From contig JAFUIW010000116.1 of NCBI GenBank assembly GCA_017473945.1, positions 1 through 64,000 on the forward strand: a DNA stretch of 64,000 nucleotides, in the 5' to 3' direction. This document shows, in pieces, positions 1-64,000 of this stretch. The number at the start of each line of letters is the position of its first letter. Position 1 is the first letter of the stretch. Origin of the DNA: Methanobrevibacter sp. Lineage in GTDB: Archaea; Methanobacteriota; Methanobacteria; Methanobacteriales; Methanobacteriaceae. The notes beneath the pieces are model-generated. The model was given only the letters and a program-made list of their open reading frames with translations. It was not told where the DNA came from and ran no database searches. Both the position numbers and the translations under genes were made by a program.

Positions 1-654
1 ACCGCAGCATATACTGATAACGTATTAGATGACTTTACTTACTATGGTAAAGACTACGTCGAAGACAAATACGGTGACTTATGCGCAGCACCTAACAACA
101 TGGACACCGTTCTTGATGTAGGTACTGAAGTAGCATTCTACGCATTAGAACAATATGAAGAATACCCAGCTTTACTTGAAACTCACTTCGGTGGATCTCA
201 AAGAGCTTCCGTTGTTTCCGCAGCTGCTGGTTGTTCCACTGCATTCGCTACTGGTAATGCACAAACTGGTTTAAGCGCATGGTACTTAGCTATGTACTTA
301 CACAAAGAACAACACTCCAGATTAGGATTCTACGGATACGATTTACAAGATCAATGTGGTGCTGCTAACGTATTCTCCATCAGAAACGATGAAGGATTAC
401 CACTCGAAATGAGAGGACCAAACTATCCTAACTACGCAATGAACGTAGGTCACCAAGGTGAATACGCTGGTATCGCACAAGCTCCTCACGCAGCTCGTGG
501 AGACGCTTGGGCTTTCAACCCATTAATCAAAATCGCATTTGCTGACAAAAACTTAGTATTCGACTTCAGTCAAGTACGTGCTGAATTTGCTAAAGGTGCA
601 TTAAGAGAGTTCGAACCTGCTGGTGAAAGAACTGCTATTACTCCAGCAAAATAG
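1..654 (+). CDS. mcrA: Methyl-coenzyme M reductase subunit alpha, C-terminal part
   Basis: This is the C-terminal 217 residues of McrA, open from the first base of the window. McrA carries the F430 active site that reduces methyl-CoM with coenzyme B to methane and the CoM-S-S-CoB heterodisulfide. Family-typical stretches are visible, including [12 protein letters not shown] near the start, [19 protein letters not shown] in the middle and [19 protein letters not shown] towards the end. The gene is last in its operon: a hairpin with a T run follows the stop. The start and the other mcr genes lie outside the window. Identification is essentially certain. Confidence 0.97.
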
Positions 655-670
655 ATAGATAAACACTTTA

Positions 671-693
671 GATAGGTGATTTTTTCACCTATC
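671..693 (+). terminator. Hairpin terminator of the mcr operon
   Basis: A perfect 9-bp stem (GATAGGTGA at 671-679 pairing with TCACCTATC at 685-693) with a T-rich loop starts 16 bases after the mcrA stop. It separates the mcr and mtr transcription units. The T-rich tract is partly in the loop rather than after the stem, so it may act as a terminator or as a 3'-end stabilising hairpin. Confidence 0.6.
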
Positions 694-704
694 TATTAAT
701 TTAT

Positions 705-897
705 AAAAATCAAGTTTACTTGAAAATTTCCAAAAGATTTATATTACTGACTTAGTAAATATATTAATTACAGCAATAATTGTAAGTATTTTTATAACTT
801 TTGATTTTTGTATGGAACAAAAATCAAGTTTACTTGAAAAATAATGATACTAAAATTATTGTTAATTTGCATGTGATTTTTGTATGGAACAAAAATC
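705..897 (+). repeat. Interleaved repeats and hairpins in the mtrE leader
   Basis: The 300-base gap between mcrA and mtrE contains two repeat families. A 22-bp sequence with a CAAG-TTTA-CTTG core occurs identically at 705-726 and 820-841. A 23-bp hairpin (GATTTTTGT, loop ATGGA, ACAAAAATC) occurs identically at 803-825 and 875-897. Most of this lies in the predicted untranslated leader of the mtr operon, so it could be an RNA regulatory structure or paired protein operators. Confidence 0.75.
738..746 (+). promoter_or_regulatory. Probable TATA box of the mtr operon
   Basis: TTTATATTA preceded by an A-rich BRE-like stretch (CAAAAGA) is a good archaeal TATA element. Transcription from about 25 bases downstream would give an mtr leader of roughly 185 nt. 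A weaker candidate, TTTTATAAC near 789, would give a shorter leader. No mapping data support either choice. Confidence 0.5.
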
Positions 898-954
898 AAA
901 ATTTCACGTTTATTAAATGATCAATTTAATAAAATAATATGGAGGAAAAAAATT

Positions 955-1848
955 ATGGACCCTGTAACATTAGGTGTAGTTGCATTAATGGGTGCAGTTG
1001 CTACTATCGGAGGGGCTGCAGAGGACTTAGAATCTGATATTGGTTCTCAAAGTAACCCTAACTCTCAAGTTCAACTTGCTCCACAGATGGGACATTTACA
1101 CCGTATGATAAACAAGGCGGCTTCTGGTGAACCGGTCGCTTATGGTGTTTGGTGTGGTGTAGCTGGTGCTATTGCATATATTTTAATTTCATTACTTGGT
1201 ATAATTCCTGGATTCCCAGTAATTGCTATTGCAATCGGTGCTGCTGTCGCTGCTTGTGTTCACGCTATTTATACTGTTACATCCCATATGGGAAGGATTG
1301 TAGGTCAATCTCAATTCGAACAACCTTTATTTATGGATGTATTAACTCAGTCTTTAGGACCTATCGTAGGTCACGGATTTATAACTAGTTTTTGTATTGT
1401 TGGAATTTCTTACTTAATGACTATTCCAATTGGTTGGTCTGACCCATTACACGTATTCCCATTACCTCTCTTAGCTATGCTTTGGGGTATTGCTTTAGGA
1501 GCTATCGGTTCCTCAACTGGGGATGTTCACTATGGTGCAGAAAGTGAATATCAAAAATTCGAGTTTGGTGGAGGTACTCCTGTAGCTATTCAAGGGGATA
1601 TCGTTACTAAAGCTCCATTAGGTGCTAAAAACTCTATGGATGTTGTAAACTTCTGTGCTAAATTCGGTGGACCATTAACTGGTTTCTGTTTCGGTCTCGT
1701 TGTATTCTTTAGTTTCTGGAATACAGTTGTATTTGGAATTTACGGCGGTATTGTTGTAGGTATTATAATCGTTATTTTATTAATTATCATGAATGACAGA
1801 TTAGAAGTATTTGCAAGAAATAAATACGGACCATATGAGGAAGAATAA
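955..1848 (+). CDS. mtrE: Tetrahydromethanopterin S-methyltransferase subunit E
   Basis: MtrE is a multi-spanning membrane subunit of the Na+-translocating N5-methyl-H4MPT:coenzyme M methyltransferase. The protein is 297 aa and starts MDPVTLGVVALMG; the ATG at 955 was chosen over an upstream one at 880 because GGAGG stands 8 bases before it and the family begins with this sequence. Several hydrophobic helices follow a hydrophilic segment near residues 20-50. It is the first gene of mtrEDCBAFGH and is followed after 13 bases by mtrD. With MtrC and MtrD it forms the membrane part thought to conduct Na+. Confidence 0.97.
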   Translation: MDPVTLGVVALMGAVATIGGAAEDLESDIGSQSNPNSQVQLAPQMGHLHRMINKAASGEPVAYGVWCGVAGAIAYILISLLGIIPGFPVIAIAIGAAVAACVHAIYTVTSHMGRIVGQSQFEQPLFMDVLTQSLGPIVGHGFITSFCIVGISYLMTIPIGWSDPLHVFPLPLLAMLWGIALGAIGSSTGDVHYGAESEYQKFEFGGGTPVAIQGDIVTKAPLGAKNSMDVVNFCAKFGGPLTGFCFGLVVFFSFWNTVVFGIYGGIVVGIIIVILLIIMNDRLEVFARNKYGPYEEE

Positions 1849-1861
1849 GGAGGTTTCGATT

Positions 1862-2563
1862 ATGGATCCAATTAGTTTAATTTTATTCATCGCAATAGGC
1901 GGTATTATGATTGGTGCTGGTGTGCACTTTATTCCTGTAGGAGGAGCTCCTGCGGCTATGGCAACAGCTACTGGTGTAGGTACTGGTACTGCTATGTTAG
2001 CTGCTGGTGCAGGTTTAACAGGACTTATTACTGCTGCAACTATGTCAGGTGAACCATTTTATGTTGTTGGTATAGGTGGTGCAATAGGTGCTATGATTAT
2101 GATGGGTATTACTATGCTCATTGCTAACTTAATCTATATTTTCGGTGTAGGTATTGTACCTGCAGCATCAAAAGTACCTGTTGACTGGATTACCAAACGT
2201 AACCAAGAAATATATAAAACTCCTGGTACTGAAGGACACGGTGTACCTACTACTTCATACATAAGTGGTCTTATAGGAGGACTTCTTGGTGGTTTCGGTG
2301 GTGGATTAGTATACTACGGTATTTACACTGCTGTGGATGACAGTTTATTAATTGTCGACCCAGCTATCACTGTTGGTTTAGCTGCTATATTAGGTGTAGG
2401 TGTATTCTTTATCAACTCTGTTATTGCTTCATATAACATTGGTGGTACTATTGAAGGTATGCACGACCCTAAATTTAAAAGAATTGGTACTGGAGCATTA
2501 GCTTGTGCTATTGCATCTATCGTACTCGGAATTTTCTGTGTTATTTTAACTGGAGGTATATAA
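1862..2563 (+). CDS. mtrD: Tetrahydromethanopterin S-methyltransferase subunit D
   Basis: MtrD (233 aa) is another polytopic membrane subunit of the methyltransferase, rich in Gly, Ala and Ile with several membrane helices. The start at 1862 (MDPISLILFIAIGG) is preceded by AAGGAGG; an upstream in-frame ATG at 1811 lies inside mtrE and lacks this site. The stop is one base before the mtrC start, consistent with coupled translation. Order and length match the mtr operons of Methanobacteriales. Confidence 0.96.
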   Translation: MDPISLILFIAIGGIMIGAGVHFIPVGGAPAAMATATGVGTGTAMLAAGAGLTGLITAATMSGEPFYVVGIGGAIGAMIMMGITMLIANLIYIFGVGIVPAASKVPVDWITKRNQEIYKTPGTEGHGVPTTSYISGLIGGLLGGFGGGLVYYGIYTAVDDSLLIVDPAITVGLAAILGVGVFFINSVIASYNIGGTIEGMHDPKFKRIGTGALACAIASIVLGIFCVILTGGI

Positions 2564-2564
2564 A

Positions 2565-3380
2565 ATGTCTGCTGGTGGAAGTGCTGACGGTGCAGCTGCA
2601 GGTGCAGTTAACTCAACTCACTTGTTAATTATGGGTATCGTCGGAGGATTACTTTGTATTTATTTATCAGGCTTTTTAGGAGATATCGTTGGTCCAGTAA
2701 TCGCTGCTATCGGTGCAGTTTTAGCAATCGTATGGGGAGCAGATGCTATTCGTAGAGTAGCAAGTTACGGTTTAGGTACTGGTGTACCATCTATTGGTTA
2801 CATGTCTTTATCTGTAGGTGTAATTTCTGCTTTAGCTGGAATTAGTTTAGCTACTATTCTTAACATGACCATTGCAGGACCTGTTCTTGCTTTAGTTATT
2901 GCAATTATTATTGGTGCTATTATTGCATTAATTGCTACTAAAATTGTTGGTATGAAAATCCCTATCATGCTTCAATGTACTATTGAAATTGCTGGCGCTG
3001 CTTGTTTAGCAATTTTCGCATTCTCTACTGCTATTGTAGGCAGTTATGATATGTTAGCAATTTATGAAGGTGTTGTTGCTACTGGATTTATTGCTGTATT
3101 ATTCATTATGTGTACTATGGCTATTCAACACCCATTCAACGCATGTTTAGGACCAAACGAAGATCAAGTCAGAACTTTAAAATGTGCTGCTTCAACCGCA
3201 TTCTTATCCATGACTATTGTAGGTATGTTATCTTCAATTACTGGTGGATTCGGATGGGCTATTGTATTAGTCGTAGGTTTAATCGGTTGGGTTATTTCAT
3301 TCAGAGCATTCGTTCAAGCTTCATGTAATGACGCAGCATCAACAAGATGGGCTGGATTATGGCCTAATGTAGATGAATAG
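2565..3380 (+). CDS. mtrC: Tetrahydromethanopterin S-methyltransferase subunit C
   Basis: MtrC (271 aa) completes the C/D/E membrane part of the methyltransferase. It starts MSAGGSADGAAAGAVNSTH and then has a run of hydrophobic helices to the C-terminus. A GGAGG-like site lies in the end of mtrD (GGAGGTATATAAA just before the ATG). It sits between mtrD and mtrB as expected. Confidence 0.96.
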   Translation: MSAGGSADGAAAGAVNSTHLLIMGIVGGLLCIYLSGFLGDIVGPVIAAIGAVLAIVWGADAIRRVASYGLGTGVPSIGYMSLSVGVISALAGISLATILNMTIAGPVLALVIAIIIGAIIALIATKIVGMKIPIMLQCTIEIAGAACLAIFAFSTAIVGSYDMLAIYEGVVATGFIAVLFIMCTMAIQHPFNACLGPNEDQVRTLKCAASTAFLSMTIVGMLSSITGGFGWAIVLVVGLIGWVISFRAFVQASCNDAASTRWAGLWPNVDE

Positions 3381-3391
3381 GAGGAATAAAT

Positions 3392-3709
3392 ATGGCTCAA
3401 ATGTTACCTATGGTGCAAGTTGTACCTGAAATGAATTATGCATATGACCCAGTAACTGGGATTATTGGTTCATCTTTAGGTTCAGGAGTTGTTCTCCTAT
3501 CTATGGATGAAGTTGGTGAAGAAGTTGCAAAAGTACAAGCAGCTGCTGATGAATTAATGGCTTCATTAGATCCTTATACTAGTCCAGCTGGATCTTACCC
3601 TGGTAGGGAAGGTTCATATGTAACTGCTGGTTTATTAACAAACATGGTTTATGGATTCTTGATTGCTGTATTCGTAATTTTTGCTGCAATATCAATTGGG
3701 GGTATCTAG
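3392..3709 (+). CDS. mtrB: Tetrahydromethanopterin S-methyltransferase subunit B
   Basis: MtrB (105 aa) is a small subunit with a hydrophilic N-terminal part and one C-terminal membrane anchor of about 20 residues (FLIAVFVIFAAISIGGI at the end). AGGAGGAATAAAT precedes the ATG. The mtrA start follows directly after its stop, so translation is probably coupled. Confidence 0.95.
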   Translation: MAQMLPMVQVVPEMNYAYDPVTGIIGSSLGSGVVLLSMDEVGEEVAKVQAAADELMASLDPYTSPAGSYPGREGSYVTAGLLTNMVYGFLIAVFVIFAAISIGGI

Positions 3710-4423
3710 ATGGCTGATAAAAAAGCTCCTGCAGATGGTTGGCCTGTTATCAGTGGGGATTACATTGTAGGTGATCCTGAAAGTCCTGTAGCAGTTACCA
3801 CTTTAGCTTCACACATTGAAGCAGAGTTATCTGGTGCAGCTATCGCAGGTCCATGCAAAACAGAAAATTTAGGTATAGAAAAAGTTGTTGCTAATATCAT
3901 ATCTAACCCTAACATTCGTTTCTTAATTTTGGCTGGTGCAGAAGTGCAAGGACACATTACCGGTCAAAGTTTCATGGCTTTACACGAAAATGGTGCAGAC
4001 CCTGATAAAAAGAAAATTATTGGTGCAACTGGTGCTATTCCTTTCGTAGAAAATGTTCCACTCGACGGTGTTGAAAGATTCCAACAACAATTAGAAATCG
4101 TTGATTTAATTGATACTGAAGATATTGGAGCTATTCAATCAAAGATTAATGAATGTGTAGAAAAAGATCCAGGTGCTTTCGAAGAAGAAGCAATGGTCAT
4201 TTCTGTGGATGACGACGGCGATGATGAAGAAGAAGGAGAAGCAATGAAAGTTGTTTCCGCTGAAACTGCTCTTATTGAAGCAAGAATCAGAAATATCAAT
4301 ACTAAAATTGATATGGTTGGTGCCGTTCAAAGAAATATGGCCGGTAATTATGCAGGTAAAGTTCAAGGCATAATGATAGGTTTAATCTTCACTTTAGTGA
4401 TCGGATTTTTATTCTTGATATAA
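3710..4423 (+). CDS. mtrA: Tetrahydromethanopterin S-methyltransferase corrinoid subunit A
   Basis: MtrA (237 aa) carries the 5-hydroxybenzimidazolyl cobamide that accepts the methyl group from methyl-H4MPT and passes it to coenzyme M; demethylation drives Na+ export. The conserved His in [11 protein letters not shown] (residue 82 here) corresponds to the known cobalt-ligating histidine of the family. A globular cytoplasmic domain fills most of the protein, an acidic linker ([12 protein letters not shown]) lies near residue 165, and one membrane anchor forms the C-terminus. This is the full-length, membrane-anchored form. Confidence 0.97.
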
Positions 4424-4435
4424 GGAGGTATAATT

Positions 4436-4642
4436 ATGGTTCAAATTTCTAATAAACCTAATATTAGCGGAATTAAAAATGCTTCCGAAGATGCAGAATA
4501 CAGTTCAAAACTTATTGCAAGGGAAGGTAAACTTTTCGCTGGTTTACTTGCTACTAGAGTAAAAGGAATTGCTTTTGGTATTGGTATTGCAGTTCTTTTA
4601 GTCGTAATTATTCCTGTGATTGCAATGTTATGTGGATTATAG
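4436..4642 (+). CDS. mtrF: Tetrahydromethanopterin S-methyltransferase subunit F
   Basis: MtrF (68 aa) is a short subunit with a hydrophilic N-terminal half ([20 protein letters not shown]) and a single C-terminal membrane helix. In Methanobacteriales it lies between mtrA and mtrG, as here. AAGGAGG precedes the ATG. Confidence 0.93.
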
Positions 4643-4652
4643 AGGTGTTAAA

Positions 4653-4949
4653 ATGAGTGACGAAAATTCAATACCTCAAGTTATGGTATCTGCAGATGAA
4701 TTCAATGATTTAGCTAAAAAATTGGATGAAGCTGAAGAAAAAGTTGATTTCACTGTGGGTGAATACTATCAACGTCTAGGACAACAATCCGGAAGGGATG
4801 TTGGTATTTTATATGGTATTATAATTGGATTATTTGTATTGATTGTATCCGTTAAATTTGGTGCTATGGCAATTATACAGAATATTATTACAAGTGTTCT
4901 TGCTAGTGCGGTTACAGTAATGCAAACATTAATTGCTAGCTTATTATAA
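4653..4949 (+). CDS. mtrG: Tetrahydromethanopterin S-methyltransferase subunit G
   Basis: MtrG (98 aa) has a charged N-terminal half ([21 protein letters not shown]) and one membrane segment around residues 50-70. The start at 4653 is preceded by AGAGGTGTTAAA. A longer reading from 4620 would run into mtrF and was rejected. It links the membrane complex to the soluble subunit MtrH encoded next. Confidence 0.94.
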
Positions 4950-4963
4950 GGAGGATTATACTT

Positions 4964-5896
4964 ATGTTTAGATTTGATAAAGAACAACTCGTAGTTGATG
5001 TTGCTGGTATGAAAATGGGTGGTCAACCGGGTGAATATCCAACCGTTTTAGCAGGAACAATCTTTTACGGCGGACACAATATTATTAGTGATGAAAAAGA
5101 AGGTATCTTTGATAAAGATGCTGCAGAAGAAAGAATTAAAACAATGGAAGAAATGTCTGATGTAACCGGAAACCCATGTATTGTACAAACTTTCGGTGCT
5201 ACTGCAGAAGCTATGGTTAAATACTTAGAATTTGTAGGAGACATCTGTGACAAACCTTTCCTTATAGATTCAACTGCAGCTGCAGCAAAAATTGCAGGTG
5301 TAGAATATGTACAAGAAGTCGGATTAACTGAAAGGGCTGTATACAACTCTTTAAGTATGGCTGCAGAACCAGCAGAAATTGAAGCAGTTAAAAACTCCGA
5401 CATCGATGCATCCATTCTCTTAGGTTTCAACCCAATGAACCCTGGTGTTGCAGGTAAAATTGAAATCTGGGAAACTGGTGGAGATGTAATCGACCAAGGT
5501 ATTCTTGAAATGGCTGATGAATGTGGAATTACCAAACCATTTATGGATGTAGCAGTAACTCCATTAGGTCAAGGTGCAGGACCAGCTGTAAGAACTTCTT
5601 TCGCTGTAAAATCTAAATGGGGATATCCTGTTGGATCTGGTATTCACAATGTTCCATCCGCATGGGACTGGTTAAGAGGATACAAAAAAGATCACAAAGA
5701 AGCATGGCCTGTTTGTGATATTGGTTCTAACATTGTTCAACAAATGGCTGGTGGTGACTTCGTACTTTTCGGACCAATTGAAAACGCAAGATTAGCATTC
5801 CCTGCTTGTGGTATGGCAGATATTATGATTGCTGAAGCTGCAAAAGAAATTGGTACTGAACCAATTGAAGAACACCCAATCAACAAATTATTATAA
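4964..5896 (+). CDS. mtrH: Tetrahydromethanopterin S-methyltransferase subunit H
   Basis: MtrH (310 aa) is the soluble, TIM-barrel type subunit that transfers the methyl group from N5-methyl-H4MPT to the corrinoid on MtrA. No membrane segment is seen. Conserved stretches include KMGGQPGEYPTVLAGTIFYG and SGIHNVPSAWDWLRGYKK. AAGGAGG precedes the ATG. It ends the operon at a strong hairpin terminator. A second, diverged copy lies at 53733-54671 on the other strand. Confidence 0.97.
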   Translation: MFRFDKEQLVVDVAGMKMGGQPGEYPTVLAGTIFYGGHNIISDEKEGIFDKDAAEERIKTMEEMSDVTGNPCIVQTFGATAEAMVKYLEFVGDICDKPFLIDSTAAAAKIAGVEYVQEVGLTERAVYNSLSMAAEPAEIEAVKNSDIDASILLGFNPMNPGVAGKIEIWETGGDVIDQGILEMADECGITKPFMDVAVTPLGQGAGPAVRTSFAVKSKWGYPVGSGIHNVPSAWDWLRGYKKDHKEAWPVCDIGSNIVQQMAGGDFVLFGPIENARLAFPACGMADIMIAEAAKEIGTEPIEEHPINKLL

Positions 5897-5915
5897 ACAC
5901 GAAAAAAAGGGTCTA

Positions 5916-5941
5916 GATTAGATGATTCATTTCATCTAATC
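5916..5941 (+). terminator. Terminator of the mtr operon
   Basis: A perfect 10-bp stem (GATTAGATGA at 5916-5925 with TCATCTAATC at 5932-5941) is followed by CATTTTTTCTATTTTTT. It lies 19 bases after the mtrH stop. Confidence 0.8.
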
Positions 5942-5988
5942 ATTTTTTCTATTTTTTACTATACTATTTTTAAAAACTTTTAACAAGA

Positions 5989-5997
5989 TTTATATTA
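5989..5997 (+). promoter_or_regulatory. Probable TATA box upstream of marker 14
   Basis: TTTATATTA preceded by AACAAGA resembles the element upstream of mtrE. A transcript start near 6020 would give a short leader for the gene at 6046. Confidence 0.5.
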
Positions 5998-6045
5998 TTT
6001 TAAAAAGATATTATTATTTAACTTTATATATGGAGAGGTTGAATA

Positions 6046-7515
6046 ATGTCTTTTTTAAGTAGAATTTTTAATAAAGGTCCAAAGCCTATTATTGCTCATT
6101 CAAAAGAGGGTAATTTGGCTTCTTTAAGAGCTCAAAGATCAGGTCCTGCAAGTCCGGGGGCTGTTCAAAAACCTGATACTTTTTATGTAACTGCTTCTGT
6201 TGAATTAGGAAACACCACTACCAAATCAATTGTAATGGCCACTAATTTAAACACTAGTGAATCTTATTTATTAAATAAAACTGTTAAGATGACTAGGGAT
6301 ATTAGGCCTCCTAAACCTTCAGAAGAGGTTTTCGGTAAAACTGTTTGGGGTATTGAATTATCCAAGGAAGCTGTAACTGAACTTATCAGAGATACTGTAT
6401 TGGAATCACTTAGGAAATGTCAAGTGGATAAGGATGAGGATTTAGATTTTGTTGTAAGATCAACAGGTGTAACCGCAGGTTTTGCAACAGCTGAAGAGGC
6501 AGGTCAACTTATCATTGCTCTTGCGGATGGATGTCTTGAAGCTGATATTCCACCGCGTAAGATGTCTCCTGCTATGGGTATTTCACAACTTCCGGAAAGA
6601 TTGCAAAAACATTCACTTTTAGAAAACATCCTTTTTGACGGTGCTGTTGTAAGTGTTGTTCCTCCAGAAGGTAAAGAGACTGTTGCAAATGAAATGGAAG
6701 GGGAACTTGTTACTGCAGGAATTAAATTGGGTGCTAAATGGACTGATGTCGATTACAGGAACCCTTGTGTTTCACTGGATTTCGGTTCAACATTGGCCGG
6801 ACGTATTGTTAATGATAATGAACCATATGCTAATACGGTTGGTAACTTTTTAGGTTTGGCAGGGGTAGTTTCAGACTCTCTTGCAAGAGGTTCCGGTAAA
6901 ATTGATAAGAAAAATGGTGCTGCTTTAGATTTATTTGATGAAAAAGCTATTAAAAAAGCTGATAACAAGAAAGCAGAAGCCAATGCACTTGAAGCTCATA
7001 AATTAATTAACATTACTAAAGTTCCAATGGATGTTGATAGATTTGGTACAGTACCGGTCAATCCTGTTGCTGCTGAAAAAGCAGGCACTACATTGATTGG
7101 TTGTGATGTGGGATTCAATGGGGATAAACTTCCAGAATTAATGGAATTGGGTGCACAATTCTATGATGCTGATGGTCTTCCAACATTGCTTTCAACATTG
7201 GATTATGTAAGTACCAATATTGTAAAACGTGTTTTGGATGTTGCATTTGAAGAAAACGTTATTGTTCCGGGTTCTGCTTTAGGAATTACTGGTAGGGCAG
7301 GTATCACAGGACGCAAACCTGAACTTATTTTGGAAGCAGTTCAGGATAAGTTTGAAAATGTCGTATTCGTTGAAGACGGTCTTGCATTAGGTTCCGCTAT
7401 TATGGCTCGTTGTATGAATTCAATGGGTACTCCTAAAGTCCCTATTGGTGGTAAACAAGGTGGAAGATGTATCCTTAAAGACCGTATGAAAATGGCAGGT
7501 GGAAAATTCGCTTAA
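6046..7515 (+). CDS. Methanogenesis marker protein 14
   Basis: This 489-aa protein matches the methanogen-specific marker 14 family, commonly found just after mtrH. The stretch YVTASVELGNTTTKSIVMAT (residues 46-65) looks like the phosphate-binding loop of the ASKHA (actin/sugar kinase/acetate kinase) fold, and VSLDFGSTLAGRI near residue 245 looks like a second such loop. This suggests an ATPase, perhaps related to reductive activators of corrinoid proteins; activation of MtrA is an attractive but untested role. GGAGAGG precedes the ATG. cobY starts 16 bases after the stop. Confidence 0.85.
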   Translation: MSFLSRIFNKGPKPIIAHSKEGNLASLRAQRSGPASPGAVQKPDTFYVTASVELGNTTTKSIVMATNLNTSESYLLNKTVKMTRDIRPPKPSEEVFGKTVWGIELSKEAVTELIRDTVLESLRKCQVDKDEDLDFVVRSTGVTAGFATAEEAGQLIIALADGCLEADIPPRKMSPAMGISQLPERLQKHSLLENILFDGAVVSVVPPEGKETVANEMEGELVTAGIKLGAKWTDVDYRNPCVSLDFGSTLAGRIVNDNEPYANTVGNFLGLAGVVSDSLARGSGKIDKKNGAALDLFDEKAIKKADNKKAEANALEAHKLINITKVPMDVDRFGTVPVNPVAAEKAGTTLIGCDVGFNGDKLPELMELGAQFYDADGLPTLLSTLDYVSTNIVKRVLDVAFEENVIVPGSALGITGRAGITGRKPELILEAVQDKFENVVFVEDGLALGSAIMARCMNSMGTPKVPIGGKQGGRCILKDRMKMAGGKFA

Positions 7516-7531
7516 ATAATTGTGGTTTATC

Positions 7532-8140
7532 ATGATTTATGCAATTTTGATGGCTGGAGGTATGGGAACAAGACTTAAAGTTCCCTGTGAAAAACCTCTT
7601 TTTAAATTATGCGATAAACCTTTAATTAAATATGTACTTGACAATTTAAATTCATCTAAATTAATTGATAAAATTGTTATTGCTGTGAGTCATCACACTC
7701 CGGAAACTACTGATTATCTGAAATCACTTAATGGTGATTTTCAAATCTTGGACACTTCAGGGGATAGTTATCTTGATGACTTGTCCTATATTTTAGATTA
7801 TTTTGAAAAGAAATCCAATAAGGACACTCTACTTTTTATTAATGCTGATTTACCTTTTATTTCAACACAAACCATTGATTATGTTTTGGAATATTACTTG
7901 AGCAGCGATAAAGATGCATTATCCACATTGGTTCCAGTAGAGATTTTTGAGGAATTGGGCCTTGATTACTCATATGAATTTGAGGGTTTGGTTCCGTCAG
8001 GTTTAAATGTTTTAAGAAGTATCAATATAGTCCAGGATGAAGATCAGTTAGTTATTCCCAAACGAGAATTGGCATTAAATATTAACACTCTTTTAGATAG
8101 TCAAGTAGCAGAAAAATTGTACAAAGAATATTATATTTAA
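7532..8140 (+). CDS. cobY: Adenosylcobinamide-phosphate guanylyltransferase
   Basis: CobY transfers GMP from GTP to adenosylcobinamide phosphate in nucleotide-loop assembly of cobamides, replacing bacterial CobU. The 202-aa protein has the nucleotidyltransferase signature ILMAGGMGTRLKVPCEKPLF at its N-terminus and a FINADLPFIS motif for metal and nucleotide binding near residue 94. ATG 7532 gives the family-typical MIYAILMAGG start; a TTG at 7520 would add four residues. Placement beside mtr and marker 14 fits supply of the MtrA corrinoid. Confidence 0.9.
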   Translation: MIYAILMAGGMGTRLKVPCEKPLFKLCDKPLIKYVLDNLNSSKLIDKIVIAVSHHTPETTDYLKSLNGDFQILDTSGDSYLDDLSYILDYFEKKSNKDTLLFINADLPFISTQTIDYVLEYYLSSDKDALSTLVPVEIFEELGLDYSYEFEGLVPSGLNVLRSINIVQDEDQLVIPKRELALNINTLLDSQVAEKLYKEYYI

Positions 8141-8195
8141 ATATAATGAAATTAAATAATTATATAATTATATTTAATTTTTATCAGGTGATTAA

Positions 8196-8465
8196 ATGGA
8201 AAATAAACAACAACTTCCTAAAAGAGAAGAAAAATTATGGAGTGAAATTAAAAATTATCAAGTAGCTACCAACAATGCACGTATCCTTGGCGTATTGGAT
8301 GAATTAATCATCAATGAAAAAACAGGTAAAATTGTTGATATAGCTATTAGGGTAGAAAGTGATCGTAATATTCATGTAAAAGGTGCTAAAAGAAACGGAG
8401 ACCTATTGTTAGTTCCTTTTGCTAAAGTTGAAAAAGTCGGCGAATTTATTATTGTAACTGAATAA
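8196..8465 (+). CDS. PRC-barrel domain protein
   Basis: An 89-aa protein whose residues 23-88 fit the PRC-barrel fold (VATNNARILGVLDELIINEK, then a run of short beta strands ending VEKVGEFIIVTE). Small archaeal PRC-barrel proteins are common and mostly uncharacterised; the domain is known from the photosynthetic reaction centre H subunit and RimM. The start has CAGGTGATTAA before it. No specific partner can be named from the context. Confidence 0.8.
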   Translation: MENKQQLPKREEKLWSEIKNYQVATNNARILGVLDELIINEKTGKIVDIAIRVESDRNIHVKGAKRNGDLLLVPFAKVEKVGEFIIVTE

Positions 8466-8587
8466 TTTCAGTTATCCTCTTTTTTTATTATTTTTTTTTA
8501 GTAACTATTGTTAACTATTTATATTTAGTAATTCTATATTTAATATAGTATAAAACAAATTCATATTTTAATTTTTAAGGTGATTAT

Positions 8588-9343
8588 ATGTTGCTTGAAA
8601 TAGAAAATTTAGGAGTAGAAGTAGCTGGTAAAAGAGTTTTAAAAGATGTCAATCTCTCTATTGCTGAAGGCGAAACTCATGTTCTTTTAGGACCTAATGG
8701 TGCTAGTAAAAGTACTTTATTCTTAACTATTTTAGGTTTTCCGCAATATGAAGTAGTTCAAGGTTCTATTAAATTTAAAGGTCAGGATATTACTAAATTA
8801 ACTACTGCTGAAAGAGTTAAATTAGGTATCGGTGTAAGTTTTCAGACCCCTCCTTCAATTAGAGGAGTTTCTGTAAGGGATTTATTGAAGATTGAATCCC
8901 ATCAGGATATGGATGAAGAATTGAATCCTAGAATGCAAGAATTGGCTAAACAGCTCAAGTTCAGTGATGAATTTTTAGACCGGGATGTTAATTTAGGATT
9001 TTCAGGTGGGGAAGTAAAACGTTCTGAAATTTTACAATTATTGGCTCAAATGCCTGATTTTACAATGTTTGACGAACCGGATTCCGGTGTGGATATTGAA
9101 AATGTAGAATTATTGGCTTCTGAAATAGGTACCTTGCTTGATAAGGACAAACCACAAGGTTCAAGAAAAAGAAGCGGACTTTTAATTACTCACTTAGGTT
9201 ATATTTTAAACTTCGTAAGTGCAGACAAAGCACATGTTTTAATAGATGGAGTAATTTCTTGTTCCGGAAATCCTACTGAAATTTTAGAAGATATTAGAAA
9301 AAACGGTTTTAATGGATGTGTTGAGTGTGCGCAATGTTTATAG
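8588..9343 (+). CDS. sufC: Fe-S cluster assembly ATPase SufC
   Basis: This 251-aa ABC ATPase belongs to the SUF system that assembles Fe-S clusters on the SufBC(D) scaffold. The signature LGFSGGEVKRSEILQLL and Walker B TMFDEPDSGVDIENVE are typical of SufC. The P-loop reads GPNGASKST, with Ser where most ABC ATPases have Gly before the Lys. The C-terminus has an extra Cys-rich tail (CVECAQCL). The gene overlaps the next one by 32 bases, so the two are co-translated. Demand for Fe-S clusters is high next to the Mvh operon. Confidence 0.92.
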   Translation: MLLEIENLGVEVAGKRVLKDVNLSIAEGETHVLLGPNGASKSTLFLTILGFPQYEVVQGSIKFKGQDITKLTTAERVKLGIGVSFQTPPSIRGVSVRDLLKIESHQDMDEELNPRMQELAKQLKFSDEFLDRDVNLGFSGGEVKRSEILQLLAQMPDFTMFDEPDSGVDIENVELLASEIGTLLDKDKPQGSRKRSGLLITHLGYILNFVSADKAHVLIDGVISCSGNPTEILEDIRKNGFNGCVECAQCL

Positions 9344-10562
9344 TGATGCTGAAAGAGCAAAGGATAAAAAAGCAGCTTTAGGTGCTGACGTTACTATTGA
9401 AAATTTCACTGATGAAACTGTAAATGCTTTAGACATGATTGATGACTTAAAGGATTTGGACAAACAAACCCAAAAAGACCTTTTACATGTTGGTGTGGAT
9501 ACTGAAGAAAAAAACAGGTCAGGATCATTTTTACAAGTTGACCAAAGTAATATTTTTACCAACAATAGCATGTCTGATTCAATTGAAGTAATGAATATGG
9601 CTGTTGCAATGGATAAATATAGTTGGTTGGATGATTATCTTTGGAATGTTGTTAAACCCGACGCAGACAAATACACTGCAAAAACAGCTTTAAATGAACA
9701 GGAAAATGGAGTTTTAAGCGGATATTTTGTAAGGTCACTTCCGGGAACTAAAGAAGTAATGCCTGTACAGGCTTGTATGTTTATCAGTGATGAGGATATT
9801 ATGCAAACAGCACACAATGTAATTATTGCTGAAGAGAACTCTGAGTTACATTTAATTACTGGTTGTGCAACTGGTGATGATGTGGGTTCTGCTATGCACG
9901 TCGGTGTATCTGAAATGTATTTGAAGCCTGGTGCCAAAATCACTTTCACCATGGTTCACAATTGGGCGGAACAAGTTGAAGTACGCCCTAGAACAGGTGT
10001 TAAATTAATGGATAACTCTACTTACATTAACAATTATATTCTAACTAGTCCAGTTAGTACTATTCAGTCTTTCCCTACAGCATATTGTGATGGTAAAAAC
10101 TCAAGAGCTATTTTCCAAAGTATTCAAGGCGGTAAAAAAGATTCCATTATTGATGTTGGATCAAGAGTTTTATTAAATGCTGAGGGCGCTAGAGGAGAAG
10201 TTATTTCAAGAGCTGTGGCTCAGGATGAATCTAAAATCTATGCTAGAGGTCATTTGGCTGGAACAGTTCCTGATGTAAAAGGTCATTTGGAATGTCATGG
10301 ATTGGTATTGTCAGATGATAGTTTTATCTATGCAGTTCCTGAACTTGAAGCTAGTTCTGCAAACCTTGAAATGTCTCACGAAGCGGCTGTCGGTAAAATT
10401 TCCGAAGATGAAATCAATTACTTAACTTCCAGAGGAATTTCTGAAGAAGATGCAGAATCCATGATTGTTAGAGGATTTTTAAACATGGACATTACTGGTC
10501 TTCCTGATGAATTAGCTCAACAAACTCAAAACATGATTGATATGAGTCTTGATGGAATGTAA
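9312..10562 (+). CDS. sufB: Fe-S cluster assembly scaffold SufB/SufD
   Basis: This 416-aa protein is the SufB/SufD-type beta-helix scaffold paired with SufC; archaea often have a single such protein. The C-terminal half carries the typical GHLAGTVPDVKGHLECHGLV and SHEAAVGKISEDEINYL stretches, which include family-conserved Cys and His residues. The longest reading starts at ATG 9312; a TTG at 9321 would give MSVR, closer to the usual start, so the N-terminus is uncertain. The stop codon lies inside a terminator hairpin. Confidence 0.9.
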   Translation: MDVLSVRNVYSDAERAKDKKAALGADVTIENFTDETVNALDMIDDLKDLDKQTQKDLLHVGVDTEEKNRSGSFLQVDQSNIFTNNSMSDSIEVMNMAVAMDKYSWLDDYLWNVVKPDADKYTAKTALNEQENGVLSGYFVRSLPGTKEVMPVQACMFISDEDIMQTAHNVIIAEENSELHLITGCATGDDVGSAMHVGVSEMYLKPGAKITFTMVHNWAEQVEVRPRTGVKLMDNSTYINNYILTSPVSTIQSFPTAYCDGKNSRAIFQSIQGGKKDSIIDVGSRVLLNAEGARGEVISRAVAQDESKIYARGHLAGTVPDVKGHLECHGLVLSDDSFIYAVPELEASSANLEMSHEAAVGKISEDEINYLTSRGISEEDAESMIVRGFLNMDITGLPDELAQQTQNMIDMSLDGM

Positions 10563-10586
10563 TTCCATCTAATTTTTCTTTTTTTC
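10551..10586 (+). terminator. Terminator of the suf operon
   Basis: GATGGAAT (10551-10558) pairs with ATTCCATC (10562-10569), spanning the sufB stop codon, and a T-rich tract follows (TTTTTCTTTTTTTC). Confidence 0.7.
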
Positions 10587-10667
10587 TTATTTAATTTGAT
10601 ATAACTTATTTTTTACTAATCTTGTTTTATAGTATATAAACTTTTTGGCTTTAATTTCTAAGTAACC

Positions 10668-10676
10668 TTTATATTA
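10668..10676 (+). promoter_or_regulatory. Probable TATA box of the mvh operon
   Basis: TTTATATTA preceded by AGTAACC is a strong TATA/BRE-like element. Initiation about 25 bases downstream would fall near 10700, giving an mvhD leader of about 180 nt. The remaining gap to mvhD holds only the inverted repeat at 10701-10736 and A/T-rich sequence. Confidence 0.55.
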
Positions 10677-10700
10677 ATTATTAATGAAATATATTAATCA

Positions 10701-10736
10701 GTACATAATGTATTGCTGAGCTAGCTCATTACGTAC
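10701..10736 (+). promoter_or_regulatory. Inverted repeat at the predicted mvh transcript start
   Basis: GTACATAATG (10701-10710) and CATTACGTAC (10727-10736) are inverted repeats with nine of ten positions paired, and between them lies the perfect palindrome GAGCTAGCTC (10718-10727). The block begins about where transcription should start, so it could be an operator or the 5' hairpin of the leader RNA. No known motif is recognised. Confidence 0.6.
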
Positions 10737-10879
10737 GGAAATTGTGATTTTAAGGCACACCTAAAAAGGTTTTGTCTTAAAAAAGATTTTAAAATTTTTT
10801 AAAAAACTTTAAAATTTGAATTTGAAGGACGTAAGTTTTTCTAAATTCGTAAAAAATATTATAGAGGAGGAGAAACTCT

Positions 10880-11305
10880 ATGGCTGATGATGTAAAAATT
10901 GTAATGTTTTGTTGCAACTGGTGTTCCTATGGGGGAGCAGACACAGCTGGTACTGCAAGGATGCAATACCCACCGAATATTAGAGTTATTCGTGTAATGT
11001 GTTCAGGAAGAATTGACCCACAATTTGTTTTGAAAGCATTCCAAGAAGGTGCTGATGGGGTATTTGTAGCTGGATGTCACATGGGTGACTGCCACTATGA
11101 TGCTGGTAACTACAAATTAGATCGTAGAATGAGATTAATTTATAAATTAGTTGATGATATGGGAATTGGAAAAGAAAGAGTTCACCACGATTGGATTTCC
11201 GCATCCGAAGGTGAAAAATTCTCTCAAGCTGTTAAAATGATGGTTAACAGAATCAAAGAATTAGGTCCAGCTCCATTAAAACAACAATTAGATGCTGAAA
11301 GATAG
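10880..11305 (+). CDS. mvhD: F420-non-reducing hydrogenase iron-sulfur subunit D
   Basis: MvhD (141 aa) is a [2Fe-2S] protein that links the Mvh hydrogenase to heterodisulfide reductase HdrA for electron bifurcation from H2. Conserved cysteines are seen in [13 protein letters not shown] at the N-terminus and in [15 protein letters not shown] near residue 75. A strong GAGGAGGAG site precedes the ATG. It is first in mvhDGAB. Confidence 0.96.
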
Positions 11306-11321
11306 ATTGGAGGAATTTAAT

Positions 11322-12248
<927 letters not shown>

Positions 12249-12249
12249 A

Positions 12250-13677
12250 ATGGTTAAACTTACTATGGAGCCTGTCACTCGTATTGAAGGACACGCTAAA
12301 ATTACAGTACATCTCGATGATGCTGGAAATGTTGAAGAAACAAGATTACACGTTATGGAATTCAGAGGATTCGAAAAATTCTTACAAGGTCGTCCTGTAG
12401 AAGAATTAGCAAGAATCGTACCTAGGATTTGTGGTATTTGTGATGTACAACACCACTTAGCAGCTGCTAAAGCAGTTGACCAAATTTTCGGATTTGACGA
12501 TTACGAAATTTTACCTGCTGCATACAGAATGAGAGAAATCATGAACTGGGGTTCATACATGCACTCCCACGCTCTCCACTTCTACTTCTTAGCTGCACCA
12601 GATTTAATTATTCCAAACGGAACCAGAAAAACAAGAAATGTTTTCCAAGTAATTAAAGACATGCCTGAAGTAGCACTTCAAGCTATTAACATCAGAAGAA
12701 ACGGTTTAGAAATTGTTAGAAAAATCGGTGGTCGTCCTATTCACCCTACTTCTTCCACTCCTGGTGGTATTTCTACCGAATTAGATGCTGATACTCAAAA
12801 AGATTTACTTGAAAGAGCTAAAACTAACGTAGAATTAGCACAAGCTACTCTCGATTTAGCTATTCCTATCTTTGAAGAAAACATTGACTTAATTTCCTCA
12901 TTAGGTAACTTCGGTGACACTAGACACTGTGGTATCGTAAAACCTGACGGAACTTGGGATGTATATAACGGTAACGTTAGATTCAGAGACAAAGATGGTA
13001 GTGACTTATTCGAATACAGAAACGAAGAGTACACTGACATTGTTGCAGAACACGTAAAACCTTACTCTTGGTTAAAATTCCCTTACATTAAAGAAATGGG
13101 ATACCCAGAAGGTATTTACAGAGTTGCACCATTATCCAGGATTAATGTTTGTGATCAAATGCCTAAAGAAGCACCTCTTGCTCAAGAAGCTCTTAAAGCT
13201 TTCCGTGATGCATTTGGATACGCTCAAGCACCATTATTATTCAACTATGCTAGACTCATTGAATTGTTAGCATCCGCTGAATGTGCTGCAGCAGCTTTAG
13301 AAGAAGATTTATCTGGTCAAAAATTCCCAGATGAATTAGAAAGAACTGAAGGTAAAGGTGTAGGTATTGTAGAAGCTCCTCGTGGTACTTTAATCCACCA
13401 CTATGAATCTGATGAAAATGGTTTAACCAATTATGCAAACATTGTAGTTGCTACAATCCAAAACAACCCTGCTATGGAAATGGGTATTCACCAAGTTGCT
13501 AAAGATTACATCAAACCTGGTGTAGAAGTAGATGACAAAATTTTCAACTTAATGGAAATGGTTATCAGAGCTTACGACCCATGTTTATCTTGTGCTACCC
13601 ACTCAATGGATAGTCAAATGAGATTAGCTGAAGTTAATATTGTAGACAGTGAAGGAAACCTCATTAAAAGATTCTAA
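12250..13677 (+). CDS. mvhA: F420-non-reducing hydrogenase large subunit
   Basis: MvhA (475 aa) holds the [NiFe] active site. The N-terminal ligand motif is [11 protein letters not shown] (residues 58-68) and the C-terminal one is DPCLSCATH. About 24 residues follow that His and are expected to be cleaved by a maturation protease after nickel insertion. The C-terminal ligand motif is encoded in the same gene with Cys codons, so this is the undivided form, not the selenocysteine MvhU type. AAAGGAGGAGAATAAA precedes the ATG. Confidence 0.97.
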
Positions 13678-13697
13678 ATTTAAGGGGGTTTTTATAA

Positions 13698-14933
13698 ATG
13701 ATTGTATTTAATGAAGATGGCTGTATAAAATGTGGTGCTTGTGAAGGTACTTGCCCTACATCAGCTATTGAAGTAACACCTAACGCTATTATTCACTGTG
13801 ACACTTGTGGTGACGAACCTAAATGTGCAGATGCTTGTCCTAACGGTGCATTAAAAGTTGAAGATTACGAAATCGCTGAAGGAATTGTCCAAAAAAGATT
13901 AGTATTCAACTCAGTATTCTGTGATTCATGTGGTAAATGTGAAGAAGTTTGTCCACAAGAAACTATTAAAGTCACTGGTGCTAAATTAAAAGAAGTTGAA
14001 GGATTCTGTGTAATGTGTCAAAAATGTGTTGACATTTGTCCTGTAGATGTAATTGGAGTTCCGGGTGTTAAAGAACCTGCTGAATATGAGTTAGATCTCA
14101 AAGGTAAAGGTCCTGTTTACATCGATGGTTGTGTTGGATGTGGAACTTGTGTAGAACCTTGTCCAGTAAGTGCAATCACTCTTGAAGAAGTGGGAAGTCC
14201 TGTTACTGTAAATGACGATTGTATCAGATGTGGTTTATGTTCACAAACTTGTCCTTGGAATGCAATATTCATTGCTGAAAAGATACCAGTTAAACGTGAA
14301 AAAGAAATCAAATCATTTACTTTCGATTCAGCAAAATGTATTGGATGTAACACTTGTGTAGAAGCATGTCCTGGAGACTTTATTTCAGCAAACAGTGCCA
14401 GCTTAACAGTAGCTATTCCTAGTGTTTGTGCTGCATGTGGTTTATGTGTAAAACTTTGTCCTGTTGATGCTTTAGATATTGAAGTAGAATGGGGTGAAGG
14501 TGCTCCTGTAGACGCAGAAGGTATCGGAAGAGACGCAGAAAAATGTGACTTCATTGGTGCATGTGCTAACAAATGCCCTACTGAAGCTATCCGTGTAATT
14601 ACCAAAACAGGTATGTTATGCCCAGCTTTAGAAGAAACTGATTCAGAACCATCTTTCACAAGTTGTATTAGATGTGGAGCTTGTGCTTCAGTATGTTCTA
14701 ACGATGCATTGAAAGTAGAACAATATGAAGTAACCATTGATGGCGAACCTGTCTTTAGAGACAGAATCACATTCAACCCATCTAAATGTGATCAATGTGG
14801 TGACTGTATCGAAGCATGTCCATATGACATGATTCACAAAACAGACAATCCTAAATTACCAATTGCAGGATTCTGTACTTTATGTGGTCAATGTCTTGAA
14901 GCATGTCCAGAAGACGCATTATGTTATAAATAG
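13698..14933 (+). CDS. mvhB: Polyferredoxin MvhB
   Basis: MvhB (411 aa) is a chain of ferredoxin domains encoded with the Mvh hydrogenase. Twelve Cys-rich cluster motifs can be counted, consistent with six tandem 2[4Fe-4S] domains. The second has an insertion (CDTCGDEPKCADACP), the ninth reads CDFIGACANKCP with Ile in place of the second Cys, and the tenth ends in CS instead of CP. An AAGGGGG site precedes the ATG. The gene closes the operon at a palindromic terminator. Its exact physiological role is unsettled in the literature. Confidence 0.96.
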   Translation: MIVFNEDGCIKCGACEGTCPTSAIEVTPNAIIHCDTCGDEPKCADACPNGALKVEDYEIAEGIVQKRLVFNSVFCDSCGKCEEVCPQETIKVTGAKLKEVEGFCVMCQKCVDICPVDVIGVPGVKEPAEYELDLKGKGPVYIDGCVGCGTCVEPCPVSAITLEEVGSPVTVNDDCIRCGLCSQTCPWNAIFIAEKIPVKREKEIKSFTFDSAKCIGCNTCVEACPGDFISANSASLTVAIPSVCAACGLCVKLCPVDALDIEVEWGEGAPVDAEGIGRDAEKCDFIGACANKCPTEAIRVITKTGMLCPALEETDSEPSFTSCIRCGACASVCSNDALKVEQYEVTIDGEPVFRDRITFNPSKCDQCGDCIEACPYDMIHKTDNPKLPIAGFCTLCGQCLEACPEDALCYK

Positions 14934-14950
14934 GTGTGATATCACACCTT
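14933..14950 (+). terminator. Terminator of the mvh operon
   Basis: The perfect palindrome GGTGTGATATCACACC (14933-14948) begins in the mvhB stop codon and is followed by TTTATTTTTCTTTTTTT. It may also serve the convergent pyrC gene. Confidence 0.75.
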
Positions 14951-14976
14951 TATTTTTCTTTTTTTAAAAAAATTAG

Positions 14977-16233
14977 TTATATTTTATTCATTACTACTTT
15001 TCCATTGACAATTGTCATTATTGGCATTCCAATATAACTCCAACCATCAAATGGAGAGTATTCTGCTTTTGTTTTGAATTCTTCAATGTTGAATTTCCCC
15101 TCTCGTTTTAAATCTATCACTGTAAAATCAGCATCTTTTCCAATAGCTATTTTGCCTTTATTTTCCATACCATAAACTTTTGCAGCATTTTCACTGAATA
15201 TCTTCGGAATTATTTTCAAATCTATGTTTCCTCTGTTAACTTCAGTCAGGATAAGTGGAACAACAGTTTCCAAATTTGGAATTCCTGGTGAAGAGTTCCA
15301 TACTCCTTTTGTTTTATCTTCCAATGTGTGTGGGGCATGGTCTGTTCCAATGATTGAAGTTTCATCTAAATTTGTTATAGATATACTGTCTTTTTTCTCC
15401 CTAAGAGGAGGGTTAGTTTTTACAAATGTGCCATATACATCATAAGCAGAATTGTCTAATAATAAATGATGTGGTGTAAATTCCCAGCTTACCTGTTGTG
15501 TTTTGCTGGCATCTTTTGCAAGACTTAATGATTTGGAGGAACTTAAATGGCAGATATGCAATCTTAAATTGTTTTCACCTGCGAGTTTTATTGCCTGTTT
15601 TACGGATTCATCTTCTGACTTTGCGGGGCGGGCATAACTGTAGTCTATAGGTTTATTTTCTTCTTTTTCTTTTAATTTATCGGTTTCATTTTTTACTATT
15701 GATTGTTTTTCGCAATGAACTGCAACAAGCCCATTATAATCTGTTTTTTGTTTCAGTTTTCCTAGATTAGTGAATATTTCTTCTAAAGATTCATCACTTT
15801 CCAAGTCCATAAACACTTTAAATGATATTGGATTTATTGTAATCATTTTTTCCATTTCTTCAAGGTTATTGTGACCTGCCTGAAGTTCAAAGTTCACAAC
15901 TGATTTTTTCTGGGCAATTTCTATCTTTTCTTTAAGTGCATTGTAGGTATTTGTCTTGGGTAATGTATTTGGCATATCTATAACTGTTGTAAAACCACCG
16001 TTTGCAGCTGCCAAACTTCCTGTTTTGAAATCTTCTTTTTGAGTAAGTCCTGGATCTCTAAAATGGATGTGGGGATCAATAAATCCTGGCATTATGTAAT
16101 TATTGGCAATGTCAATGATTTCATCACCATCAAGAGGACTTTTTGAAATGTCGCATATTTTTCCATCTTCAACTTTAATGTTGTATTCTCCAATTTGGTC
16201 TACAAGTTTACAATTTTTTATTACTAAATCCAT
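14977..16233 (-). CDS. pyrC: Dihydroorotase
   Basis: This 418-aa amidohydrolase catalyses cyclisation of carbamoyl aspartate to dihydroorotate in pyrimidine synthesis. The metal-binding motif DPHIHFRDPGLTQKEDF (residues 53-69) and the later GTDHAPH motif define the dihydroorotase branch rather than hydantoinases. It stands alone on the minus strand, convergent with mvhB and divergent from the next gene. Confidence 0.93.
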   Translation of the reverse strand: MDLVIKNCKLVDQIGEYNIKVEDGKICDISKSPLDGDEIIDIANNYIMPGFIDPHIHFRDPGLTQKEDFKTGSLAAANGGFTTVIDMPNTLPKTNTYNALKEKIEIAQKKSVVNFELQAGHNNLEEMEKMITINPISFKVFMDLESDESLEEIFTNLGKLKQKTDYNGLVAVHCEKQSIVKNETDKLKEKEENKPIDYSYARPAKSEDESVKQAIKLAGENNLRLHICHLSSSKSLSLAKDASKTQQVSWEFTPHHLLLDNSAYDVYGTFVKTNPPLREKKDSISITNLDETSIIGTDHAPHTLEDKTKGVWNSSPGIPNLETVVPLILTEVNRGNIDLKIIPKIFSENAAKVYGMENKGKIAIGKDADFTVIDLKREGKFNIEEFKTKAEYSPFDGWSYIGMPIMTIVNGKVVMNKI

Positions 16234-16324
16234 TATTATTCCCCATTGATTTTTTTTAGTTAATTATTATTTTATTTTTTTTAAAACATAAGTTTTTTTT
16301 AATTTAAGAGCCATATTTATTCTT

Positions 16325-17413
16325 ATGTCCCAAGTTTCAAACATTCTTAATCGTGATAAGGAATTATTTTTCAATGATTTATATGAAAATTCTAAAATTT
16401 CCAGCAATGATAAAGACATCAATTTAGTCGCAGATTTCACGGAGTATAATCCTTTACATAATGGTCATTTTCATTGCATGAAAACTGCAAAACATATCTT
16501 TCCTTCATCATTATTTGTAGCTATTGTGCCGGGTCTATTTGAGAGAAGTGGTCGAGGTATACCATATATATTACCAAGGGAAGTTAGGGCAGAAATTGCA
16601 ATTTCTGTCGGTGCAGATATTGTAGTCGAGGGACCGCCTATGGGAATAATGGGTTCCGGTCAATATTCGTTATGTCTTTGTAAGATGTTCAATGCTCTCA
16701 ATACTGATTACATTCCCCGTGGATATAAATCGGTTGAAGGAATGGATGAAATTTTAAAAAGGATAAATTTAGGTCATCACGTAGCTCCTAAACCCTATAG
16801 GATTGTAGATAAAACAACAGGTGAAATTCTTTTAAAAGGGAAATTGGAAGAGGATAATTATGTCATAACTTCCTTTTCAAATTCTTTAAGCAAAATCGGT
16901 TTTGACTTTAAAGACAAATTCATTTTTGTAGAGCGCATCGGTGGTGTTAGCGGCACATTGATTCGTGAAAGTATAATGAACAATAATTTTGATGATGTGC
17001 TGGATATGATGCCTTCAAAAACTATTGAAGTGCTGAAGCGTGAAATAAGTAGCGATTCCATTATTTATGGAATTCGGGATGTTGAGACAATTTTGGATAC
17101 TGCAAATAATTATGCTTTTGAGGAGTTGGCGGAACTTAATTTATTCAATGACAAGTTGGCTAAAAATATAATAGATAATAGACCCTTCAACAGTATTGAT
17201 GAACTGGAAAATGCTATTCTTCATGGCTTTTCTTCTCATTTTCGCCAAAGGGTATTGAGCATTTTGGAAAATCCTGTTCCTAAAAAAATAGTTTCACAGT
17301 ATATTGACAATTACCCTTCTGTAATCAGAATTTTAGGATATAAAAATGAGGAATGTCTAGAAAAATTTAAAAAAAAGGTAAATAATGAAAATATTTCATT
17401 ATTTAGGAGTTAA
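16325..17413 (+). CDS. HIGH-motif nucleotidyltransferase with helix-hairpin-helix-like C-terminus
   Basis: The N-terminal part (residues 38-200) is a nucleotidyltransferase of the HIGH superfamily: NPLHNGHFHCMKTAKHIFP has the signature, and ERIGGVSGTLIRESI supplies the second nucleotide-binding motif. The arrangement resembles TmcAL (tRNA cytidine acetate ligase) and related archaeal proteins; the substrate cannot be fixed from sequence. The C-terminal 90 residues (YAFEELAELNLFNDKLAKNI onwards) look like a helical hairpin nucleic-acid-binding region. It ends 15 bases inside the convergent neighbour. Confidence 0.6.
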   Translation: MSQVSNILNRDKELFFNDLYENSKISSNDKDINLVADFTEYNPLHNGHFHCMKTAKHIFPSSLFVAIVPGLFERSGRGIPYILPREVRAEIAISVGADIVVEGPPMGIMGSGQYSLCLCKMFNALNTDYIPRGYKSVEGMDEILKRINLGHHVAPKPYRIVDKTTGEILLKGKLEEDNYVITSFSNSLSKIGFDFKDKFIFVERIGGVSGTLIRESIMNNNFDDVLDMMPSKTIEVLKREISSDSIIYGIRDVETILDTANNYAFEELAELNLFNDKLAKNIIDNRPFNSIDELENAILHGFSSHFRQRVLSILENPVPKKIVSQYIDNYPSVIRILGYKNEECLEKFKKKVNNENISLFRS

Positions 17414-18412
17414 AACTGCATTAACTACATTTTGTGGATTTTTAAGTGCAAATACTGCATCCATGAATGTTGGGTAACTTGCATTTAATACAAACAAGTA
17501 TACTATGTAGTATATTACAATTAAAATTACGATAATCAAAATAATTGTTAATAAAATATCTACAACGCCCATTGGTTCTTTTTCGTCTTTGTAGTTAATG
17601 TTATGAATTCCATTATCTTGTTGTTGATTTGGATTCATTTTAAGATTTTGTTCTCTTGCAATTTCAGCTCTGATTCTTGCTTCCATTTCTTCAGGAGTTT
17701 CAACTCTAGGTTCTGGTTGTCTAGGAGGCTCTTGAACTGGTCTAGGAGCATATTCTTTTCTTGTTAAAGAACCGTATTGAGCTTCATCTTTAGCTAACTG
17801 TTCTCCTAAAGGAACTTCATTTTCATCAAAGTATAAGTCATCCAGGTATTTTTCATATTTATCTTCAAGATTTTGTCTTGCGCTGGTTTTTGGTGGTTGA
17901 TAATCATGATCAGGATAAATATATTCTGGTTCTTCAGCAACTGGTTGTTGTTGAATTACTTCTTGAGAGTGGTAATCAGGTTGTACGGTTTCAGGTTGTT
18001 CTTGATAAATGCTTTCCCCTTCACTTAAATAAGATGACTCTAATCCTCCAGAATATTCAATTGTGTCTTTAATATTGTATGGTGAGTCATTACTAATTGC
18101 CTTATGCTCTTGGGGTTCATCTGCGGCATATGGTATTTCATATTCTTCCTGTGGCTGGTATATGCTTTCTTCCTGTGGTTGATACATGTTTTCTTCTTGA
18201 GCATATACAGGTTCTTGAGGTACTGGCTGTGGTTCTGGTTGAGGTTCAGGTTGTGGTTGGGAATTGTCTAAACTGAGCCCAACAATTTTTTCTAAACAGT
18301 CTTTACAGTAAATTTTTCCAGCTATTTCTAATCCGCATTCTTTACATATTGATTTTCCACATATAGCACATACATCTGTACCTTCTCTTTCAGGATGATA
18401 ATGACATTGCAT
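17399..18412 (-). CDS. B-box-like zinc-binding membrane protein with Pro/Gln-rich linker
   Basis: The 337-aa protein begins with a B-box-like zinc motif (CHYHPEREGTDVCAICGKSI and CKECGLEIAGKIYCKDC, residues 3-39). Then comes a long low-complexity stretch with PEPQ repeats and two copies of a YQPQEE-type repeat. Near residue 290 there is a membrane helix rich in Ile and Val, leaving a short C-terminal tail. Such zinc-finger membrane proteins are frequent in methanogens and of unknown function. It overlaps the end of the convergent nucleotidyltransferase gene by 15 bases. Confidence 0.7.
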   Translation of the reverse strand: MQCHYHPEREGTDVCAICGKSICKECGLEIAGKIYCKDCLEKIVGLSLDNSQPQPEPQPEPQPVPQEPVYAQEENMYQPQEESIYQPQEEYEIPYAADEPQEHKAISNDSPYNIKDTIEYSGGLESSYLSEGESIYQEQPETVQPDYHSQEVIQQQPVAEEPEYIYPDHDYQPPKTSARQNLEDKYEKYLDDLYFDENEVPLGEQLAKDEAQYGSLTRKEYAPRPVQEPPRQPEPRVETPEEMEARIRAEIAREQNLKMNPNQQQDNGIHNINYKDEKEPMGVVDILLTIILIIVILIVIYYIVYLFVLNASYPTFMDAVFALKNPQNVVNAVLTPK

Positions 18413-18479
18413 AAATTACACTCTCTCGAATAAATTTTATTAATGTTTATATTTATCATTTTTATTTATATAAAACTTT

Positions 18480-18713
18480 TCATGATTCATTGGTGTTGTA
18501 GATAATCTTTTCGCAAACAATTTCTGAAGCGATTAAATCATCAACTGTGGCTAAAAAACTTCCTAAACTTTCACTATTTACTTCATATTCAATAGTATCA
18601 TCATTTATTGTGCTTGTTACATAATTTTCATTGTCTACTTCTAATGAATTATATATTAATGACGCATCATTGGTTGTTTTATAGTTTAATGTTAATATTC
18701 CTTTTATTTTCAT
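18480..18713 (-). CDS. pcc1: KEOPS complex subunit Pcc1
   Basis: The 77-aa protein fits the Pcc1 family, the small dimerising subunit of KEOPS, which makes the t6A modification of tRNAs reading ANN codons. Typical features are the N-terminal strand with alternating hydrophobics, and the stretch EYEVNSESLGSFLATVDDLI corresponding to the family's LxSLRAT-type helix. It is encoded just upstream of, and divergent from, rpl10e. Assignment rests on short-sequence similarity recalled without a search. Confidence 0.7.
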   Translation of the reverse strand: MKIKGILTLNYKTTNDASLIYNSLEVDNENYVTSTINDDTIEYEVNSESLGSFLATVDDLIASEIVCEKIIYNTNES

Positions 18714-18949
18714 TTTTTCACATTTTTATTAATAATATATATTTAGTATATTTGTTCCATAAATAAATATTTTTTATTATATTATATGAAAATATGGTAA
18801 CCTTTATTAATGACTTAATTAATATATTTAAGTATTCTATATATTACGATATATGATTTTTATATAGCTATTATTGGAATCTAATATTATATAGCTATTT
18901 TCTAATTAAACATGTTTATTCATGTTATTTTTATTTCGGAGGAATAATA

Positions 18950-19432
18950 ATGGTTCGTGCTTATACAAGAAGAGATTACATTAGAAAAACCCCAAATTCA
19001 AGAATTGTACAATATGATATGGGTAATTTAAAAGATGAATTTCCTGTTTCATTAAGTTTAGCTGTAAAAAAACCAGCTCAAATTAGACACAACTCTTTAG
19101 AAGCTGCAAGGATTGCTTCTAACAGATTAATGCAAAGAGCTGCTGGTAGAATGGGATACCACTTAAAATTAAGAGTATATCCTCACCAAATCGTAAGGGA
19201 AAACCCAATGGCAACTGGTGCAGGTGCGGATAGGGTACAAAGTGGTATGAGAAATGCATTTGGTAAACCGATTAGTGTCGAAGCTATCGTTAAAAAAGAT
19301 CAAAGAATAATCACTATCGATTGCCAAGAAAAAAACTTTGAACAAGCTAAAGTTGCATTAAAAAGAGCAGGTATGAAATTACCAGTTCCATGTAAAATTG
19401 TTGTCGACAAAGGTGCAGAATTAATTAAATAA
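18950..19432 (+). CDS. rpl10e: 50S ribosomal protein L10e (uL16)
   Basis: The 160-aa protein is archaeal L10e, the counterpart of bacterial L16, near the peptidyl transferase centre. It begins [20 protein letters not shown] and carries [15 protein letters not shown], which is characteristic of the family. CGGAGGAATAAT precedes the ATG. The 236-base upstream gap is very AT-rich and includes TATA-like TTTTATATAG sequences. The stop lies in an AATTAATT-type palindrome followed by a T run, a plausible terminator. Confidence 0.96.
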
Positions 19433-19609
19433 TTTTAATTAATTTTTTTACTCTTTTTTTTAATCTATTTTTATTATTGCTTTTTTTCTAATTTTTATAA
19501 TTAAATATTTAAACATTAAAATTTATAGTAATATACATATTATTGGTGATGTTTTTTTATCCAAACTATTGTCAATTGAATATGTGTTTATACCAAGAGG
19601 TTTTATTTT

Positions 19610-21883
19610 ATGTATGTTGTAAAATTTGAGGATTTAAGTAAATCTGATATTGGAATTGCAGGTGGAAAAGGTGCTAATTTGGGTGAATTAACTCAAGCGG
19701 GCATTCCAGTACCGCCAGGTTTTGTAGTAACTGCACAGGCATATGAAAAGTTCATGGATGAAGCAGGAATTAATGACAGCGTCATGCAAATTCTTGATGA
19801 AATTGATATTAATGATACTAAAGCTCTTCAAGCGGCAGCTGAAAAAATAAAAAGTATTATTATTGAAGCTCCTATCCCAGAAGATTTAGTTTTATTTATT
19901 CGTGAGTTTTATAATGAACTTTGTCAAAGGGTCGGTGAAGATGACACTGATGTAGCTATTAGATCTTCAGCTACTGCAGAGGATTTACCTGAAGCTTCAT
20001 TTGCAGGTCAACAAGATACCTTCTTGCACGTTTCCGGTGATGATGAAGTAATTGAATACATCAGAAAATGTTGGGCATCTTTATTTGAAGCAAGAGCTAT
20101 CTTCTACAGGGAAGAAAATAACTTTGAACATTCTAAAGTTTACATTGCTGTTGTTGTTCAAAAAATGGCTATTGCAGATAAAGCAGGTGTAATGTTTACA
20201 GTAAATCCATCCACTGGTGAAGAAATTGCTTTAATTGAAGGATCATGGGGTCTTGGTGAAGCTGTTGTGTCCGGTGATGTAACTCCTGATAATTATCAAG
20301 TTGATAAAAAAGATAATGAAATTATCAATGTAACAATTAGTGATAAAAAAGTAATGTACACTAATGATGAAAATGGAACAAGTGTTAAAGTTGAAGTTCC
20401 TGAAGATATGAGAAATGCAAGAGTTTTATCTGATGAAGAGCTCATTGAATTGACTGAAATGGGTAAAAGAGTTCAAGCTCATTATGGTGAACCAATGGAT
20501 ACTGAATGGGCATTTGAAAGAGATAACTTATTCTTATTGCAAGCTAGGCCAATCACTACTTTAGGTGATGCTCCTGCTGAGGAAGATTCTGATGTCGGTG
20601 AAACTGGTGATGTTCTTGTAAAGGGTCTTGGTGCAAGTCCGGGTATGGCAACCGGTAAAGTTAAAATCGTTTTAGACATTGATGAGTTGGACAAAATCAA
20701 AGATGGCGACATTATGGTTACCACCATGACCACTCCTGATATGGTTCCAGCTATGAGAAGAGCTAGCGGAATTGTTACAGATGAGGGCGGTGTAACTTGT
20801 CATGCATCCATTATTTCCCGTGAACTAGGAATTCCATGTGTTGTAGGAACTGGTAACGCTACAACCACTTTAGAAGAAAATATTGGTGTTACTTTAGACG
20901 GTAAAAAAGGATTAGTATTTGAAGGAATTTCTGAAGCTAAAGAAGAAGCTCCAACAGTAGCTAATGTTGAAGCAGCTCCTATTATAACTGTAACTGAAGT
21001 TAAAGCTAATGTAAGTATGCCTGAAGCTGCAGAAAGAGCAGCTGCAACAGGTGCTGATGGTGTGGGACTTTTAAGAACAGAACACTTAATGTTAACTTCA
21101 GGTATTCACCCGGGTAAATTCATTGCAGATGGAAAAGAAGATGAATTAATTGATACAATTGCAGATAATGTGCAAATTGTAGCTGACGCATTCTATCCAA
21201 AACCAGTATGGTACAGAACTTTAGATGCTCCTACTGATGAATTTATCACATTGGAAGGTGGTGAAAACGAACCTAGGGAACACAACCCAATGCTTGGTTG
21301 GAGAGGAATCAGAAGAGAGTTGGATCAACCTGAAATCCTTAAATGTGAATTCAAAGCTATTAAGAAGTTGCATGAAAAAGGTTATGCCAACATTGGAATT
21401 ATGATTCCATTGTCACAAAATCCTGAAGAACTCAAACAAGCTACAGCGCTTTGTTCTGAAGTTGGTTTAGAACCTCATAAAGATGTGGACTTCGGTATGA
21501 TGGTTGAAATTCCAGCAGCTGCAATCATGATTGATGAGTATATTAAAATTGGTTTAGACTTTGTAAGTTTAGGAACCAACGATTTAACCCAGTATACTCT
21601 TGCAGTTGACAGGAACAATGAATTTGTAGCAAAACACTACTCCGAAGAACACCCTGCAGTAATGAAATTAATTGAAAGAACAATTAGAAAATGTGCTGAA
21701 GCAGGTGTTACTTGTAGTATTTGTGGTCAAGCAGGAAGTGTACCTCACATTGTTGAAAAACTCGTCGGATTTGGAATTACAAGTGTATCTTCAAATGCCG
21801 ATGCTATTGCTGATGTGAGAAAAACTGTTGCTAGAGCTGAACAAAAAATTATTCTTGACGCTGCTCGTAAACGTTTAGAATAA
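19610..21883 (+). CDS. ppsA: Phosphoenolpyruvate synthase
   Basis: PpsA (757 aa) converts pyruvate, ATP and water to PEP, AMP and phosphate, feeding gluconeogenesis from fixed carbon. Domains in order: N-terminal ATP-grasp part (GGKGANLGELTQAGIPVPPG; AIRSSATAEDLPEASFAGQQ), central swivelling domain with the phosphorylated His in GGVTCHASIISRELGIP near residue 400, and a C-terminal PEP-binding barrel (SLGTNDLTQYTLAVDRNN and CSICGQAGS). Full length. Monocistronic by spacing. Confidence 0.96.
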   Translation: MYVVKFEDLSKSDIGIAGGKGANLGELTQAGIPVPPGFVVTAQAYEKFMDEAGINDSVMQILDEIDINDTKALQAAAEKIKSIIIEAPIPEDLVLFIREFYNELCQRVGEDDTDVAIRSSATAEDLPEASFAGQQDTFLHVSGDDEVIEYIRKCWASLFEARAIFYREENNFEHSKVYIAVVVQKMAIADKAGVMFTVNPSTGEEIALIEGSWGLGEAVVSGDVTPDNYQVDKKDNEIINVTISDKKVMYTNDENGTSVKVEVPEDMRNARVLSDEELIELTEMGKRVQAHYGEPMDTEWAFERDNLFLLQARPITTLGDAPAEEDSDVGETGDVLVKGLGASPGMATGKVKIVLDIDELDKIKDGDIMVTTMTTPDMVPAMRRASGIVTDEGGVTCHASIISRELGIPCVVGTGNATTTLEENIGVTLDGKKGLVFEGISEAKEEAPTVANVEAAPIITVTEVKANVSMPEAAERAAATGADGVGLLRTEHLMLTSGIHPGKFIADGKEDELIDTIADNVQIVADAFYPKPVWYRTLDAPTDEFITLEGGENEPREHNPMLGWRGIRRELDQPEILKCEFKAIKKLHEKGYANIGIMIPLSQNPEELKQATALCSEVGLEPHKDVDFGMMVEIPAAAIMIDEYIKIGLDFVSLGTNDLTQYTLAVDRNNEFVAKHYSEEHPAVMKLIERTIRKCAEAGVTCSICGQAGSVPHIVEKLVGFGITSVSSNADAIADVRKTVARAEQKIILDAARKRLE

Positions 21884-21943
21884 TCTTTTTATTTCTTTTT
21901 TTTTATTTTATTTTTATATTATTTAGTTTTGATAGGGTATTTT

Positions 21944-23101
21944 ATGCAAGAAAAACCAATAGATAAAGAAATAATTATAAAAGAATTGGATGATATCCAT
22001 AAATTAGATAATGATTACTCTGAAGGTAGGATATTAGGATCAATGTGCACTGAAGCACATCCTTTTGCAAAAGAGGTTTATTGCAAATTTTTAGATACTA
22101 ATTTAGGTGATCCGGGTCTTTTTAAAGGAACCAAATTCATAGAAAATGAAGTTATCAAATCTATTGGTGAATTATTGTCTTTAGATGATGCATATGGAAA
22201 TATTGTAACTGGAGGCACTGAAGCCAATATCATGGCTATACGGGCCGCCAGAAATCATGCCAGAAAATATAAGGGAATTGTTGATGGTGAAATAATCATT
22301 CCTGAATCCGCTCATTTCTCATTTAAAAAAGCGGCAGACATGTTAAATTTAAAAATTGTTGAAGCTAAATTGGATGAAAACTATAAAATCGATGTTGATG
22401 CATTAAAAGAGGTTATTTCTGATAAAACTGTTGCAATTGTGGCCATTGCAGGAACTACTGAATTGGGTTTGATTGATCCAATTGAAGAAATTTCAAAAAT
22501 TGCATATGAAAATAACATTTATTTCCATGTCGATGCTGCATTTGGAGGTTTTTCAATTCCATTTCTAAAAGAAATAGGTTATAACTTGCCTGTTTTTGAT
22601 TTTTCTCTTCAGGGAGTTTGTTCAATTACTGTTGATCCTCATAAAATGGGGTTGGCTCCAATTCCTGCCGGTGGAATCATATTTAGAAAAGAAGAATATC
22701 TTGAGGTTATGGCGGTTGATTCTCCATATTTGACCGTTAAAACTCAATCAACAATTGTGGGAACTCGTATTGGCGCTTCATCCGCTGCCACTTATGCAAT
22801 CATGAAATATTTCGGACGGGAAGGATACCGCCAAATTGCTAAAAATTTAATGGACAACACTGAATTTTTTAAAGAAGGTCTTGAAAAAATAGGCTATGAT
22901 GTCGTTTGTGAACCTGAACTCAATATTGTAGCATTTAACCATCCTGATATTGATGCCAATGTTCTTGCTGAAAAATTGGAAAAATTAAATTGGAAAGTTT
23001 CTGTAGCTAAATGTCCGGTTGCAATTCGTGTAGTTCTAATGAATCATATTAAAAAAAGTCATTTAAAAGAATTGTTAGAAGATTTAAAAGAAATATATTA
23101 A
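21944..23101 (+). CDS. mfnA: L-tyrosine decarboxylase MfnA
   Basis: MfnA is a PLP enzyme that makes tyramine for methanofuran; some archaeal members also act on aspartate. The 385-aa protein has the fold-type I features: [20 protein letters not shown], the [10 protein letters not shown] Asp that contacts the pyridine nitrogen, and [18 protein letters not shown] with the Schiff-base Lys. ATG 21944 is preferred to a TTG at 21929. It is convergent with the mptD operon, with only 3 bases between the stops. Confidence 0.88.
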
Positions 23102-23104
23102 CTT

Positions 23105-23482
23105 TCAATCTTCTGTAATGTTTTCAACATACATCAGAGGATAATTTAACTCTTCAATGAATTCAATCCTTATGATTGCTGTAACATTTTCTACTTTTGT
23201 ATAGATTTTAACATCAAGCATGTCTCCTGTAAGGGATGTGTATTCAAATTCAGTCATTGATTCTTCTAATTTATCAAATCTGATATTTACTTTAACATCA
23301 TCTATTGCAGGCTGCAATTTTAATGATTCTTCCATACTTGTCTCTAGACTATCTTTAGTATTTTTGTTGACGGGGGTTCCAACAAATTGGTGGAATAATG
23401 CCCCCATACTTATAGCTCCCTCAAATATTGCACGTTCTCTAGTTGTTATATTTGAGAAATATTCCTTATCAACATCCATCAT
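23105..23482 (-). CDS. mptD: Archaeal dihydroneopterin aldolase MptD
   Basis: The 125-aa protein fits the MptD family, which cleaves 7,8-dihydroneopterin to 6-hydroxymethyl-dihydropterin and glycolaldehyde on the way to tetrahydromethanopterin. The stretches TTRERAIFEGAISMGALFHQ and IEELNYPLMYVENI are family-like. Its ATG overlaps the stop of the sortase gene (ATGA), so it is co-translated as the last gene of a four-gene minus-strand operon. Identified from recall of the family, without a search. Confidence 0.78.
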   Translation of the reverse strand: MMDVDKEYFSNITTRERAIFEGAISMGALFHQFVGTPVNKNTKDSLETSMEESLKLQPAIDDVKVNIRFDKLEESMTEFEYTSLTGDMLDVKIYTKVENVTAIIRIEFIEELNYPLMYVENITED

Positions 23483-24201
23483 ATTCCTCCATTTAAAAAG
23501 ATTATCTTATCATATATAAGCTCAGATGGAATTGGATTGATACAGCAATACAGTAAAACTACTACAATAATCAATACGGTTGCAAAAATATACATTCTTT
23601 GATCTTTTGGGTAGAAATAACTCAATACAAATCCAATTACTAAAAATATGGCTGTAATTATAAGTGCATTAGATTCTTGAGGGTTGCTGCTAATAATCTC
23701 ATTGTTTATAGGATTAGTGCTGTTTAACTCTCCCTGAATAATCAGTCTGTTTTCAGTAGACCCTATAGGATCACATGTAATTAGATACAAATAATTTCCA
23801 CCTTCTACTGCATTGAGCTGGTAGTCTGCAGGAACCACTGTGGAGTTAATAACATTATAATTCAATTCTCCTATTCCTGGCCATTCCAGAAGTAGAGTAT
23901 CACCATTTGATATCTCATTGAGTCTTAAAAATGGTGAACCCTGCAGTGTTCTATGTCCAAATAACAGCACATCACCGCTTAAAGGCTTATATGATGTAGG
24001 TTCATGCAACACTCCCTGAGATAATGATACATTGTTGATTTTTTCATTAACTCCAATTGAGGGTATTACAATTGCAGGGGCTTCAATATTTTTTTCTGCA
24101 ACTATTTTTGAAGAGAAATAGTTGACTTCACCCATTGCATATAACCCGATTATGAGCAGGCATATGATAACAATTATAGTTGTAATAGTCGGTCTGTTCA
24201 T
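23479..24201 (-). CDS. Class D/E-like sortase
   Basis: This 240-aa protein has an N-terminal membrane anchor and an extracytoplasmic sortase domain: the catalytic His in LLFGHRTLQGSPF near residue 82, the Cys in YLYLITCDPIGSTENR near residue 143, and the Arg in the same segment. Near residues 175-225 further hydrophobic helices occur, giving a second membrane region. Sortases anchor surface proteins by transpeptidation; in pseudomurein methanogens the likely clients are adhesin-like proteins, but none is encoded here. It is encoded with mptD, a SAF-like membrane protein and a lipid synthase. Confidence 0.85.
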   Translation of the reverse strand: MNRPTITTIIVIICLLIIGLYAMGEVNYFSSKIVAEKNIEAPAIVIPSIGVNEKINNVSLSQGVLHEPTSYKPLSGDVLLFGHRTLQGSPFLRLNEISNGDTLLLEWPGIGELNYNVINSTVVPADYQLNAVEGGNYLYLITCDPIGSTENRLIIQGELNSTNPINNEIISSNPQESNALIITAIFLVIGFVLSYFYPKDQRMYIFATVLIIVVVLLYCCINPIPSELIYDKIIFLNGGI

Positions 24202-24237
24202 ATTATCATTTTTGTTGTAATATTATATAATAATTTT

Positions 24238-25401
24238 TCAATTGTTGTATGTTGTATAAATTTCATTGTACATCCATTTGGGAGCATGTGATGTTGGAAT
24301 AGTCAATACAATGTTTTCCATATTGTTTATAACAAAATTTACCTTATCTTCAGGTGTTTCAATTAAAAGCATATACTGAGCATCTAAATCACCCAAGTTG
24401 ATTTGCCGTTCATAATTGGATAATTTAACACCATAATCATTAAGCATTTCAACTGTTTCATTTTCATCATATCCCTTTATTATTGACCCTTTTAAAAGTT
24501 CCAATACGTTTGATGAAAAACTTTTTGTGTTTTCTTTTGGATAGGTTTCATTTCCTTTCACATGAACTCTGGATTTGGAATACTCGGAATCAATTTCTCC
24601 ATTTTCTTCATATCTCATTATTGACAGTACTGTACATCCGCTTATTTCTGGGCTGGTGTTGTTGCCTGTGAGGTTATCATCAGTGTAATTGGAATTTAAA
24701 TAAACGTCCACTACGCTTCCCACATTTATTAAACCAGCTCCTGCCTGAAGTCTGGAAACTAGAATAGGCACTGAAACTGTATTCGGTGTTTCAAATTTAA
24801 TTTTAGATAACACTGTTGCATCGTTTTGACTAACGATTTTCATAGCTTCCTCGCTATTCATTATCACATCCTTACTTTCATTTCCATAAACAACCATGGT
24901 TCTGTTGAATTTATCTTGGTTGGCATGAATTGATTTTTTATGGAATGATTTCCAGTCCTTCGTAGCGGATGTTAGAATATTTATGCTTTCTAATTCTTCA
25001 GGACTTCTTGCATCATTGATTTTATTTTCTAGAACCAATTCGTTTGGTGAAGTTACTAATGGTCCTGAATACAAATCATGAAGTTCATTTAATTTTTCAG
25101 TTCTTAGGAGTGATAGCTCTTCCTGTTGGGGTTGGTAAATTAAGAAATAATATGCTGAAATAATCAATGTGGATAATATTAGGATTGTGATAATTATCCC
25201 AATTTTCCTTTTTTGTTCATCTTCGGTTATTTTTGTAGTTTTTGGATTTAAATAAACTCCAATTTTATGGTTAAGTTTTTTCAATGGACTTAATTCATCT
25301 TTTTTTGAAGGTTTTGGGAGATTATTCTCTTTATATTGTTCTTTAATATCTTTTGTTTCATCAAAACCTTTTGGAAATAATGGATCTCTTGGTTTGGTCA
25401 T
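24238..25401 (-). CDS. Single-pass membrane protein with SAF-like domain, possible DUF515
   Basis: The 387-aa protein has a charged N-terminal 75 residues, one membrane helix around residues 75-95, and an external region. Within the latter, residues 170-250 (MNSEEAMKIVSQNDATVLSK, then VPILVSRLQAGAGLINVGSV) resemble a SAF-type beta-clip domain as in CpaB-like proteins. It may belong to the methanogen family DUF515, but I am not sure. GGAGT before ATG 25401 supports this start over 25440. Its place in one operon with a sortase points to the cell surface. Confidence 0.55.
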   Translation of the reverse strand: MTKPRDPLFPKGFDETKDIKEQYKENNLPKPSKKDELSPLKKLNHKIGVYLNPKTTKITEDEQKRKIGIIITILILSTLIISAYYFLIYQPQQEELSLLRTEKLNELHDLYSGPLVTSPNELVLENKINDARSPEELESINILTSATKDWKSFHKKSIHANQDKFNRTMVVYGNESKDVIMNSEEAMKIVSQNDATVLSKIKFETPNTVSVPILVSRLQAGAGLINVGSVVDVYLNSNYTDDNLTGNNTSPEISGCTVLSIMRYEENGEIDSEYSKSRVHVKGNETYPKENTKSFSSNVLELLKGSIIKGYDENETVEMLNDYGVKLSNYERQINLGDLDAQYMLLIETPEDKVNFVINNMENIVLTIPTSHAPKWMYNEIYTTYNN

Positions 25402-25445
25402 TTTTCTACTCCTAATGCTTATTAAAAGTAGATGGATCAATTTAA

Positions 25446-26150
25446 TTAATTGACGTAATGTTTAATTAAATTAATTAAAAGGTAGTATAAGCAGAATAAT
25501 AACAATAATAGTGCTGGTATATTAATATTAAATAAAATAATTTTGAATGGGAGAATTAACAAAACGATTAGTATAACTGATATTGCAAGAATTGGCATGT
25601 TGTCAAATTTCGGATAAATGATTGTGCTGATCATTATTAATGAGATTATAACGCTCAATATTAATGCAAGATATTCGTTATATAATCCGCTTAGATAAAA
25701 TGTAGATAAAATAAAAGCGATTCCAGGTATTGGAAATCCAATAAAATCTTTTGAGTTTATTTTATCTGCAGTTATATTGTATCTTGTCAATCTCAAAATT
25801 CCACAAATAACAATTAATAAACTAACGATTATTACTACTGGTTGAATAATAGTTGATGTGGTGTTAATAGTAGAATATACGAATATTGCTGGTGCTACAC
25901 CAAATGAAATTCCGTCGGATAATGAATCGATATTCTTTCCAAATCCAAATGTGTCATTTCTATTGGTTTTTCTTGCTACCCAACCATCTACTGAGTCAAA
26001 CATGATTGCAAATATCATTAGCAATGCTGCTAATTCAAAATTATTGTTAATTGAACTTATGATGGATAGAAATCCGCAACTCATGTTGCATAATGATATT
26101 ATGTCTGATATTGCGATAAAGTTCTTCATGTTTGCATCTTCAATTTTCAT
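25446..26150 (-). CDS. pssA: Archaetidylserine synthase (CDP-alcohol phosphatidyltransferase)
   Basis: The 234-aa polytopic membrane protein carries the CDP-alcohol phosphatidyltransferase motif DG-x2-AR-x8-G-x3-D-x3-D as DGWVARKTNRNDTFGFGKNI followed by DSLSD (residues 49-73). In Methanobacteriales the closest role is transfer of an archaetidyl group from CDP-archaeol to L-serine. Several membrane helices follow. GAGGT precedes ATG 26150. It heads the pssA, SAF-like, sortase, mptD operon. Substrate choice is inferred from family, not proven. Confidence 0.82.
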   Translation of the reverse strand: MKIEDANMKNFIAISDIISLCNMSCGFLSIISSINNNFELAALLMIFAIMFDSVDGWVARKTNRNDTFGFGKNIDSLSDGISFGVAPAIFVYSTINTTSTIIQPVVIIVSLLIVICGILRLTRYNITADKINSKDFIGFPIPGIAFILSTFYLSGLYNEYLALILSVIISLIMISTIIYPKFDNMPILAISVILIVLLILPFKIILFNINIPALLLLLFCLYYLLINLIKHYVN

Positions 26151-26535
26151 GTTTAACCTCAGTAATACTTTTTAGTTTATATGTTATTAACTTTTGCTTC
26201 GTTTTCTCGGTATTATTATGTATATCTGTATTTAATTATTTATAATTGTTATTTTGTGACAGTTATAGTATTTTTTCCGATTTTTTAATATTTACTTCTT
26301 CTATGTGTATTTTTTTTAATAATTTCGTGTCATAATTTAGTTTGATTAAAAAAATTGAGATTAACTAATTAATTTTGAAAAATTAACCTTAAAAGATAAA
26401 ATATATATAATAATATTTTTAATAAATATTAATTGTTAAACTATAAACGAGTGGCTATTAAATCAATTTTATATTTAAATTTTAAGTCATTTATTTTTAG
26501 TTATTGAACTTAATATTAATGTAGTGAGTAGTTAA
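26151..26535 (+). other. Divergent intergenic region with promoters
   Basis: This 385-base gap lies between pssA (minus) and the 26536 gene (plus). It is very AT-rich and holds no credible ORF or RNA gene. A TATA-like tract AAAATATATATAATA near 26398-26412 could drive the plus-strand operon, leaving a leader of about 100 nt. Confidence 0.4.
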
Positions 26536-27174
26536 ATGATTGAAGATAATATACGGGTTCTTAGACAAGCTGCAATGGTCACCACAGATAGCAATTATAA
26601 GATTGAAAAATCTTGGTGTGTTATTGCAGGTAATGTTGATTTAGTTGATGAAATGGCTTATGAGGCGATTTTGTCCAATGCTAATGTTAAGATATTATTC
26701 AGAGAACATGTTGTATTAAAAGAAGGTAAATTGGATAAAACATTTGATTTTATCATGATTTATGGCAATTCTATAGTAATCAATGATTTTAAAAATCAAA
26801 CTACACGACGTGGTGGCGCTTATGTTCAGATACTGCGCAAATATTTGTCTGATGAACCTAATGTGATGGTATTTGTTGCACCTGAAGATGTGATTAAATC
26901 CACTATTTCAACAATAGGCAAATCCAAGATACCATTTAAAATTCTTCAGAAGTCTCAAACTACCAGTTTCATTAATGTTGACATAAGTAATGAAGTTAGG
27001 TTACCAAATTTCAACAAATCTGCTTTGAAACCTTTCTATAATGCAAATGAAGTTGTTTTAACAACTGTTCTTGTTTCTGTCGAGAAAAATGAGCATGTTG
27101 GAAAAATTCAAAGCATAGCTACATCTAATAAGGTATTCGTTATAGATTTTAAAGATATTGTAACGGAGGAATAA
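26536..27174 (+). CDS. Conserved-type protein of unknown function upstream of the MreB-like gene
   Basis: The 212-aa soluble protein has no motif I recognise. It alternates hydrophobic strands and helices (SWCVIAGNVDLVDEMAYEAI, FDFIMIYGNSIVINDFKNQT) and lacks membrane segments. Its stop is two bases before the ATG of the MreB-like gene and a GGAGG site for that gene lies in its last codons, so the two are co-translated and probably functionally linked. A partner or regulator of the filament protein is a guess. Confidence 0.7.
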   Translation: MIEDNIRVLRQAAMVTTDSNYKIEKSWCVIAGNVDLVDEMAYEAILSNANVKILFREHVVLKEGKLDKTFDFIMIYGNSIVINDFKNQTTRRGGAYVQILRKYLSDEPNVMVFVAPEDVIKSTISTIGKSKIPFKILQKSQTTSFINVDISNEVRLPNFNKSALKPFYNANEVVLTTVLVSVEKNEHVGKIQSIATSNKVFVIDFKDIVTEE

Positions 27175-27176
27175 TC

Positions 27177-28250
27177 ATGAATATTTTTGGAAAAGAAGAG
27201 GAAGAACCACAAGTTGATGATACCAGAGTCATTAGCAATAGTCTCGGAATTGATTTAGGAACTTTAAACACAGTTATCGCAAAACCTTCTGGTGATAAAT
27301 TTGATTTATATCAAATTCCATCAGTTGTAGCTGTAAAAAAAGATGATCCATCTGAAGTTTTGGCAGTTGGTGAAGAAGCTAAAAGGATGCTTGGAAGGAC
27401 TCCTGAAGATATTCTAGCAGTAAGACCTTTGAAAAAAGGAGTAATTGAAAATGTTGTACAGGCACAAGCATTACTCATTAAAGCAATGCAAATTGGTATT
27501 AATGAGGGTGAAAGTGTTGGCAGGATAGTTATTGGTATTCCTGGTGATGCGTCTGAAGTGGAAAAAAATGCTGCTGAAGAGATTGGCAGAAAAGCCGGTG
27601 CTCAAAATATATTAGTTATCAGTGAAGGTTTAGCAGCCGCAATTGGAGCTGGATTGCCTATTGCAGAACCAAATGGTACAATGGTTGTAGATATTGGTGC
27701 AGGTTCAATAGATATTGTAGTTATTTCTCTTGGAGGTATTAATGATATCGAAACTGTTAGATGTGGTGGTGACGATATTGATAACAGAATCGTTGAACTT
27801 GTTGCAGAAAAATATGATGTAGCTATTGGTATTCATGATGCGGAATCTGCAAAAATGGAAGTTGGTATGGTTCACTGTTCTGAACAACTTGAAAACTTAA
27901 GTGTTGAAGTTATTGGTAAATCTTTAGAAACTAATAGGCCTAAAAAAGTCATTATTGATTCAATGTTAGTTGCTGAAGCTGTAGAACCATTCATGCAACA
28001 AATTGTTGGCGGATTAAATATAATTCTTGAAAGATTATCTCCAGAATTGATGATGGGAGTTTATAATAATTCCGTTGCTGTCGGTGGAAGTTCAAGACTC
28101 CGTGGTGTTAAAGAAAGAATTTTTGATGAAATTGGAATCCCAATAGAAATTTCAGAAGATCCAATGACTGTTGTTGCAAAAGTTACTGCTATCGTTGCTG
28201 CAGAACCACTTGCATTAGAACCTGAAGTCCGTCTCAGGGCTATGAAATAA
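27177..28250 (+). CDS. MreB-like actin-family protein
   Basis: The 357-aa protein has the full actin/Hsp70 ATPase core: phosphate-1 loop GIDLGTLNTVIAKP near residue 24, phosphate-2 loop MVVDIGAGSIDIVVISLGG near residue 170, and the adenosine motif VAVGGSSRLRGVKERIFDEI near residue 302. It lacks the Hsp70 substrate domain, and its length matches MreB. MreB relatives are known in pseudomurein methanogens, where a role in wall growth is suspected. A charged N-terminal extension of about 20 residues precedes the core. Confidence 0.8.
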   Translation: MNIFGKEEEEPQVDDTRVISNSLGIDLGTLNTVIAKPSGDKFDLYQIPSVVAVKKDDPSEVLAVGEEAKRMLGRTPEDILAVRPLKKGVIENVVQAQALLIKAMQIGINEGESVGRIVIGIPGDASEVEKNAAEEIGRKAGAQNILVISEGLAAAIGAGLPIAEPNGTMVVDIGAGSIDIVVISLGGINDIETVRCGGDDIDNRIVELVAEKYDVAIGIHDAESAKMEVGMVHCSEQLENLSVEVIGKSLETNRPKKVIIDSMLVAEAVEPFMQQIVGGLNIILERLSPELMMGVYNNSVAVGGSSRLRGVKERIFDEIGIPIEISEDPMTVVAKVTAIVAAEPLALEPEVRLRAMK

Positions 28251-28291
28251 ATATTATTATTTATTTCTTTTTTTTACTTTTTTTGATTTTT

Positions 28292-28906
28292 ATGGATATT
28301 TTAGGCATTGATGAGGCTGGAAGGGGATCTGTTTTAGGGCCTATGGTTATTGCTGGAGTAATAGTTCCTGAAAAGATGGAAAAAGTCTTAGAGCGTATGG
28401 GTGTGAAAGATTCTAAAAGATTGACTCCAAACAGAAGAACAATTTTATCCCGCAAGCTTAAAAAAATGTTTGAATACGAGATTGTTGTCATCACAGCTCG
28501 TGAAATTGATGAAATGCGCGCTGATGGAATAAATCTCAATGAAATAGAAAAAAATGCTATGGAATCAATTTTAATAAAAATGAATCCTGAAAAAGCCATT
28601 GTTGATGCTGTTGATGTTAAAGCGGAACGTTTTCAAAATAATTTATGTAATGACACTGGCATTAATGTTATCGCCGAACATAAGGCGGATGATAAATATA
28701 TTGAAGTTAGTGCAGCTTCAATTATTGCTAAAGCTGAACGTGATGATCAAATTGCACAAATTAACAAAGAATTTATTAAATCTGGTGGTATAGGTTCAGG
28801 TTATCCTTCAGATCCAAAAACAAAAGAGTTTTTAACTCATTATACTTATGATGAAATGCCTGATTTTGTAAGAAGGTCATGGGCTACGGTAGCTAAATTG
28901 AAATAA
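28292..28906 (+). CDS. rnhB: Ribonuclease HII
   Basis: RNase HII (204 aa) cleaves RNA in RNA-DNA hybrids and at misincorporated ribonucleotides. The motif GIDEAGRGSVLGPMVIAG at the N-terminus, VDAVDV near residue 108, and KADDKYIEVSAASIIAKAER carry the acidic catalytic residues. ATG 28292 is favoured over TTG 28283, giving MDILGIDEAGRG. Confidence 0.95.
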   Translation: MDILGIDEAGRGSVLGPMVIAGVIVPEKMEKVLERMGVKDSKRLTPNRRTILSRKLKKMFEYEIVVITAREIDEMRADGINLNEIEKNAMESILIKMNPEKAIVDAVDVKAERFQNNLCNDTGINVIAEHKADDKYIEVSAASIIAKAERDDQIAQINKEFIKSGGIGSGYPSDPKTKEFLTHYTYDEMPDFVRRSWATVAKLK

Positions 28907-28996
28907 TTTCAACTCTTTTTAAATAATATTTAAGTATATGGAATAATAAATCTATTCTTATAAAATTTTCGATATAATATTATATAGAGGATGAAA

Positions 28997-29836
28997 ATGA
29001 TTATAGAATATATTTATCCATTTATTGATGGAATTGTAGATATTTTCACTCAAGGTGGAATTATTACATATATAATTCTTTTTGTTGGTATCTATGGCTT
29101 AATTATTTCAATAAGAAAAATTGCTTACCTTAAAAGAATCAGTAAAGTTGACACTACTGAGATTTTTGGTGTTGTCACTGCTTCTATGGAAAGAGGAGGG
29201 GCAGTTGAAGCATTAAAACAAATTAATGGTTTTAAAAATCCTATTTCTAAAATTATTTCTGAGACTTTAAAAATTGGTTATAAAAATAAAACCGAAGTTG
29301 AAGAGAGTATGGAGCAAATTTTCATTGTTGAAGTGGCAAAGATGACAAAAGGATTAAGTACTATAAAAACAATTGCTGAACTTGCTCCTTTTTTAGGTTT
29401 AATAGGTACTGTAATTGGTATTTGGATGACATTTAAATCATTAGGTGTCCATCCTGATTCAGCGGCTATGGCGGAAGGTATTTATGTTGCTTTAACAACC
29501 ACTATTATGGGTTTATTAGTAGCAATTATTTTATTGCCTCTTTACACATATATTCAGGACCTTATTTCTGCTGAAATGGACAAAATCGAGCTTGCTACAA
29601 AGATGACCAATTGGGGTTTTGCTGTAGTTAAAGTTAGAGTTGATTCAAATGTTGAATGTGCCCTTGAGGCACTTCAGGAAGCTGAAGGTGTTGTTAATAC
29701 AAGATTAATCTCCGATCCGTATGCCAATATTAAAGTTTCTTTTAAACCGAGTATGTTAGATAAAAGTATTTCAAATATTATTTTAGAAAAATGTAATGTT
29801 AATGCTGAAATTACAGAAAGTAAACTAAAACAATAG
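28997..29836 (+). CDS. MotA/TolQ/ExbB-type proton channel protein
   Basis: This 279-aa protein fits the ExbB/TolQ family: one N-terminal membrane helix, a cytoplasmic loop, then two helices in the typical region IAELAPFLGLIGTVIGIWMT (near residue 130) and VALTTTIMGLLVAIILLPLY. A C-terminal segment of 80 residues follows. GAGG six bases before ATG 28997 favours it over ATG 28991. With the ExbD-like partner it should form a pmf-driven motor. The energised partner in a methanogen is unknown. Confidence 0.87.
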   Translation: MIIEYIYPFIDGIVDIFTQGGIITYIILFVGIYGLIISIRKIAYLKRISKVDTTEIFGVVTASMERGGAVEALKQINGFKNPISKIISETLKIGYKNKTEVEESMEQIFIVEVAKMTKGLSTIKTIAELAPFLGLIGTVIGIWMTFKSLGVHPDSAAMAEGIYVALTTTIMGLLVAIILLPLYTYIQDLISAEMDKIELATKMTNWGFAVVKVRVDSNVECALEALQEAEGVVNTRLISDPYANIKVSFKPSMLDKSISNIILEKCNVNAEITESKLKQ

Positions 29837-29844
29837 GTGATTTG

Positions 29845-30258
29845 ATGGCTATTGATGTTAGAGGATATAAAAAGAAAGTATTAAATCAAAAACCAAGTAT
29901 CAATCTTGTTCCATTTATTGATATTCTTTTTACTATCATGATTTTTTTAGTGGTTACTAGTAATTTTTCAGCTACTGATGTTCAAACTGACGATGCCGAT
30001 GTTGTTGAAGATGCAAGCGGAAAACCAAACGTGACTGATGTTTCTGGTGATGCACAATACTATGTTATGCCTGTAGCTAATCTGCATAAAGTTACAGTCA
30101 ATGGTGTTGATAAGTCTGACACGATAGTTGGCAGTGCTGTTGGTGTTCAAGCGAGAGTTATTGACGAAGGGCAAATCTCAATTAAACCTGGGGAAATTAG
30201 TATTACTACTCCGCCAGGTGTATCTCCGGATGTGGCTGTCCAACGTCCAGAATTATAA
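29845..30258 (+). CDS. ExbD/TolR-type biopolymer transport protein
   Basis: The 137-aa protein has the ExbD plan: short cytoplasmic N-terminus, one membrane helix with the conserved channel Asp ([19 protein letters not shown]), then an external domain. The external part is shorter and more divergent than in bacteria. TAGGTGA before ATG 29845 supports the start. It follows the ExbB-like gene by 8 bases and precedes purO by 14. Confidence 0.85.
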
Positions 30259-30272
30259 AATGGGGAATTAAA

Positions 30273-30899
30273 TTGTATACAGGTAGAATATTATCAACCG
30301 GGATGAATAGTGATGGTAAACCTTTTGTAGCATATCGTGTTTCAAGTAGGTCATTTCCGAATAGGCAATGTTTAAAATTTGAAAATCGTGCAGCTATTGT
30401 TCCAAAAGAGGGTTTTGAAAAAGATATTTATGAGAATACATATATCACGTACAATTGCGTTCGTATTGTAAGGGATATGGCAATTGTATCTAATGGTTCT
30501 CATACTGATGTTATAGCAGATAAAATTGCTTTAGGAATGAATATTAAAGATGCAATTGCATATTCATTGCTCACCATGGATTATGAGAAAGATGATTATC
30601 ATACTCCAAGGATTGCGGCTGTTGTTACATCAACTAATAAGAAAGATGAATATGGGTGTTATGTTGGAATAGCTAATGATAAAAAGTTATTAGTGGAGCA
30701 AGTTCCTTATGGTGATGCAGTATTTATTTCAACATATGGAAGTCAAGTACATGACTTGGTTGATTTTGAAGCAAAAACCGCAAAAGAATCAGCTAAATTT
30801 ATTTTTGATGAAGGTACTTTTGCTAATTATAAAAAACCAGTAACTTCATGTGCGGCTGTATTTGATGGAGAATGGACTATTGATGTCTATAATCCATAA
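30273..30899 (+). CDS. purO: IMP cyclohydrolase, archaeal type
   Basis: PurO (208 aa) closes the ring of FAICAR to give IMP, the last purine step, replacing the bacterial PurH domain. Family stretches include [20 protein letters not shown] and RSFPNRQC at the N-terminus. Translation starts with TTG 30273 behind a GGGG-containing site; no in-frame ATG precedes the conserved region. Confidence 0.92.
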
Positions 30900-30935
30900 T
30901 TTTATTTTTTTTTTTAATTTTTTTTTAGGGATATT

Positions 30936-31700
30936 ATGAGTATTGAATTGATTGGTTTAGAAGATATTCCCATTGTTGATGAGTCCAGTGACATTTCACA
31001 AATAATTAAAGACGCTATTTTAAATCAGGAATGTGGACTTGAACATGGAGACATAATTTTAATTGCTGAAACTTTAATTTCTAAGGCTGAAAACAATTTT
31101 ATTAAACTCGATGATTTGACTCCTAGTGATGAAGCAATAAAACTCGCTGAAAAATCTAAAAAAGATCCAAAACTTGTTCAGGCAATCTTGGATGAATCTG
31201 TTGAAGTAGTAAGGGTAGGACCTAAATTCATAATTACTGAAACTAAACATGGATTCGTATGCGCTAATGCGGGAATTGACGAATCAAATGTTGGTGAAGG
31301 TTTAGCCACCCCAATGCCTGTTGATGCAGATAAATCTGCTTTTCAAATTCGTGAATTTTTAGAAAAAGAATTTGGCGAAGAAATTGCAGTAATCATCACT
31401 GATACTCAAGGAAGGGCTTTTAGATTTGGAGCAATTGGAACTGCTATTGGATGTTCCGGAATCACTCCTCTTTGGAGAAGAGTTGGTGAAAAAGATTTAT
31501 ATGGTCGTGAATTGGAAACCACAGAAATCGCAACTGCCGACGAGTTGTCTTCTGCAGCATCATTAATTATGGGTCAGGCAGATGAAGGTCTTCCGGTAGT
31601 TCTGATTAGAGGATTTAATAGTTTTGATGAAATCCGTGATGTTAACTCAAATATTAAGCCATTGCTCATGACAAAGGAGTTTGACGTATTTAGGAAATAA
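30936..31700 (+). CDS. cofE: Coenzyme F420-0:L-glutamate ligase
   Basis: CofE (254 aa) adds glutamates to F420-0 with GTP. Family motifs are [16 protein letters not shown] near residue 40, [14 protein letters not shown] near residue 108 and [20 protein letters not shown] near residue 150. It is followed by cofD after 8 bases, giving a compact F420 block. Confidence 0.95.
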
Positions 31701-31708
31701 GTGATTTT

Positions 31709-32614
31709 ATGATTACAGTTTTATCAGGGGGCACTGGCACTCCTAAATTATTGCAAGGATTAAAAGAAATTGTTGATTCTAATGATTTAACAATTATAGT
31801 GAATACTTTAGAAAATGATTTCTTCTCTGGAGTTTATGTCTCAGCAGATATTGATACAGTATTGTATACTATGTCTGACATGATTAATGATGAGCTATGG
31901 TATGGTGTTAAAAATGATACTTTCATTACTCATGAAAGGCTTGAAGAAATAGGTTGTCCCGAATTGCTTCGTATTGGAGATATTGACAGGGCTACAAAAA
32001 TTCAAAAAACTCAATTAATGGAAAAATATGGTCTTTTAAAAGCCTGTGAGATTCAAGCTGAAAATATGGGTATTGGTGCTAAAATAATCCCCATGAGTGA
32101 AGAAAATTCTGACATTAAAATAATTACAGACATAGGCGAATTGGAATTCCATGATTTCTTAATCAAGCATCAGTCTCAACCGGATGTTTTAGATGTAAAG
32201 TTTTCTGAAGTTAAACCTAGTGAAGGCATTATTGATGCAATAGAAAACTCTGAAGCAGTAATAATTGGGCCTTCAAATCCAATTACTTCAATTTCACCGA
32301 TTTTATCATTAGATGGTGTTAGGGAAGCTTTGAAAGACACTTATGTTATTGCGGTATCTCCGATTATTGGCAATGATAGTGTTAGCGGTCCTGCAAGTAA
32401 ATTTATGAATGCATTGGGCATTGATGTTTCAGCTATTGGTGTTGCATCATTATATGCTGATTTTTTAGATACTATTGTGATTGATAATGAAGATGATGAT
32501 AAAGAAGTTGAGGTAAATCAAATAGTTAATAAGGTAATACTTACAAATACTATAATGAATAATTTGGATGCTAAGAAAAATTTAGCTCAAATAATTATTG
32601 ATAGTATTCCTTAA
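31709..32614 (+). CDS. cofD: 2-phospho-L-lactate transferase
   Basis: CofD (301 aa) joins the 2-phospholactyl group to the deazaflavin Fo to form F420-0. The N-terminus has [20 protein letters not shown], and later [20 protein letters not shown] marks the family. It sits between cofE and GTP cyclohydrolase III in one tight transcription unit. Confidence 0.95.
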
Positions 32615-32633
32615 TTCAAGAGGCGATTATTCA

Positions 32634-33395
32634 ATGATACAAATGACATTAATACAAATTGACAATTATGGTCCATGGACTGTTACTCCAAGACCACGTA
32701 CAGAATCTGACTTACAAATGCTCCAAGCAAGTTTATTTGCTGATTTAAACAACCATTTTGGGAACAAAAAAGGTTTAGTTTTCTTCACAAGATTTGATAA
32801 TTTGCTTGCAATTTCAAATGGTCTCGATGAGGAAGATCATTTGAGGATTCAAAGATCAATTAGAAACAGATATCCTATAACAGTTAGTATGGGTGTAGGC
32901 GCTGCTGAAACACCTCATGAAGCTCAAAAATTAGCAACTATTGCACTTCAAAAAGCAGGAAGTGCCCAATCTGGTGAAAGAAAAGAAATCCTGGCAATTG
33001 ATAGTTTAGTTGATGAAGAGGACAGTTTTGTTCAAGCAGCTCACATAGATATTAATAGTGTAACTGAAACATTAACTGACATTGAATCTGCATTTGATAC
33101 AAGTTTCATGGTCAATAAAGCTCAACATTATTTAATGACTAAATTAATCAAAAAAGGCGCATTATTATTCTTCATAGGTGGAGATAACTTCATGTCTCCA
33201 TGTAATGGTTTATCTGAAAAAGAAATTGAAGAAATCATGATAGAAATCGATGAAGAAATTGGCATTAAACTTAAAGCGGGTATCGGTCGTGGAAAGAATG
33301 CTGAAGATGCAGCATACATGGCGGATATAGGTCTTGAAGAGATTCGTGCTCACAATAATGAAATGTGGACTTGGGTTATTGAGAAAGAATATTGA
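32634..33395 (+). CDS. arfA: GTP cyclohydrolase III
   Basis: GTP cyclohydrolase III (253 aa) hydrolyses GTP to the formamidopyrimidine FAPy, the first archaeal step to riboflavin and Fo. It begins [20 protein letters not shown], which is characteristic, and shows two related halves with [14 protein letters not shown] and [14 protein letters not shown]; the second has the GGDN variant of a cyclase-like motif. ATG 32634 is used; the reading from 32598 overlaps cofD. The neighbours are F420 genes, matching its product. Confidence 0.93.
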
Positions 33396-33403
33396 GGAAT
33401 AAT

Positions 33404-34135
33404 ATGATTAAAGTAGTTGCGCCTATGGCGGGAATAACCAACTCAGTATTTTTAAATAATGTTATTCCATACGGTTTTGATGTGGCTACTTTAGGTGGAT
33501 ACAGTTTGGATGCTCCAACAATTGAAGCAAGTAAAAAAATTGTTGCCAGGGGCAGAAAAGAGTTTGATTTTCCGTTAGAAGAAATCTTTTCACATATTGA
33601 AAGTGAAGTTGCTTCAATTAAGAAAGTTCATAGTGATGTTAAGGTGTCCGCTAATGTGAGGGCAACAACTCCGCAGCCAATTATTGATGTTGGTAATATA
33701 AAAAATTTGGATATTGTTGAAATTAATTGTCATTGTCGCCAAAATGAAATTGTAGACGTCGGTTGCGGACAAGAAATGTTAAAAAGAGATGATTTGGGGA
33801 ATTATATCTCTCAAGTTGTTGATAATGTGAATTGTGAAGTTTCAGTTAAAATTAGGGCAAACGTTGATGGGATAAATACATTGGATATTGCTCACATAAT
33901 TGATGATGCCGGTGCGGACTATTTGCATGTTGATGCTATGAAAAAAGGGGTATTTGATGCTGATTATAATCTTTTAAGAGAAATTTGTAATAATGTCCAA
34001 ATCCAAGTAATTGGAAATAATTCTGTAAATTCCATATTAAATGCACATAAAATGATTGAAACTGGAGTAAGTGGATTTTCAATAGCTCGTGGGGTTATTT
34101 CAGGTAATTTGGACTTTGACATATCTGATTTTTAA
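33404..34135 (+). CDS. Archaeal TIM-barrel protein related to tRNA-dihydrouridine synthases
   Basis: The 243-aa protein matches the short, archaeal-only TIM-barrel family distantly related to NifR3/Dus and dihydroorotate dehydrogenase. It begins MIKVVAPMAGITNSVFLNNV and has EINCHCRQ near residue 110, where Dus proteins have a NxGCP segment, and VSVKIRANV near residue 150. The catalytic role is unknown. GAGGAATAAT precedes ATG 33404. It follows GTP cyclohydrolase III with 8 bases between stop and start. Confidence 0.75.
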   Translation: MIKVVAPMAGITNSVFLNNVIPYGFDVATLGGYSLDAPTIEASKKIVARGRKEFDFPLEEIFSHIESEVASIKKVHSDVKVSANVRATTPQPIIDVGNIKNLDIVEINCHCRQNEIVDVGCGQEMLKRDDLGNYISQVVDNVNCEVSVKIRANVDGINTLDIAHIIDDAGADYLHVDAMKKGVFDADYNLLREICNNVQIQVIGNNSVNSILNAHKMIETGVSGFSIARGVISGNLDFDISDF

Positions 34136-34208
34136 GATTTTTAAAACAATTGTTATTAGAAAACATTATTAATAGTTTAAAATAAAAATTATTTCAATAG
34201 GTGATTTC

Positions 34209-35810
34209 ATGGATTTTATAACTCTTAAGAATATTACAAAAACTTTTGATGGTGTTGATGTTCTTAAAGATATTAATTTGAAGATTAATGAAGGAGAAAC
34301 ATTAGGAATTTTAGGACGTAGTGGAAGTGGAAAATCTGTTTTAATTAACATGCTCAGGGGGACATTGGATTACAAACCTGACGAGGGTCAAATTTTAGTT
34401 AATGTTGCAGTTTGTCCAGATTGTCTGGCTGTTGATTCTCCATCTCATGCTGGTGAAAAATGCAGTTGCGGTGGAACTTTAGAAGCACGTGAAGTAGATT
34501 TCTTCAATGCTGAAAGAAAATTATTCTCAAGTATCAAAAGAAGAATTTCTATCATGTTACAACGTAACTTCGCTCTTTATGATGAAGAATCTGTTATTGA
34601 GAATGTTATGAGAGCCATGCCTGATGATCAGGAGTATGAAGACAGCATTTATGAAGCTTTAGAATTATTGGAAATGGTTCAAATGAACCATAGGATTACT
34701 CACATTGCTCGTGATTTAAGTGGTGGGGAAAAACAGAGAGTAGTGCTTGCAAGACAATTGGCTAAAAATCCGATGATGTTTTTAGCAGACGAGCCAACAG
34801 GTACCTTGGACCCACAAACTGCTATAAAACTTCACAATACTTTGAAAGAAGGGGTAAAAGATGAAGGAATCACCATGTTAATCACTTCTCATTGGCCTGA
34901 AGTAATGACTGAACTTGCAGATAATGTTATCTGGTTAGAGGATGGTCAAATTAAAGAGGAAGGAGAACCTCAAAAAGTTGTTGACGAATTCATGGCAACT
35001 GTGCCAATTCCTCAAAAACCCGAAATTCCAGAATTCGGAGAACCAGAAGTTGTCCTTGAAGACGTTAAAAAACATTATTATTCCATTGAACGTGGTGTAG
35101 TAAAAGCCGTAGATGGTGTCAGCTTAACTATCAATAAAGAAGAAATCTTTGGTATTGTAGGGTTAAGTGGTTCTGGTAAAACAACCACTACAAGAATGTT
35201 GATGGGATTAACTGAACCAAGTAGTGGAAATATTGAAATCAAGCTTGGTGATGAATGGATTGACATGACTAAAGTAGGTCCTCTTAACCGTGGCCGTATC
35301 ATGCCTTACATTGGTTTGTTACACCAAGAATATTCCCTATATCCTCACAGAACTATTTTAGGTAACTTGACTGATGCTATCAGTTTAAACTTACCTGCGG
35401 AATTTGGAAAAATTAAAGCTATTCATGCATTGACAACTGTAGGATTTACAGATGATTATGCTGCTAAAATATTAGATAAATATCCTGACCAATTAAGTGT
35501 AGGGGAAAAACATAGGGTTGCTCTAGCTCAAGTTTTAATCAAGGAACCTAATCTTATTGTGTTGGATGAACCTACAGGAACTATGGATCCAGTTACTCGT
35601 GTTGTTGTAACTGACTCAATCTTAAAAGCCCGTACAGAATTAGAACAAACATTCATTATCATTTCTCACGATATGGACTTTGTTTTAGATGTTTGTGACA
35701 GGGCTGCTTTAATGAGGGGAGATAAACTCCTAGACATTGGCACTCCTGAAGAAATAGTTGATAAATTAACTGCAGATGAAAAAGAAGATATGCTTAAAGA
35801 AAATAGATAA
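34209..35810 (+). CDS. atwA: Methyl-coenzyme M reductase activation component A2
   Basis: Component A2 (533 aa) is a twin ATPase needed for ATP-dependent reductive activation of methyl-CoM reductase. Two ABC domains are seen: P-loops GRSGSGKS (near residue 36) and GLSGSGKT (near residue 318), signatures [15 protein letters not shown] and [15 protein letters not shown], and Walker B motifs [14 protein letters not shown] and [13 protein letters not shown]. Residues 70-100 contain a Cys-rich insert ([19 protein letters not shown]), probably metal-binding. No membrane partner is encoded nearby. Confidence 0.95.
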
Positions 35811-35816
35811 ATCTTC

Positions 35817-36509
35817 TTATTCATTTAATCTTTTTTTTATTTCTTTCCAGTTTGGACAGAATTTGTCCATTAACTTTTTAAAATTTTTTCCATGGTTGAA
35901 TTCTATCAAATGACATAATTCATGTATCATAACATATTCCAAACATATTGGGTCTTTTTTTGCAAGATTTAAATTTAGAGTGATTCTTTTATCTTGGTAT
36001 CTGCAGTTTCCCCAATTTTTCATTTTTCTTATTTTTACTTCAGACGGATTTCTACCAACGATTCTTGTACATTTGTCTAAAACTGGGGGGATGGCTTTTT
36101 TCATTTCATTTCGATAAAATTCATCTAATATGCTCTTTCTTTTTTCGATTGTGCTTCTTTTTGGTATTGGCAAATAAAGTATTGATTTTTCCTCATCAAT
36201 CAAAACTTGTTTAACGCTATCATTTTTGATTAGGCACAATTCATATTCTCTTCCCCATACATAATGCTTTTCACCGTTGTCGTATTTCAATGGTGCTTTT
36301 ATGTTATTTTCAAGGATATATGATTGTTTTTTCAAAATCCAGTCCTTTTTGGATTTAATGAAATCTCGGATATCCTCATCTGATAAAAACAGTGGGGCGC
36401 TTACTTTAACTTCTCCGTTTGGTGATAAAATACGCAAATACATATTTTTAATGTTTTTGCGCTCTAATGTAATGGTAATGTTTTCTATGGTTATTGTTTC
36501 TTTTTTCAT
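35817..36509 (-). CDS. YgjP/SprT-like metallopeptidase (DUF45)
   Basis: The 230-aa protein belongs to the YgjP family of M48-like metallopeptidases. The zinc motif HELCHLIEFNHGKNF (HExxH plus third His) is near residue 190. ATG 36509 (MKKETITIENITI) is chosen over a far upstream start at 36599 inside another gene. It is convergent with atwA, with 6 bases between stops. The substrate is unknown. Confidence 0.85.
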   Translation of the reverse strand: MKKETITIENITITLERKNIKNMYLRILSPNGEVKVSAPLFLSDEDIRDFIKSKKDWILKKQSYILENNIKAPLKYDNGEKHYVWGREYELCLIKNDSVKQVLIDEEKSILYLPIPKRSTIEKRKSILDEFYRNEMKKAIPPVLDKCTRIVGRNPSEVKIRKMKNWGNCRYQDKRITLNLNLAKKDPICLEYVMIHELCHLIEFNHGKNFKKLMDKFCPNWKEIKKRLNE

Positions 36510-36546
36510 GTTAATCAAAAAAATATGGATAAGGTTTTTAAAAACC

Positions 36547-36984
36547 TTATTGTGCCATTGGATCAAATCCAAATACTTTTTTCGCAAGTCCGAATCCAAT
36601 AGGATATATGACTATATTAATTAATAAATATGCTGTTACCCATCTTACAGGCCATAGGTAGAACAGATATTCAAATGGCATTCCCATTGGTAGGCCGAAT
36701 ATTGCTGCCATGATGAAGCTCATCATTAGGCTTATGAAGAATGCTGCTGGATTCCAAAGACCCATTCCATCTCTGTCTGGGTTGAAATGAAATATTTTTT
36801 CTGCAAGTCCAAATCCGATTGGATATATGATTATATTGATTAATAGGTATGCTGTTGCCCATCTGACTGGCCATAATAGGAATAATGCTTCTACAGTCAT
36901 TCCCATTGGTAGGCCGAATATTGCTGCCATGATAAAGCTCATCATTAGGCTTATGAAGAATGCTGCAGGGTTCCAAAGTCTCAT
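36547..36984 (-). CDS. Internally duplicated small membrane protein (DUF2798-like)
   Basis: The 145-aa protein consists of two nearly identical halves of about 73 residues. Each half starts LWNPAAFFISLMMSFIMAAI, continues FGLPMGM and ends in a second helix, YLLINIxIYPIGFGLA, so there are four membrane helices. The DNA halves are also nearly identical (for example 36692-36760 against 36872-36940), indicating a recent tandem duplication. Each half resembles the two-helix DUF2798 family. Function unknown. Confidence 0.75.
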   Translation of the reverse strand: MRLWNPAAFFISLMMSFIMAAIFGLPMGMTVEALFLLWPVRWATAYLLINIIIYPIGFGLAEKIFHFNPDRDGMGLWNPAAFFISLMMSFIMAAIFGLPMGMPFEYLFYLWPVRWVTAYLLINIVIYPIGFGLAKKVFGFDPMAQ

Positions 36985-37140
36985 GTATTGCCTCCATTAT
37001 TTCTTTTTTATATTAATTGATTTAGACTTTAAATAGCTTTCTATAAAAAAGATTATATATTCATAGTTAAAATAAATTATATTAATATTTTATATTTATT
37101 AAATTAAGGTGAAATGAATTATTTTAATCGGAGGTTTATC

Positions 37141-37623
37141 ATGACTTGGGAAGATGCGCCGTCTCATATTTGTAGGGGAGGAGATGTTAGGGGTTTGGCA
37201 TTTTGTTGCCCTCCTGTAAAACCATGCCCAGTATTAAATGCTTTACAGCAAGTTAATTTGACTCCACAGGAGTATATAGAAATCAAAACTCAATTTGCAA
37301 AGGAAACTAGATTAGGTGAAGGAGCCGGAACTTGTTTTGGTTCATTGGTATGGTGTTGCAAACCATCAAAACCATGTCCATTAAGAGATATGACTTTAAG
37401 AAATATGGGAATGAGTCATGATGAATACTTGGACTTAAAAAAAGAGTTATCAGAGAGATTGGTTGGTGTCCAAAAGCCAGATCCTGATGAAAGGGCTGAG
37501 GCATTGGCCGAAACATTCCATATATCAAAACTTGAGGCGATGAATGTTTTGACTGAATGCAATAATGATTTAAGAGCTGCTGTAAAGGTATTGCACGCAA
37601 GGTCTCTTGAAGATTCTGATTAA
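37141..37623 (+). CDS. Methanogenesis marker protein 9
   Basis: The 160-aa protein matches marker 9, restricted to methanogens. It has two Cys clusters, [10 protein letters not shown] near residue 23 and [10 protein letters not shown] near residue 83, likely to bind Fe-S or metal, and a UBA-like C-terminal three-helix segment ([20 protein letters not shown]). A perfect GGAGG stands before ATG 37141. One base separates its stop from the next ATG, tying it to the tetrapyrrole genes that follow; a role in F430 or haem-type cofactor handling is an inference. Confidence 0.85.
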
Positions 37624-37624
37624 A

Positions 37625-38245
37625 ATGGATTGGACTTCTATTTATTATAAAACTTCTAATTTGAATGTTTTTATATTAGGCACTGGTGAAGTTGCAACAA
37701 GAAGGGCCAATAAGTTTTTAGACCATGGAGCTAATGTGAAGTTGGCGGGAAATAATTTGTCAAAAGAGTTGGATGATAAAGGGGCTGTATTATGTTCCAC
37801 TCAAAATGTTGATGAATTGGTAGCGTGGGCTGATTTGGTTGTTGTTGCAAGTGGCGATGAAGAACTGTCTGAATATGTTTCTAGGATGTCTGGCGATAAA
37901 TTATTAAATCGTGCAGATTATCCCTATGAAGGGAATGTTATTGTTCCAACAAGCTTTAAGATTGGAGAAATTGAAATATCTATTTTTACAAATGGAAAAA
38001 GTCCATTGATGGCTCGTCAATTGAGGAAAAAAATTCAATCCATTATCACGGAGGATGACATTCTGGAAATTGAACTTCAGGATTATGCACGTTCTCTTTT
38101 AAAGGAATGTGTTGGCGACCAGAAGGAGAGAAGAGAATATCTTTATCGTATATTTGAGGATGAAAAAATCAATGAGTTCATTCGAAATAATCAAATTGAT
38201 GATGCTAAAGTTTATATTGATAATTTAATAAGGGGATTGCAGTGA
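37625..38245 (+). CDS. Precorrin-2 dehydrogenase/sirohydrochlorin ferrochelatase-like protein
   Basis: The 206-aa protein is the Met8/CysG-N type: Rossmann segment NVFILGTGEVATRRANKFLD near residue 13, VVVASGDEELSEYV near residue 72, and SFKIGEIEISIFTNGKSPLM near residue 113. It oxidises precorrin-2 to sirohydrochlorin, the branch point to F430, cobamides and siroheme. It overlaps hemA by 4 bases, an arrangement common in archaea. Confidence 0.9.
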   Translation: MDWTSIYYKTSNLNVFILGTGEVATRRANKFLDHGANVKLAGNNLSKELDDKGAVLCSTQNVDELVAWADLVVVASGDEELSEYVSRMSGDKLLNRADYPYEGNVIVPTSFKIGEIEISIFTNGKSPLMARQLRKKIQSIITEDDILEIELQDYARSLLKECVGDQKERREYLYRIFEDEKINEFIRNNQIDDAKVYIDNLIRGLQ

Positions 38246-39441
38246 TACTTAATTTAAGAGTTGACCATAAAATTGCAGATATTCAGTCCATGGAAAATAT
38301 TTCAAAGGACATAGATGAGTTATTTTGGGAGTTGCAGGAGAAATATTCCATTGGGGAGTATATTGAAATTTCCACCTGTAACAGAAAAGAGTATTATATT
38401 AAAAATGATTATATTCCTGAGGATGAGGAATTATTGTCCCATGAAAATCAAAGCATTATCATAGAATATGGTGAAGCTGCGGTAATGCATCTGCTGAGGA
38501 TGACTTCCGGGCTCGAATCTATGATTGTCGGTGAAGACCAGATATTGGGTCAGGTTAAGGATGCAAAGCACAAAGCCATGAAAAATCATCACTGTGGACG
38601 TGCCCTTGACACTATTTTTACAAAGGCAATTCATGTCGGACAGGTAGTCAGAAACAAAACTAACATTAACAAGGGATCTGTTTCCATAGGGTCTGCAGCC
38701 ATTGATTTGGCTGAAAAGCATATTGGCAGCCTCGATGATAAGTCAGTTTTGGTTATTGGTGCCGGAAAAATGGGTAAACTGGTTGCAAAGGCACTATCTG
38801 AAAAGGATTTGAATGCTATTTTTGTTGCAAACAGGACTTATTATGTTGCGGTTGAGCTTGCTGAAGATTTGGGCGGAGAAGCTATTCTCTTCAATGATTT
38901 GGAAAAATATTTGGCAACTGCAGATTTGGTAATAAGTGCAACCAGTGCGCCTCATGCAATAATTACCAAAAAACGTCTTGAAGGAATTGAAATGAATTAT
39001 GATGATGTCATGATGGTTGATATTGCAAATCCTCGTGATATTTCTGAAGATGTAAGTGAATTGGGTGTAAAATTATTCAATATCGATGATTTGAGGGAAA
39101 TCGCTGACGTCAACACTCAACTTAGAATAAAAGAATTTGGTGAAGCCGAAAACATCATCGATGAAGAGTTCATTTTACTTAAAGAATCGTTTAAAATAAT
39201 GGAAGTTGATGAGATGCTTGGTAATTTAAGAGCATCTATGGAAGAAATAAGGCAACGTGAAACTAAAAAAGCATTGGTTAAGTTGGCTGATGTAGATGGC
39301 AGTGCAAAAATTTTAAATAATTTAACAAATTCAATTGTCAACAAGATCTTTTTCGATATTTCCAAAAATGTTAAGGATGCTGCAAAAGATGAAAATAAGG
39401 AGATAATTGCAGCTGCGGAATATTTGTTTAATTCAAAATAA
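38242..39441 (+). CDS. hemA: Glutamyl-tRNA reductase
   Basis: HemA (399 aa) reduces glutamyl-tRNA to glutamate semialdehyde, the entry to tetrapyrroles. The catalytic Cys lies in EISTCNRKEYY near residue 48; GLESMIVGEDQILGQVKDA and the NADP-binding VLVIGAGKMGKLVAKAL follow, then the C-terminal dimerisation helices. Translation starts at GTG 38242 in the end of the Met8-like gene. Confidence 0.95.
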   Translation: MILNLRVDHKIADIQSMENISKDIDELFWELQEKYSIGEYIEISTCNRKEYYIKNDYIPEDEELLSHENQSIIIEYGEAAVMHLLRMTSGLESMIVGEDQILGQVKDAKHKAMKNHHCGRALDTIFTKAIHVGQVVRNKTNINKGSVSIGSAAIDLAEKHIGSLDDKSVLVIGAGKMGKLVAKALSEKDLNAIFVANRTYYVAVELAEDLGGEAILFNDLEKYLATADLVISATSAPHAIITKKRLEGIEMNYDDVMMVDIANPRDISEDVSELGVKLFNIDDLREIADVNTQLRIKEFGEAENIIDEEFILLKESFKIMEVDEMLGNLRASMEEIRQRETKKALVKLADVDGSAKILNNLTNSIVNKIFFDISKNVKDAAKDENKEIIAAAEYLFNSK

Positions 39442-40566
39442 TTATTCAAACATTCCTTTAACATCATTATTTTTTACTTTGCTTGCTTTTATGGCATAAT
39501 CAATATTTTCCATTCTTATTATGTCACTGTCGCTAGCTATTGTGTTGTGAAGAGCGGTTTTAAGGATTTTTTCTTTGATGTCTCTTCCGGATAATCCTTT
39601 TGTTAGTTTTACAATTTTTTCTAAATCCAAATCATATTCTAACGGGATTGTTTTAAGACTATTTTCTAAAATCATTAATCTTTCTTCGTCATTAGGCAAT
39701 TTAAATTCTATTTCTTCTTCAAATCTACTCCTGACGGCATAATCTAGACTAGTAGGATTATTTGTTGCACCTATGGTGATTACTGATTTATTTTCACTTA
39801 TTCCGTCCATTTCGGTTAAAAGGGAATTTACGATTTCAGATACGTCTCCTCTTAGTGACTGAAATGACCTGTGCAGTGCAATTGCATCGATTTCATCAAT
39901 GAAAATTATTGATGGTGAATTTTCACAGGCTTTTTTAAACAATTCGTGGATTTTAGATGCACCATCTCCTACATGGTCACCAATCAGTGAGGTTGCTTTA
40001 ACCAAATATAATGGAACGTCAAGCTCGTTGGCAAGAGCTTTCACAAGCATGGTTTTACCGGTACCTGGAAGGCCGTAAAACAAAATGTTTTTTGGAGCCC
40101 ATGGTCCGAAGATTTCAGGGTCTTCCAAATATTTGACTATGACCTTAACTTTGTTTTTGGCATTGGTCTGTCCGACAATGTCTGGGATAGTAATATCTGA
40201 TTTAACTTGATTTGCATCTTTTTTTGTTTTAAGTTCATCAGTAATTAGCTTAATTTTTGTGTTTTCAGAAATAATTGAGTTATTCGGTTTTGCAGAAACG
40301 ATTTCAAAACCGTAATCTGGGATAATTTTTTGATCAAATAAATGTGAGTTTTCTTTCACAACTAATCCTAACCATTGTTCACGCGCATATTCTTCAAATA
40401 ATTCATGATTTTTGATTTCAAAGTCGTCTTCCATCATATTGAAATCAAAAGGATAACCTACAGGCTTTAAAACTACGCATTGCGCATATTCTTTGTTGTC
40501 ATTTTCGATTATTGTCGGTTTTTGGTTAGTTGTTTTCAGTTCTACTTTTTTGTTATCGCTTTTCAA
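39442..40566 (-). CDS. Single-domain AAA ATPase of the Cdc48/PAN type
   Basis: The 374-aa protein has one AAA module: Walker A ILFYGLPGTGKTMLVKALA near residue 164, Walker B SIIFIDEIDAIALHR, and the second region of homology TIGATNNPTSLDYAVRSRFE. The N-terminal 130 residues are unlike the PAN coiled coil and might be a small beta domain. Such single-module ATPases are common in Methanobacteriales; substrate unknown. Its end is adjacent to the convergent hemA stop. Confidence 0.82.
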   Translation of the reverse strand: MKSDNKKVELKTTNQKPTIIENDNKEYAQCVVLKPVGYPFDFNMMEDDFEIKNHELFEEYAREQWLGLVVKENSHLFDQKIIPDYGFEIVSAKPNNSIISENTKIKLITDELKTKKDANQVKSDITIPDIVGQTNAKNKVKVIVKYLEDPEIFGPWAPKNILFYGLPGTGKTMLVKALANELDVPLYLVKATSLIGDHVGDGASKIHELFKKACENSPSIIFIDEIDAIALHRSFQSLRGDVSEIVNSLLTEMDGISENKSVITIGATNNPTSLDYAVRSRFEEEIEFKLPNDEERLMILENSLKTIPLEYDLDLEKIVKLTKGLSGRDIKEKILKTALHNTIASDSDIIRMENIDYAIKASKVKNNDVKGMFE

Positions 40567-40643
40567 AAACTCACCTCCGCATTTTATTATAAAGTAACAT
40601 TTGTTTTAATTGTTTAAATACTTGATGTGATATATTATCTATA

Positions 40644-41714
40644 ATGAGTTTTAGGACAAGAAGGGTATTATTCATAACGCCATTTTACATGATTTTTCAG
40701 TTCTTCCTGCTGAAATATCTCTTCTTATTGATTGGCGAAGTCAGTGAAACATATTTGGTAATGTTAGCTATTATTTTAGGTTTGATTCATTGCATGCCTA
40801 TGTTTTTTGAAGCGAAAAAGTCAACGGCTTTGGGAAGACTATTATCAACAATTGATGGCGTTTGGATGTGGGCATCAGTGATGTTTTTGATTGACATTGT
40901 CGCAATTTACATAATGGGCATGTTTATATCAATTCCTGTGACAGTCATCTATTGTCTTCTGGCAATTGTACCAATTTTGGGAATGTATAATTTCTATAAA
41001 GCCCATAAATTAGTTGTTAATGAAAAGGTTTTGACATTGGATAACCTGTCTTGTGACATTAACATTGTCCATTTGTCGGATGTTCATTTCGGATCTATTC
41101 GCCATAAATCTCATATCAGAAAAATTTCAACTAAGTTAAAGGAACTTGAGAGTGATTGTGACCTTGCAATCATTTCAGGTGATTTGACCGACGGTTCTTC
41201 GGTTGTTGAAGAGGATGATTTCATGGAATTGGGTGATGTGGGAATGCCTGTTATTTTCACTCCGGGAAATCATGACTTTTATCCGGGGATAGATAGCGTG
41301 ATTGGGGCATGCAAAAAAGCAGGAATAATCGTTTTGGATAATGAATCTCTAGAATTTGAATGTCTGAATATTTGTGGAGTATCATATAGTGTTGAAGACA
41401 GGTCAATGCCTAAAATTGATAAATCTTCAATAAAGCGGGATTCGGTCAATATCATCAATTATCATGTTCCCTATTATTTTGAGGAATTCAGCAAACTTGG
41501 CTTTGACATCCAGTTGTCAGGCCATACTCATGGAGGGCAGTTTTATCCCGCCGTATGGTTTGCTAATTTAATCTTCAAATATAATAAGGGGCTGTTCAAA
41601 AACGATTTGGGCAAATATATTCATGTAACAACTGGAGTTGGGTCAATGGATGTTCCAATGCGCTGGGGAACAGACAGTGAAATAGTGATTTTGAAATTAA
41701 AAAAGGAATCATAA
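40644..41714 (+). CDS. Membrane-anchored metallophosphoesterase (YkuE/YaeI-like)
   Basis: The 356-aa protein has about four N-terminal membrane helices in the first 130 residues, then a calcineurin-like phosphoesterase domain with the metal motifs LSDVHFGS, IISGDLTDGS, TPGNHDF and GHTHGGQFYP. The family includes lipid-directed phosphoesterases, so an envelope lipid substrate is possible. The active site side is not certain from sequence. It is divergent from the AAA ATPase gene. Confidence 0.85.
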   Translation: MSFRTRRVLFITPFYMIFQFFLLKYLFLLIGEVSETYLVMLAIILGLIHCMPMFFEAKKSTALGRLLSTIDGVWMWASVMFLIDIVAIYIMGMFISIPVTVIYCLLAIVPILGMYNFYKAHKLVVNEKVLTLDNLSCDINIVHLSDVHFGSIRHKSHIRKISTKLKELESDCDLAIISGDLTDGSSVVEEDDFMELGDVGMPVIFTPGNHDFYPGIDSVIGACKKAGIIVLDNESLEFECLNICGVSYSVEDRSMPKIDKSSIKRDSVNIINYHVPYYFEEFSKLGFDIQLSGHTHGGQFYPAVWFANLIFKYNKGLFKNDLGKYIHVTTGVGSMDVPMRWGTDSEIVILKLKKES

Positions 41715-41796
41715 TATTATGTTAAGACCGTAATTTTGTTGATTCTTCTATTTTTGAACTAAAATTTATAAAGAGAAACGGTCTAATAATAATCAT

Positions 41797-42309
41797 ATGG
41801 ATATTGAAGATAATCACAATCATTTTTGTATTTACTGTGGAGCTAGAATTGATGCCGGACAAAATTTCTGCTCTGAATGTGGAAAACCAGTATTTAGAAA
41901 AAAAGCTGTAGTAAAAATAACTCCATCTAAATATAATGATAAAATTAATCAATTGGAACAGGAGTATGACTTAAAGCAAAGCAGAGCTAAGGAATTAGTT
42001 GAAAAATTATTTGACCCTAACCACTTGGCCTATGAAAAATTTATGAATTCAATTAATAAGTCAAATAATTTATTTTCCACTCAGGTGGATATTGCAAAAA
42101 AGATGGCTGAAATGGATTTGAATGAAAGTCCGTTTGTTGAAAAAGAATTGGAAAATAAGCTAAAAACTCTTCAAGTCTTCATTGATAAAATGGAAGACTT
42201 GATAAATGAGCTAATTATTCATATGGGTTCAAATAAGGAAGATGATACTGATATTAACAATTTATTTAAAGATATGGATGATTTAATAGATTCTGTAAAA
42301 GATTATTAA
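41797..42309 (+). CDS. Zinc-ribbon protein with coiled-coil tail
   Basis: The 170-aa protein opens with a double-knuckle zinc ribbon (FCIYCGARIDAGQNFCSECG, residues 10-29) and continues as a charged, helical, probably coiled-coil region to the C-terminus. No catalytic motif is seen. It overlaps the convergent nfo gene by 4 bases at the stops. Function unknown. Confidence 0.7.
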   Translation: MDIEDNHNHFCIYCGARIDAGQNFCSECGKPVFRKKAVVKITPSKYNDKINQLEQEYDLKQSRAKELVEKLFDPNHLAYEKFMNSINKSNNLFSTQVDIAKKMAEMDLNESPFVEKELENKLKTLQVFIDKMEDLINELIIHMGSNKEDDTDINNLFKDMDDLIDSVKDY

Positions 42310-43142
42310 ATCATGTTTTCGTATATTTGCTTCATTTTAAGTGAATCCTCATCTCTTAGTGGGGTTTCACAAATAATGTTTGCTTTCCAACCATTATCAA
42401 TTAAAACGGACAGTAAATCTTCTATATTTGGTCCGTACTCATCGCTTTCAGCTAATGTATGGTGTTTTACCTCACCACCTTGACCATATTCGATTGTAGT
42501 GAAGTGACAATGTAAAATGTCAATGTCTAATTGGTCTTCTATTGTTGAAAAAATACAGTTATAATCTTCTTTTTTATTTAAAAATCCCCGACCTCTTGCA
42601 TGGACATGTGCAAAGTCAATTGTAGGTTCAAAATGATCAAATGTGGCACATAGTTCAACAACTTCTCCCACATTACCGAGTTGTGTTCTTTTGCCTGTGG
42701 TTTCAGGGGCAAATGTGAACTCTTCAATCCCTTCAGCTTCAAGCTCTTCAAATAACTTGTTCACAGTATTTTTAGATATTTCCATGGCCTTTTCAGGTTT
42801 GCGATTTAGATATGCTCCTGGGTGGAATACTAGACGATATGCTCCCATCCATTCTCCTGCACGGGCTGCAGCTATTAGGTGTCCGATACTTTTTTCAAGT
42901 TTTGATTCTTCTTTAGCACATAAATTAATGTAATATGGGGCATGCATGGATACTAAAATGTCATGCTTTTCGGATTCTTCTTTTAGGGTGTTCGCAGCAT
43001 TTTCACCAATTCTAACTCCGTATGGTGATTGGTATTCATATGAGTTCAATCCTTCTTCAGAAATGTATTTTGACGCCTTATATGCCGCACCTTTATAATT
43101 TATAGGACTTCCTGCAGGTCCAAAAAGTACATTATATTTCAT
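42306..43142 (-). CDS. nfo: Endonuclease IV (AP endonuclease)
   Basis: The 278-aa protein is a TIM-barrel AP endonuclease of the Nfo family that cuts DNA 5' to abasic sites. Zinc-ligand motifs are visible as SMHAPYYINL near residue 65, VFHPGAYL near residue 105, FAPETTGK near residue 145, IDFAHVHARGRG, and ILHCHFT. It is followed upstream by gap in the same direction. Confidence 0.9.
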   Translation of the reverse strand: MKYNVLFGPAGSPINYKGAAYKASKYISEEGLNSYEYQSPYGVRIGENAANTLKEESEKHDILVSMHAPYYINLCAKEESKLEKSIGHLIAAARAGEWMGAYRLVFHPGAYLNRKPEKAMEISKNTVNKLFEELEAEGIEEFTFAPETTGKRTQLGNVGEVVELCATFDHFEPTIDFAHVHARGRGFLNKKEDYNCIFSTIEDQLDIDILHCHFTTIEYGQGGEVKHHTLAESDEYGPNIEDLLSVLIDNGWKANIICETPLRDEDSLKMKQIYENMI

Positions 43143-43178
43143 TTAAATCAGTTAAAAAAATAGTAAAAAAAGGGGAAT

Positions 43179-44195
43179 TTAGAATATTCCCATAGCTTTG
43201 TTAGTTTTTGCAATAGATTTTTCGTTGTCACTTTCCATTTCTAAAAGTGCACGAATAGCATCAATGTTTTCTGGAATTACGTCAGATTCCTGATGCACTG
43301 CTTGCATATAGAATAATTCGTTTCCTACAACGTTAATGGATTCTCTCCAAACTGGAATTTCATATAAATCATTTCTGTTTCTTCCAAGTTCTTTAGCATA
43401 TTCCATTAACTCAGCAGTAGAACCTAATCCTTCTTCTGCAGAAACTACAAGCACTCTAGAACGTTTTTCTAAAGCTTCTATAATCTCTTCGGTTTCAACA
43501 TCATTGTTGATTTCAACCATAATGTTGTGCTGGTGCATCAATGTGGTTGGCACGAGCAATGCCATGGTTGTCACGTCAATGCCGTCCATAACGGTTTTTA
43601 CGTCAGGGCCGTGGTGGGATGGCACTTTTGGAGGATTTGGAACAATTGCATTGATTGGTCCTTTTTTAACTTCAGATGGGTCTGATCCTCTTCTTACCAT
43701 CACTGCTCTAACCTTTTTAATGTCTGCAATTGGGTCAATTGTAGACAATGTACGTGTGAGTCCGGTAGTGTTACATGAAACTACACGGGTGTAATCTGCA
43801 CCAAATGAGTCATCATAATTAGAAATAGCATTAAATGAAAGACCGGTTAATTCATGGTCTTCTCCACCTTGATAGATTGCTTTAACGCCAGCTTTTTTAT
43901 ACATTTCAAGGTTTTGTGGGCCGATGCTTCCAGGAGTACAGTCAACAACAACATCTGCTTCTTGAATCATCTCTTCAACGGTACCGGCTATTTCAATTCC
44001 AGCATCTTTAAACATTTGTTCTCTTTCTGGAATTCCAATGTATAAAGGATAGCCTTTTTCTTCAACTGCAGTTCTTGCTTCATAGTTTGGTCTAGTTTTA
44101 CTTACACCAATAACTTTCATATCATCTTGAGCAGCTACTGCATCAGCCACTCTCTTACCGATGGTTCCATAACCATTAATTGCAACAGTTTTCAT
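43179..44195 (-). CDS. gap: Glyceraldehyde-3-phosphate dehydrogenase, archaeal type II
   Basis: The 338-aa enzyme oxidises or reduces at the GAP/1,3-bisphosphoglycerate step, mostly gluconeogenic here. The N-terminus is the Rossmann signature [20 protein letters not shown], and the catalytic Cys lies in [13 protein letters not shown] near residue 140. Length and sequence match the archaeal phosphorylating enzyme. Confidence 0.96.
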
Positions 44196-44355
44196 TTTAA
44201 TCCCTTTTTATTATAATAATTACATATTATATGAATTAAACTCTGTTATTCAAATTATATATAATTTGATATTTTTTATTAGCAATGGTTGTGGTAATGC
44301 CTTTAAAAAAAATTTAGGTAAAATTATTTAAGGTATCGTTAAAAAATAGTTCTTC

Positions 44356-45108
44356 ATGAATTATAAAATTGAGGGGGCTGGTGATGTCTTAGTTTTAATT
44401 CATGGACTTTCAGATAATTTACTGTACTGGGAAGTTTTAGCTAGTCATTTAAAAAAATATTTCACTGTTTTAAGAGTTGATTTGAGAGGGCATGGTGAAT
44501 CGAAACTTGGTAGTGAAAATATTTCAATAAATTCTTATTCTGATGATTTGAAAAGTCTTTTGGATGAATTAAATATCGATCACATAAATCTGGTAGGTTT
44601 TTCATTGGGAGGGGCGGTTGCACTTGATTTTACAATAAGATATTCTCAGTTTGTTGATTCTCTTACATTGATGTCCACTTTTTTTAAAGTTGATGAACAT
44701 TCTGCAAACCTGTTTGGTGAATTTAAAAACGCTCTAAATATGGGGTTTGAGGAGTTTTTTGATTTCATGTTGCCTTTGGTATTATGTCCTAACGTTATTG
44801 ATAACAATAAAGAAGAATTGGCAATGTTAAAACAGTTAAATTCAGGTTCTGCAAATGTTGAAGCTTATGTTAAGGCAGTTGATGCATGTTTGAACTTTGA
44901 TGTTGAAAATGAGTTGGCCAATATTGATGTTCCTACATTGATTTTGGCAGGACAATATGATGAAATATTTCCTGTGGATATTCAAAAAGAGCTACATGCT
45001 AAAATTAAGAATTCCAAATTAATTGTTTTTGAAAATACAAAACATAATCTTTTAGTTGGAAGAAATAATGAAAAAATAATAAATATAATAAAAAAAGAGA
45101 TTAAGTAG
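44356..45108 (+). CDS. Alpha/beta-fold hydrolase
   Basis: The 250-aa protein has the hydrolase catalytic set: oxyanion region LIHGLSDNLLYWEVL, nucleophile elbow VGFSLGGAVALDF near residue 82, acid in ILAGQYDEIFP near residue 202, and His in NTKHNLLVG near the end. No signal peptide is seen. The substrate cannot be given. It is convergent with the copper-chaperone-like gene with only 2 bases between stops. Confidence 0.88.
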   Translation: MNYKIEGAGDVLVLIHGLSDNLLYWEVLASHLKKYFTVLRVDLRGHGESKLGSENISINSYSDDLKSLLDELNIDHINLVGFSLGGAVALDFTIRYSQFVDSLTLMSTFFKVDEHSANLFGEFKNALNMGFEEFFDFMLPLVLCPNVIDNNKEELAMLKQLNSGSANVEAYVKAVDACLNFDVENELANIDVPTLILAGQYDEIFPVDIQKELHAKIKNSKLIVFENTKHNLLVGRNNEKIINIIKKEIK

Positions 45109-45110
45109 AA

Positions 45111-45314
45111 TTATTCTACTTTAAATCCTGCTTCTTCAACAGCCTCGTTAATGTCTGCATCACTTACGTCGTCAGACATTGTAATTTTAGTAATTCCGGA
45201 ATCTAAATCTGCTTTTGCATCTTCGATTCCATCAACATCTTTTAAACATAATTCTACAGCGTTTACACATGATGGGCAGTGCATACCCACTACTTTAATT
45301 TCTTTTTCAGCCAT
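45111..45314 (-). CDS. Heavy-metal-associated (HMA) domain metallochaperone
   Basis: The 67-aa protein is a single ferredoxin-like HMA domain with the metal motif GMHCPSCVNAVE at residues 10-21 (MxCxxC). It resembles CopZ copper chaperones. It is encoded just downstream of the P-type ATPase on the same strand, and that ATPase has no HMA domain of its own, so it probably delivers metal to it. Confidence 0.88.
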   Translation of the reverse strand: MAEKEIKVVGMHCPSCVNAVELCLKDVDGIEDAKADLDSGITKITMSDDVSDADINEAVEEAGFKVE

Positions 45315-45344
45315 GATAAATCACCTTATTATCGATAGTTAATA

Positions 45345-47210
45345 TTATGTTATTGATTTATTTAAATGTTTAGTTATGCCTAACTTTTCTGATTTTTTGT
45401 AATCTTTTTTTGATATTTTGTATTTCATCAATGTTGATGAGTAGATGATTACAACCACAGAACCTATATTGTGGATTAATGCTCCTTCAATAGGGTTTAA
45501 AGCCCCTAAAATGGCCAATCCCATAGCTGTGACATTCAGTATCAATGCAAATGCAATGCTGATATTTATTGTTCTAATTGTTTTTCTCGCAATTCCAATC
45601 AGTTGCGGAATATCTTCGATATTGTCATTAATTAAAGCAATATTTGCCGCTTCAACACTTACATCACTTCCGATACTTCCCATAGCTATTCCAACATTTG
45701 CCTTTTTAAGTGATGGGGCATCATTTATTCCGTCTCCAATCATTGCAACCTTATGGCTCAATAATTGTTCTTCCTTAATGTAATTTGTTTTGTCTTCGGG
45801 TAAGCAGTTTGATTTGACGTTTCTGATTTTTAACTGTTTTGCAATATGATTGGCGGTTTTTTCGTTGTCTCCTGTAAGCAATGTTGTTTTGATTCTTAAT
45901 CGTTTAAGGTTTATTATTGTTCTTTTAGACTCATCGCGTATGGTGTCTGCTAAAAGAATTTTTCCAAGATATTTGTTATTTTTAACAACATATATTGTTA
46001 TTTCACCGTTTTTAGAATCCTCTTCATCATTTATTTCAATTTGTTCTAATTCAAGAAGCATTTTATTTCCGGCTATTATTTTCAAATCCTTTATTGTTCC
46101 TGTGATTCCTTTTCCTATATGCATTTTAAAGTTATTTACTTCAGCTAAATTAGTATTATTGTAATGATTAGCAATAGCCTTTGCTATTGGATGTTCTGAT
46201 TGTGATTCCAGTGATGCTAAAAGGTACATCATTTCATTAGGATGGTCTGAAATAACTTTAACGACTTTCGGTTCACCATATGTTAATGTCCCTGTTTTAT
46301 CGAATACTAATTCATCAACTTTTGCTAATTCTTCTATTGATTCGCCATCTTTAACTAAAATGCCATATTTGGTTAGATTGCCTATTGCTGCCATGATTGC
46401 AGTTGGTGTTGCAAGAACTAGTGCACATGGACAGAATACTACTAGGATTGTAACTGACCTTATTATTTCGAATGTGAATAAGTAGGTCAATATTGCTGCT
46501 GTAAATGCAATTACAACAATTAAAGTCGCCCATTTATCTGCTTGTCTTACAATTTTTGCATTTTCGGGTTTTGATGATTCGACCAATTTTATTAATTTTT
46601 GAAGAGAACTGTCTTTGCTGACTTTTGTTGTTCTCATTGTAAATGATCCGTAAAGATTGATAGTTCCGCTGTATACATCATCATTTTCTTTTTTATCTAC
46701 CGGTATGGATTCTCCGGTTAATGTAGATTGGTCAATTGAAGTCTCTCCTTTAACAAGGATTCCATCAGTAGGTATACTTTCACCGGGAAGTACTTTTAAG
46801 ATATCTCCTACATGTACCTTTTCGACAGGTATTTTCTCTTCAACTCCGTTTCTGATTCTGGTTGCAACTTGAGGAGTCATATTCACAAGTTCTTTTATTC
46901 TTCCATGTGTTTTGTTTACTGTATATTCCTCTAAAAATCCTCCAATTGCCATTATGGTTGCAATTTCGCCTGCTGCAAATACTTCACCAATGATTATTGA
47001 TGCAATAATTGCTATTGTAACAAGCAAATCCGCTTTAATGTCGAATTCAGTTACTAATCCTTCTATACATTCCTTAAATATTGGTATTCCACATAGTATA
47101 ACTGCAATCCATGCTATGTAATCGAGAGATAGAACGAAACTTGCGATTACACTTATTGTGGAGATTGCTATAAGTAGAATGTCTACTTTTTCATCCCTTG
47201 TAAAATTCAT
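45345..47210 (-). CDS. P1B-type heavy-metal translocating ATPase
   Basis: The 621-aa ATPase has TGES, the transmembrane metal motif CPCALVLATP, the phosphorylation loop DKTGTLTYGEP, the SEHPIAKA signature and GDGINDAPSLKKANVGIAMG. It lacks N-terminal HMA domains. The last membrane segment reads HNIGSVVVIIYSSTLM, not the classic Cu+ form, so the metal (Cu, Zn, Mn or other) is open. ATG 47210 is preferred; TTG 47225 would add five residues. A CsoR-type palindrome lies just upstream. Confidence 0.9.
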   Translation of the reverse strand: MNFTRDEKVDILLIAISTISVIASFVLSLDYIAWIAVILCGIPIFKECIEGLVTEFDIKADLLVTIAIIASIIIGEVFAAGEIATIMAIGGFLEEYTVNKTHGRIKELVNMTPQVATRIRNGVEEKIPVEKVHVGDILKVLPGESIPTDGILVKGETSIDQSTLTGESIPVDKKENDDVYSGTINLYGSFTMRTTKVSKDSSLQKLIKLVESSKPENAKIVRQADKWATLIVVIAFTAAILTYLFTFEIIRSVTILVVFCPCALVLATPTAIMAAIGNLTKYGILVKDGESIEELAKVDELVFDKTGTLTYGEPKVVKVISDHPNEMMYLLASLESQSEHPIAKAIANHYNNTNLAEVNNFKMHIGKGITGTIKDLKIIAGNKMLLELEQIEINDEEDSKNGEITIYVVKNNKYLGKILLADTIRDESKRTIINLKRLRIKTTLLTGDNEKTANHIAKQLKIRNVKSNCLPEDKTNYIKEEQLLSHKVAMIGDGINDAPSLKKANVGIAMGSIGSDVSVEAANIALINDNIEDIPQLIGIARKTIRTINISIAFALILNVTAMGLAILGALNPIEGALIHNIGSVVVIIYSSTLMKYKISKKDYKKSEKLGITKHLNKSIT

Positions 47211-47234
47211 ATTAAACAGCCCCAATAGTATAGG

Positions 47235-47252
47235 TATACCCCATAGGGTATA
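47235..47252 (-). promoter_or_regulatory. Predicted CsoR operator of the metal ATPase
   Basis: The perfect inverted repeat TATACCC-CATA-GGGTATA lies 25 bases before the ATPase ATG and overlaps a TATA-like TTTATA on the minus strand. It has the G/C-flanked, palindromic layout of CsoR-family operators and is next to a csoR gene. The assignment combines visible symmetry with family knowledge. Confidence 0.7.
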
Positions 47253-47270
47253 AAGTTATTTTAAAAAAAA

Positions 47271-47531
47271 TTAAAGTCTGGAGTAATATTCTAAAATTGA
47301 TGAAATATCGCCTAAAGCATCATCTGCATCGCCTTCTTCAATGGCATTTTTAACGCAATGTTCCAGGTGTCCTTCAACAATAATGTGTCCGACTTTATGT
47401 AGTGCTGATTTTGATGCGTTTACCTGCATTAAAATCTGTTCACAGGGAATATCTTCATCAATCATCCTGTCAATTGCATTGATTTGACCGATGATTTTCT
47501 TAAGTCTCCTGTGTAAATTTTCACTATCCAT
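47271..47531 (-). CDS. csoR: CsoR-family metal-sensing repressor
   Basis: The 86-aa all-helical protein fits the CsoR/RcnR (DUF156) family. The Cu(I)-type ligand set is present: Cys in DEDIPCEQILMQV, then His and Cys four apart in VEGHLEHCVKN. ATG 47531 gives the usual start MDSENLHRRLKKI; TTG 47543 is an alternative. It should repress itself and the ATPase until metal binds. Confidence 0.9.
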   Translation of the reverse strand: MDSENLHRRLKKIIGQINAIDRMIDEDIPCEQILMQVNASKSALHKVGHIIVEGHLEHCVKNAIEEGDADDALGDISSILEYYSRL

Positions 47532-47553
47532 ACATTCTTTCAAAATAACACAT

Positions 47554-47593
47554 CCTATACTTATGGGGGTATATGGATATTATTGTATATAAA
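47554..47593 (-). promoter_or_regulatory. csoR promoter and imperfect operator
   Basis: On the minus strand the TATA-like TTTATATAC (around 47585-47593) is followed by TATACCC-CCAT-AAGTATA within 47554-47573. That is the same half-sites as the operator at 47235 with two mismatches, placed near the expected transcript start. It suggests autoregulation. Confidence 0.6.
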
Positions 47594-47614
47594 TCTTTAC
47601 TTTAATTTCTAGTT

Positions 47615-48463
47615 TTAAAGTTCTTCATCTTCTTCATTGAATTCAATAACTGTTTCAAGATCGGTGTAGTCTACAAATGGACTTTCTCCTCTGTCAATAG
47701 GTTTGATTTCTTCAATGTCTTCTTTAGATAATTTAAAATCGAAAATATCCAAGTTTTGTTTCATTCTTTCTTCTTTGACTGATCTGCATATTCCTGCAAT
47801 ATTTCTGTCGATGATCCATCTTAAAATTACTTGTGCAGTACTTTTTGAGTACTTTTCAGAAATTTTTAATAGAATTGGATTTTCAAATATGTTGTCCATT
47901 CCTTCTGAAAATGGTCCCCATGCTTGGTGAGCAACACCGTACTCTTTCATGATTTCGCTAGCTTCGAATTGCTGGAAATATGGTGTTGTTTCAACTTGAT
48001 TGACTTGGGGAACAATGTCATTGTTCAATATCAAATCTACTAAACGGTCAGGATTGAAATTTGATACTCCAATTGATATTATTTTACCTTCCTTTTGCAA
48101 ATCTTGTAAAGCTCTGTATGAACCATAATAATCTCCAAATGGTTGATGGATTAAAAATAAGTCAAGATAATCAGTTTGCAAGTTTTCTAATGTTTTATTG
48201 AATGCTTTGATTGTTTTATCATATCCTGCATTTGTGACCCAATTTTTGCTTGTTAAAAATATGTCTTCACGAGGAATTTCTGATTGTTTAACTGCATCAC
48301 CAACTTCTTTTTCATTATAATATACTTGTGCATTGTCTATTGATCTGTATCCTACATTTAATGCTTTAAGTACAGCTTCTGTTGTTTCATCCTTTTCGAT
48401 TTCATAAACTCCAAAACTTAAAGCAGGTAACTTTTCACCATTGTTCAATTTTATATATTCCAT
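47615..48463 (-). CDS. Aldo/keto reductase
   Basis: The 282-aa protein is an AKR-fold oxidoreductase. The catalytic Asp and Tyr lie in GYRSIDNAQVYYNEKEVGDA near residue 45, the Lys in FLTSKNWV, and later QVNQVETTPYFQQ and ICRSVKEERMKQN match substrate- and NADPH-binding segments. ATG 48463 is favoured over 48478 because GGTG precedes it. The substrate is unknown. Confidence 0.92.
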   Translation of the reverse strand: MEYIKLNNGEKLPALSFGVYEIEKDETTEAVLKALNVGYRSIDNAQVYYNEKEVGDAVKQSEIPREDIFLTSKNWVTNAGYDKTIKAFNKTLENLQTDYLDLFLIHQPFGDYYGSYRALQDLQKEGKIISIGVSNFNPDRLVDLILNNDIVPQVNQVETTPYFQQFEASEIMKEYGVAHQAWGPFSEGMDNIFENPILLKISEKYSKSTAQVILRWIIDRNIAGICRSVKEERMKQNLDIFDFKLSKEDIEEIKPIDRGESPFVDYTDLETVIEFNEEDEEL

Positions 48464-48612
48464 TTTTACACCATTCAATTTTTTATATGCATATCTTTAT
48501 TGTTATTTTATTTATAAATGTCGTAAAAAAAGTTATTTAAGTAATATATTTTTTTTCATGAATAATGAATTATTATTAATTTAAAAAATAAAAAAGGAGG
48601 AAATGTTCAAGA

Positions 48613-49710
48613 TTATGCTTGATTTTCCATTTCTTCAAATTTAGCTGGGAAATAAGTATCTACTACATACTCAAGCCCATATTTTGAAAAAGATTGCTGT
48701 TCTGCTTTCTTACCGATTTTAAGCATTTTCTTAATTTCAGTTTGCCAGAAGTCACTTTTATACCTTGGGTCTTTTGAAAGCTCTTTTAGTCTCATGACGT
48801 CCACATCTTTTAGTTTATCAGTTGGTAAATCGTAATTGATAATGTCTGATGCGGTTACTCCGATAAATTTAGCATCTGGAGTAGCAAGTTGGTCATTAAC
48901 GTGAGCTAATTTTGCACTTCCTGAAATAATTACCTGTGCAATGTGGAATCCCCAAGGGTCTCCGTCGTTACAAATGTAGACTGGTAAGTGAAGTTCTTCA
49001 TTGACTCTTTTAATGAATCTTCTTGTCGCACGAGCTGCCTGTCCTTTGAGTCCGACAATTAAACAGTTAAATCTTTCATGTGCGTTTTCTTGAACTAATC
49101 TGTGAAACATTCCCATGGTTTCCACAGCCAATACTTTGTCCACATTATGGTCGAGGAATTCTACTTGGTCAATAGTAGGAGAAATTGTATATCCTGATTT
49201 TCCCATTTTCGCTGCATTAACTTCCACTTCGTCTAAAAGGGTTAAATCCCCGTAAACTGATGCACCGTCTTCTTCAGGCATTAATCCTAAATCTTCACGA
49301 GTAACTCCCAATTTTACTTCCAAGTCTTCACCGACAATGTTGGATTCTTGCTGTGTTTTGAAGCTGATTCCCCAACCTTCGGAAACATAATACATTTCCC
49401 TGATGGTAGCGGTTTTTTCTCTTGCAACTAAATCTTTACAGAAATTTCCTACATAAACCATTTGGCCCAATTTTCTGATTTGTTTTACATTTCCTAAAGA
49501 TCTTCTTCCATATCTATCACCTAATTCGTAGTATCTTTTTGCATCATTGAAAACAATGTTTCCAGTACCACGAGATGGAATTTTAAGACTAGGTACTTTA
49601 TTTTTTTCAATATCTTCAATAATTTCCTGACCTAATCCTTTTAATTTGTTATAGGTGTATTCTTTTCTTTCTTCTTTATGGGATTTTCCACTTTTTGGTT
49701 TGTCTGCCAT
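48613..49710 (-). CDS. top6A: DNA topoisomerase VI subunit A
   Basis: Top6A (365 aa) is the Spo11-like cleavage subunit of the type IIB topoisomerase. The catalytic Tyr lies in [13 protein letters not shown] near residue 107, and the Toprim acidic motif is [12 protein letters not shown] near residue 248. Co-transcribed with top6B, whose stop is 9 bases upstream of its start. Confidence 0.96.
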
Positions 49711-49719
49711 CTAAATCAC

Positions 49720-51426
49720 CTAATCTTCAAAACCATCTTCAACATCATCTTCTTCGAAGCTATCTAATGCGGATTGACCGTCTTCAACTGCATGTCCGTA
49801 TTCATCAACTTCTTCCATGATGATTGCATCAAGTTCTTCTTCCTCTTCTTCTTCCACTTTCTCACCAAGCAATTCGGCAAGAGCTCTTTTAGTAACCTTT
49901 ACAAGTATGTCCTGATATTCAGGAACTCCGGTTTCACCAAGTTTTGCAGCTTCTTCAATAATGACTGGTACGTATTCTTCAAATACTTTTGAACGTTTTT
50001 CTTTTTCTTTAGCTGCTCTTTTAGCTCTTAAGTGTTTTTGCAATTTACGAGCTAATTTCATGGTTGCCTGTCTTATTTCATGAACAATTTCGGGTTCTGG
50101 TGATACACTCTGTTTACCAGTTGATAGGTATGGTACCTGAGTTGAGATAATATTTACAAATAAAGTTAATGGGGTGTTGTCCATATCTCTAAGTCCGTAA
50201 CGTTTCCAATCGATACTTTTGAGCGCTTCAGTGATTGCACAGCTTCCTGCATCGAAAGTCAATGGAACTCTGTTAGCGAATCTCATGATTTCAGATTTCC
50301 TTTGTTCGTTTACAACTCTTCCTGCTTCTCCGCCGTATGCAAGGCCTGCTTCAATAATGAATGATACACCACCTGCATATGTCACCGGTTTTCTTGTAAT
50401 TGTTGTAACAAATTCTGGTTTAAGGATTTGTTTCATACCTTTTTCAACCTGTTCTGATCCAATTGGTATAAGTCCATCTGTTGGAGGTGCCATAAATTTC
50501 ATTTTCTTAAAGCAGTGCACAATAGCTTCCGCTTCCTGGAAGGTCATGGCTTTCGGACGTTTGTTCATGTCAATTCCAGTGATTTCTGCAATTTCATCAA
50601 CTCTTTTTGCAGACATTCTTGACATTGATGAAGTTAACATACTTTTATATCTTCTACTGTCTGTGTTTTTAGCCATTGTCATTAAGTCATCGGCACTTAC
50701 ACCTTTAGGGTGAGGCAATACTTCTTTTGGTTGTACTGGAACAACATCTGCTGCTCTTTTAAAGATATATTTGTGTCCTGATGGGTCCCTGAAAGTAATT
50801 TTTGCATGAGGGTTTCCAATCATGGTTCTTCTTATGTATTCGAATGCACCCTGTTCTGCAAGGGAGTAGGAAACATCTTTAAATTGTAATTCAATACATA
50901 CTCCTGTACTTTCAGCAGGATAATCTTCTCTTTCCATTAAAATTCCACGGTTGTTTTCCACATCCATTTGGAATTTCATTTTTACTCCCTTGATTTCATC
51001 TCCGTCCTTGTAACATGAAATTACGCGGGCAGGCTTACCTGTAGTCATCTGTGATAATAGCACACATCCACTACAACCTAAACCCTGCTGACCTCTGGAT
51101 TGGATGTTTCTGAATTTAGATCCTGCAAACATCATACAGTATACTTGCATTACATAATCTTCAGGAATTCCAGGTCCGTTATCCTTATGTCTTAGGATAT
51201 AATGTTCTTTGTCGATACGCTTTAATTCGATATCGATGTCAGGCAATATTCCGGATTCTTCACATGCATCGAAACTGTTTGTAATCAATTCGTGAAAAAC
51301 AATAGTTAAAGAACGAATTTTACCTGTAAATCCAAGCATCTGCTTGTTTTTTCTAAAGAACTGTGATGGGGTTAACCTTTGAAAATCCTCTTCCCAATCA
51401 AGTCCAATTTGCTGTTCTTGAGCCAA
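49720..51426 (-). CDS. top6B: DNA topoisomerase VI subunit B
   Basis: Top6B (568 aa) is the GHKL ATPase subunit. The Bergerat motifs are [14 protein letters not shown] near residue 50, [12 protein letters not shown] and [18 protein letters not shown]; the transducer lysine region is near [12 protein letters not shown]. The C-terminus has an acidic extension ([10 protein letters not shown] and an [11 protein letters not shown] end). AAGGAGG precedes the ATG. Confidence 0.96.
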
Positions 51427-51843
51427 AATTTTTCCTCCTTAAATTAAATATGTTTAAATTTATTATCATGAATATATTTAAATGAAATGAGAGAGCATTT
51501 GAAGAGTAATATTTTTACCCTACCCTAGCTAACTAGTTTAAATATATGGTAAAATAATAATTTAAAAACATGTAGAAAATATAGTATTTGTACTATGTTA
51601 TCTATATATGTTGGTTGAAGTATATAAGAGTTTGCTATATTTTGCATAATTTTTATAGCTATCTTTCATTAAAATTGATTTGAAGATGTAAAATTTATTT
51701 ATTTTAAAAATTTAATATGAACTTCCTTATTTTTTAATTATAATAAAAAGTTGTATGATTCTGTAAAGTTGTTTTAAGTTTGTAAAATTGCTTTATTTTA
51801 AAACTGGCTTGTTTAAATATTTTAATCGATAAATCTATTACTT
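51427..51843 (+). other. Divergent intergenic region, no gene seen
   Basis: This 417-base gap between top6B (minus) and the 51844 gene (plus) is AT-rich, contains the top6BA promoter region and shows no ORF, tRNA or strong hairpin. A short CTAG-CTAA-CTAG stretch near 51527-51537 is the only symmetry noticed. Confidence 0.4.
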
Positions 51844-52578
51844 ATGATTTCAAAAAATAGTATTAACCATATTGTACATAAACTTCACCTTGATGATTTT
51901 GTTAAATCTCAAAGGGAGTTTTTAAAAGACAATAAAGGAGGATTTTTAATACCCATTGAAGCGAAAGTCACTGATGAGGAATATAAAAGATATCGCAATC
52001 TTCCAATTGACTGGTCACTTTCACCAATAACAAGTGACGACTTGCCAGATGAATTTTCCGAAAAGGCAGTCAAAACAGTGGACATGTTTCGTAGGAAAAC
52101 TCATAATTTAGATATTGAATGTATGATTTACTTTGATATTGAAACGGGAAATATTGTTTCTTGTAATTTTGCAGATAAAAATAAACCTGACGAAGTTTCT
52201 GGTGAGATTTATGCAGATGTTTTAAAAAATATGCATATTTCTTCTGTTCATAATCGTCCAAAGCAGTTTTATTCTCCTCCTTCATGTAAAAATTTTGAGA
52301 TGTTAAGCCTAGATTTTGAGGAATATGAATTAATTTTTTCTCAAAGAGAATTATGGATTTTAGAATCAAAAGAAATGGTAAGTGATGAAAAAATTAAAAA
52401 TATTCGTAAAAATGCTAAGGAGTATTTTGATTTTATTTCAGAAAATACTCACGTTGATTTAGAAAAAAATTATTTAATAATTGATAATATGGATTTTTTA
52501 TATGGAAATTTTTTGTTAGATTATTTAAATAATGATTTTGATAATATTAAATTAACTAGGAGGTATTTGGATGGATAA
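51844..52578 (+). CDS. Unknown protein, possible degenerate JAB-like domain
   Basis: The 244-aa protein is not recognised. Residues 134-175 read SSVHNRPKQFYSPPSCKNFE followed by strands, which resembles the HNHP-x-n-SPPS-D segment of JAB/RadC-type metalloproteins with Arg for the second His and Asn for the Asp. If so, it would be catalytically altered. No signal or membrane segment is seen. It overlaps the next small gene by 8 bases, so the pair is co-translated. Confidence 0.6.
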   Translation: MISKNSINHIVHKLHLDDFVKSQREFLKDNKGGFLIPIEAKVTDEEYKRYRNLPIDWSLSPITSDDLPDEFSEKAVKTVDMFRRKTHNLDIECMIYFDIETGNIVSCNFADKNKPDEVSGEIYADVLKNMHISSVHNRPKQFYSPPSCKNFEMLSLDFEEYELIFSQRELWILESKEMVSDEKIKNIRKNAKEYFDFISENTHVDLEKNYLIIDNMDFLYGNFLLDYLNNDFDNIKLTRRYLDG

Positions 52579-52792
52579 ATATGAGGAATTAGGAGAACCT
52601 ACTAAAGTAATGCGGGATGCAGGTTATAGTAAAATCAAATCTATTTCTCCAAAAAATAAACGGGAAATTCAAGAAAGGATTGAAAATCCTAATATTGTCA
52701 CGGGAAACTATAAACTTAAGGAATTATTTTCCAAAAGAGGCATAACTGTCATTCCTGATAAAATGACAATGTGGTATCAATTTACAGAATAA
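52571..52792 (+). CDS. Small unknown protein co-translated with the 51844 gene
   Basis: The 73-aa charged protein (MDKYEELGEPTKVMRDAGYS at the N-terminus) has a strong AGGAGG in the 3' end of the upstream gene and overlaps it by 8 bases. Size and coupling suggest a partner, for example an antitoxin or immunity protein, but no motif supports this. Confidence 0.6.
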   Translation: MDKYEELGEPTKVMRDAGYSKIKSISPKNKREIQERIENPNIVTGNYKLKELFSKRGITVIPDKMTMWYQFTE

Positions 52793-52822
52793 TTAAAAAA
52801 TAGGTTTTAGGAGTTAATTCTC

Positions 52823-53440
52823 CTAAAAATCTTTCTCATCAAACTCGATTCCGTCTTTAAATTCGATTTTATCGTCTTCAATTCCGACTAAATCTTTAAA
52901 TTCTTTCATCTTAAGTGTTTCTTTTTTGTGTTCTAAAAATCCATAGACTGACTTGTGTCTAGATCCGTTTAAAATCATTTCGAGGGCTTCCTTTGCAATC
53001 ATGATGTTGTCCATTTCACCGATCAATGAAACTGTTTTACCATAAACCGCCATATCCACTTCAGCCATTTCCATGATTATTTCACGTGTTTTTCCATCTT
53101 TTCCTATGATTCTGCCTTTGTATCTTGCAAGGGCCTTTTTGGATTTTCCTATGTATAATGGTAAGCTTAATACTTCCAGATAAATGTCATCGCTGACTAA
53201 TTTTAAAGCAATTTCAGGATTGAATCCACGAGCCACTGCCTTAACGATGTGATTTGCATTCCAGACTCCTAACGGATCTTCCATGTCTTCTCGAGGTGTA
53301 ATGTATACTGTACCGTCATCACTGTCAATGTCTAACATGGTTCCGGTAGCGTTTTCAATGGATTTTTTAACTTTTCCGTTGCTTCCGATTAATGCCCCTA
53401 CTCTGTTTTGAGGTATTTTCAAATAATCTGTTTCCGGCAT
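52823..53440 (-). CDS. KH-domain RNA-binding protein (Pno1/Dim2-like)
   Basis: The 205-aa protein has two KH modules with GxxG loops, VGALIGSNGKVKKSIENATG near residue 14 and GRIIGKDGKTREIIMEMAEV near residue 110. It matches the archaeal Dim2/Pno1-like family, linked in eukaryotes to 18S rRNA 3'-end maturation. It begins MPETDYLKIPQNR. Confidence 0.88.
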   Translation of the reverse strand: MPETDYLKIPQNRVGALIGSNGKVKKSIENATGTMLDIDSDDGTVYITPREDMEDPLGVWNANHIVKAVARGFNPEIALKLVSDDIYLEVLSLPLYIGKSKKALARYKGRIIGKDGKTREIIMEMAEVDMAVYGKTVSLIGEMDNIMIAKEALEMILNGSRHKSVYGFLEHKKETLKMKEFKDLVGIEDDKIEFKDGIEFDEKDF

Positions 53441-53592
53441 TTTATCACCTTTAATTTAATTAGAATTAATAATATTTATTTAATTTTAAATTTTTAAATG
53501 TTTTTGTTAAAAAGAATATTATTAAACATTTAGAATAAGTGAGTATTTAACTTTGCGGTTTTAATGTTGTAAAAAAAAGAATCTTTAATTAT

Positions 53593-53622
53593 AGCACTGG
53601 ACGTGTTTTGGTTTCCAGTGCT
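53593..53622 (-). terminator. Terminator of the second mtrH
   Basis: AGCACTGGA and TCCAGTGCT (53593-53601 and 53614-53622) form a 9-bp stem. On the minus strand the hairpin is followed by a run of eight Ts about 18 bases further on. It lies 110 bases after the mtrH-like stop. Confidence 0.6.
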
Positions 53623-53657
53623 ATTTGGTATTTTGGATTAATGTTTAGATTTGTTTG

Positions 53658-53685
53658 CAATATCCATTTGGTGCTTTGGATATTG
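53658..53685 (-). other. Extra hairpin in the 3' region of the second mtrH
   Basis: CAATATCCA (53658-53666) pairs with TGGATATTG (53677-53685). It sits between the mtrH-like stop and the terminator and is not followed by a T run, so it may be a 3' RNA structure. Confidence 0.45.
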
Positions 53686-53732
53686 AGAACAAATTGATGT
53701 CGAGGTTTGAAAACGGTTTATTTTTGATAAGG

Positions 53733-54671
53733 TTATAACAATTTGTTCATTGGGTGGTAATCAACAGGTTCGGTTCCTAAAGGTTTTGCAGCTTCTGAGA
53801 TGAACATATCTGTTTGAGCTACTGCAGGGAACGCGATTTTTGCGTTTTCAATAGGTCCAAAGAGAACGAAGTCCCCACCACACATTACCTGTACAATGTT
53901 TGCACCGATGTCACAAACGGTAAATGCGGTTTTGTTTCCTTCTTTTTTGTATTCTCTTAACCAGTCCCATGCGGATGGAACGTTGTGAATACCTGATCCT
54001 ACAGGGTATCCCCATTTAGCTTTTTCTGCAAAGGAAGTTCTTGCAGCAATACCTGCACCTTGACCTAAAGGAGTTACTGCTGTGTCCATCATAAATCTAT
54101 CAATTCCACATTCTTCAGCTACTTCAAGTAAACCTTTTTCGTATGCACCGTCATCTCCATCTTCCCACATTGCCATTTTACCTTCAACGGTAGCATTCAT
54201 TGGGTTGAATCCTAAGATGATAGAAGCAGAAATGTCTGTTGCAGCGAGTGCATCCAATTCAGCTTTATCTGCAGCCATGTTGATTGAATTGTAAATAGCT
54301 CTTTCTGTTAATCCTACTTCGTCGGAATATTGTGCACCAGCAACCCTGGCGTCACCTGAAGTTGAATCTATAAGGAACGGAGCGTCACAAATTTCACCAA
54401 TATATTCAATGTATTTTGGAAGTGCTTCTACAGTTTGACCGAAAACTTGAACAATGTATGGGTTACCGGTTACATCGGAAATGGAAGCCATATCATTAAC
54501 TAGTTGTTCGGCTTTTGCTTTGTCGAAGTCTCCTGTTAATTCATCGTTAAGAATGTTGTGTCCACCGTAGAAAATAGTTCCTGCTAGTACAGTAGGGTAT
54601 TCTCCAGGTTGTCCACCCATTTTGACTCCTGCGAAGTCAAAAACTTCTTGTTCTTTATCAAATTTAAACAT
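53733..54671 (-). CDS. Solitary MtrH paralogue
   Basis: The 312-aa protein is homologous over its full length to the mtrH product at 4964-5896, by eye about 60 percent identical, with conserved FKFDKEQ, KMGGQPGEYPTVLAGTIFYG and SGIHNVPSAWDWLREYKK. The methyl-tetrahydropterin-binding barrel appears intact. No other mtr gene or corrinoid protein is adjacent. It may be an alternative MtrH, or a methyltransferase using another methyl donor, as proposed for stand-alone MtrH homologues elsewhere. Confidence 0.9.
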   Translation of the reverse strand: MFKFDKEQEVFDFAGVKMGGQPGEYPTVLAGTIFYGGHNILNDELTGDFDKAKAEQLVNDMASISDVTGNPYIVQVFGQTVEALPKYIEYIGEICDAPFLIDSTSGDARVAGAQYSDEVGLTERAIYNSINMAADKAELDALAATDISASIILGFNPMNATVEGKMAMWEDGDDGAYEKGLLEVAEECGIDRFMMDTAVTPLGQGAGIAARTSFAEKAKWGYPVGSGIHNVPSAWDWLREYKKEGNKTAFTVCDIGANIVQVMCGGDFVLFGPIENAKIAFPAVAQTDMFISEAAKPLGTEPVDYHPMNKLL

Positions 54672-55213
54672 TTAAATAAACCTCTATATTTTTCGACTTA
54701 ACTTTTCAATTTTATTTTATAAAAAATTAAAGCTAAGTCTATAAAAGTTCTTTTTTTAATTATATATAAATTTATCTATACAATTCACTAATTTATAATA
54801 TATTTTTAATAATACTGTTTAATTTTTAAAATAATAATTTTATAGTTTTTAAATAAAGAAAAATTTATTTTAAATCAATATCTATTGAAAAAAAGTAATA
54901 TTCTTTTTATATTCATGAATTGCTTTTGAAAAACTCAATTGATTTTATTAATCATTATTAATCATGATTGTCTAATTATATTTAAAATTTGATTAGATAT
55001 TTGTGAAATATGAATTTTAATATTGTTTTAAGGGTTATAACTAATTTTAATTGATAAAATTATTTGTTTTATCATGTCAAAATAATTATTTTTAAAAATA
55101 AAAGTCAAATATTTGTTAAAAATATATTACAAAAATGAATGTCATGAAGATGGCAATTATTTAGTAAAGTTTGTCAACAAATTGATTTTCATTGGCATGA
55201 AGAATATTTGCCA
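54672..55213 (-). other. AT-rich intergenic region with mtrH2 promoter
   Basis: This 542-base gap holds no ORF or RNA gene. On the minus strand a TATA-like TTTATATATA (54761-54770) stands about 90 bases before the mtrH paralogue start. Near the other end, GATGGCAA (about 55147-55154) and TTGCCATC (about 55208-55215) form an inverted repeat next to the stop of the transporter gene and may act in its termination. Confidence 0.45.
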
Positions 55214-56155
55214 TCATGATTGATATTTTCTGAATGCATAGGCAAGAATTGATCCTGCAAAATTCTGCCAGACGGAATAGAGTGCTCCCGGAACTGTTGC
55301 CTGGGATAAGTTTGGAAAATGGGTTTTTGCAAGGCTGGTTGACAAGCCTGAATTTTGAAATGCCAGTTCGATAGCTACTGTAATTATCTGTTTTCTGTCC
55401 ATTCCTGCAAGGTGGCCAATTCCAAATCCAATTAACATTGAAATGAAATATTGTAAGATGATAATTATGAGTATTACAGTGGATGAAGTTAAAATGGCCT
55501 GTTTATTTGTACCGATTACTCCTGCAACTATTAAACAAACTACAATGGATGATACTGTAGGCAAATAGACTTTTAATTTTTCACAAAAGTCAGGGAATTT
55601 GTAATTCAGGATTAAACCTAAAATAATCGGAACAATCACTATTTGTACAATTGAAATGAACATATCAACCGGATTGAAATGAATTTGATTGCCTATTAAG
55701 AGTAATGTGATTATTGGGGTTAATATGGGTGAAATCACGGTGGAGACTGCAGTCAAAGAAACGGACAGGGCAACGTCTCCTTTTGCAATAAAAGTAATGA
55801 CATCAGATGCGGTTCCTCCGGGCACTGTTCCAACAAGAATGAGGCCGACTGTCAAAGCAGTATCAAGAGAAAAAGCGCTTGCAAGAGCAAATGCTATAAT
55901 GGGCATTATTATATACTGTGATGAAATTCCAACTGATATTACTTTAGGATTTTTGAACACGTTAATGAAATCGTCCACTTTCAAGGTGGTTCCCATTGTA
56001 AAAAGAACAATGCTTAAAAGTAAATTGATAATGTTGATGCCATTATATTCACTTAAAACCCATTTAAATGAATTTGGATAAACTAATGAAATGGCAACAG
56101 CCACCAAAATCACTATAAAAAAATATTTTTCGATAAATTCAAAAATCCTTTTCAT
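55214..56155 (-). CDS. Bile acid:sodium symporter family transporter
   Basis: The 313-aa protein has about nine membrane helices and fits the BASS/SBF fold: GTVPGGTASDVITFIAKGDV near residue 110 corresponds to a conserved Na+-site helix break, and VAIELAFQNSGLSTSLA near residue 265 to the second. Family members import bile acids, pantoate, pyruvate or other organic anions with Na+. The substrate here is unknown. Confidence 0.88.
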   Translation of the reverse strand: MKRIFEFIEKYFFIVILVAVAISLVYPNSFKWVLSEYNGINIINLLLSIVLFTMGTTLKVDDFINVFKNPKVISVGISSQYIIMPIIAFALASAFSLDTALTVGLILVGTVPGGTASDVITFIAKGDVALSVSLTAVSTVISPILTPIITLLLIGNQIHFNPVDMFISIVQIVIVPIILGLILNYKFPDFCEKLKVYLPTVSSIVVCLIVAGVIGTNKQAILTSSTVILIIIILQYFISMLIGFGIGHLAGMDRKQIITVAIELAFQNSGLSTSLAKTHFPNLSQATVPGALYSVWQNFAGSILAYAFRKYQS

Positions 56156-56228
56156 ATTTCAATTTTTGATTTTTAAGGTTAAAAAGGTATTGATATAAAA
56201 ATGAGTTGGGATTAGTATAAATTAATCT

Positions 56229-56300
56229 AAAACTTAGGGTTGACATATTCTGTAAGAAAGATGTTTTACTAATACTTTCTGTAACATTTGTCTGAATAAA
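56229..56300 (+). repeat. Direct repeat, left copy, flanking the MNT/HepT cassette
   Basis: About 72 bases nearly identical to 57026-57100, including the exact core GATGTTTTACTAAT and TTTCTGTAACATTT. It contains an AGAAAG...CTTTCT hairpin. The repeats bracket the toxin-antitoxin genes at a distance of about 797 bases. Confidence 0.8.
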
Positions 56301-56403
56301 GTTTGGATTATTTGTTTAATTAACTTAGTGCATAAAAAAATATTTATTTAATATAAAATTAAAAGTAAATATTAATCAGATTAATTTTCATTAGGTGTTT
56401 TTA

Positions 56404-56697
56404 ATGATATTTACTATTGAAGAAATCACAAAAAGAACCATTCCAATAGCCATTAAGCATGGGGTTAATAGGTTATGCCTTTTTGGGTCTTATGCTAGAA
56501 ATGAGGCAAGTGATGAAAGTGATTTGGACTTCATAATGGATGATGGGGATGTGACTTCTTTAATTAAATATATGTCTTTTGTTCAAGACTTGGAAGATGA
56601 ATTTAAATGTCATGTTGATTTGGTTTCATCATGCAGTCATAATAAGGAATTTTTAAACAAAATCAAAAAAGATGTGGTTATAATCTATGAACGCTAA
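56404..56697 (+). CDS. mntA: MNT-type minimal nucleotidyltransferase (antitoxin)
   Basis: The 97-aa protein has the polymerase-beta-like signature LCLFGSYARNEASDESDLDF near residue 25, with the GSYAR loop and the metal-binding SDLDF. MNT proteins paired with HepT act as antitoxins, AMPylating HepT on a Tyr. TTAGGTG before ATG 56404 supports the start; GTG 56395 is an alternative. Its end overlaps the hepT start by 11 bases. Confidence 0.9.
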   Translation: MIFTIEEITKRTIPIAIKHGVNRLCLFGSYARNEASDESDLDFIMDDGDVTSLIKYMSFVQDLEDEFKCHVDLVSSCSHNKEFLNKIKKDVVIIYER

Positions 56698-57021
56698 AGA
56701 TGAAAAACATATTAAGAAAATCATAGAATACTGTGAAGCGACAGCAAGTGATATTGAGTATTTGGTGATGATTTTAATGAATACTTAACCAATGATCATT
56801 ACCAAAGAGCATGTGCGTTTAATATTATCCAAATTGGAGAGTATATTGGCAGATTGTCCGATGAGTTCAAAGACCAGCATCCTGAAATAGCTTGGAATAG
56901 TTTAAAAGCAATGAGAAATATTCATGCTCATGATTATGAAAATGTTATTGAGCATTTGGTTTGGGAAACTATGAAAGTGGAGCTTCCAGAACTTAAGGAA
57001 TATTTGAAAAAATTATTATAG
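56687..57021 (+). pseudogene. hepT: HepT toxin gene, frameshifted
   Basis: Reading from ATG 56687 gives MNAKDEKHIKKIIEYCEATA and then stops after 33 residues. The +1 frame resumes directly at about 56755 with FGDDFNEYLTNDHYQRACAF and continues to TAG at 57021. It includes RNIHAHDY, the RX4HXY motif of HepT RNases. One missing T in the TTT run after GAGTA explains the break. The rest is intact, so it is a recent disruption or a sequencing error. Confidence 0.85.
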
Positions 57022-57025
57022 TTTT

Positions 57026-57100
57026 AAAACTTCGGGCTAACATATTCTCATAGGAAAGATGTTTTACTAATGCTTTCTGTAACATTTTTCTGTAATAAAA
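57026..57100 (+). repeat. Direct repeat, right copy, flanking the MNT/HepT cassette
   Basis: About 75 bases nearly identical to the copy at 56229-56300, with a few substitutions and small indels. It carries the same hairpin and begins 5 bases after the hepT stop. The pair suggests cassette insertion or duplication of a shared 3' element. Confidence 0.8.
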
Positions 57101-57146
57101 TTTTAAATTAATAATCTAATTAAATTTGCTTTTAAATTAATTTATT

Positions 57147-57423
57147 TTATATATAAATGGTTTTTCCACTGCCGTTAGGCCCTGCAAAAACAATCACCTT
57201 AGGAAGCCTATTTTTCATTTGGATAAACTCTCCTTCCATCGGGATACTCAATATAAGATCTATCTGATTCATCATCATAACCTGCAATAGGAAGTTCTTT
57301 GATTTTACATATGTCTTGATCTATTTTAATTGATGCATTAAATCTTTCAGTAAGCTCTTCATCAGATAGTTCATAGTAAATATTTGCAATATTATCAATT
57401 TTTGATTGAGCATTTGAGTATTT
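57147..57423 (-). pseudogene. Remnants of an antitoxin-like gene and a zeta-toxin-like P-loop gene
   Basis: On the minus strand an open stretch 57423-57208 encodes 71 residues (includes LSDEELTERFNASIKIDQDI and RSYIEYPDGRRVYPNEK) but no start codon. Overlapping its stop, ATG 57218 begins MKNRLPKVIVFAGPNGSGKT and stops at 57147 after 23 residues. The second has the P-loop start typical of zeta-toxin/ABC-like kinases and the first is placed like an antitoxin. Both are truncated, so this is a decayed toxin-antitoxin-like operon. Identities are inferred from the P-loop and layout. Confidence 0.65.
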
Positions 57424-57784
57424 TTATTGAGCAGTTTTTATTATATTTATGAGTGATATTTTAGATAGTTTTTAATTTTTTTTATCTTTTTATCTATCAT
57501 CTTTTTAATTATTTGTTAAAATTATATAAAAGAAATTTTCTCATTATTTTCTACTTCGATTTTTAATAGATATTATCAATATTATCAATTTTTGATTGAG
57601 CATGTGAGTGTTTTTATTGAGCAGTTTTTAATTATATTTATGATTAAAATTTTTGATAGTAACTAAATAAAATATAATTTAATTAATCTTATTTTTAATA
57701 ATTTATTAAAACTATATAAAAGAAATTTTATAAATTATTGATGTTAGATTTCTTATAATTTTTTTCATATATTATCAATTTTTA
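57391..57784 (+). repeat. 190-bp tandem repeat, two full units and a third start
   Basis: The block starting ATTATCAATTTTTGATTGAG at 57391 recurs at 57581 with the same offset (190) also at its far end (ATATAAAAGAAATTTT at about 57524 and 57714). A third start, ATTATCAATTTTTACAAATT, lies at 57771. The units are AT-rich and about 80 percent alike by eye. The first unit begins inside the antitoxin-like remnant. No ORF is present in the rest of the 57022-57999 gap. Confidence 0.75.
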
Positions 57785-57999
57785 CAAATTTATTTCAAAA
57801 TTTAAATTAAATTATTTGAGTGTTATATGTAACATAACTTCTATTAATGTTATTTTTAACTATTTTAACAATTTTATAATTTTTTTTACTTACAAAATGT
57901 TTATATACTTTATAATTTAATATTATATTACTCAATACTTTAAATAAAGTATTATCATTTCAAGTGTATTTCTGACGTTTAATAAAGGAGGGTAGGACC

Positions 58000-59397
58000 A
58001 TGAAGTATAAAATTTTTGTTAGCAGTGTTAGAAGAGAATTTGAGCATGAGCGAAAGTTCATCAAGCAGGAAATTGAAAATGATTATATCCTAAACAAGTT
58101 TTTCGATGTTTTTCTTTATGAAGAGTTATCTGCATTGGGTGCTTCTCCTAAAGAGGTATATACTGAAGAAGCTATTAATTCAGATATTTACATTGGTTTG
58201 ATTGGTTCAGATTATGGAAGTATTCTTGAATCTGGAATATCTCCAACAGAACTTGAATACGACCTCTATAACAAGACTCATAATGATGCATTAATTTATA
58301 TTAAAGATGTTGAATTCAGAGAAGATAAAACTGAAGCATTCATCAAAAAAGTCAGCAATCATAGCTATACTCGATTCAATAATAGATATGATTTGATGAA
58401 TGCAATTAAAGAAAGTCTAGGCGATTTCATAGCCAAAAACTTGAGAAACTATAAAGCTTTCGACTCTGAAATACTGTTAAATTCTTCATGCGATGATGTG
58501 GATTTAGAGGCATTGGACATGTTTTTCAATGTATTGGATTATGAGCCTATTGAAAAGATAAGGGATGAAAAAGGATTGACAAAAGTCCTATCAACAATAC
58601 GTGCCGGAGAATATGTGGATGGGGAATTCAGATTAAACACTGCAGGAGCATTATTCTTTGCCAAAGACATCTCAAAATTTAACTTATCACATCAAGTAAA
58701 AATGGTTCGCTTTTTTGACGATGAAGGAGTTAAAACATTCGATAAAGCAGAATTCAACATGTCATTTTTAAAATTACTCAAAGAAGCAGAACTGTTCTTC
58801 AATAAAACTCTGGCGAATATCTCTCAAATTAAAGGCTTTAAAAGAGAAACAATTTATGAATACCCTTATGAAGCGATACGTGAAGCACTTGTAAATGCCC
58901 TAGCACATAGAGATTATACAATAACAACTGCTGCAATAACATTTTATATCTACAATGACCGTATTGAAATAAAAAGTCCCGGACGTTTGGTATACCCATT
59001 AACTGTAGAAAACTTGGAAGAAAATGAACCACTTCACAGAAATGAAACAATATGCAACATATTTTCAAAAACAAAATACATGGAACATGTTGGAACAGGT
59101 ATAAAACGCATGAAAGATGCAATGAGATTAAATGATTTGGAAGAACCGGAATTTATAGAATCTGAAGGATTTTTCAAGGTAATATTCAGATCCAATGAAA
59201 ATGGTAATGGATTAAATTCACGTCAAAAACAATTCCTAAGAATGAATGATGTTGGAGAAATTACAATTAAAGAATATATGGAAATATTTAGTGTTGTAAG
59301 AAATACTGCAACCAAAGATTTAAACGATTTGGTTGATATGAAGATTGTAGATAAAATTAAAGATGGTGTGCGGTTTATTTATAGGAGAATTGATTAA
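58000..59397 (+). CDS. DUF4062 plus RecG-like ATP-binding domain protein
   Basis: The 465-aa protein has an N-terminal DUF4062 domain (KIFVSSVRREFEHERKFI; then SDIYIGLIGSDYGSILESGI, residues 4-75), a TIR/SLOG-like fold seen in antiviral and signalling proteins. Its middle (residues 200-385) matches the ATP-binding part that usually follows AlbA/Schlafen domains: YPYEAIREALVNALAHRDYT is GHKL-like, followed by KYMEHVGTGIKRMKDAM. A winged-helix end follows (TIKEYMEIFSVVRNTATKDL). AAAGGAGGG precedes the ATG. Sensor-effector or transcriptional regulator roles fit; defence is inferred. Confidence 0.8.
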   Translation: MKYKIFVSSVRREFEHERKFIKQEIENDYILNKFFDVFLYEELSALGASPKEVYTEEAINSDIYIGLIGSDYGSILESGISPTELEYDLYNKTHNDALIYIKDVEFREDKTEAFIKKVSNHSYTRFNNRYDLMNAIKESLGDFIAKNLRNYKAFDSEILLNSSCDDVDLEALDMFFNVLDYEPIEKIRDEKGLTKVLSTIRAGEYVDGEFRLNTAGALFFAKDISKFNLSHQVKMVRFFDDEGVKTFDKAEFNMSFLKLLKEAELFFNKTLANISQIKGFKRETIYEYPYEAIREALVNALAHRDYTITTAAITFYIYNDRIEIKSPGRLVYPLTVENLEENEPLHRNETICNIFSKTKYMEHVGTGIKRMKDAMRLNDLEEPEFIESEGFFKVIFRSNENGNGLNSRQKQFLRMNDVGEITIKEYMEIFSVVRNTATKDLNDLVDMKIVDKIKDGVRFIYRRID

Positions 59398-59441
59398 TTG
59401 TATTAATAAAAAAGTCTATAAGTAATAGGGGTTAGAGAGTC

Positions 59442-61550
59442 ATGGCAACAGAATTCATAATTAGAAATGATAATAATCCGGAATTTATTCACAATGATTT
59501 ATCAGATTATTTGGATGTTGAATCTATTTTAAAAGAAAAATATGGATATATTTATGAAGCTATTCAAAATGAAGGATTTATATTGGAAAATAATTGGGGG
59601 GATGTTTTTAAAGAAATATTATTTGAAAATAAAGTTGTAGGATTTACTTTTTATGAGTTAAATTCGGCAACGAATTTTATTTTAAATGAGATTTATATCC
59701 TGCCGGAATTTAGAGGCAATTCATTGTTTTTATTGGAAATTAATATCATTCTTGCATCAGGAAACTCATTGAGTATTTTACAGCCAACAAAAAATATTGT
59801 TGAAATTTTAATTCATTATGGATTTGCATATAAATTAAATAAGAATATTGTAGCTAGTGCTATTAGTTTTGATTTTAAAAATGAGAATGTTTTATCCAAT
59901 TCTAATGAAGGATTTGATGATGAACAAATAATGTCTTCTAATATCTATGATTTAGATATTCGTTCTATTTTATTGCTTATGGATATTTCAACTCCTGGAC
60001 GGAATATTATCTATTATCATGAAGAACTTGAAAATGATTTTAATAGGTATGGGGAACGTAAACATTTAAATAATAGTTATTTTAATGAAATCAAAGAGTT
60101 ATTCCTGCAGAATTCTGAAGAATTTACTCAAATAATGTTTGATTTAAAAGATAAATTGCCAAAGTCTCAGTTGGGATTTGATATAGTTGTAGGGCATGGT
60201 GAAGAATTTTCAGATTATATGCAAGACATTGTTGATGAGGGAATCATTTCTAAAAATAAAGCTCATAGAATTAAGGAAGTTTTAACAGAAGAATATGAAC
60301 GTGGTGAAGTTACAGATGATGGAATAATTACTCGTTTTAACTTTTTCCTAAACGATTTGGATTCACAAATAGGCATATCAGATATTTTTCAGTTGAATAC
60401 AAATTTATGCCCATATTGTCACAACCCAATAAATTTATCTGATGAATCATGCTCAATTTGTGGTTATAATCTGTTTTTTGAACCTGATTTTGATTTTATG
60501 GATGATGATTTTGAAGAGGGATTTGTCATTGATAAAGACAATATTTCTTCTTCTCTATCGGAATTATTTGAAAGACTGGATCGAAAATACAAGCTTGAAA
60601 ATATTAATTATGGAAAAGATTATTCTACAAACCATGATTTAGATCAATTTAAACTTTTAAAATTCATTGATGAATATCATAATTTAGATTTTGCATTTCT
60701 TATAATAAACAATTTAAAATTGCCTCAAGAGATATTTTCTGAATTATTATTTAACGAAGGATATGTTACTTATGAAATCACTAAAGAAACTTGGTCTGAT
60801 TTTGCCAATAGTGATTTAATTGTGGATGAATTGAAAGATATCTTAAGAGATAACGGACTAAAAGTTTCAGGGAAAAAACAGGAACTTATTGATAGAATTG
60901 GTGAAAGTGACATTTCATTCGATGAATTTGTCTCTGATAAGTTATTTTTAACCCAAAAAGGTAAAGATTATTTAAATGATTATTCATGGATTGAACTTTA
61001 CATGAATTTTTTAAGTATGTTCGATTTTGATGATTTTAACAGATTTCATGATGTTAATGATGGGGATTTCAACGAAATTGTTTCAGAATATCTTGATGAA
61101 CATATTAAACTGGCTAAAAAGAAAAGAGATTTTGACTATTTGATAAATTGTTTTTCCTCTAAAGCAATATTTGCGGAACTGGATGAAAATATGGATGATT
61201 CACTAAAATGGGAAATGAGAAGATTTTGTTTAGCAATCAATCCAGTATATTTGGATAAGTCTTATTATAATTTTTATATTCCTTTAAACAAAGAAAATAT
61301 AGATAATTTAAGGTTATTGAATGATAAATTTTCAATTGATATGTTAATGGATTCATTTGATGAGTCTTGGGATTATTTTAAATTCAATAGGTGCATTGTT
61401 TCAAAAGATGATGCTAAAGCTATTCTTAAAAGACTATTGAATAATCATGAAGATTTAAAATTAATTAATAAAGAAATTAAAGACATGTACTTTGGGAAAA
61501 ATCGCATGGACAATACTCTTCAGACGGATTTAAATGATTATTTTAAATGA
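59442..61550 (+). CDS. Large multidomain protein: GNAT-like, zinc ribbon, SAP-like
   Basis: The 702-aa acidic protein begins with a GNAT-like segment (KVVGFTFYELNSATNFILNE and YILPEFRGNSLF, residues 65-100). A linker leads to a zinc ribbon CPYCHNPINLSDESCSICGY near residue 326, then a SAP-like helix pair (VDELKDILRDNGLKVSGKKQ) near residue 465 and a helical C-terminal region with LTQKGKDYLNDYSWIELYMN. That last region is shared with the partial gene at the window end. It follows the DUF4062 gene by 44 bases without an obvious promoter. Function unknown. Confidence 0.65.
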   Translation: MATEFIIRNDNNPEFIHNDLSDYLDVESILKEKYGYIYEAIQNEGFILENNWGDVFKEILFENKVVGFTFYELNSATNFILNEIYILPEFRGNSLFLLEINIILASGNSLSILQPTKNIVEILIHYGFAYKLNKNIVASAISFDFKNENVLSNSNEGFDDEQIMSSNIYDLDIRSILLLMDISTPGRNIIYYHEELENDFNRYGERKHLNNSYFNEIKELFLQNSEEFTQIMFDLKDKLPKSQLGFDIVVGHGEEFSDYMQDIVDEGIISKNKAHRIKEVLTEEYERGEVTDDGIITRFNFFLNDLDSQIGISDIFQLNTNLCPYCHNPINLSDESCSICGYNLFFEPDFDFMDDDFEEGFVIDKDNISSSLSELFERLDRKYKLENINYGKDYSTNHDLDQFKLLKFIDEYHNLDFAFLIINNLKLPQEIFSELLFNEGYVTYEITKETWSDFANSDLIVDELKDILRDNGLKVSGKKQELIDRIGESDISFDEFVSDKLFLTQKGKDYLNDYSWIELYMNFLSMFDFDDFNRFHDVNDGDFNEIVSEYLDEHIKLAKKKRDFDYLINCFSSKAIFAELDENMDDSLKWEMRRFCLAINPVYLDKSYYNFYIPLNKENIDNLRLLNDKFSIDMLMDSFDESWDYFKFNRCIVSKDDAKAILKRLLNNHEDLKLINKEIKDMYFGKNRMDNTLQTDLNDYFK

Positions 61551-61566
61551 TTTGGAGTTGGTTTTT

Positions 61567-61686
61567 TCATAATCCAAATTCCTCTTTGAATTTCCTATAG
61601 AAATTGTAATCATTTTTTAATTGCTTTTTAACAAATTTGATTAATTCGTCATCTTTTAGATTATAAAGGATGTCTTTAATTTCCAT
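61567..61686 (-). pseudogene. Fragment, probable distal part of a SWIM zinc-finger gene
   Basis: A 39-aa reading frame (MEIKDILYNLKDDELIKFVK then KQLKNDYNFYRKFKEEFGL) ends the left side of the IS605-type element. The pattern of a DELxxFxxxxLKxDxxFxxxF helix pair is common just after SWIM domains. It is probably the downstream piece of the SWIM fragment at 63152-63391. The 61551-61870 gap otherwise holds only the element's left end. Confidence 0.5.
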
Positions 61687-61712
61687 AAATTTATCTTAAT
61701 CGTGCAAGAATA

Positions 61713-61736
61713 CCACGACCTCTTTTTAGGTCGTGG
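61713..61736 (+). repeat. Left-end hairpin of the IS605-type element
   Basis: Perfect 9-bp stem CCACGACCT (61713-61721) and AGGTCGTGG (61728-61736) with a 6-base loop. Single-strand hairpins of this kind are the TnpA recognition sites of IS200/IS605 elements. Confidence 0.8.
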
Positions 61737-61870
61737 ATGAATTGCACAAAAACAGGGTATGGATATTATTAGTTTTCAAATGCTCTCTCACTATTTGTTT
61801 ATATTATGGTTATTTAATATTATTATTGTGTGTTTTTTATAATTTGTAAAAAATTTTAAAAAACCCGTTT

Positions 61871-63094
61871 TTGGATGTGATTCATGTGTTTTCTGAATAT
61901 AATACTGTTAATAAAGGTATTGTGGTTAAATTGTATCCTGATGAAAGTATGAGGGATAAAATTAATCAGAATATTGGTAATGCCAGGTTTACCTGGAATA
62001 AATTATTACAGGAATATCAGGAAACATTTGAATTGTTTAAAAAACAAGGATACACAAAGTTACAATGCAACATAAAAACATTCAATACAATGTTGAATAT
62101 GCTGAAAACACAATATTCATTCTTGTATGAAAGTGAGTCAAGCAGTTTGCAGCAGGTTTTCCGTGACCTATTACAGGTATTTAAAAGATTCTTCAACAAT
62201 ACATCCGGTTATCCTAGATTCAAATCCAAAAAGAATCCAAAACATAGCTTCAGAATACAAAACAACAATAATATCAAAGTACAGGACAACATAATTGTTT
62301 TACCAAAATTGGGACAAGTACATTACAGAACCAGCAACCATTATAAAAAACTACTAAAAGAATCTAAAATCAACAATGTAACAATTAAAAAGGAGCACGG
62401 TCACTTTTATGCAGTTTTCAACATAGAAACAAATGTAGAGACAATGGATTATACGTATAATATTGTGGGAATTGATCTTGGTATGAGAACATTAGCAACC
62501 CTCAGCAACGGACTAAAGATAGCCAATTTAGACACCACATATGAGGATGAAATGATTAAAAAATACCAAAAAAGCCTATCACGAAAAAAATACAACAGCA
62601 CCCGCTACAACAAAACACTAAAAAAACTCGGCAAATGGATAAAAAGAAAAAACAACCGCATAAAAGATGCATACCACAAATTAAGCCACTACCTAGTCAA
62701 AACATACGACCTAATCTGTATGGAAACACTAGACATACGCGAAATGTTCGAACAAACCGATTATAGCAAAAAACTACAGAATATCAGCTGGTACAAGTTA
62801 GTGGAAATGATCAAATACAAATGCCAATGGCACGATAAAATATTCGTCCAAATAAGCCAATGGCACCCATCCAGCAAAAACTGTAACGTATGCGGATACT
62901 ACAACAAAGATCTAGGCGACGAAAAAAAATGGACATGCCCACACTGCAAAACACAACACGACAGAGACATAAACGCAGCAAAAAACATCAAACAAGAAGG
63001 ATTCAGACTTCTTAAAGAAAAAAATAAAATGAACCTCAGGGACTGGGGGGATAGCACGGTAATACTACTTTCGTGGGAAAGTACCGGCCCGTGA
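61871..63094 (+). CDS. tnpB: TnpB RNA-guided endonuclease (IS605 OrfB)
   Basis: The 407-aa protein has an intact TnpB plan: N-terminal wedge/REC part, RuvC-I VGIDLGMRTLATLSNG near residue 200, RuvC-II CMETLDIREM near residue 288, zinc finger CNVCGYYNKDLGDEKKWTCP, and RuvC-III QHDRDINAAKNI near residue 375. All three acidic residues are present. The start is uncertain because there is no early ATG; TTG 61871, GTG 61877 and GTG 61886 are possible. TnpB is a nuclease guided by an omega RNA from the element's 3' end. Confidence 0.92.
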   Translation: MDVIHVFSEYNTVNKGIVVKLYPDESMRDKINQNIGNARFTWNKLLQEYQETFELFKKQGYTKLQCNIKTFNTMLNMLKTQYSFLYESESSSLQQVFRDLLQVFKRFFNNTSGYPRFKSKKNPKHSFRIQNNNNIKVQDNIIVLPKLGQVHYRTSNHYKKLLKESKINNVTIKKEHGHFYAVFNIETNVETMDYTYNIVGIDLGMRTLATLSNGLKIANLDTTYEDEMIKKYQKSLSRKKYNSTRYNKTLKKLGKWIKRKNNRIKDAYHKLSHYLVKTYDLICMETLDIREMFEQTDYSKKLQNISWYKLVEMIKYKCQWHDKIFVQISQWHPSSKNCNVCGYYNKDLGDEKKWTCPHCKTQHDRDINAAKNIKQEGFRLLKEKNKMNLRDWGDSTVILLSWESTGP

Positions 63095-63137
63095 AGTAAG
63101 AATCCTCGACCTCTTCCAAGGTCGAGGTAGTTCAATC
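63040..63137 (+). ncRNA. Probable omega RNA 3' region of the TnpB element
   Basis: In IS605-type elements the guide scaffold covers the end of tnpB and the right end, with the guide read from flanking DNA. Here the segment holds GGGACTGGGGGG, a TTTCGTGGGAAA stem-loop at about 63069-63080, and the right-end hairpin at 63104-63127. The boundaries are inference from family architecture. Confidence 0.45.
63104..63127 (+). repeat. Right-end hairpin of the IS605-type element
   Basis: Perfect 9-bp stem CCTCGACCT (63104-63112) and AGGTCGAGG (63119-63127) with a 6-base loop, matching the left-end hairpin except for small changes. Confidence 0.8.
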
Positions 63138-63151
63138 TTGTTGTCTGGAAC

Positions 63152-63391
63152 TTATTCATTTGACAATAAGTGGAGACATACGGCCATATGCTCGCAGGAT
63201 TCCTCCCCACAATCGCACGAAATGGAATCAACATATTTATTGTCATATAATTTAATTTTTACTTTAAACTTATTTTCATCTAAAACAGTTGCATTGACTG
63301 TATTTCCAGTTTTTTCAATAAATTTAACGCGCCCTGATTTATAATAGTTTTTGCCAGTTCCGTTTTTACGATAGTGAAAATCTAACTGCCA
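63152..63391 (-). pseudogene. SWIM zinc-finger gene fragment, N-terminal part
   Basis: On the minus strand this 79-residue stretch reads WQLDFHYRKNGTGKNYYKSG through to SCDCGEESCEHMAVCLHLL and a stop. CDC plus CEH is the CxC-x-n-CxH SWIM motif. No start codon is in frame (a TAA precedes), although ATG 63404 one frame away suggests a one-base deletion. The gene breaks off at the TnpB element's right end. SWIM proteins bind DNA or protein; this copy is decayed. It fills most of the 63095-63405 gap. Confidence 0.65.
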
Positions 63392-63405
63392 TTAATATCC
63401 ATCAA

Positions 63406-64000
63406 TCAAAAAATCATTTCATTCAAATAATTTTCACATAAATCATCGAATTTTTCTTCATCAAATAGTTCATTTAAAAATTCATAAGCTTCTTTTTTGG
63501 AAACAAATTCTTTTTCAAGATTCATGGAATCCCAAACATTGTTAAATATTTCCTCAAGGTTATCAATCTCTAATTGGGATGCGTAACTTCTAATGCCATC
63601 AATGTCATAGTAATTTAAAAGGACATACATGCTATAATAATCTTCATAATCGTAAATTGGATTGATTCTAAAAATATAATTCTTAATCTCTTCTATCAAT
63701 GCTTCGTAGGTATCCTCTGCATAGATATAGATAAATGCGCGAGCATTTATACAATCACTGACATATCCAAAGTCTTCACATTCATGTGCATGTTCCAGAT
63801 GTTTATCGATATATTCAAAGCCCATTTGGATTAAATCATCAGATTCATTTTCATCAACGAATTTATAAAAATCATCAAATTCAAAATCATTTAGGCAAAT
63901 ATCATATAAATCAATCCATTCGAAATCATTTAGGAATTTTTTACCATTTTCTGCAAGTTCAAACTCACAATTATCAAAATCAAGTGATGTAACATTTTCA
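63406..64000 (-). CDS. Partial paralogue of the 59442 gene, C-terminal region
   Basis: The frame is open from the window edge to TGA 63406, giving about 198 residues. It begins ENVTSLDFDNCEFELAENGK, continues KFLNDFEWIDLYDICLNDFE and ends NYLNEMIF. The segment GKxFLNDFxWIxLY-x-n-FEFDDFxxF aligns by eye with the C-terminal region of the 702-aa protein. The N-terminal part is outside the window. A family member of unknown function. Confidence 0.75.
   Translation of the reverse strand, partial: ENVTSLDFDNCEFELAENGKKFLNDFEWIDLYDICLNDFEFDDFYKFVDENESDDLIQMGFEYIDKHLEHAHECEDFGYVSDCINARAFIYIYAEDTYEALIEEIKNYIFRINPIYDYEDYYSMYVLLNYYDIDGIRSYASQLEIDNLEEIFNNVWDSMNLEKEFVSKKEAYEFLNELFDEEKFDDLCENYLNEMIF

What the first reader, a model, noticed from the sequence alone, without database searches (positions are those of the whole stretch)
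53733..54671. Solitary second MtrH
A full-length MtrH paralogue with its own promoter-like and terminator-like elements lies about 48 kb from the mtr operon with no corrinoid protein beside it. It may let the cell feed methyl groups from another donor or swap the MtrH subunit under some condition.
Basis: partly seen in the sequence, partly recalled or inferred. Interest (0 to 1): 0.6.

Follow-up and report, generated by a model that had tools for sequence, protein, structure and literature searches.

The report
Spare MtrH gene silencing its twin
A gut methane-making microbe carries a spare copy of a key methane-enzyme subunit, and the RNA tail of that spare gene is the mirror image of the start of the main copy's message, so switching on the spare probably switches off the original and swaps one part for the other.

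Summary
Window 53733-54671 (-) encodes a complete, conserved MtrH, 67% identical to the mtr-operon MtrH (4964-5896, +), with its own conserved promoter, structured 5' leader and terminator. It is an old Methanobrevibacter paralogue, not a recent duplicate. In several relatives the same type is itself the operon MtrH, so it is a genuine Mtr subunit. No MtaB or MtaC-type corrinoid protein was found in the genome, which speaks against "another methyl donor".

The 3' untranslated region carries CAAATCTAAACATTAATCC, antisense to the start of the operon's mtrH (GGATTA-tactt-ATGTTTAGATTTG). The 13-mer ATGTTTAGATTTG occurs exactly twice in the whole genome: at that start and, antisense, in this 3'UTR. 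Across relatives the motif changes with the operon start codons (AGA/TCT, TTA-AGA/TCTTAA, AGG/CCT, AAA/TTT). In one genome it follows an unusual spacer, giving 23 contiguous pairs. The match to the operon copy exceeds the match to the gene's own start in all 21 genomes compared.

Best reading: expressing mtrH2 silences operon mtrH translation, so MtrH is swapped by an isozyme switch written in the 3'UTR, as s-SodF does in Streptomyces. Repression and trigger are inferred; there are no expression data.

The parts
53733..54671 (-). mtrH2: second, solitary MtrH (312 aa)
   Evidence: residues D5, T32, Q75, D102, N128, D196, R211, H229, N230, R239, K242, K243 conserved (positions from PMC12774963)
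54761..54770 (-). TATA box (TTTATATATA) of mtrH2
   Evidence: aligned and conserved among solitary copies
54695..54739 (-). 5' leader hairpin of mtrH2 (GACTTAGC..GTTAAGTC)
   Evidence: 91% of cells paired, 5 pairs with changes on both sides, 0/500 shuffles reach the covariation score
54679..54684 (-). ribosome-binding site GAGGTT of mtrH2
   Evidence: near-invariant in 25 copies
53687..53692 (-). TTGTTC, upstream arm of the antisense element, complementary to GAACAA of mtrH1 codons 7-8 (4982-4987)
   Evidence: predicted in the joint fold; conserved in most copies
53649..53694 (-). hairpin 1 of the 3'UTR (ATTTGTT..AACAAAT)
   Evidence: fold, alignment
53641..53653 (-). antisense core CAAATCTAAACAT, complementary to the operon mtrH start 4964-4976
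   Evidence: the 13-mer ATGTTTAGATTTG occurs only at these two places in the whole genome; co-varies with the operon start in relatives
53635..53640 (-). TAATCC, complementary to the operon mtrH Shine-Dalgarno region GGATTA (4953-4958)
   Evidence: sequence, joint fold
53702..53707 (-). AACCTC, near-invariant in the 3'UTR, complementary to Shine-Dalgarno GAGGTT (role unknown)
   Evidence: alignment
53593..53622 (-). terminator hairpin AGCACTGGA..TCCAGTGCT
   Evidence: 98% of cells paired, 7 of 10 pairs with compensatory changes
4950..4990 (+). target: translation start of the operon mtrH (GGAGGATTATACTTATGTTTAGATTTGATAAAGAACAA)
4964..5896 (+). mtrH1: MtrH of the mtr operon (310 aa)
880..4949 (+). 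mtrE, D, C, B, A, F, G of the mtr operon

Best explanation
The gene encodes an alternative MtrH subunit of the same Mtr complex, with its own promoter, and its mRNA carries a silencer of the resident subunit. When mtrH2 is transcribed, its 3'UTR (as part of the mRNA or as a released fragment) base-pairs with the translation start of mtrH in the mtr operon mRNA. That blocks synthesis of MtrH1 while MtrA-G are still made, so MtrH2 replaces MtrH1 on the complex. Shown from sequence: the conserved paralogue, its regulatory anatomy, the complementarity, its uniqueness in the genome, and its co-variation. Inferred: that the pairing happens in the cell, that it represses, and that subunits swap. Unknown: the inducing condition and what MtrH2 does better.
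For: (1) The 13-nt core of the operon mtrH start occurs exactly twice in 2.36 Mb: at that start and antisense in this 3'UTR; the reversed control pattern occurs 0 times. (2) The motif follows the operon start across genomes. TTT-AGA pairs with TCTAAA; TTA-AGA pairs with TCTTAA (5 of 5); TTT-AGG pairs with CCTAAA in a second genus (2 of 2); TTT-AAA pairs with TTTAAA (G025). For TTT versus TTA, Fisher p = 0.0014, and the 3 phylogenetically independent contrasts go the same way in 2.7 on average, never the other way. (3) Non-coding spacers co-vary too: G095 spacer TTCGTACTT with AAGTACGAA (23 contiguous pairs with one G-U), also G041 and G075 (16 nt); in G095 only two places in the genome carry that sequence with TTCGTACTT intact. 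(4) The match to the operon copy exceeds the match to the gene's own start in 21 of 21 genomes, the own start differing at codon 3 (AAA for AGA) or codon 4 (TTC for TTT). (5) Cognate pairing energy beats all 20,000 reassignments of operon starts; mean z -2.7 against shuffled 3'UTRs. (6) The pairing follows operon position, not paralogue type: it also holds where the operon copy is itself type 2 (G083, G040, G041). (7) Type 2 is the only MtrH found, in the operon, in G073, G101 and G064, so it can serve as the Mtr subunit. (8) Catalytic and MtrB-contact residues are intact.
Against: No transcript or protein data. Pairing energy alone is not exceptional in this genome: the operon start ranks 2nd of 63 gene starts, and 22 of 1197 random ATG windows do as well. 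G066 has one mismatch in the core, though it has a 9-nt match at +18. M. smithii-type genomes G037 and G042 and the g9 genome G031 lack the motif. Five of the 13 core nucleotides lie in a predicted intramolecular stem. Closely related species are not independent observations, and many solitary copies lack an assembled operon for comparison.
Confidence: 0.64

Rival explanations
1. The pairing is real but works the other way or has another purpose: the abundant mtr operon mRNA captures the mtrH2 3'UTR and controls mtrH2 mRNA stability, or the two mRNAs pair so that MtrH2 is made next to nascent Mtr complexes.
For: The same complementarity and co-variation fit any base-pairing role. The mtrH2 mRNA also has a structured leader whose role is unknown.
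Against: The paired stretch centres on the operon gene's start codon and reaches its Shine-Dalgarno region, the classical place for translational repression.
Confidence: 0.15
2. mtrH2 is simply a second, redundant or dosage copy of MtrH; the complementarity is a relic without function.
For: MtrH2 is a normal MtrH by all residues tested; extra mtrH copies have been reported in M. millerae without any regulation (PMC4987999); pairing energies in this genome alone are unremarkable.
Against: A relic would not track changes in the operon start in several lineages and in non-coding spacers, nor spare its own start in all 21 genomes.
Confidence: 0.11
3. MtrH2 works outside the Mtr complex, taking or giving methyl groups to another corrinoid protein, for example the soluble second MtrA found on contig C30.
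For: Solitary MtrH homologues serve other corrinoid proteins elsewhere (MtgA; mtxH, PMC4632066). A soluble MtrA without membrane anchor exists in this genome (C30:23355-23858).
Against: No MtaB and no B12-binding_2 protein found. MtgA model far below its cut-off (214 against 550). The soluble MtrA is also present where no second MtrH was found (G043, G045, G098) and was not found in some genomes that have one (G037, G042, G040, G083). Type 2 MtrH is the sole operon MtrH in some species.
Confidence: 0.1

Closest known systems
MtrH, subunit H of N5-methyl-H4MPT:coenzyme M methyltransferase (TIGR01114, PF02007)
   Same: Sequence, length, active-site residues and MtrB-contact residues
   Different: Solitary gene with its own promoter, leader and antisense 3'UTR instead of the last position in mtrEDCBAFGH
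s-SodF of Streptomyces coelicolor (3' end of sodF mRNA silences sodN; PMC9438474)
   Same: The 3'UTR of one isozyme's mRNA is complementary to the 5' region of the alternative isozyme's mRNA, so expressing one switches off the other; similar length (19 bp there, 13 to 23 here)
   Different: Archaeon rather than bacterium; true paralogues of one subunit of a membrane complex rather than unrelated metal isozymes; processing and repression not shown here
RsaC of Staphylococcus aureus (mntABC 3' end represses sodA; PMC9438474)
   Same: 3' end-derived RNA that favours an alternative isozyme
   Different: The RNA comes from a transporter mRNA, not from the alternative isozyme's own mRNA
sRNA162 of Methanosarcina mazei (PMC3510493)
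   Same: Methanogen antisense RNA that masks a ribosome-binding site inside an operon, giving discordant operon expression
   Different: sRNA162 is an independent sRNA that targets a regulator of methyltransferase genes, not a 3'UTR that targets a paralogue
Extra mtrH copy reported in Methanobrevibacter millerae SM9 (PMC4987999)
   Same: Probably the same gene family: many Methanobrevibacter genomes have it
   Different: Only the gene count was reported; no 3'UTR or antisense element noted

Membership tests
MtrH (TIGR01114 equivalog) | Score above the curated cut-off over the full length | tested here: met
   484.7 bits against 271.4
MtrH (TIGR01114 equivalog) | Pterin-site residues (D103, N129, D196, N230, T32, Q75, H229) and exit patch R239/K242/K243 (M. 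mazei numbering) | tested here: met
   all identical (PMC12774963)
MtrH (TIGR01114 equivalog) | MtrB-contact residues D5 and R211 | tested here: met
   both present
MtrH (TIGR01114 equivalog) | Encoded in the mtr operon | tested here: not met
   solitary here; type 2 is the operon gene in G083, G041, G040, G073, G101, G064
MtrH (TIGR01114 equivalog) | Physically part of the MtrA-H complex | not testable with these tools
   needs purification
MtgA (NF047990) | Score above the curated cut-off | tested here: not met
   214.4 bits against 550
MtxH-type MtrH homologue | Operon with a mtrA homologue and mtxX | tested here: not met
   neighbours are an SBF transporter and a KH protein
3'UTR-encoded isozyme switch (s-SodF type) | 3'UTR of one paralogue's mRNA complementary to the start region of the other | tested here: met
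   13 nt, unique in the genome; 10-23 nt in most relatives
3'UTR-encoded isozyme switch (s-SodF type) | Complementarity maintained by compensatory change | tested here: met
   exceptions G066, G037, G042, G031
3'UTR-encoded isozyme switch (s-SodF type) | A stable processed small RNA | not testable with these tools
   needs RNA-seq or Northern blot
3'UTR-encoded isozyme switch (s-SodF type) | Repression of the target in vivo | not testable with these tools
   needs expression or deletion experiments

The most novel reading that the evidence does not exclude
Methanobrevibacter MtrH paralogues form a silencing ladder: each extra copy's mRNA carries in its 3'UTR an antisense copy of the translation start of the paralogue one rung below. 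In G036 and G097 a third copy's 3'UTR matches the start of the second copy (12-13 nt) and not the operon (7-8 nt), while the second copy's 3'UTR matches the operon start. This would be an RNA-only hierarchy that chooses which MtrH sits on the cell's main energy-conserving complex.
Probability: 0.25. Interest if true: 0.88.

Novelty: new variant of a known kind. Interest (0 to 1): 0.73.

Why it matters
Mtr is the sodium-pumping, energy-conserving step of hydrogenotrophic methanogenesis in the main methane makers of rumen and gut. An exchangeable MtrH controlled by an antisense 3'UTR would mean the complex exists in at least two forms whose choice is made at the RNA level. I found no archaeal isozyme switch of this kind in the papers searched. 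It gives point-mutation tests in tractable strains and suggests looking for the same design at other duplicated methanogenesis genes.

Tried and rejected
Rfam scan of 53400-55250: no match. Link to methanol use: MtaB absent here and in most genomes of the genus. Link to MtaC-type corrinoid proteins: none found. Link to the soluble MtrA2: no co-occurrence, and its 3'UTR has no comparable antisense element. A regulon sharing the 5' leader or 3'UTR: the covariance models found only the mtrH2 sites plus weak hits, two of which were the antisense strand of the operon mtrH start and led to the main result. Duplex or joint-fold energy alone as proof: not decisive in this genome. Self-targeting of the mtrH2 start by its own 3'UTR: weaker than operon targeting in all 21 genomes.

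Full report
WHAT IS THERE. The ORF at 53733-54671 on the minus strand encodes a full-length MtrH of 312 aa. It is 67% identical to the MtrH of the mtr operon at 4964-5896. The assembly (2.36 Mb, 93% complete) holds just these two MtrH genes, both on this contig. The neighbours are an SBF-family transporter, a KH-domain protein and topoisomerase VI.

IT IS AN OLD, CONSERVED PARALOGUE. In the family, 122 of 139 genomes have MtrH and many of the genus have two or three. A tree separates a type-1 and a type-2 clade (100% SH-aLRT for type 2). The window's operon copy is type 1 and its solitary copy type 2. In some species the operon MtrH is itself type 2 (for example loci L070, L073, L075, L081, L083, L087, L104, L106), and in another genus types 1 and 2 stand in tandem in the operon (L107, L108). 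In G073, G101 and G064 type 2 in the operon is the only MtrH found. Type 2 can therefore act as the Mtr subunit. All pterin-site and MtrB-contact residues named for the M. mazei structure (PMC12774963) are identical in the solitary protein. Fourteen positions differ consistently between types.

ITS REGULATORY ANATOMY IS CONSERVED. Solitary copies sit in many different gene contexts, yet a unit from about -440 to about +1080 relative to the ATG is conserved and ends just after the terminator hairpin. The unit holds a TATA box, a 5' leader whose hairpin starts near the expected transcription start, a GAGGTT ribosome-binding site, and a structured 3'UTR. The leader stem shows compensatory changes in 5 of 10 pairs, and the terminator stem in 7 of 10. 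Rfam has no match.

THE 3'UTR IS ANTISENSE TO THE OTHER MTRH. A covariance model of the 3'UTR gave weak hits on the antisense strand of the operon mtrH start in two genomes. Direct comparison showed why: the near-invariant 3'UTR segment CAAATCTAAACATTAATCC is the reverse complement of the operon mtrH start ATGTTTAGATTTG plus GGATTA from its Shine-Dalgarno region. The 13-mer occurs only at these two places in the genome, and the reversed control nowhere. A joint fold places 26 intermolecular pairs: TTGTTC on GAACAA (codons 7-8), the 13-mer on the start codon region, and TAATCC on GGATTA, with hairpin 1 folded between.

CO-VARIATION. In the same genome, the operon start and the solitary copy's motif agree. 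TTT-AGA with TCTAAA: G000, G036, G060, G097, G055, G083, G040, G054, G041, G017, G035. TTA-AGA (Phe2 to Leu) with TCTTAA: G039, G038, G075, G079, G080. TTT-AGG with CCTAAA in another genus: G006, G009. TTT-AAA with TTTAAA: G025. In G095 the rare spacer TTCGTACTT is matched by AAGTACGAA, giving 23 contiguous pairs with one G-U, and only two places in that genome carry it intact. For the TTT/TTA contrast the table is 10,1 / 0,5 (Fisher p = 0.0014, relatedness not removed). Three phylogenetically independent pairs exist; over random pairings the motif went the same way in 2.7 of 3 on average and never the other way, too few for a sign test to reach 0.05. Reassigning operon starts among 23 genomes never gave pairing as strong as the cognate set in 20,000 trials. 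Against shuffled 3'UTRs the mean z is -2.7. In all 21 genomes compared the 3'UTR matches the operon start better than its own gene's start. Where the operon copy is type 2 as well (G083, G040, G041), the 3'UTR still follows the operon copy.

LIMITS. In the window's genome, interaction energy alone is not exceptional (2nd of 63 gene starts; 22 of 1197 random ATG windows do as well). G066 has a core mismatch but keeps a 9-nt match at +18. G037 and G042 (probably the M. smithii group, my inference from genome size) and G031 lack the motif. There are no transcript data.

MECHANISM. The most likely mechanism is translational silencing of the operon's mtrH by the mtrH2 3'UTR, so that MtrH2 replaces MtrH1 while MtrA-G continue to be made. 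The logic is that of s-SodF in Streptomyces (19-bp duplex, decay of the alternative isozyme's mRNA; PMC9438474). sRNA162 of M. mazei shows that internal ribosome-binding-site masking in an operon occurs in methanogens (PMC3510493). Repression, processing and the inducing signal are inferred or unknown. A soluble MtrA paralogue exists but does not co-occur with mtrH2.

NOVELTY. An extra mtrH copy was noted in M. millerae SM9 (PMC4987999). I found no report of an antisense 3'UTR between MtrH paralogues, nor of an isozyme switch of this kind in Archaea, in the open-access papers searched. It is a new variant of a known kind of RNA switch, in a central energy-conserving enzyme. If the third copies of G036 and G097 really aim at the second copies, it would be a ladder of silencers, which would be more unusual still.

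Noticed in passing
G000 contig C30:23355-23858 (L168:6302-6868, -): A soluble second MtrA (188 aa) lacking the membrane anchor, nearly identical to the operon MtrA over its corrinoid domain (suggesting gene conversion); widespread in the genus but not tied to mtrH2. No antisense 3'UTR was seen.
   Followed up: partly
G036 (L080) and G097 (L076), third mtrH copies: Their 3'UTRs (AAATTTAAACATT) match the start of the second copy (12-13 nt), not the operon copy: a possible silencing cascade.
   Followed up: partly
window 53570-55115 and the corresponding stretch in L068-L103: The mtrH2 unit (about -440 to +1080) lies in at least six different gene contexts among close relatives, as if the single gene with its UTRs has moved repeatedly; no mobile element was seen.
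   Followed up: partly
upstream of solitary copies, e.g. L077, L049, L068: A possible operator ACTGTAYA...TTTAAACAGT upstream of the TATA box in several copies, and ATCATGATTAAT repeats about 300 bp upstream (window 54947-54968).
   Followed up: no
L107, L108 (genus g9) and L109: Type-1 and type-2 mtrH in tandem in the mtr operon (two type-2 copies in L109), possibly the ancestral state before type 2 left the operon or replaced type 1.
   Followed up: partly
window 54695-54739: Hairpin at the extreme 5' end of the mtrH2 leader with compensatory changes; purpose unknown (mRNA stability or a regulator site).
   Followed up: partly
window 51844-52578 and 52571-52792: Two adjacent + strand ORFs next to the KH gene without any Pfam match, present here but not at this place in the relatives L068, L072 and L079.
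   Followed up: no
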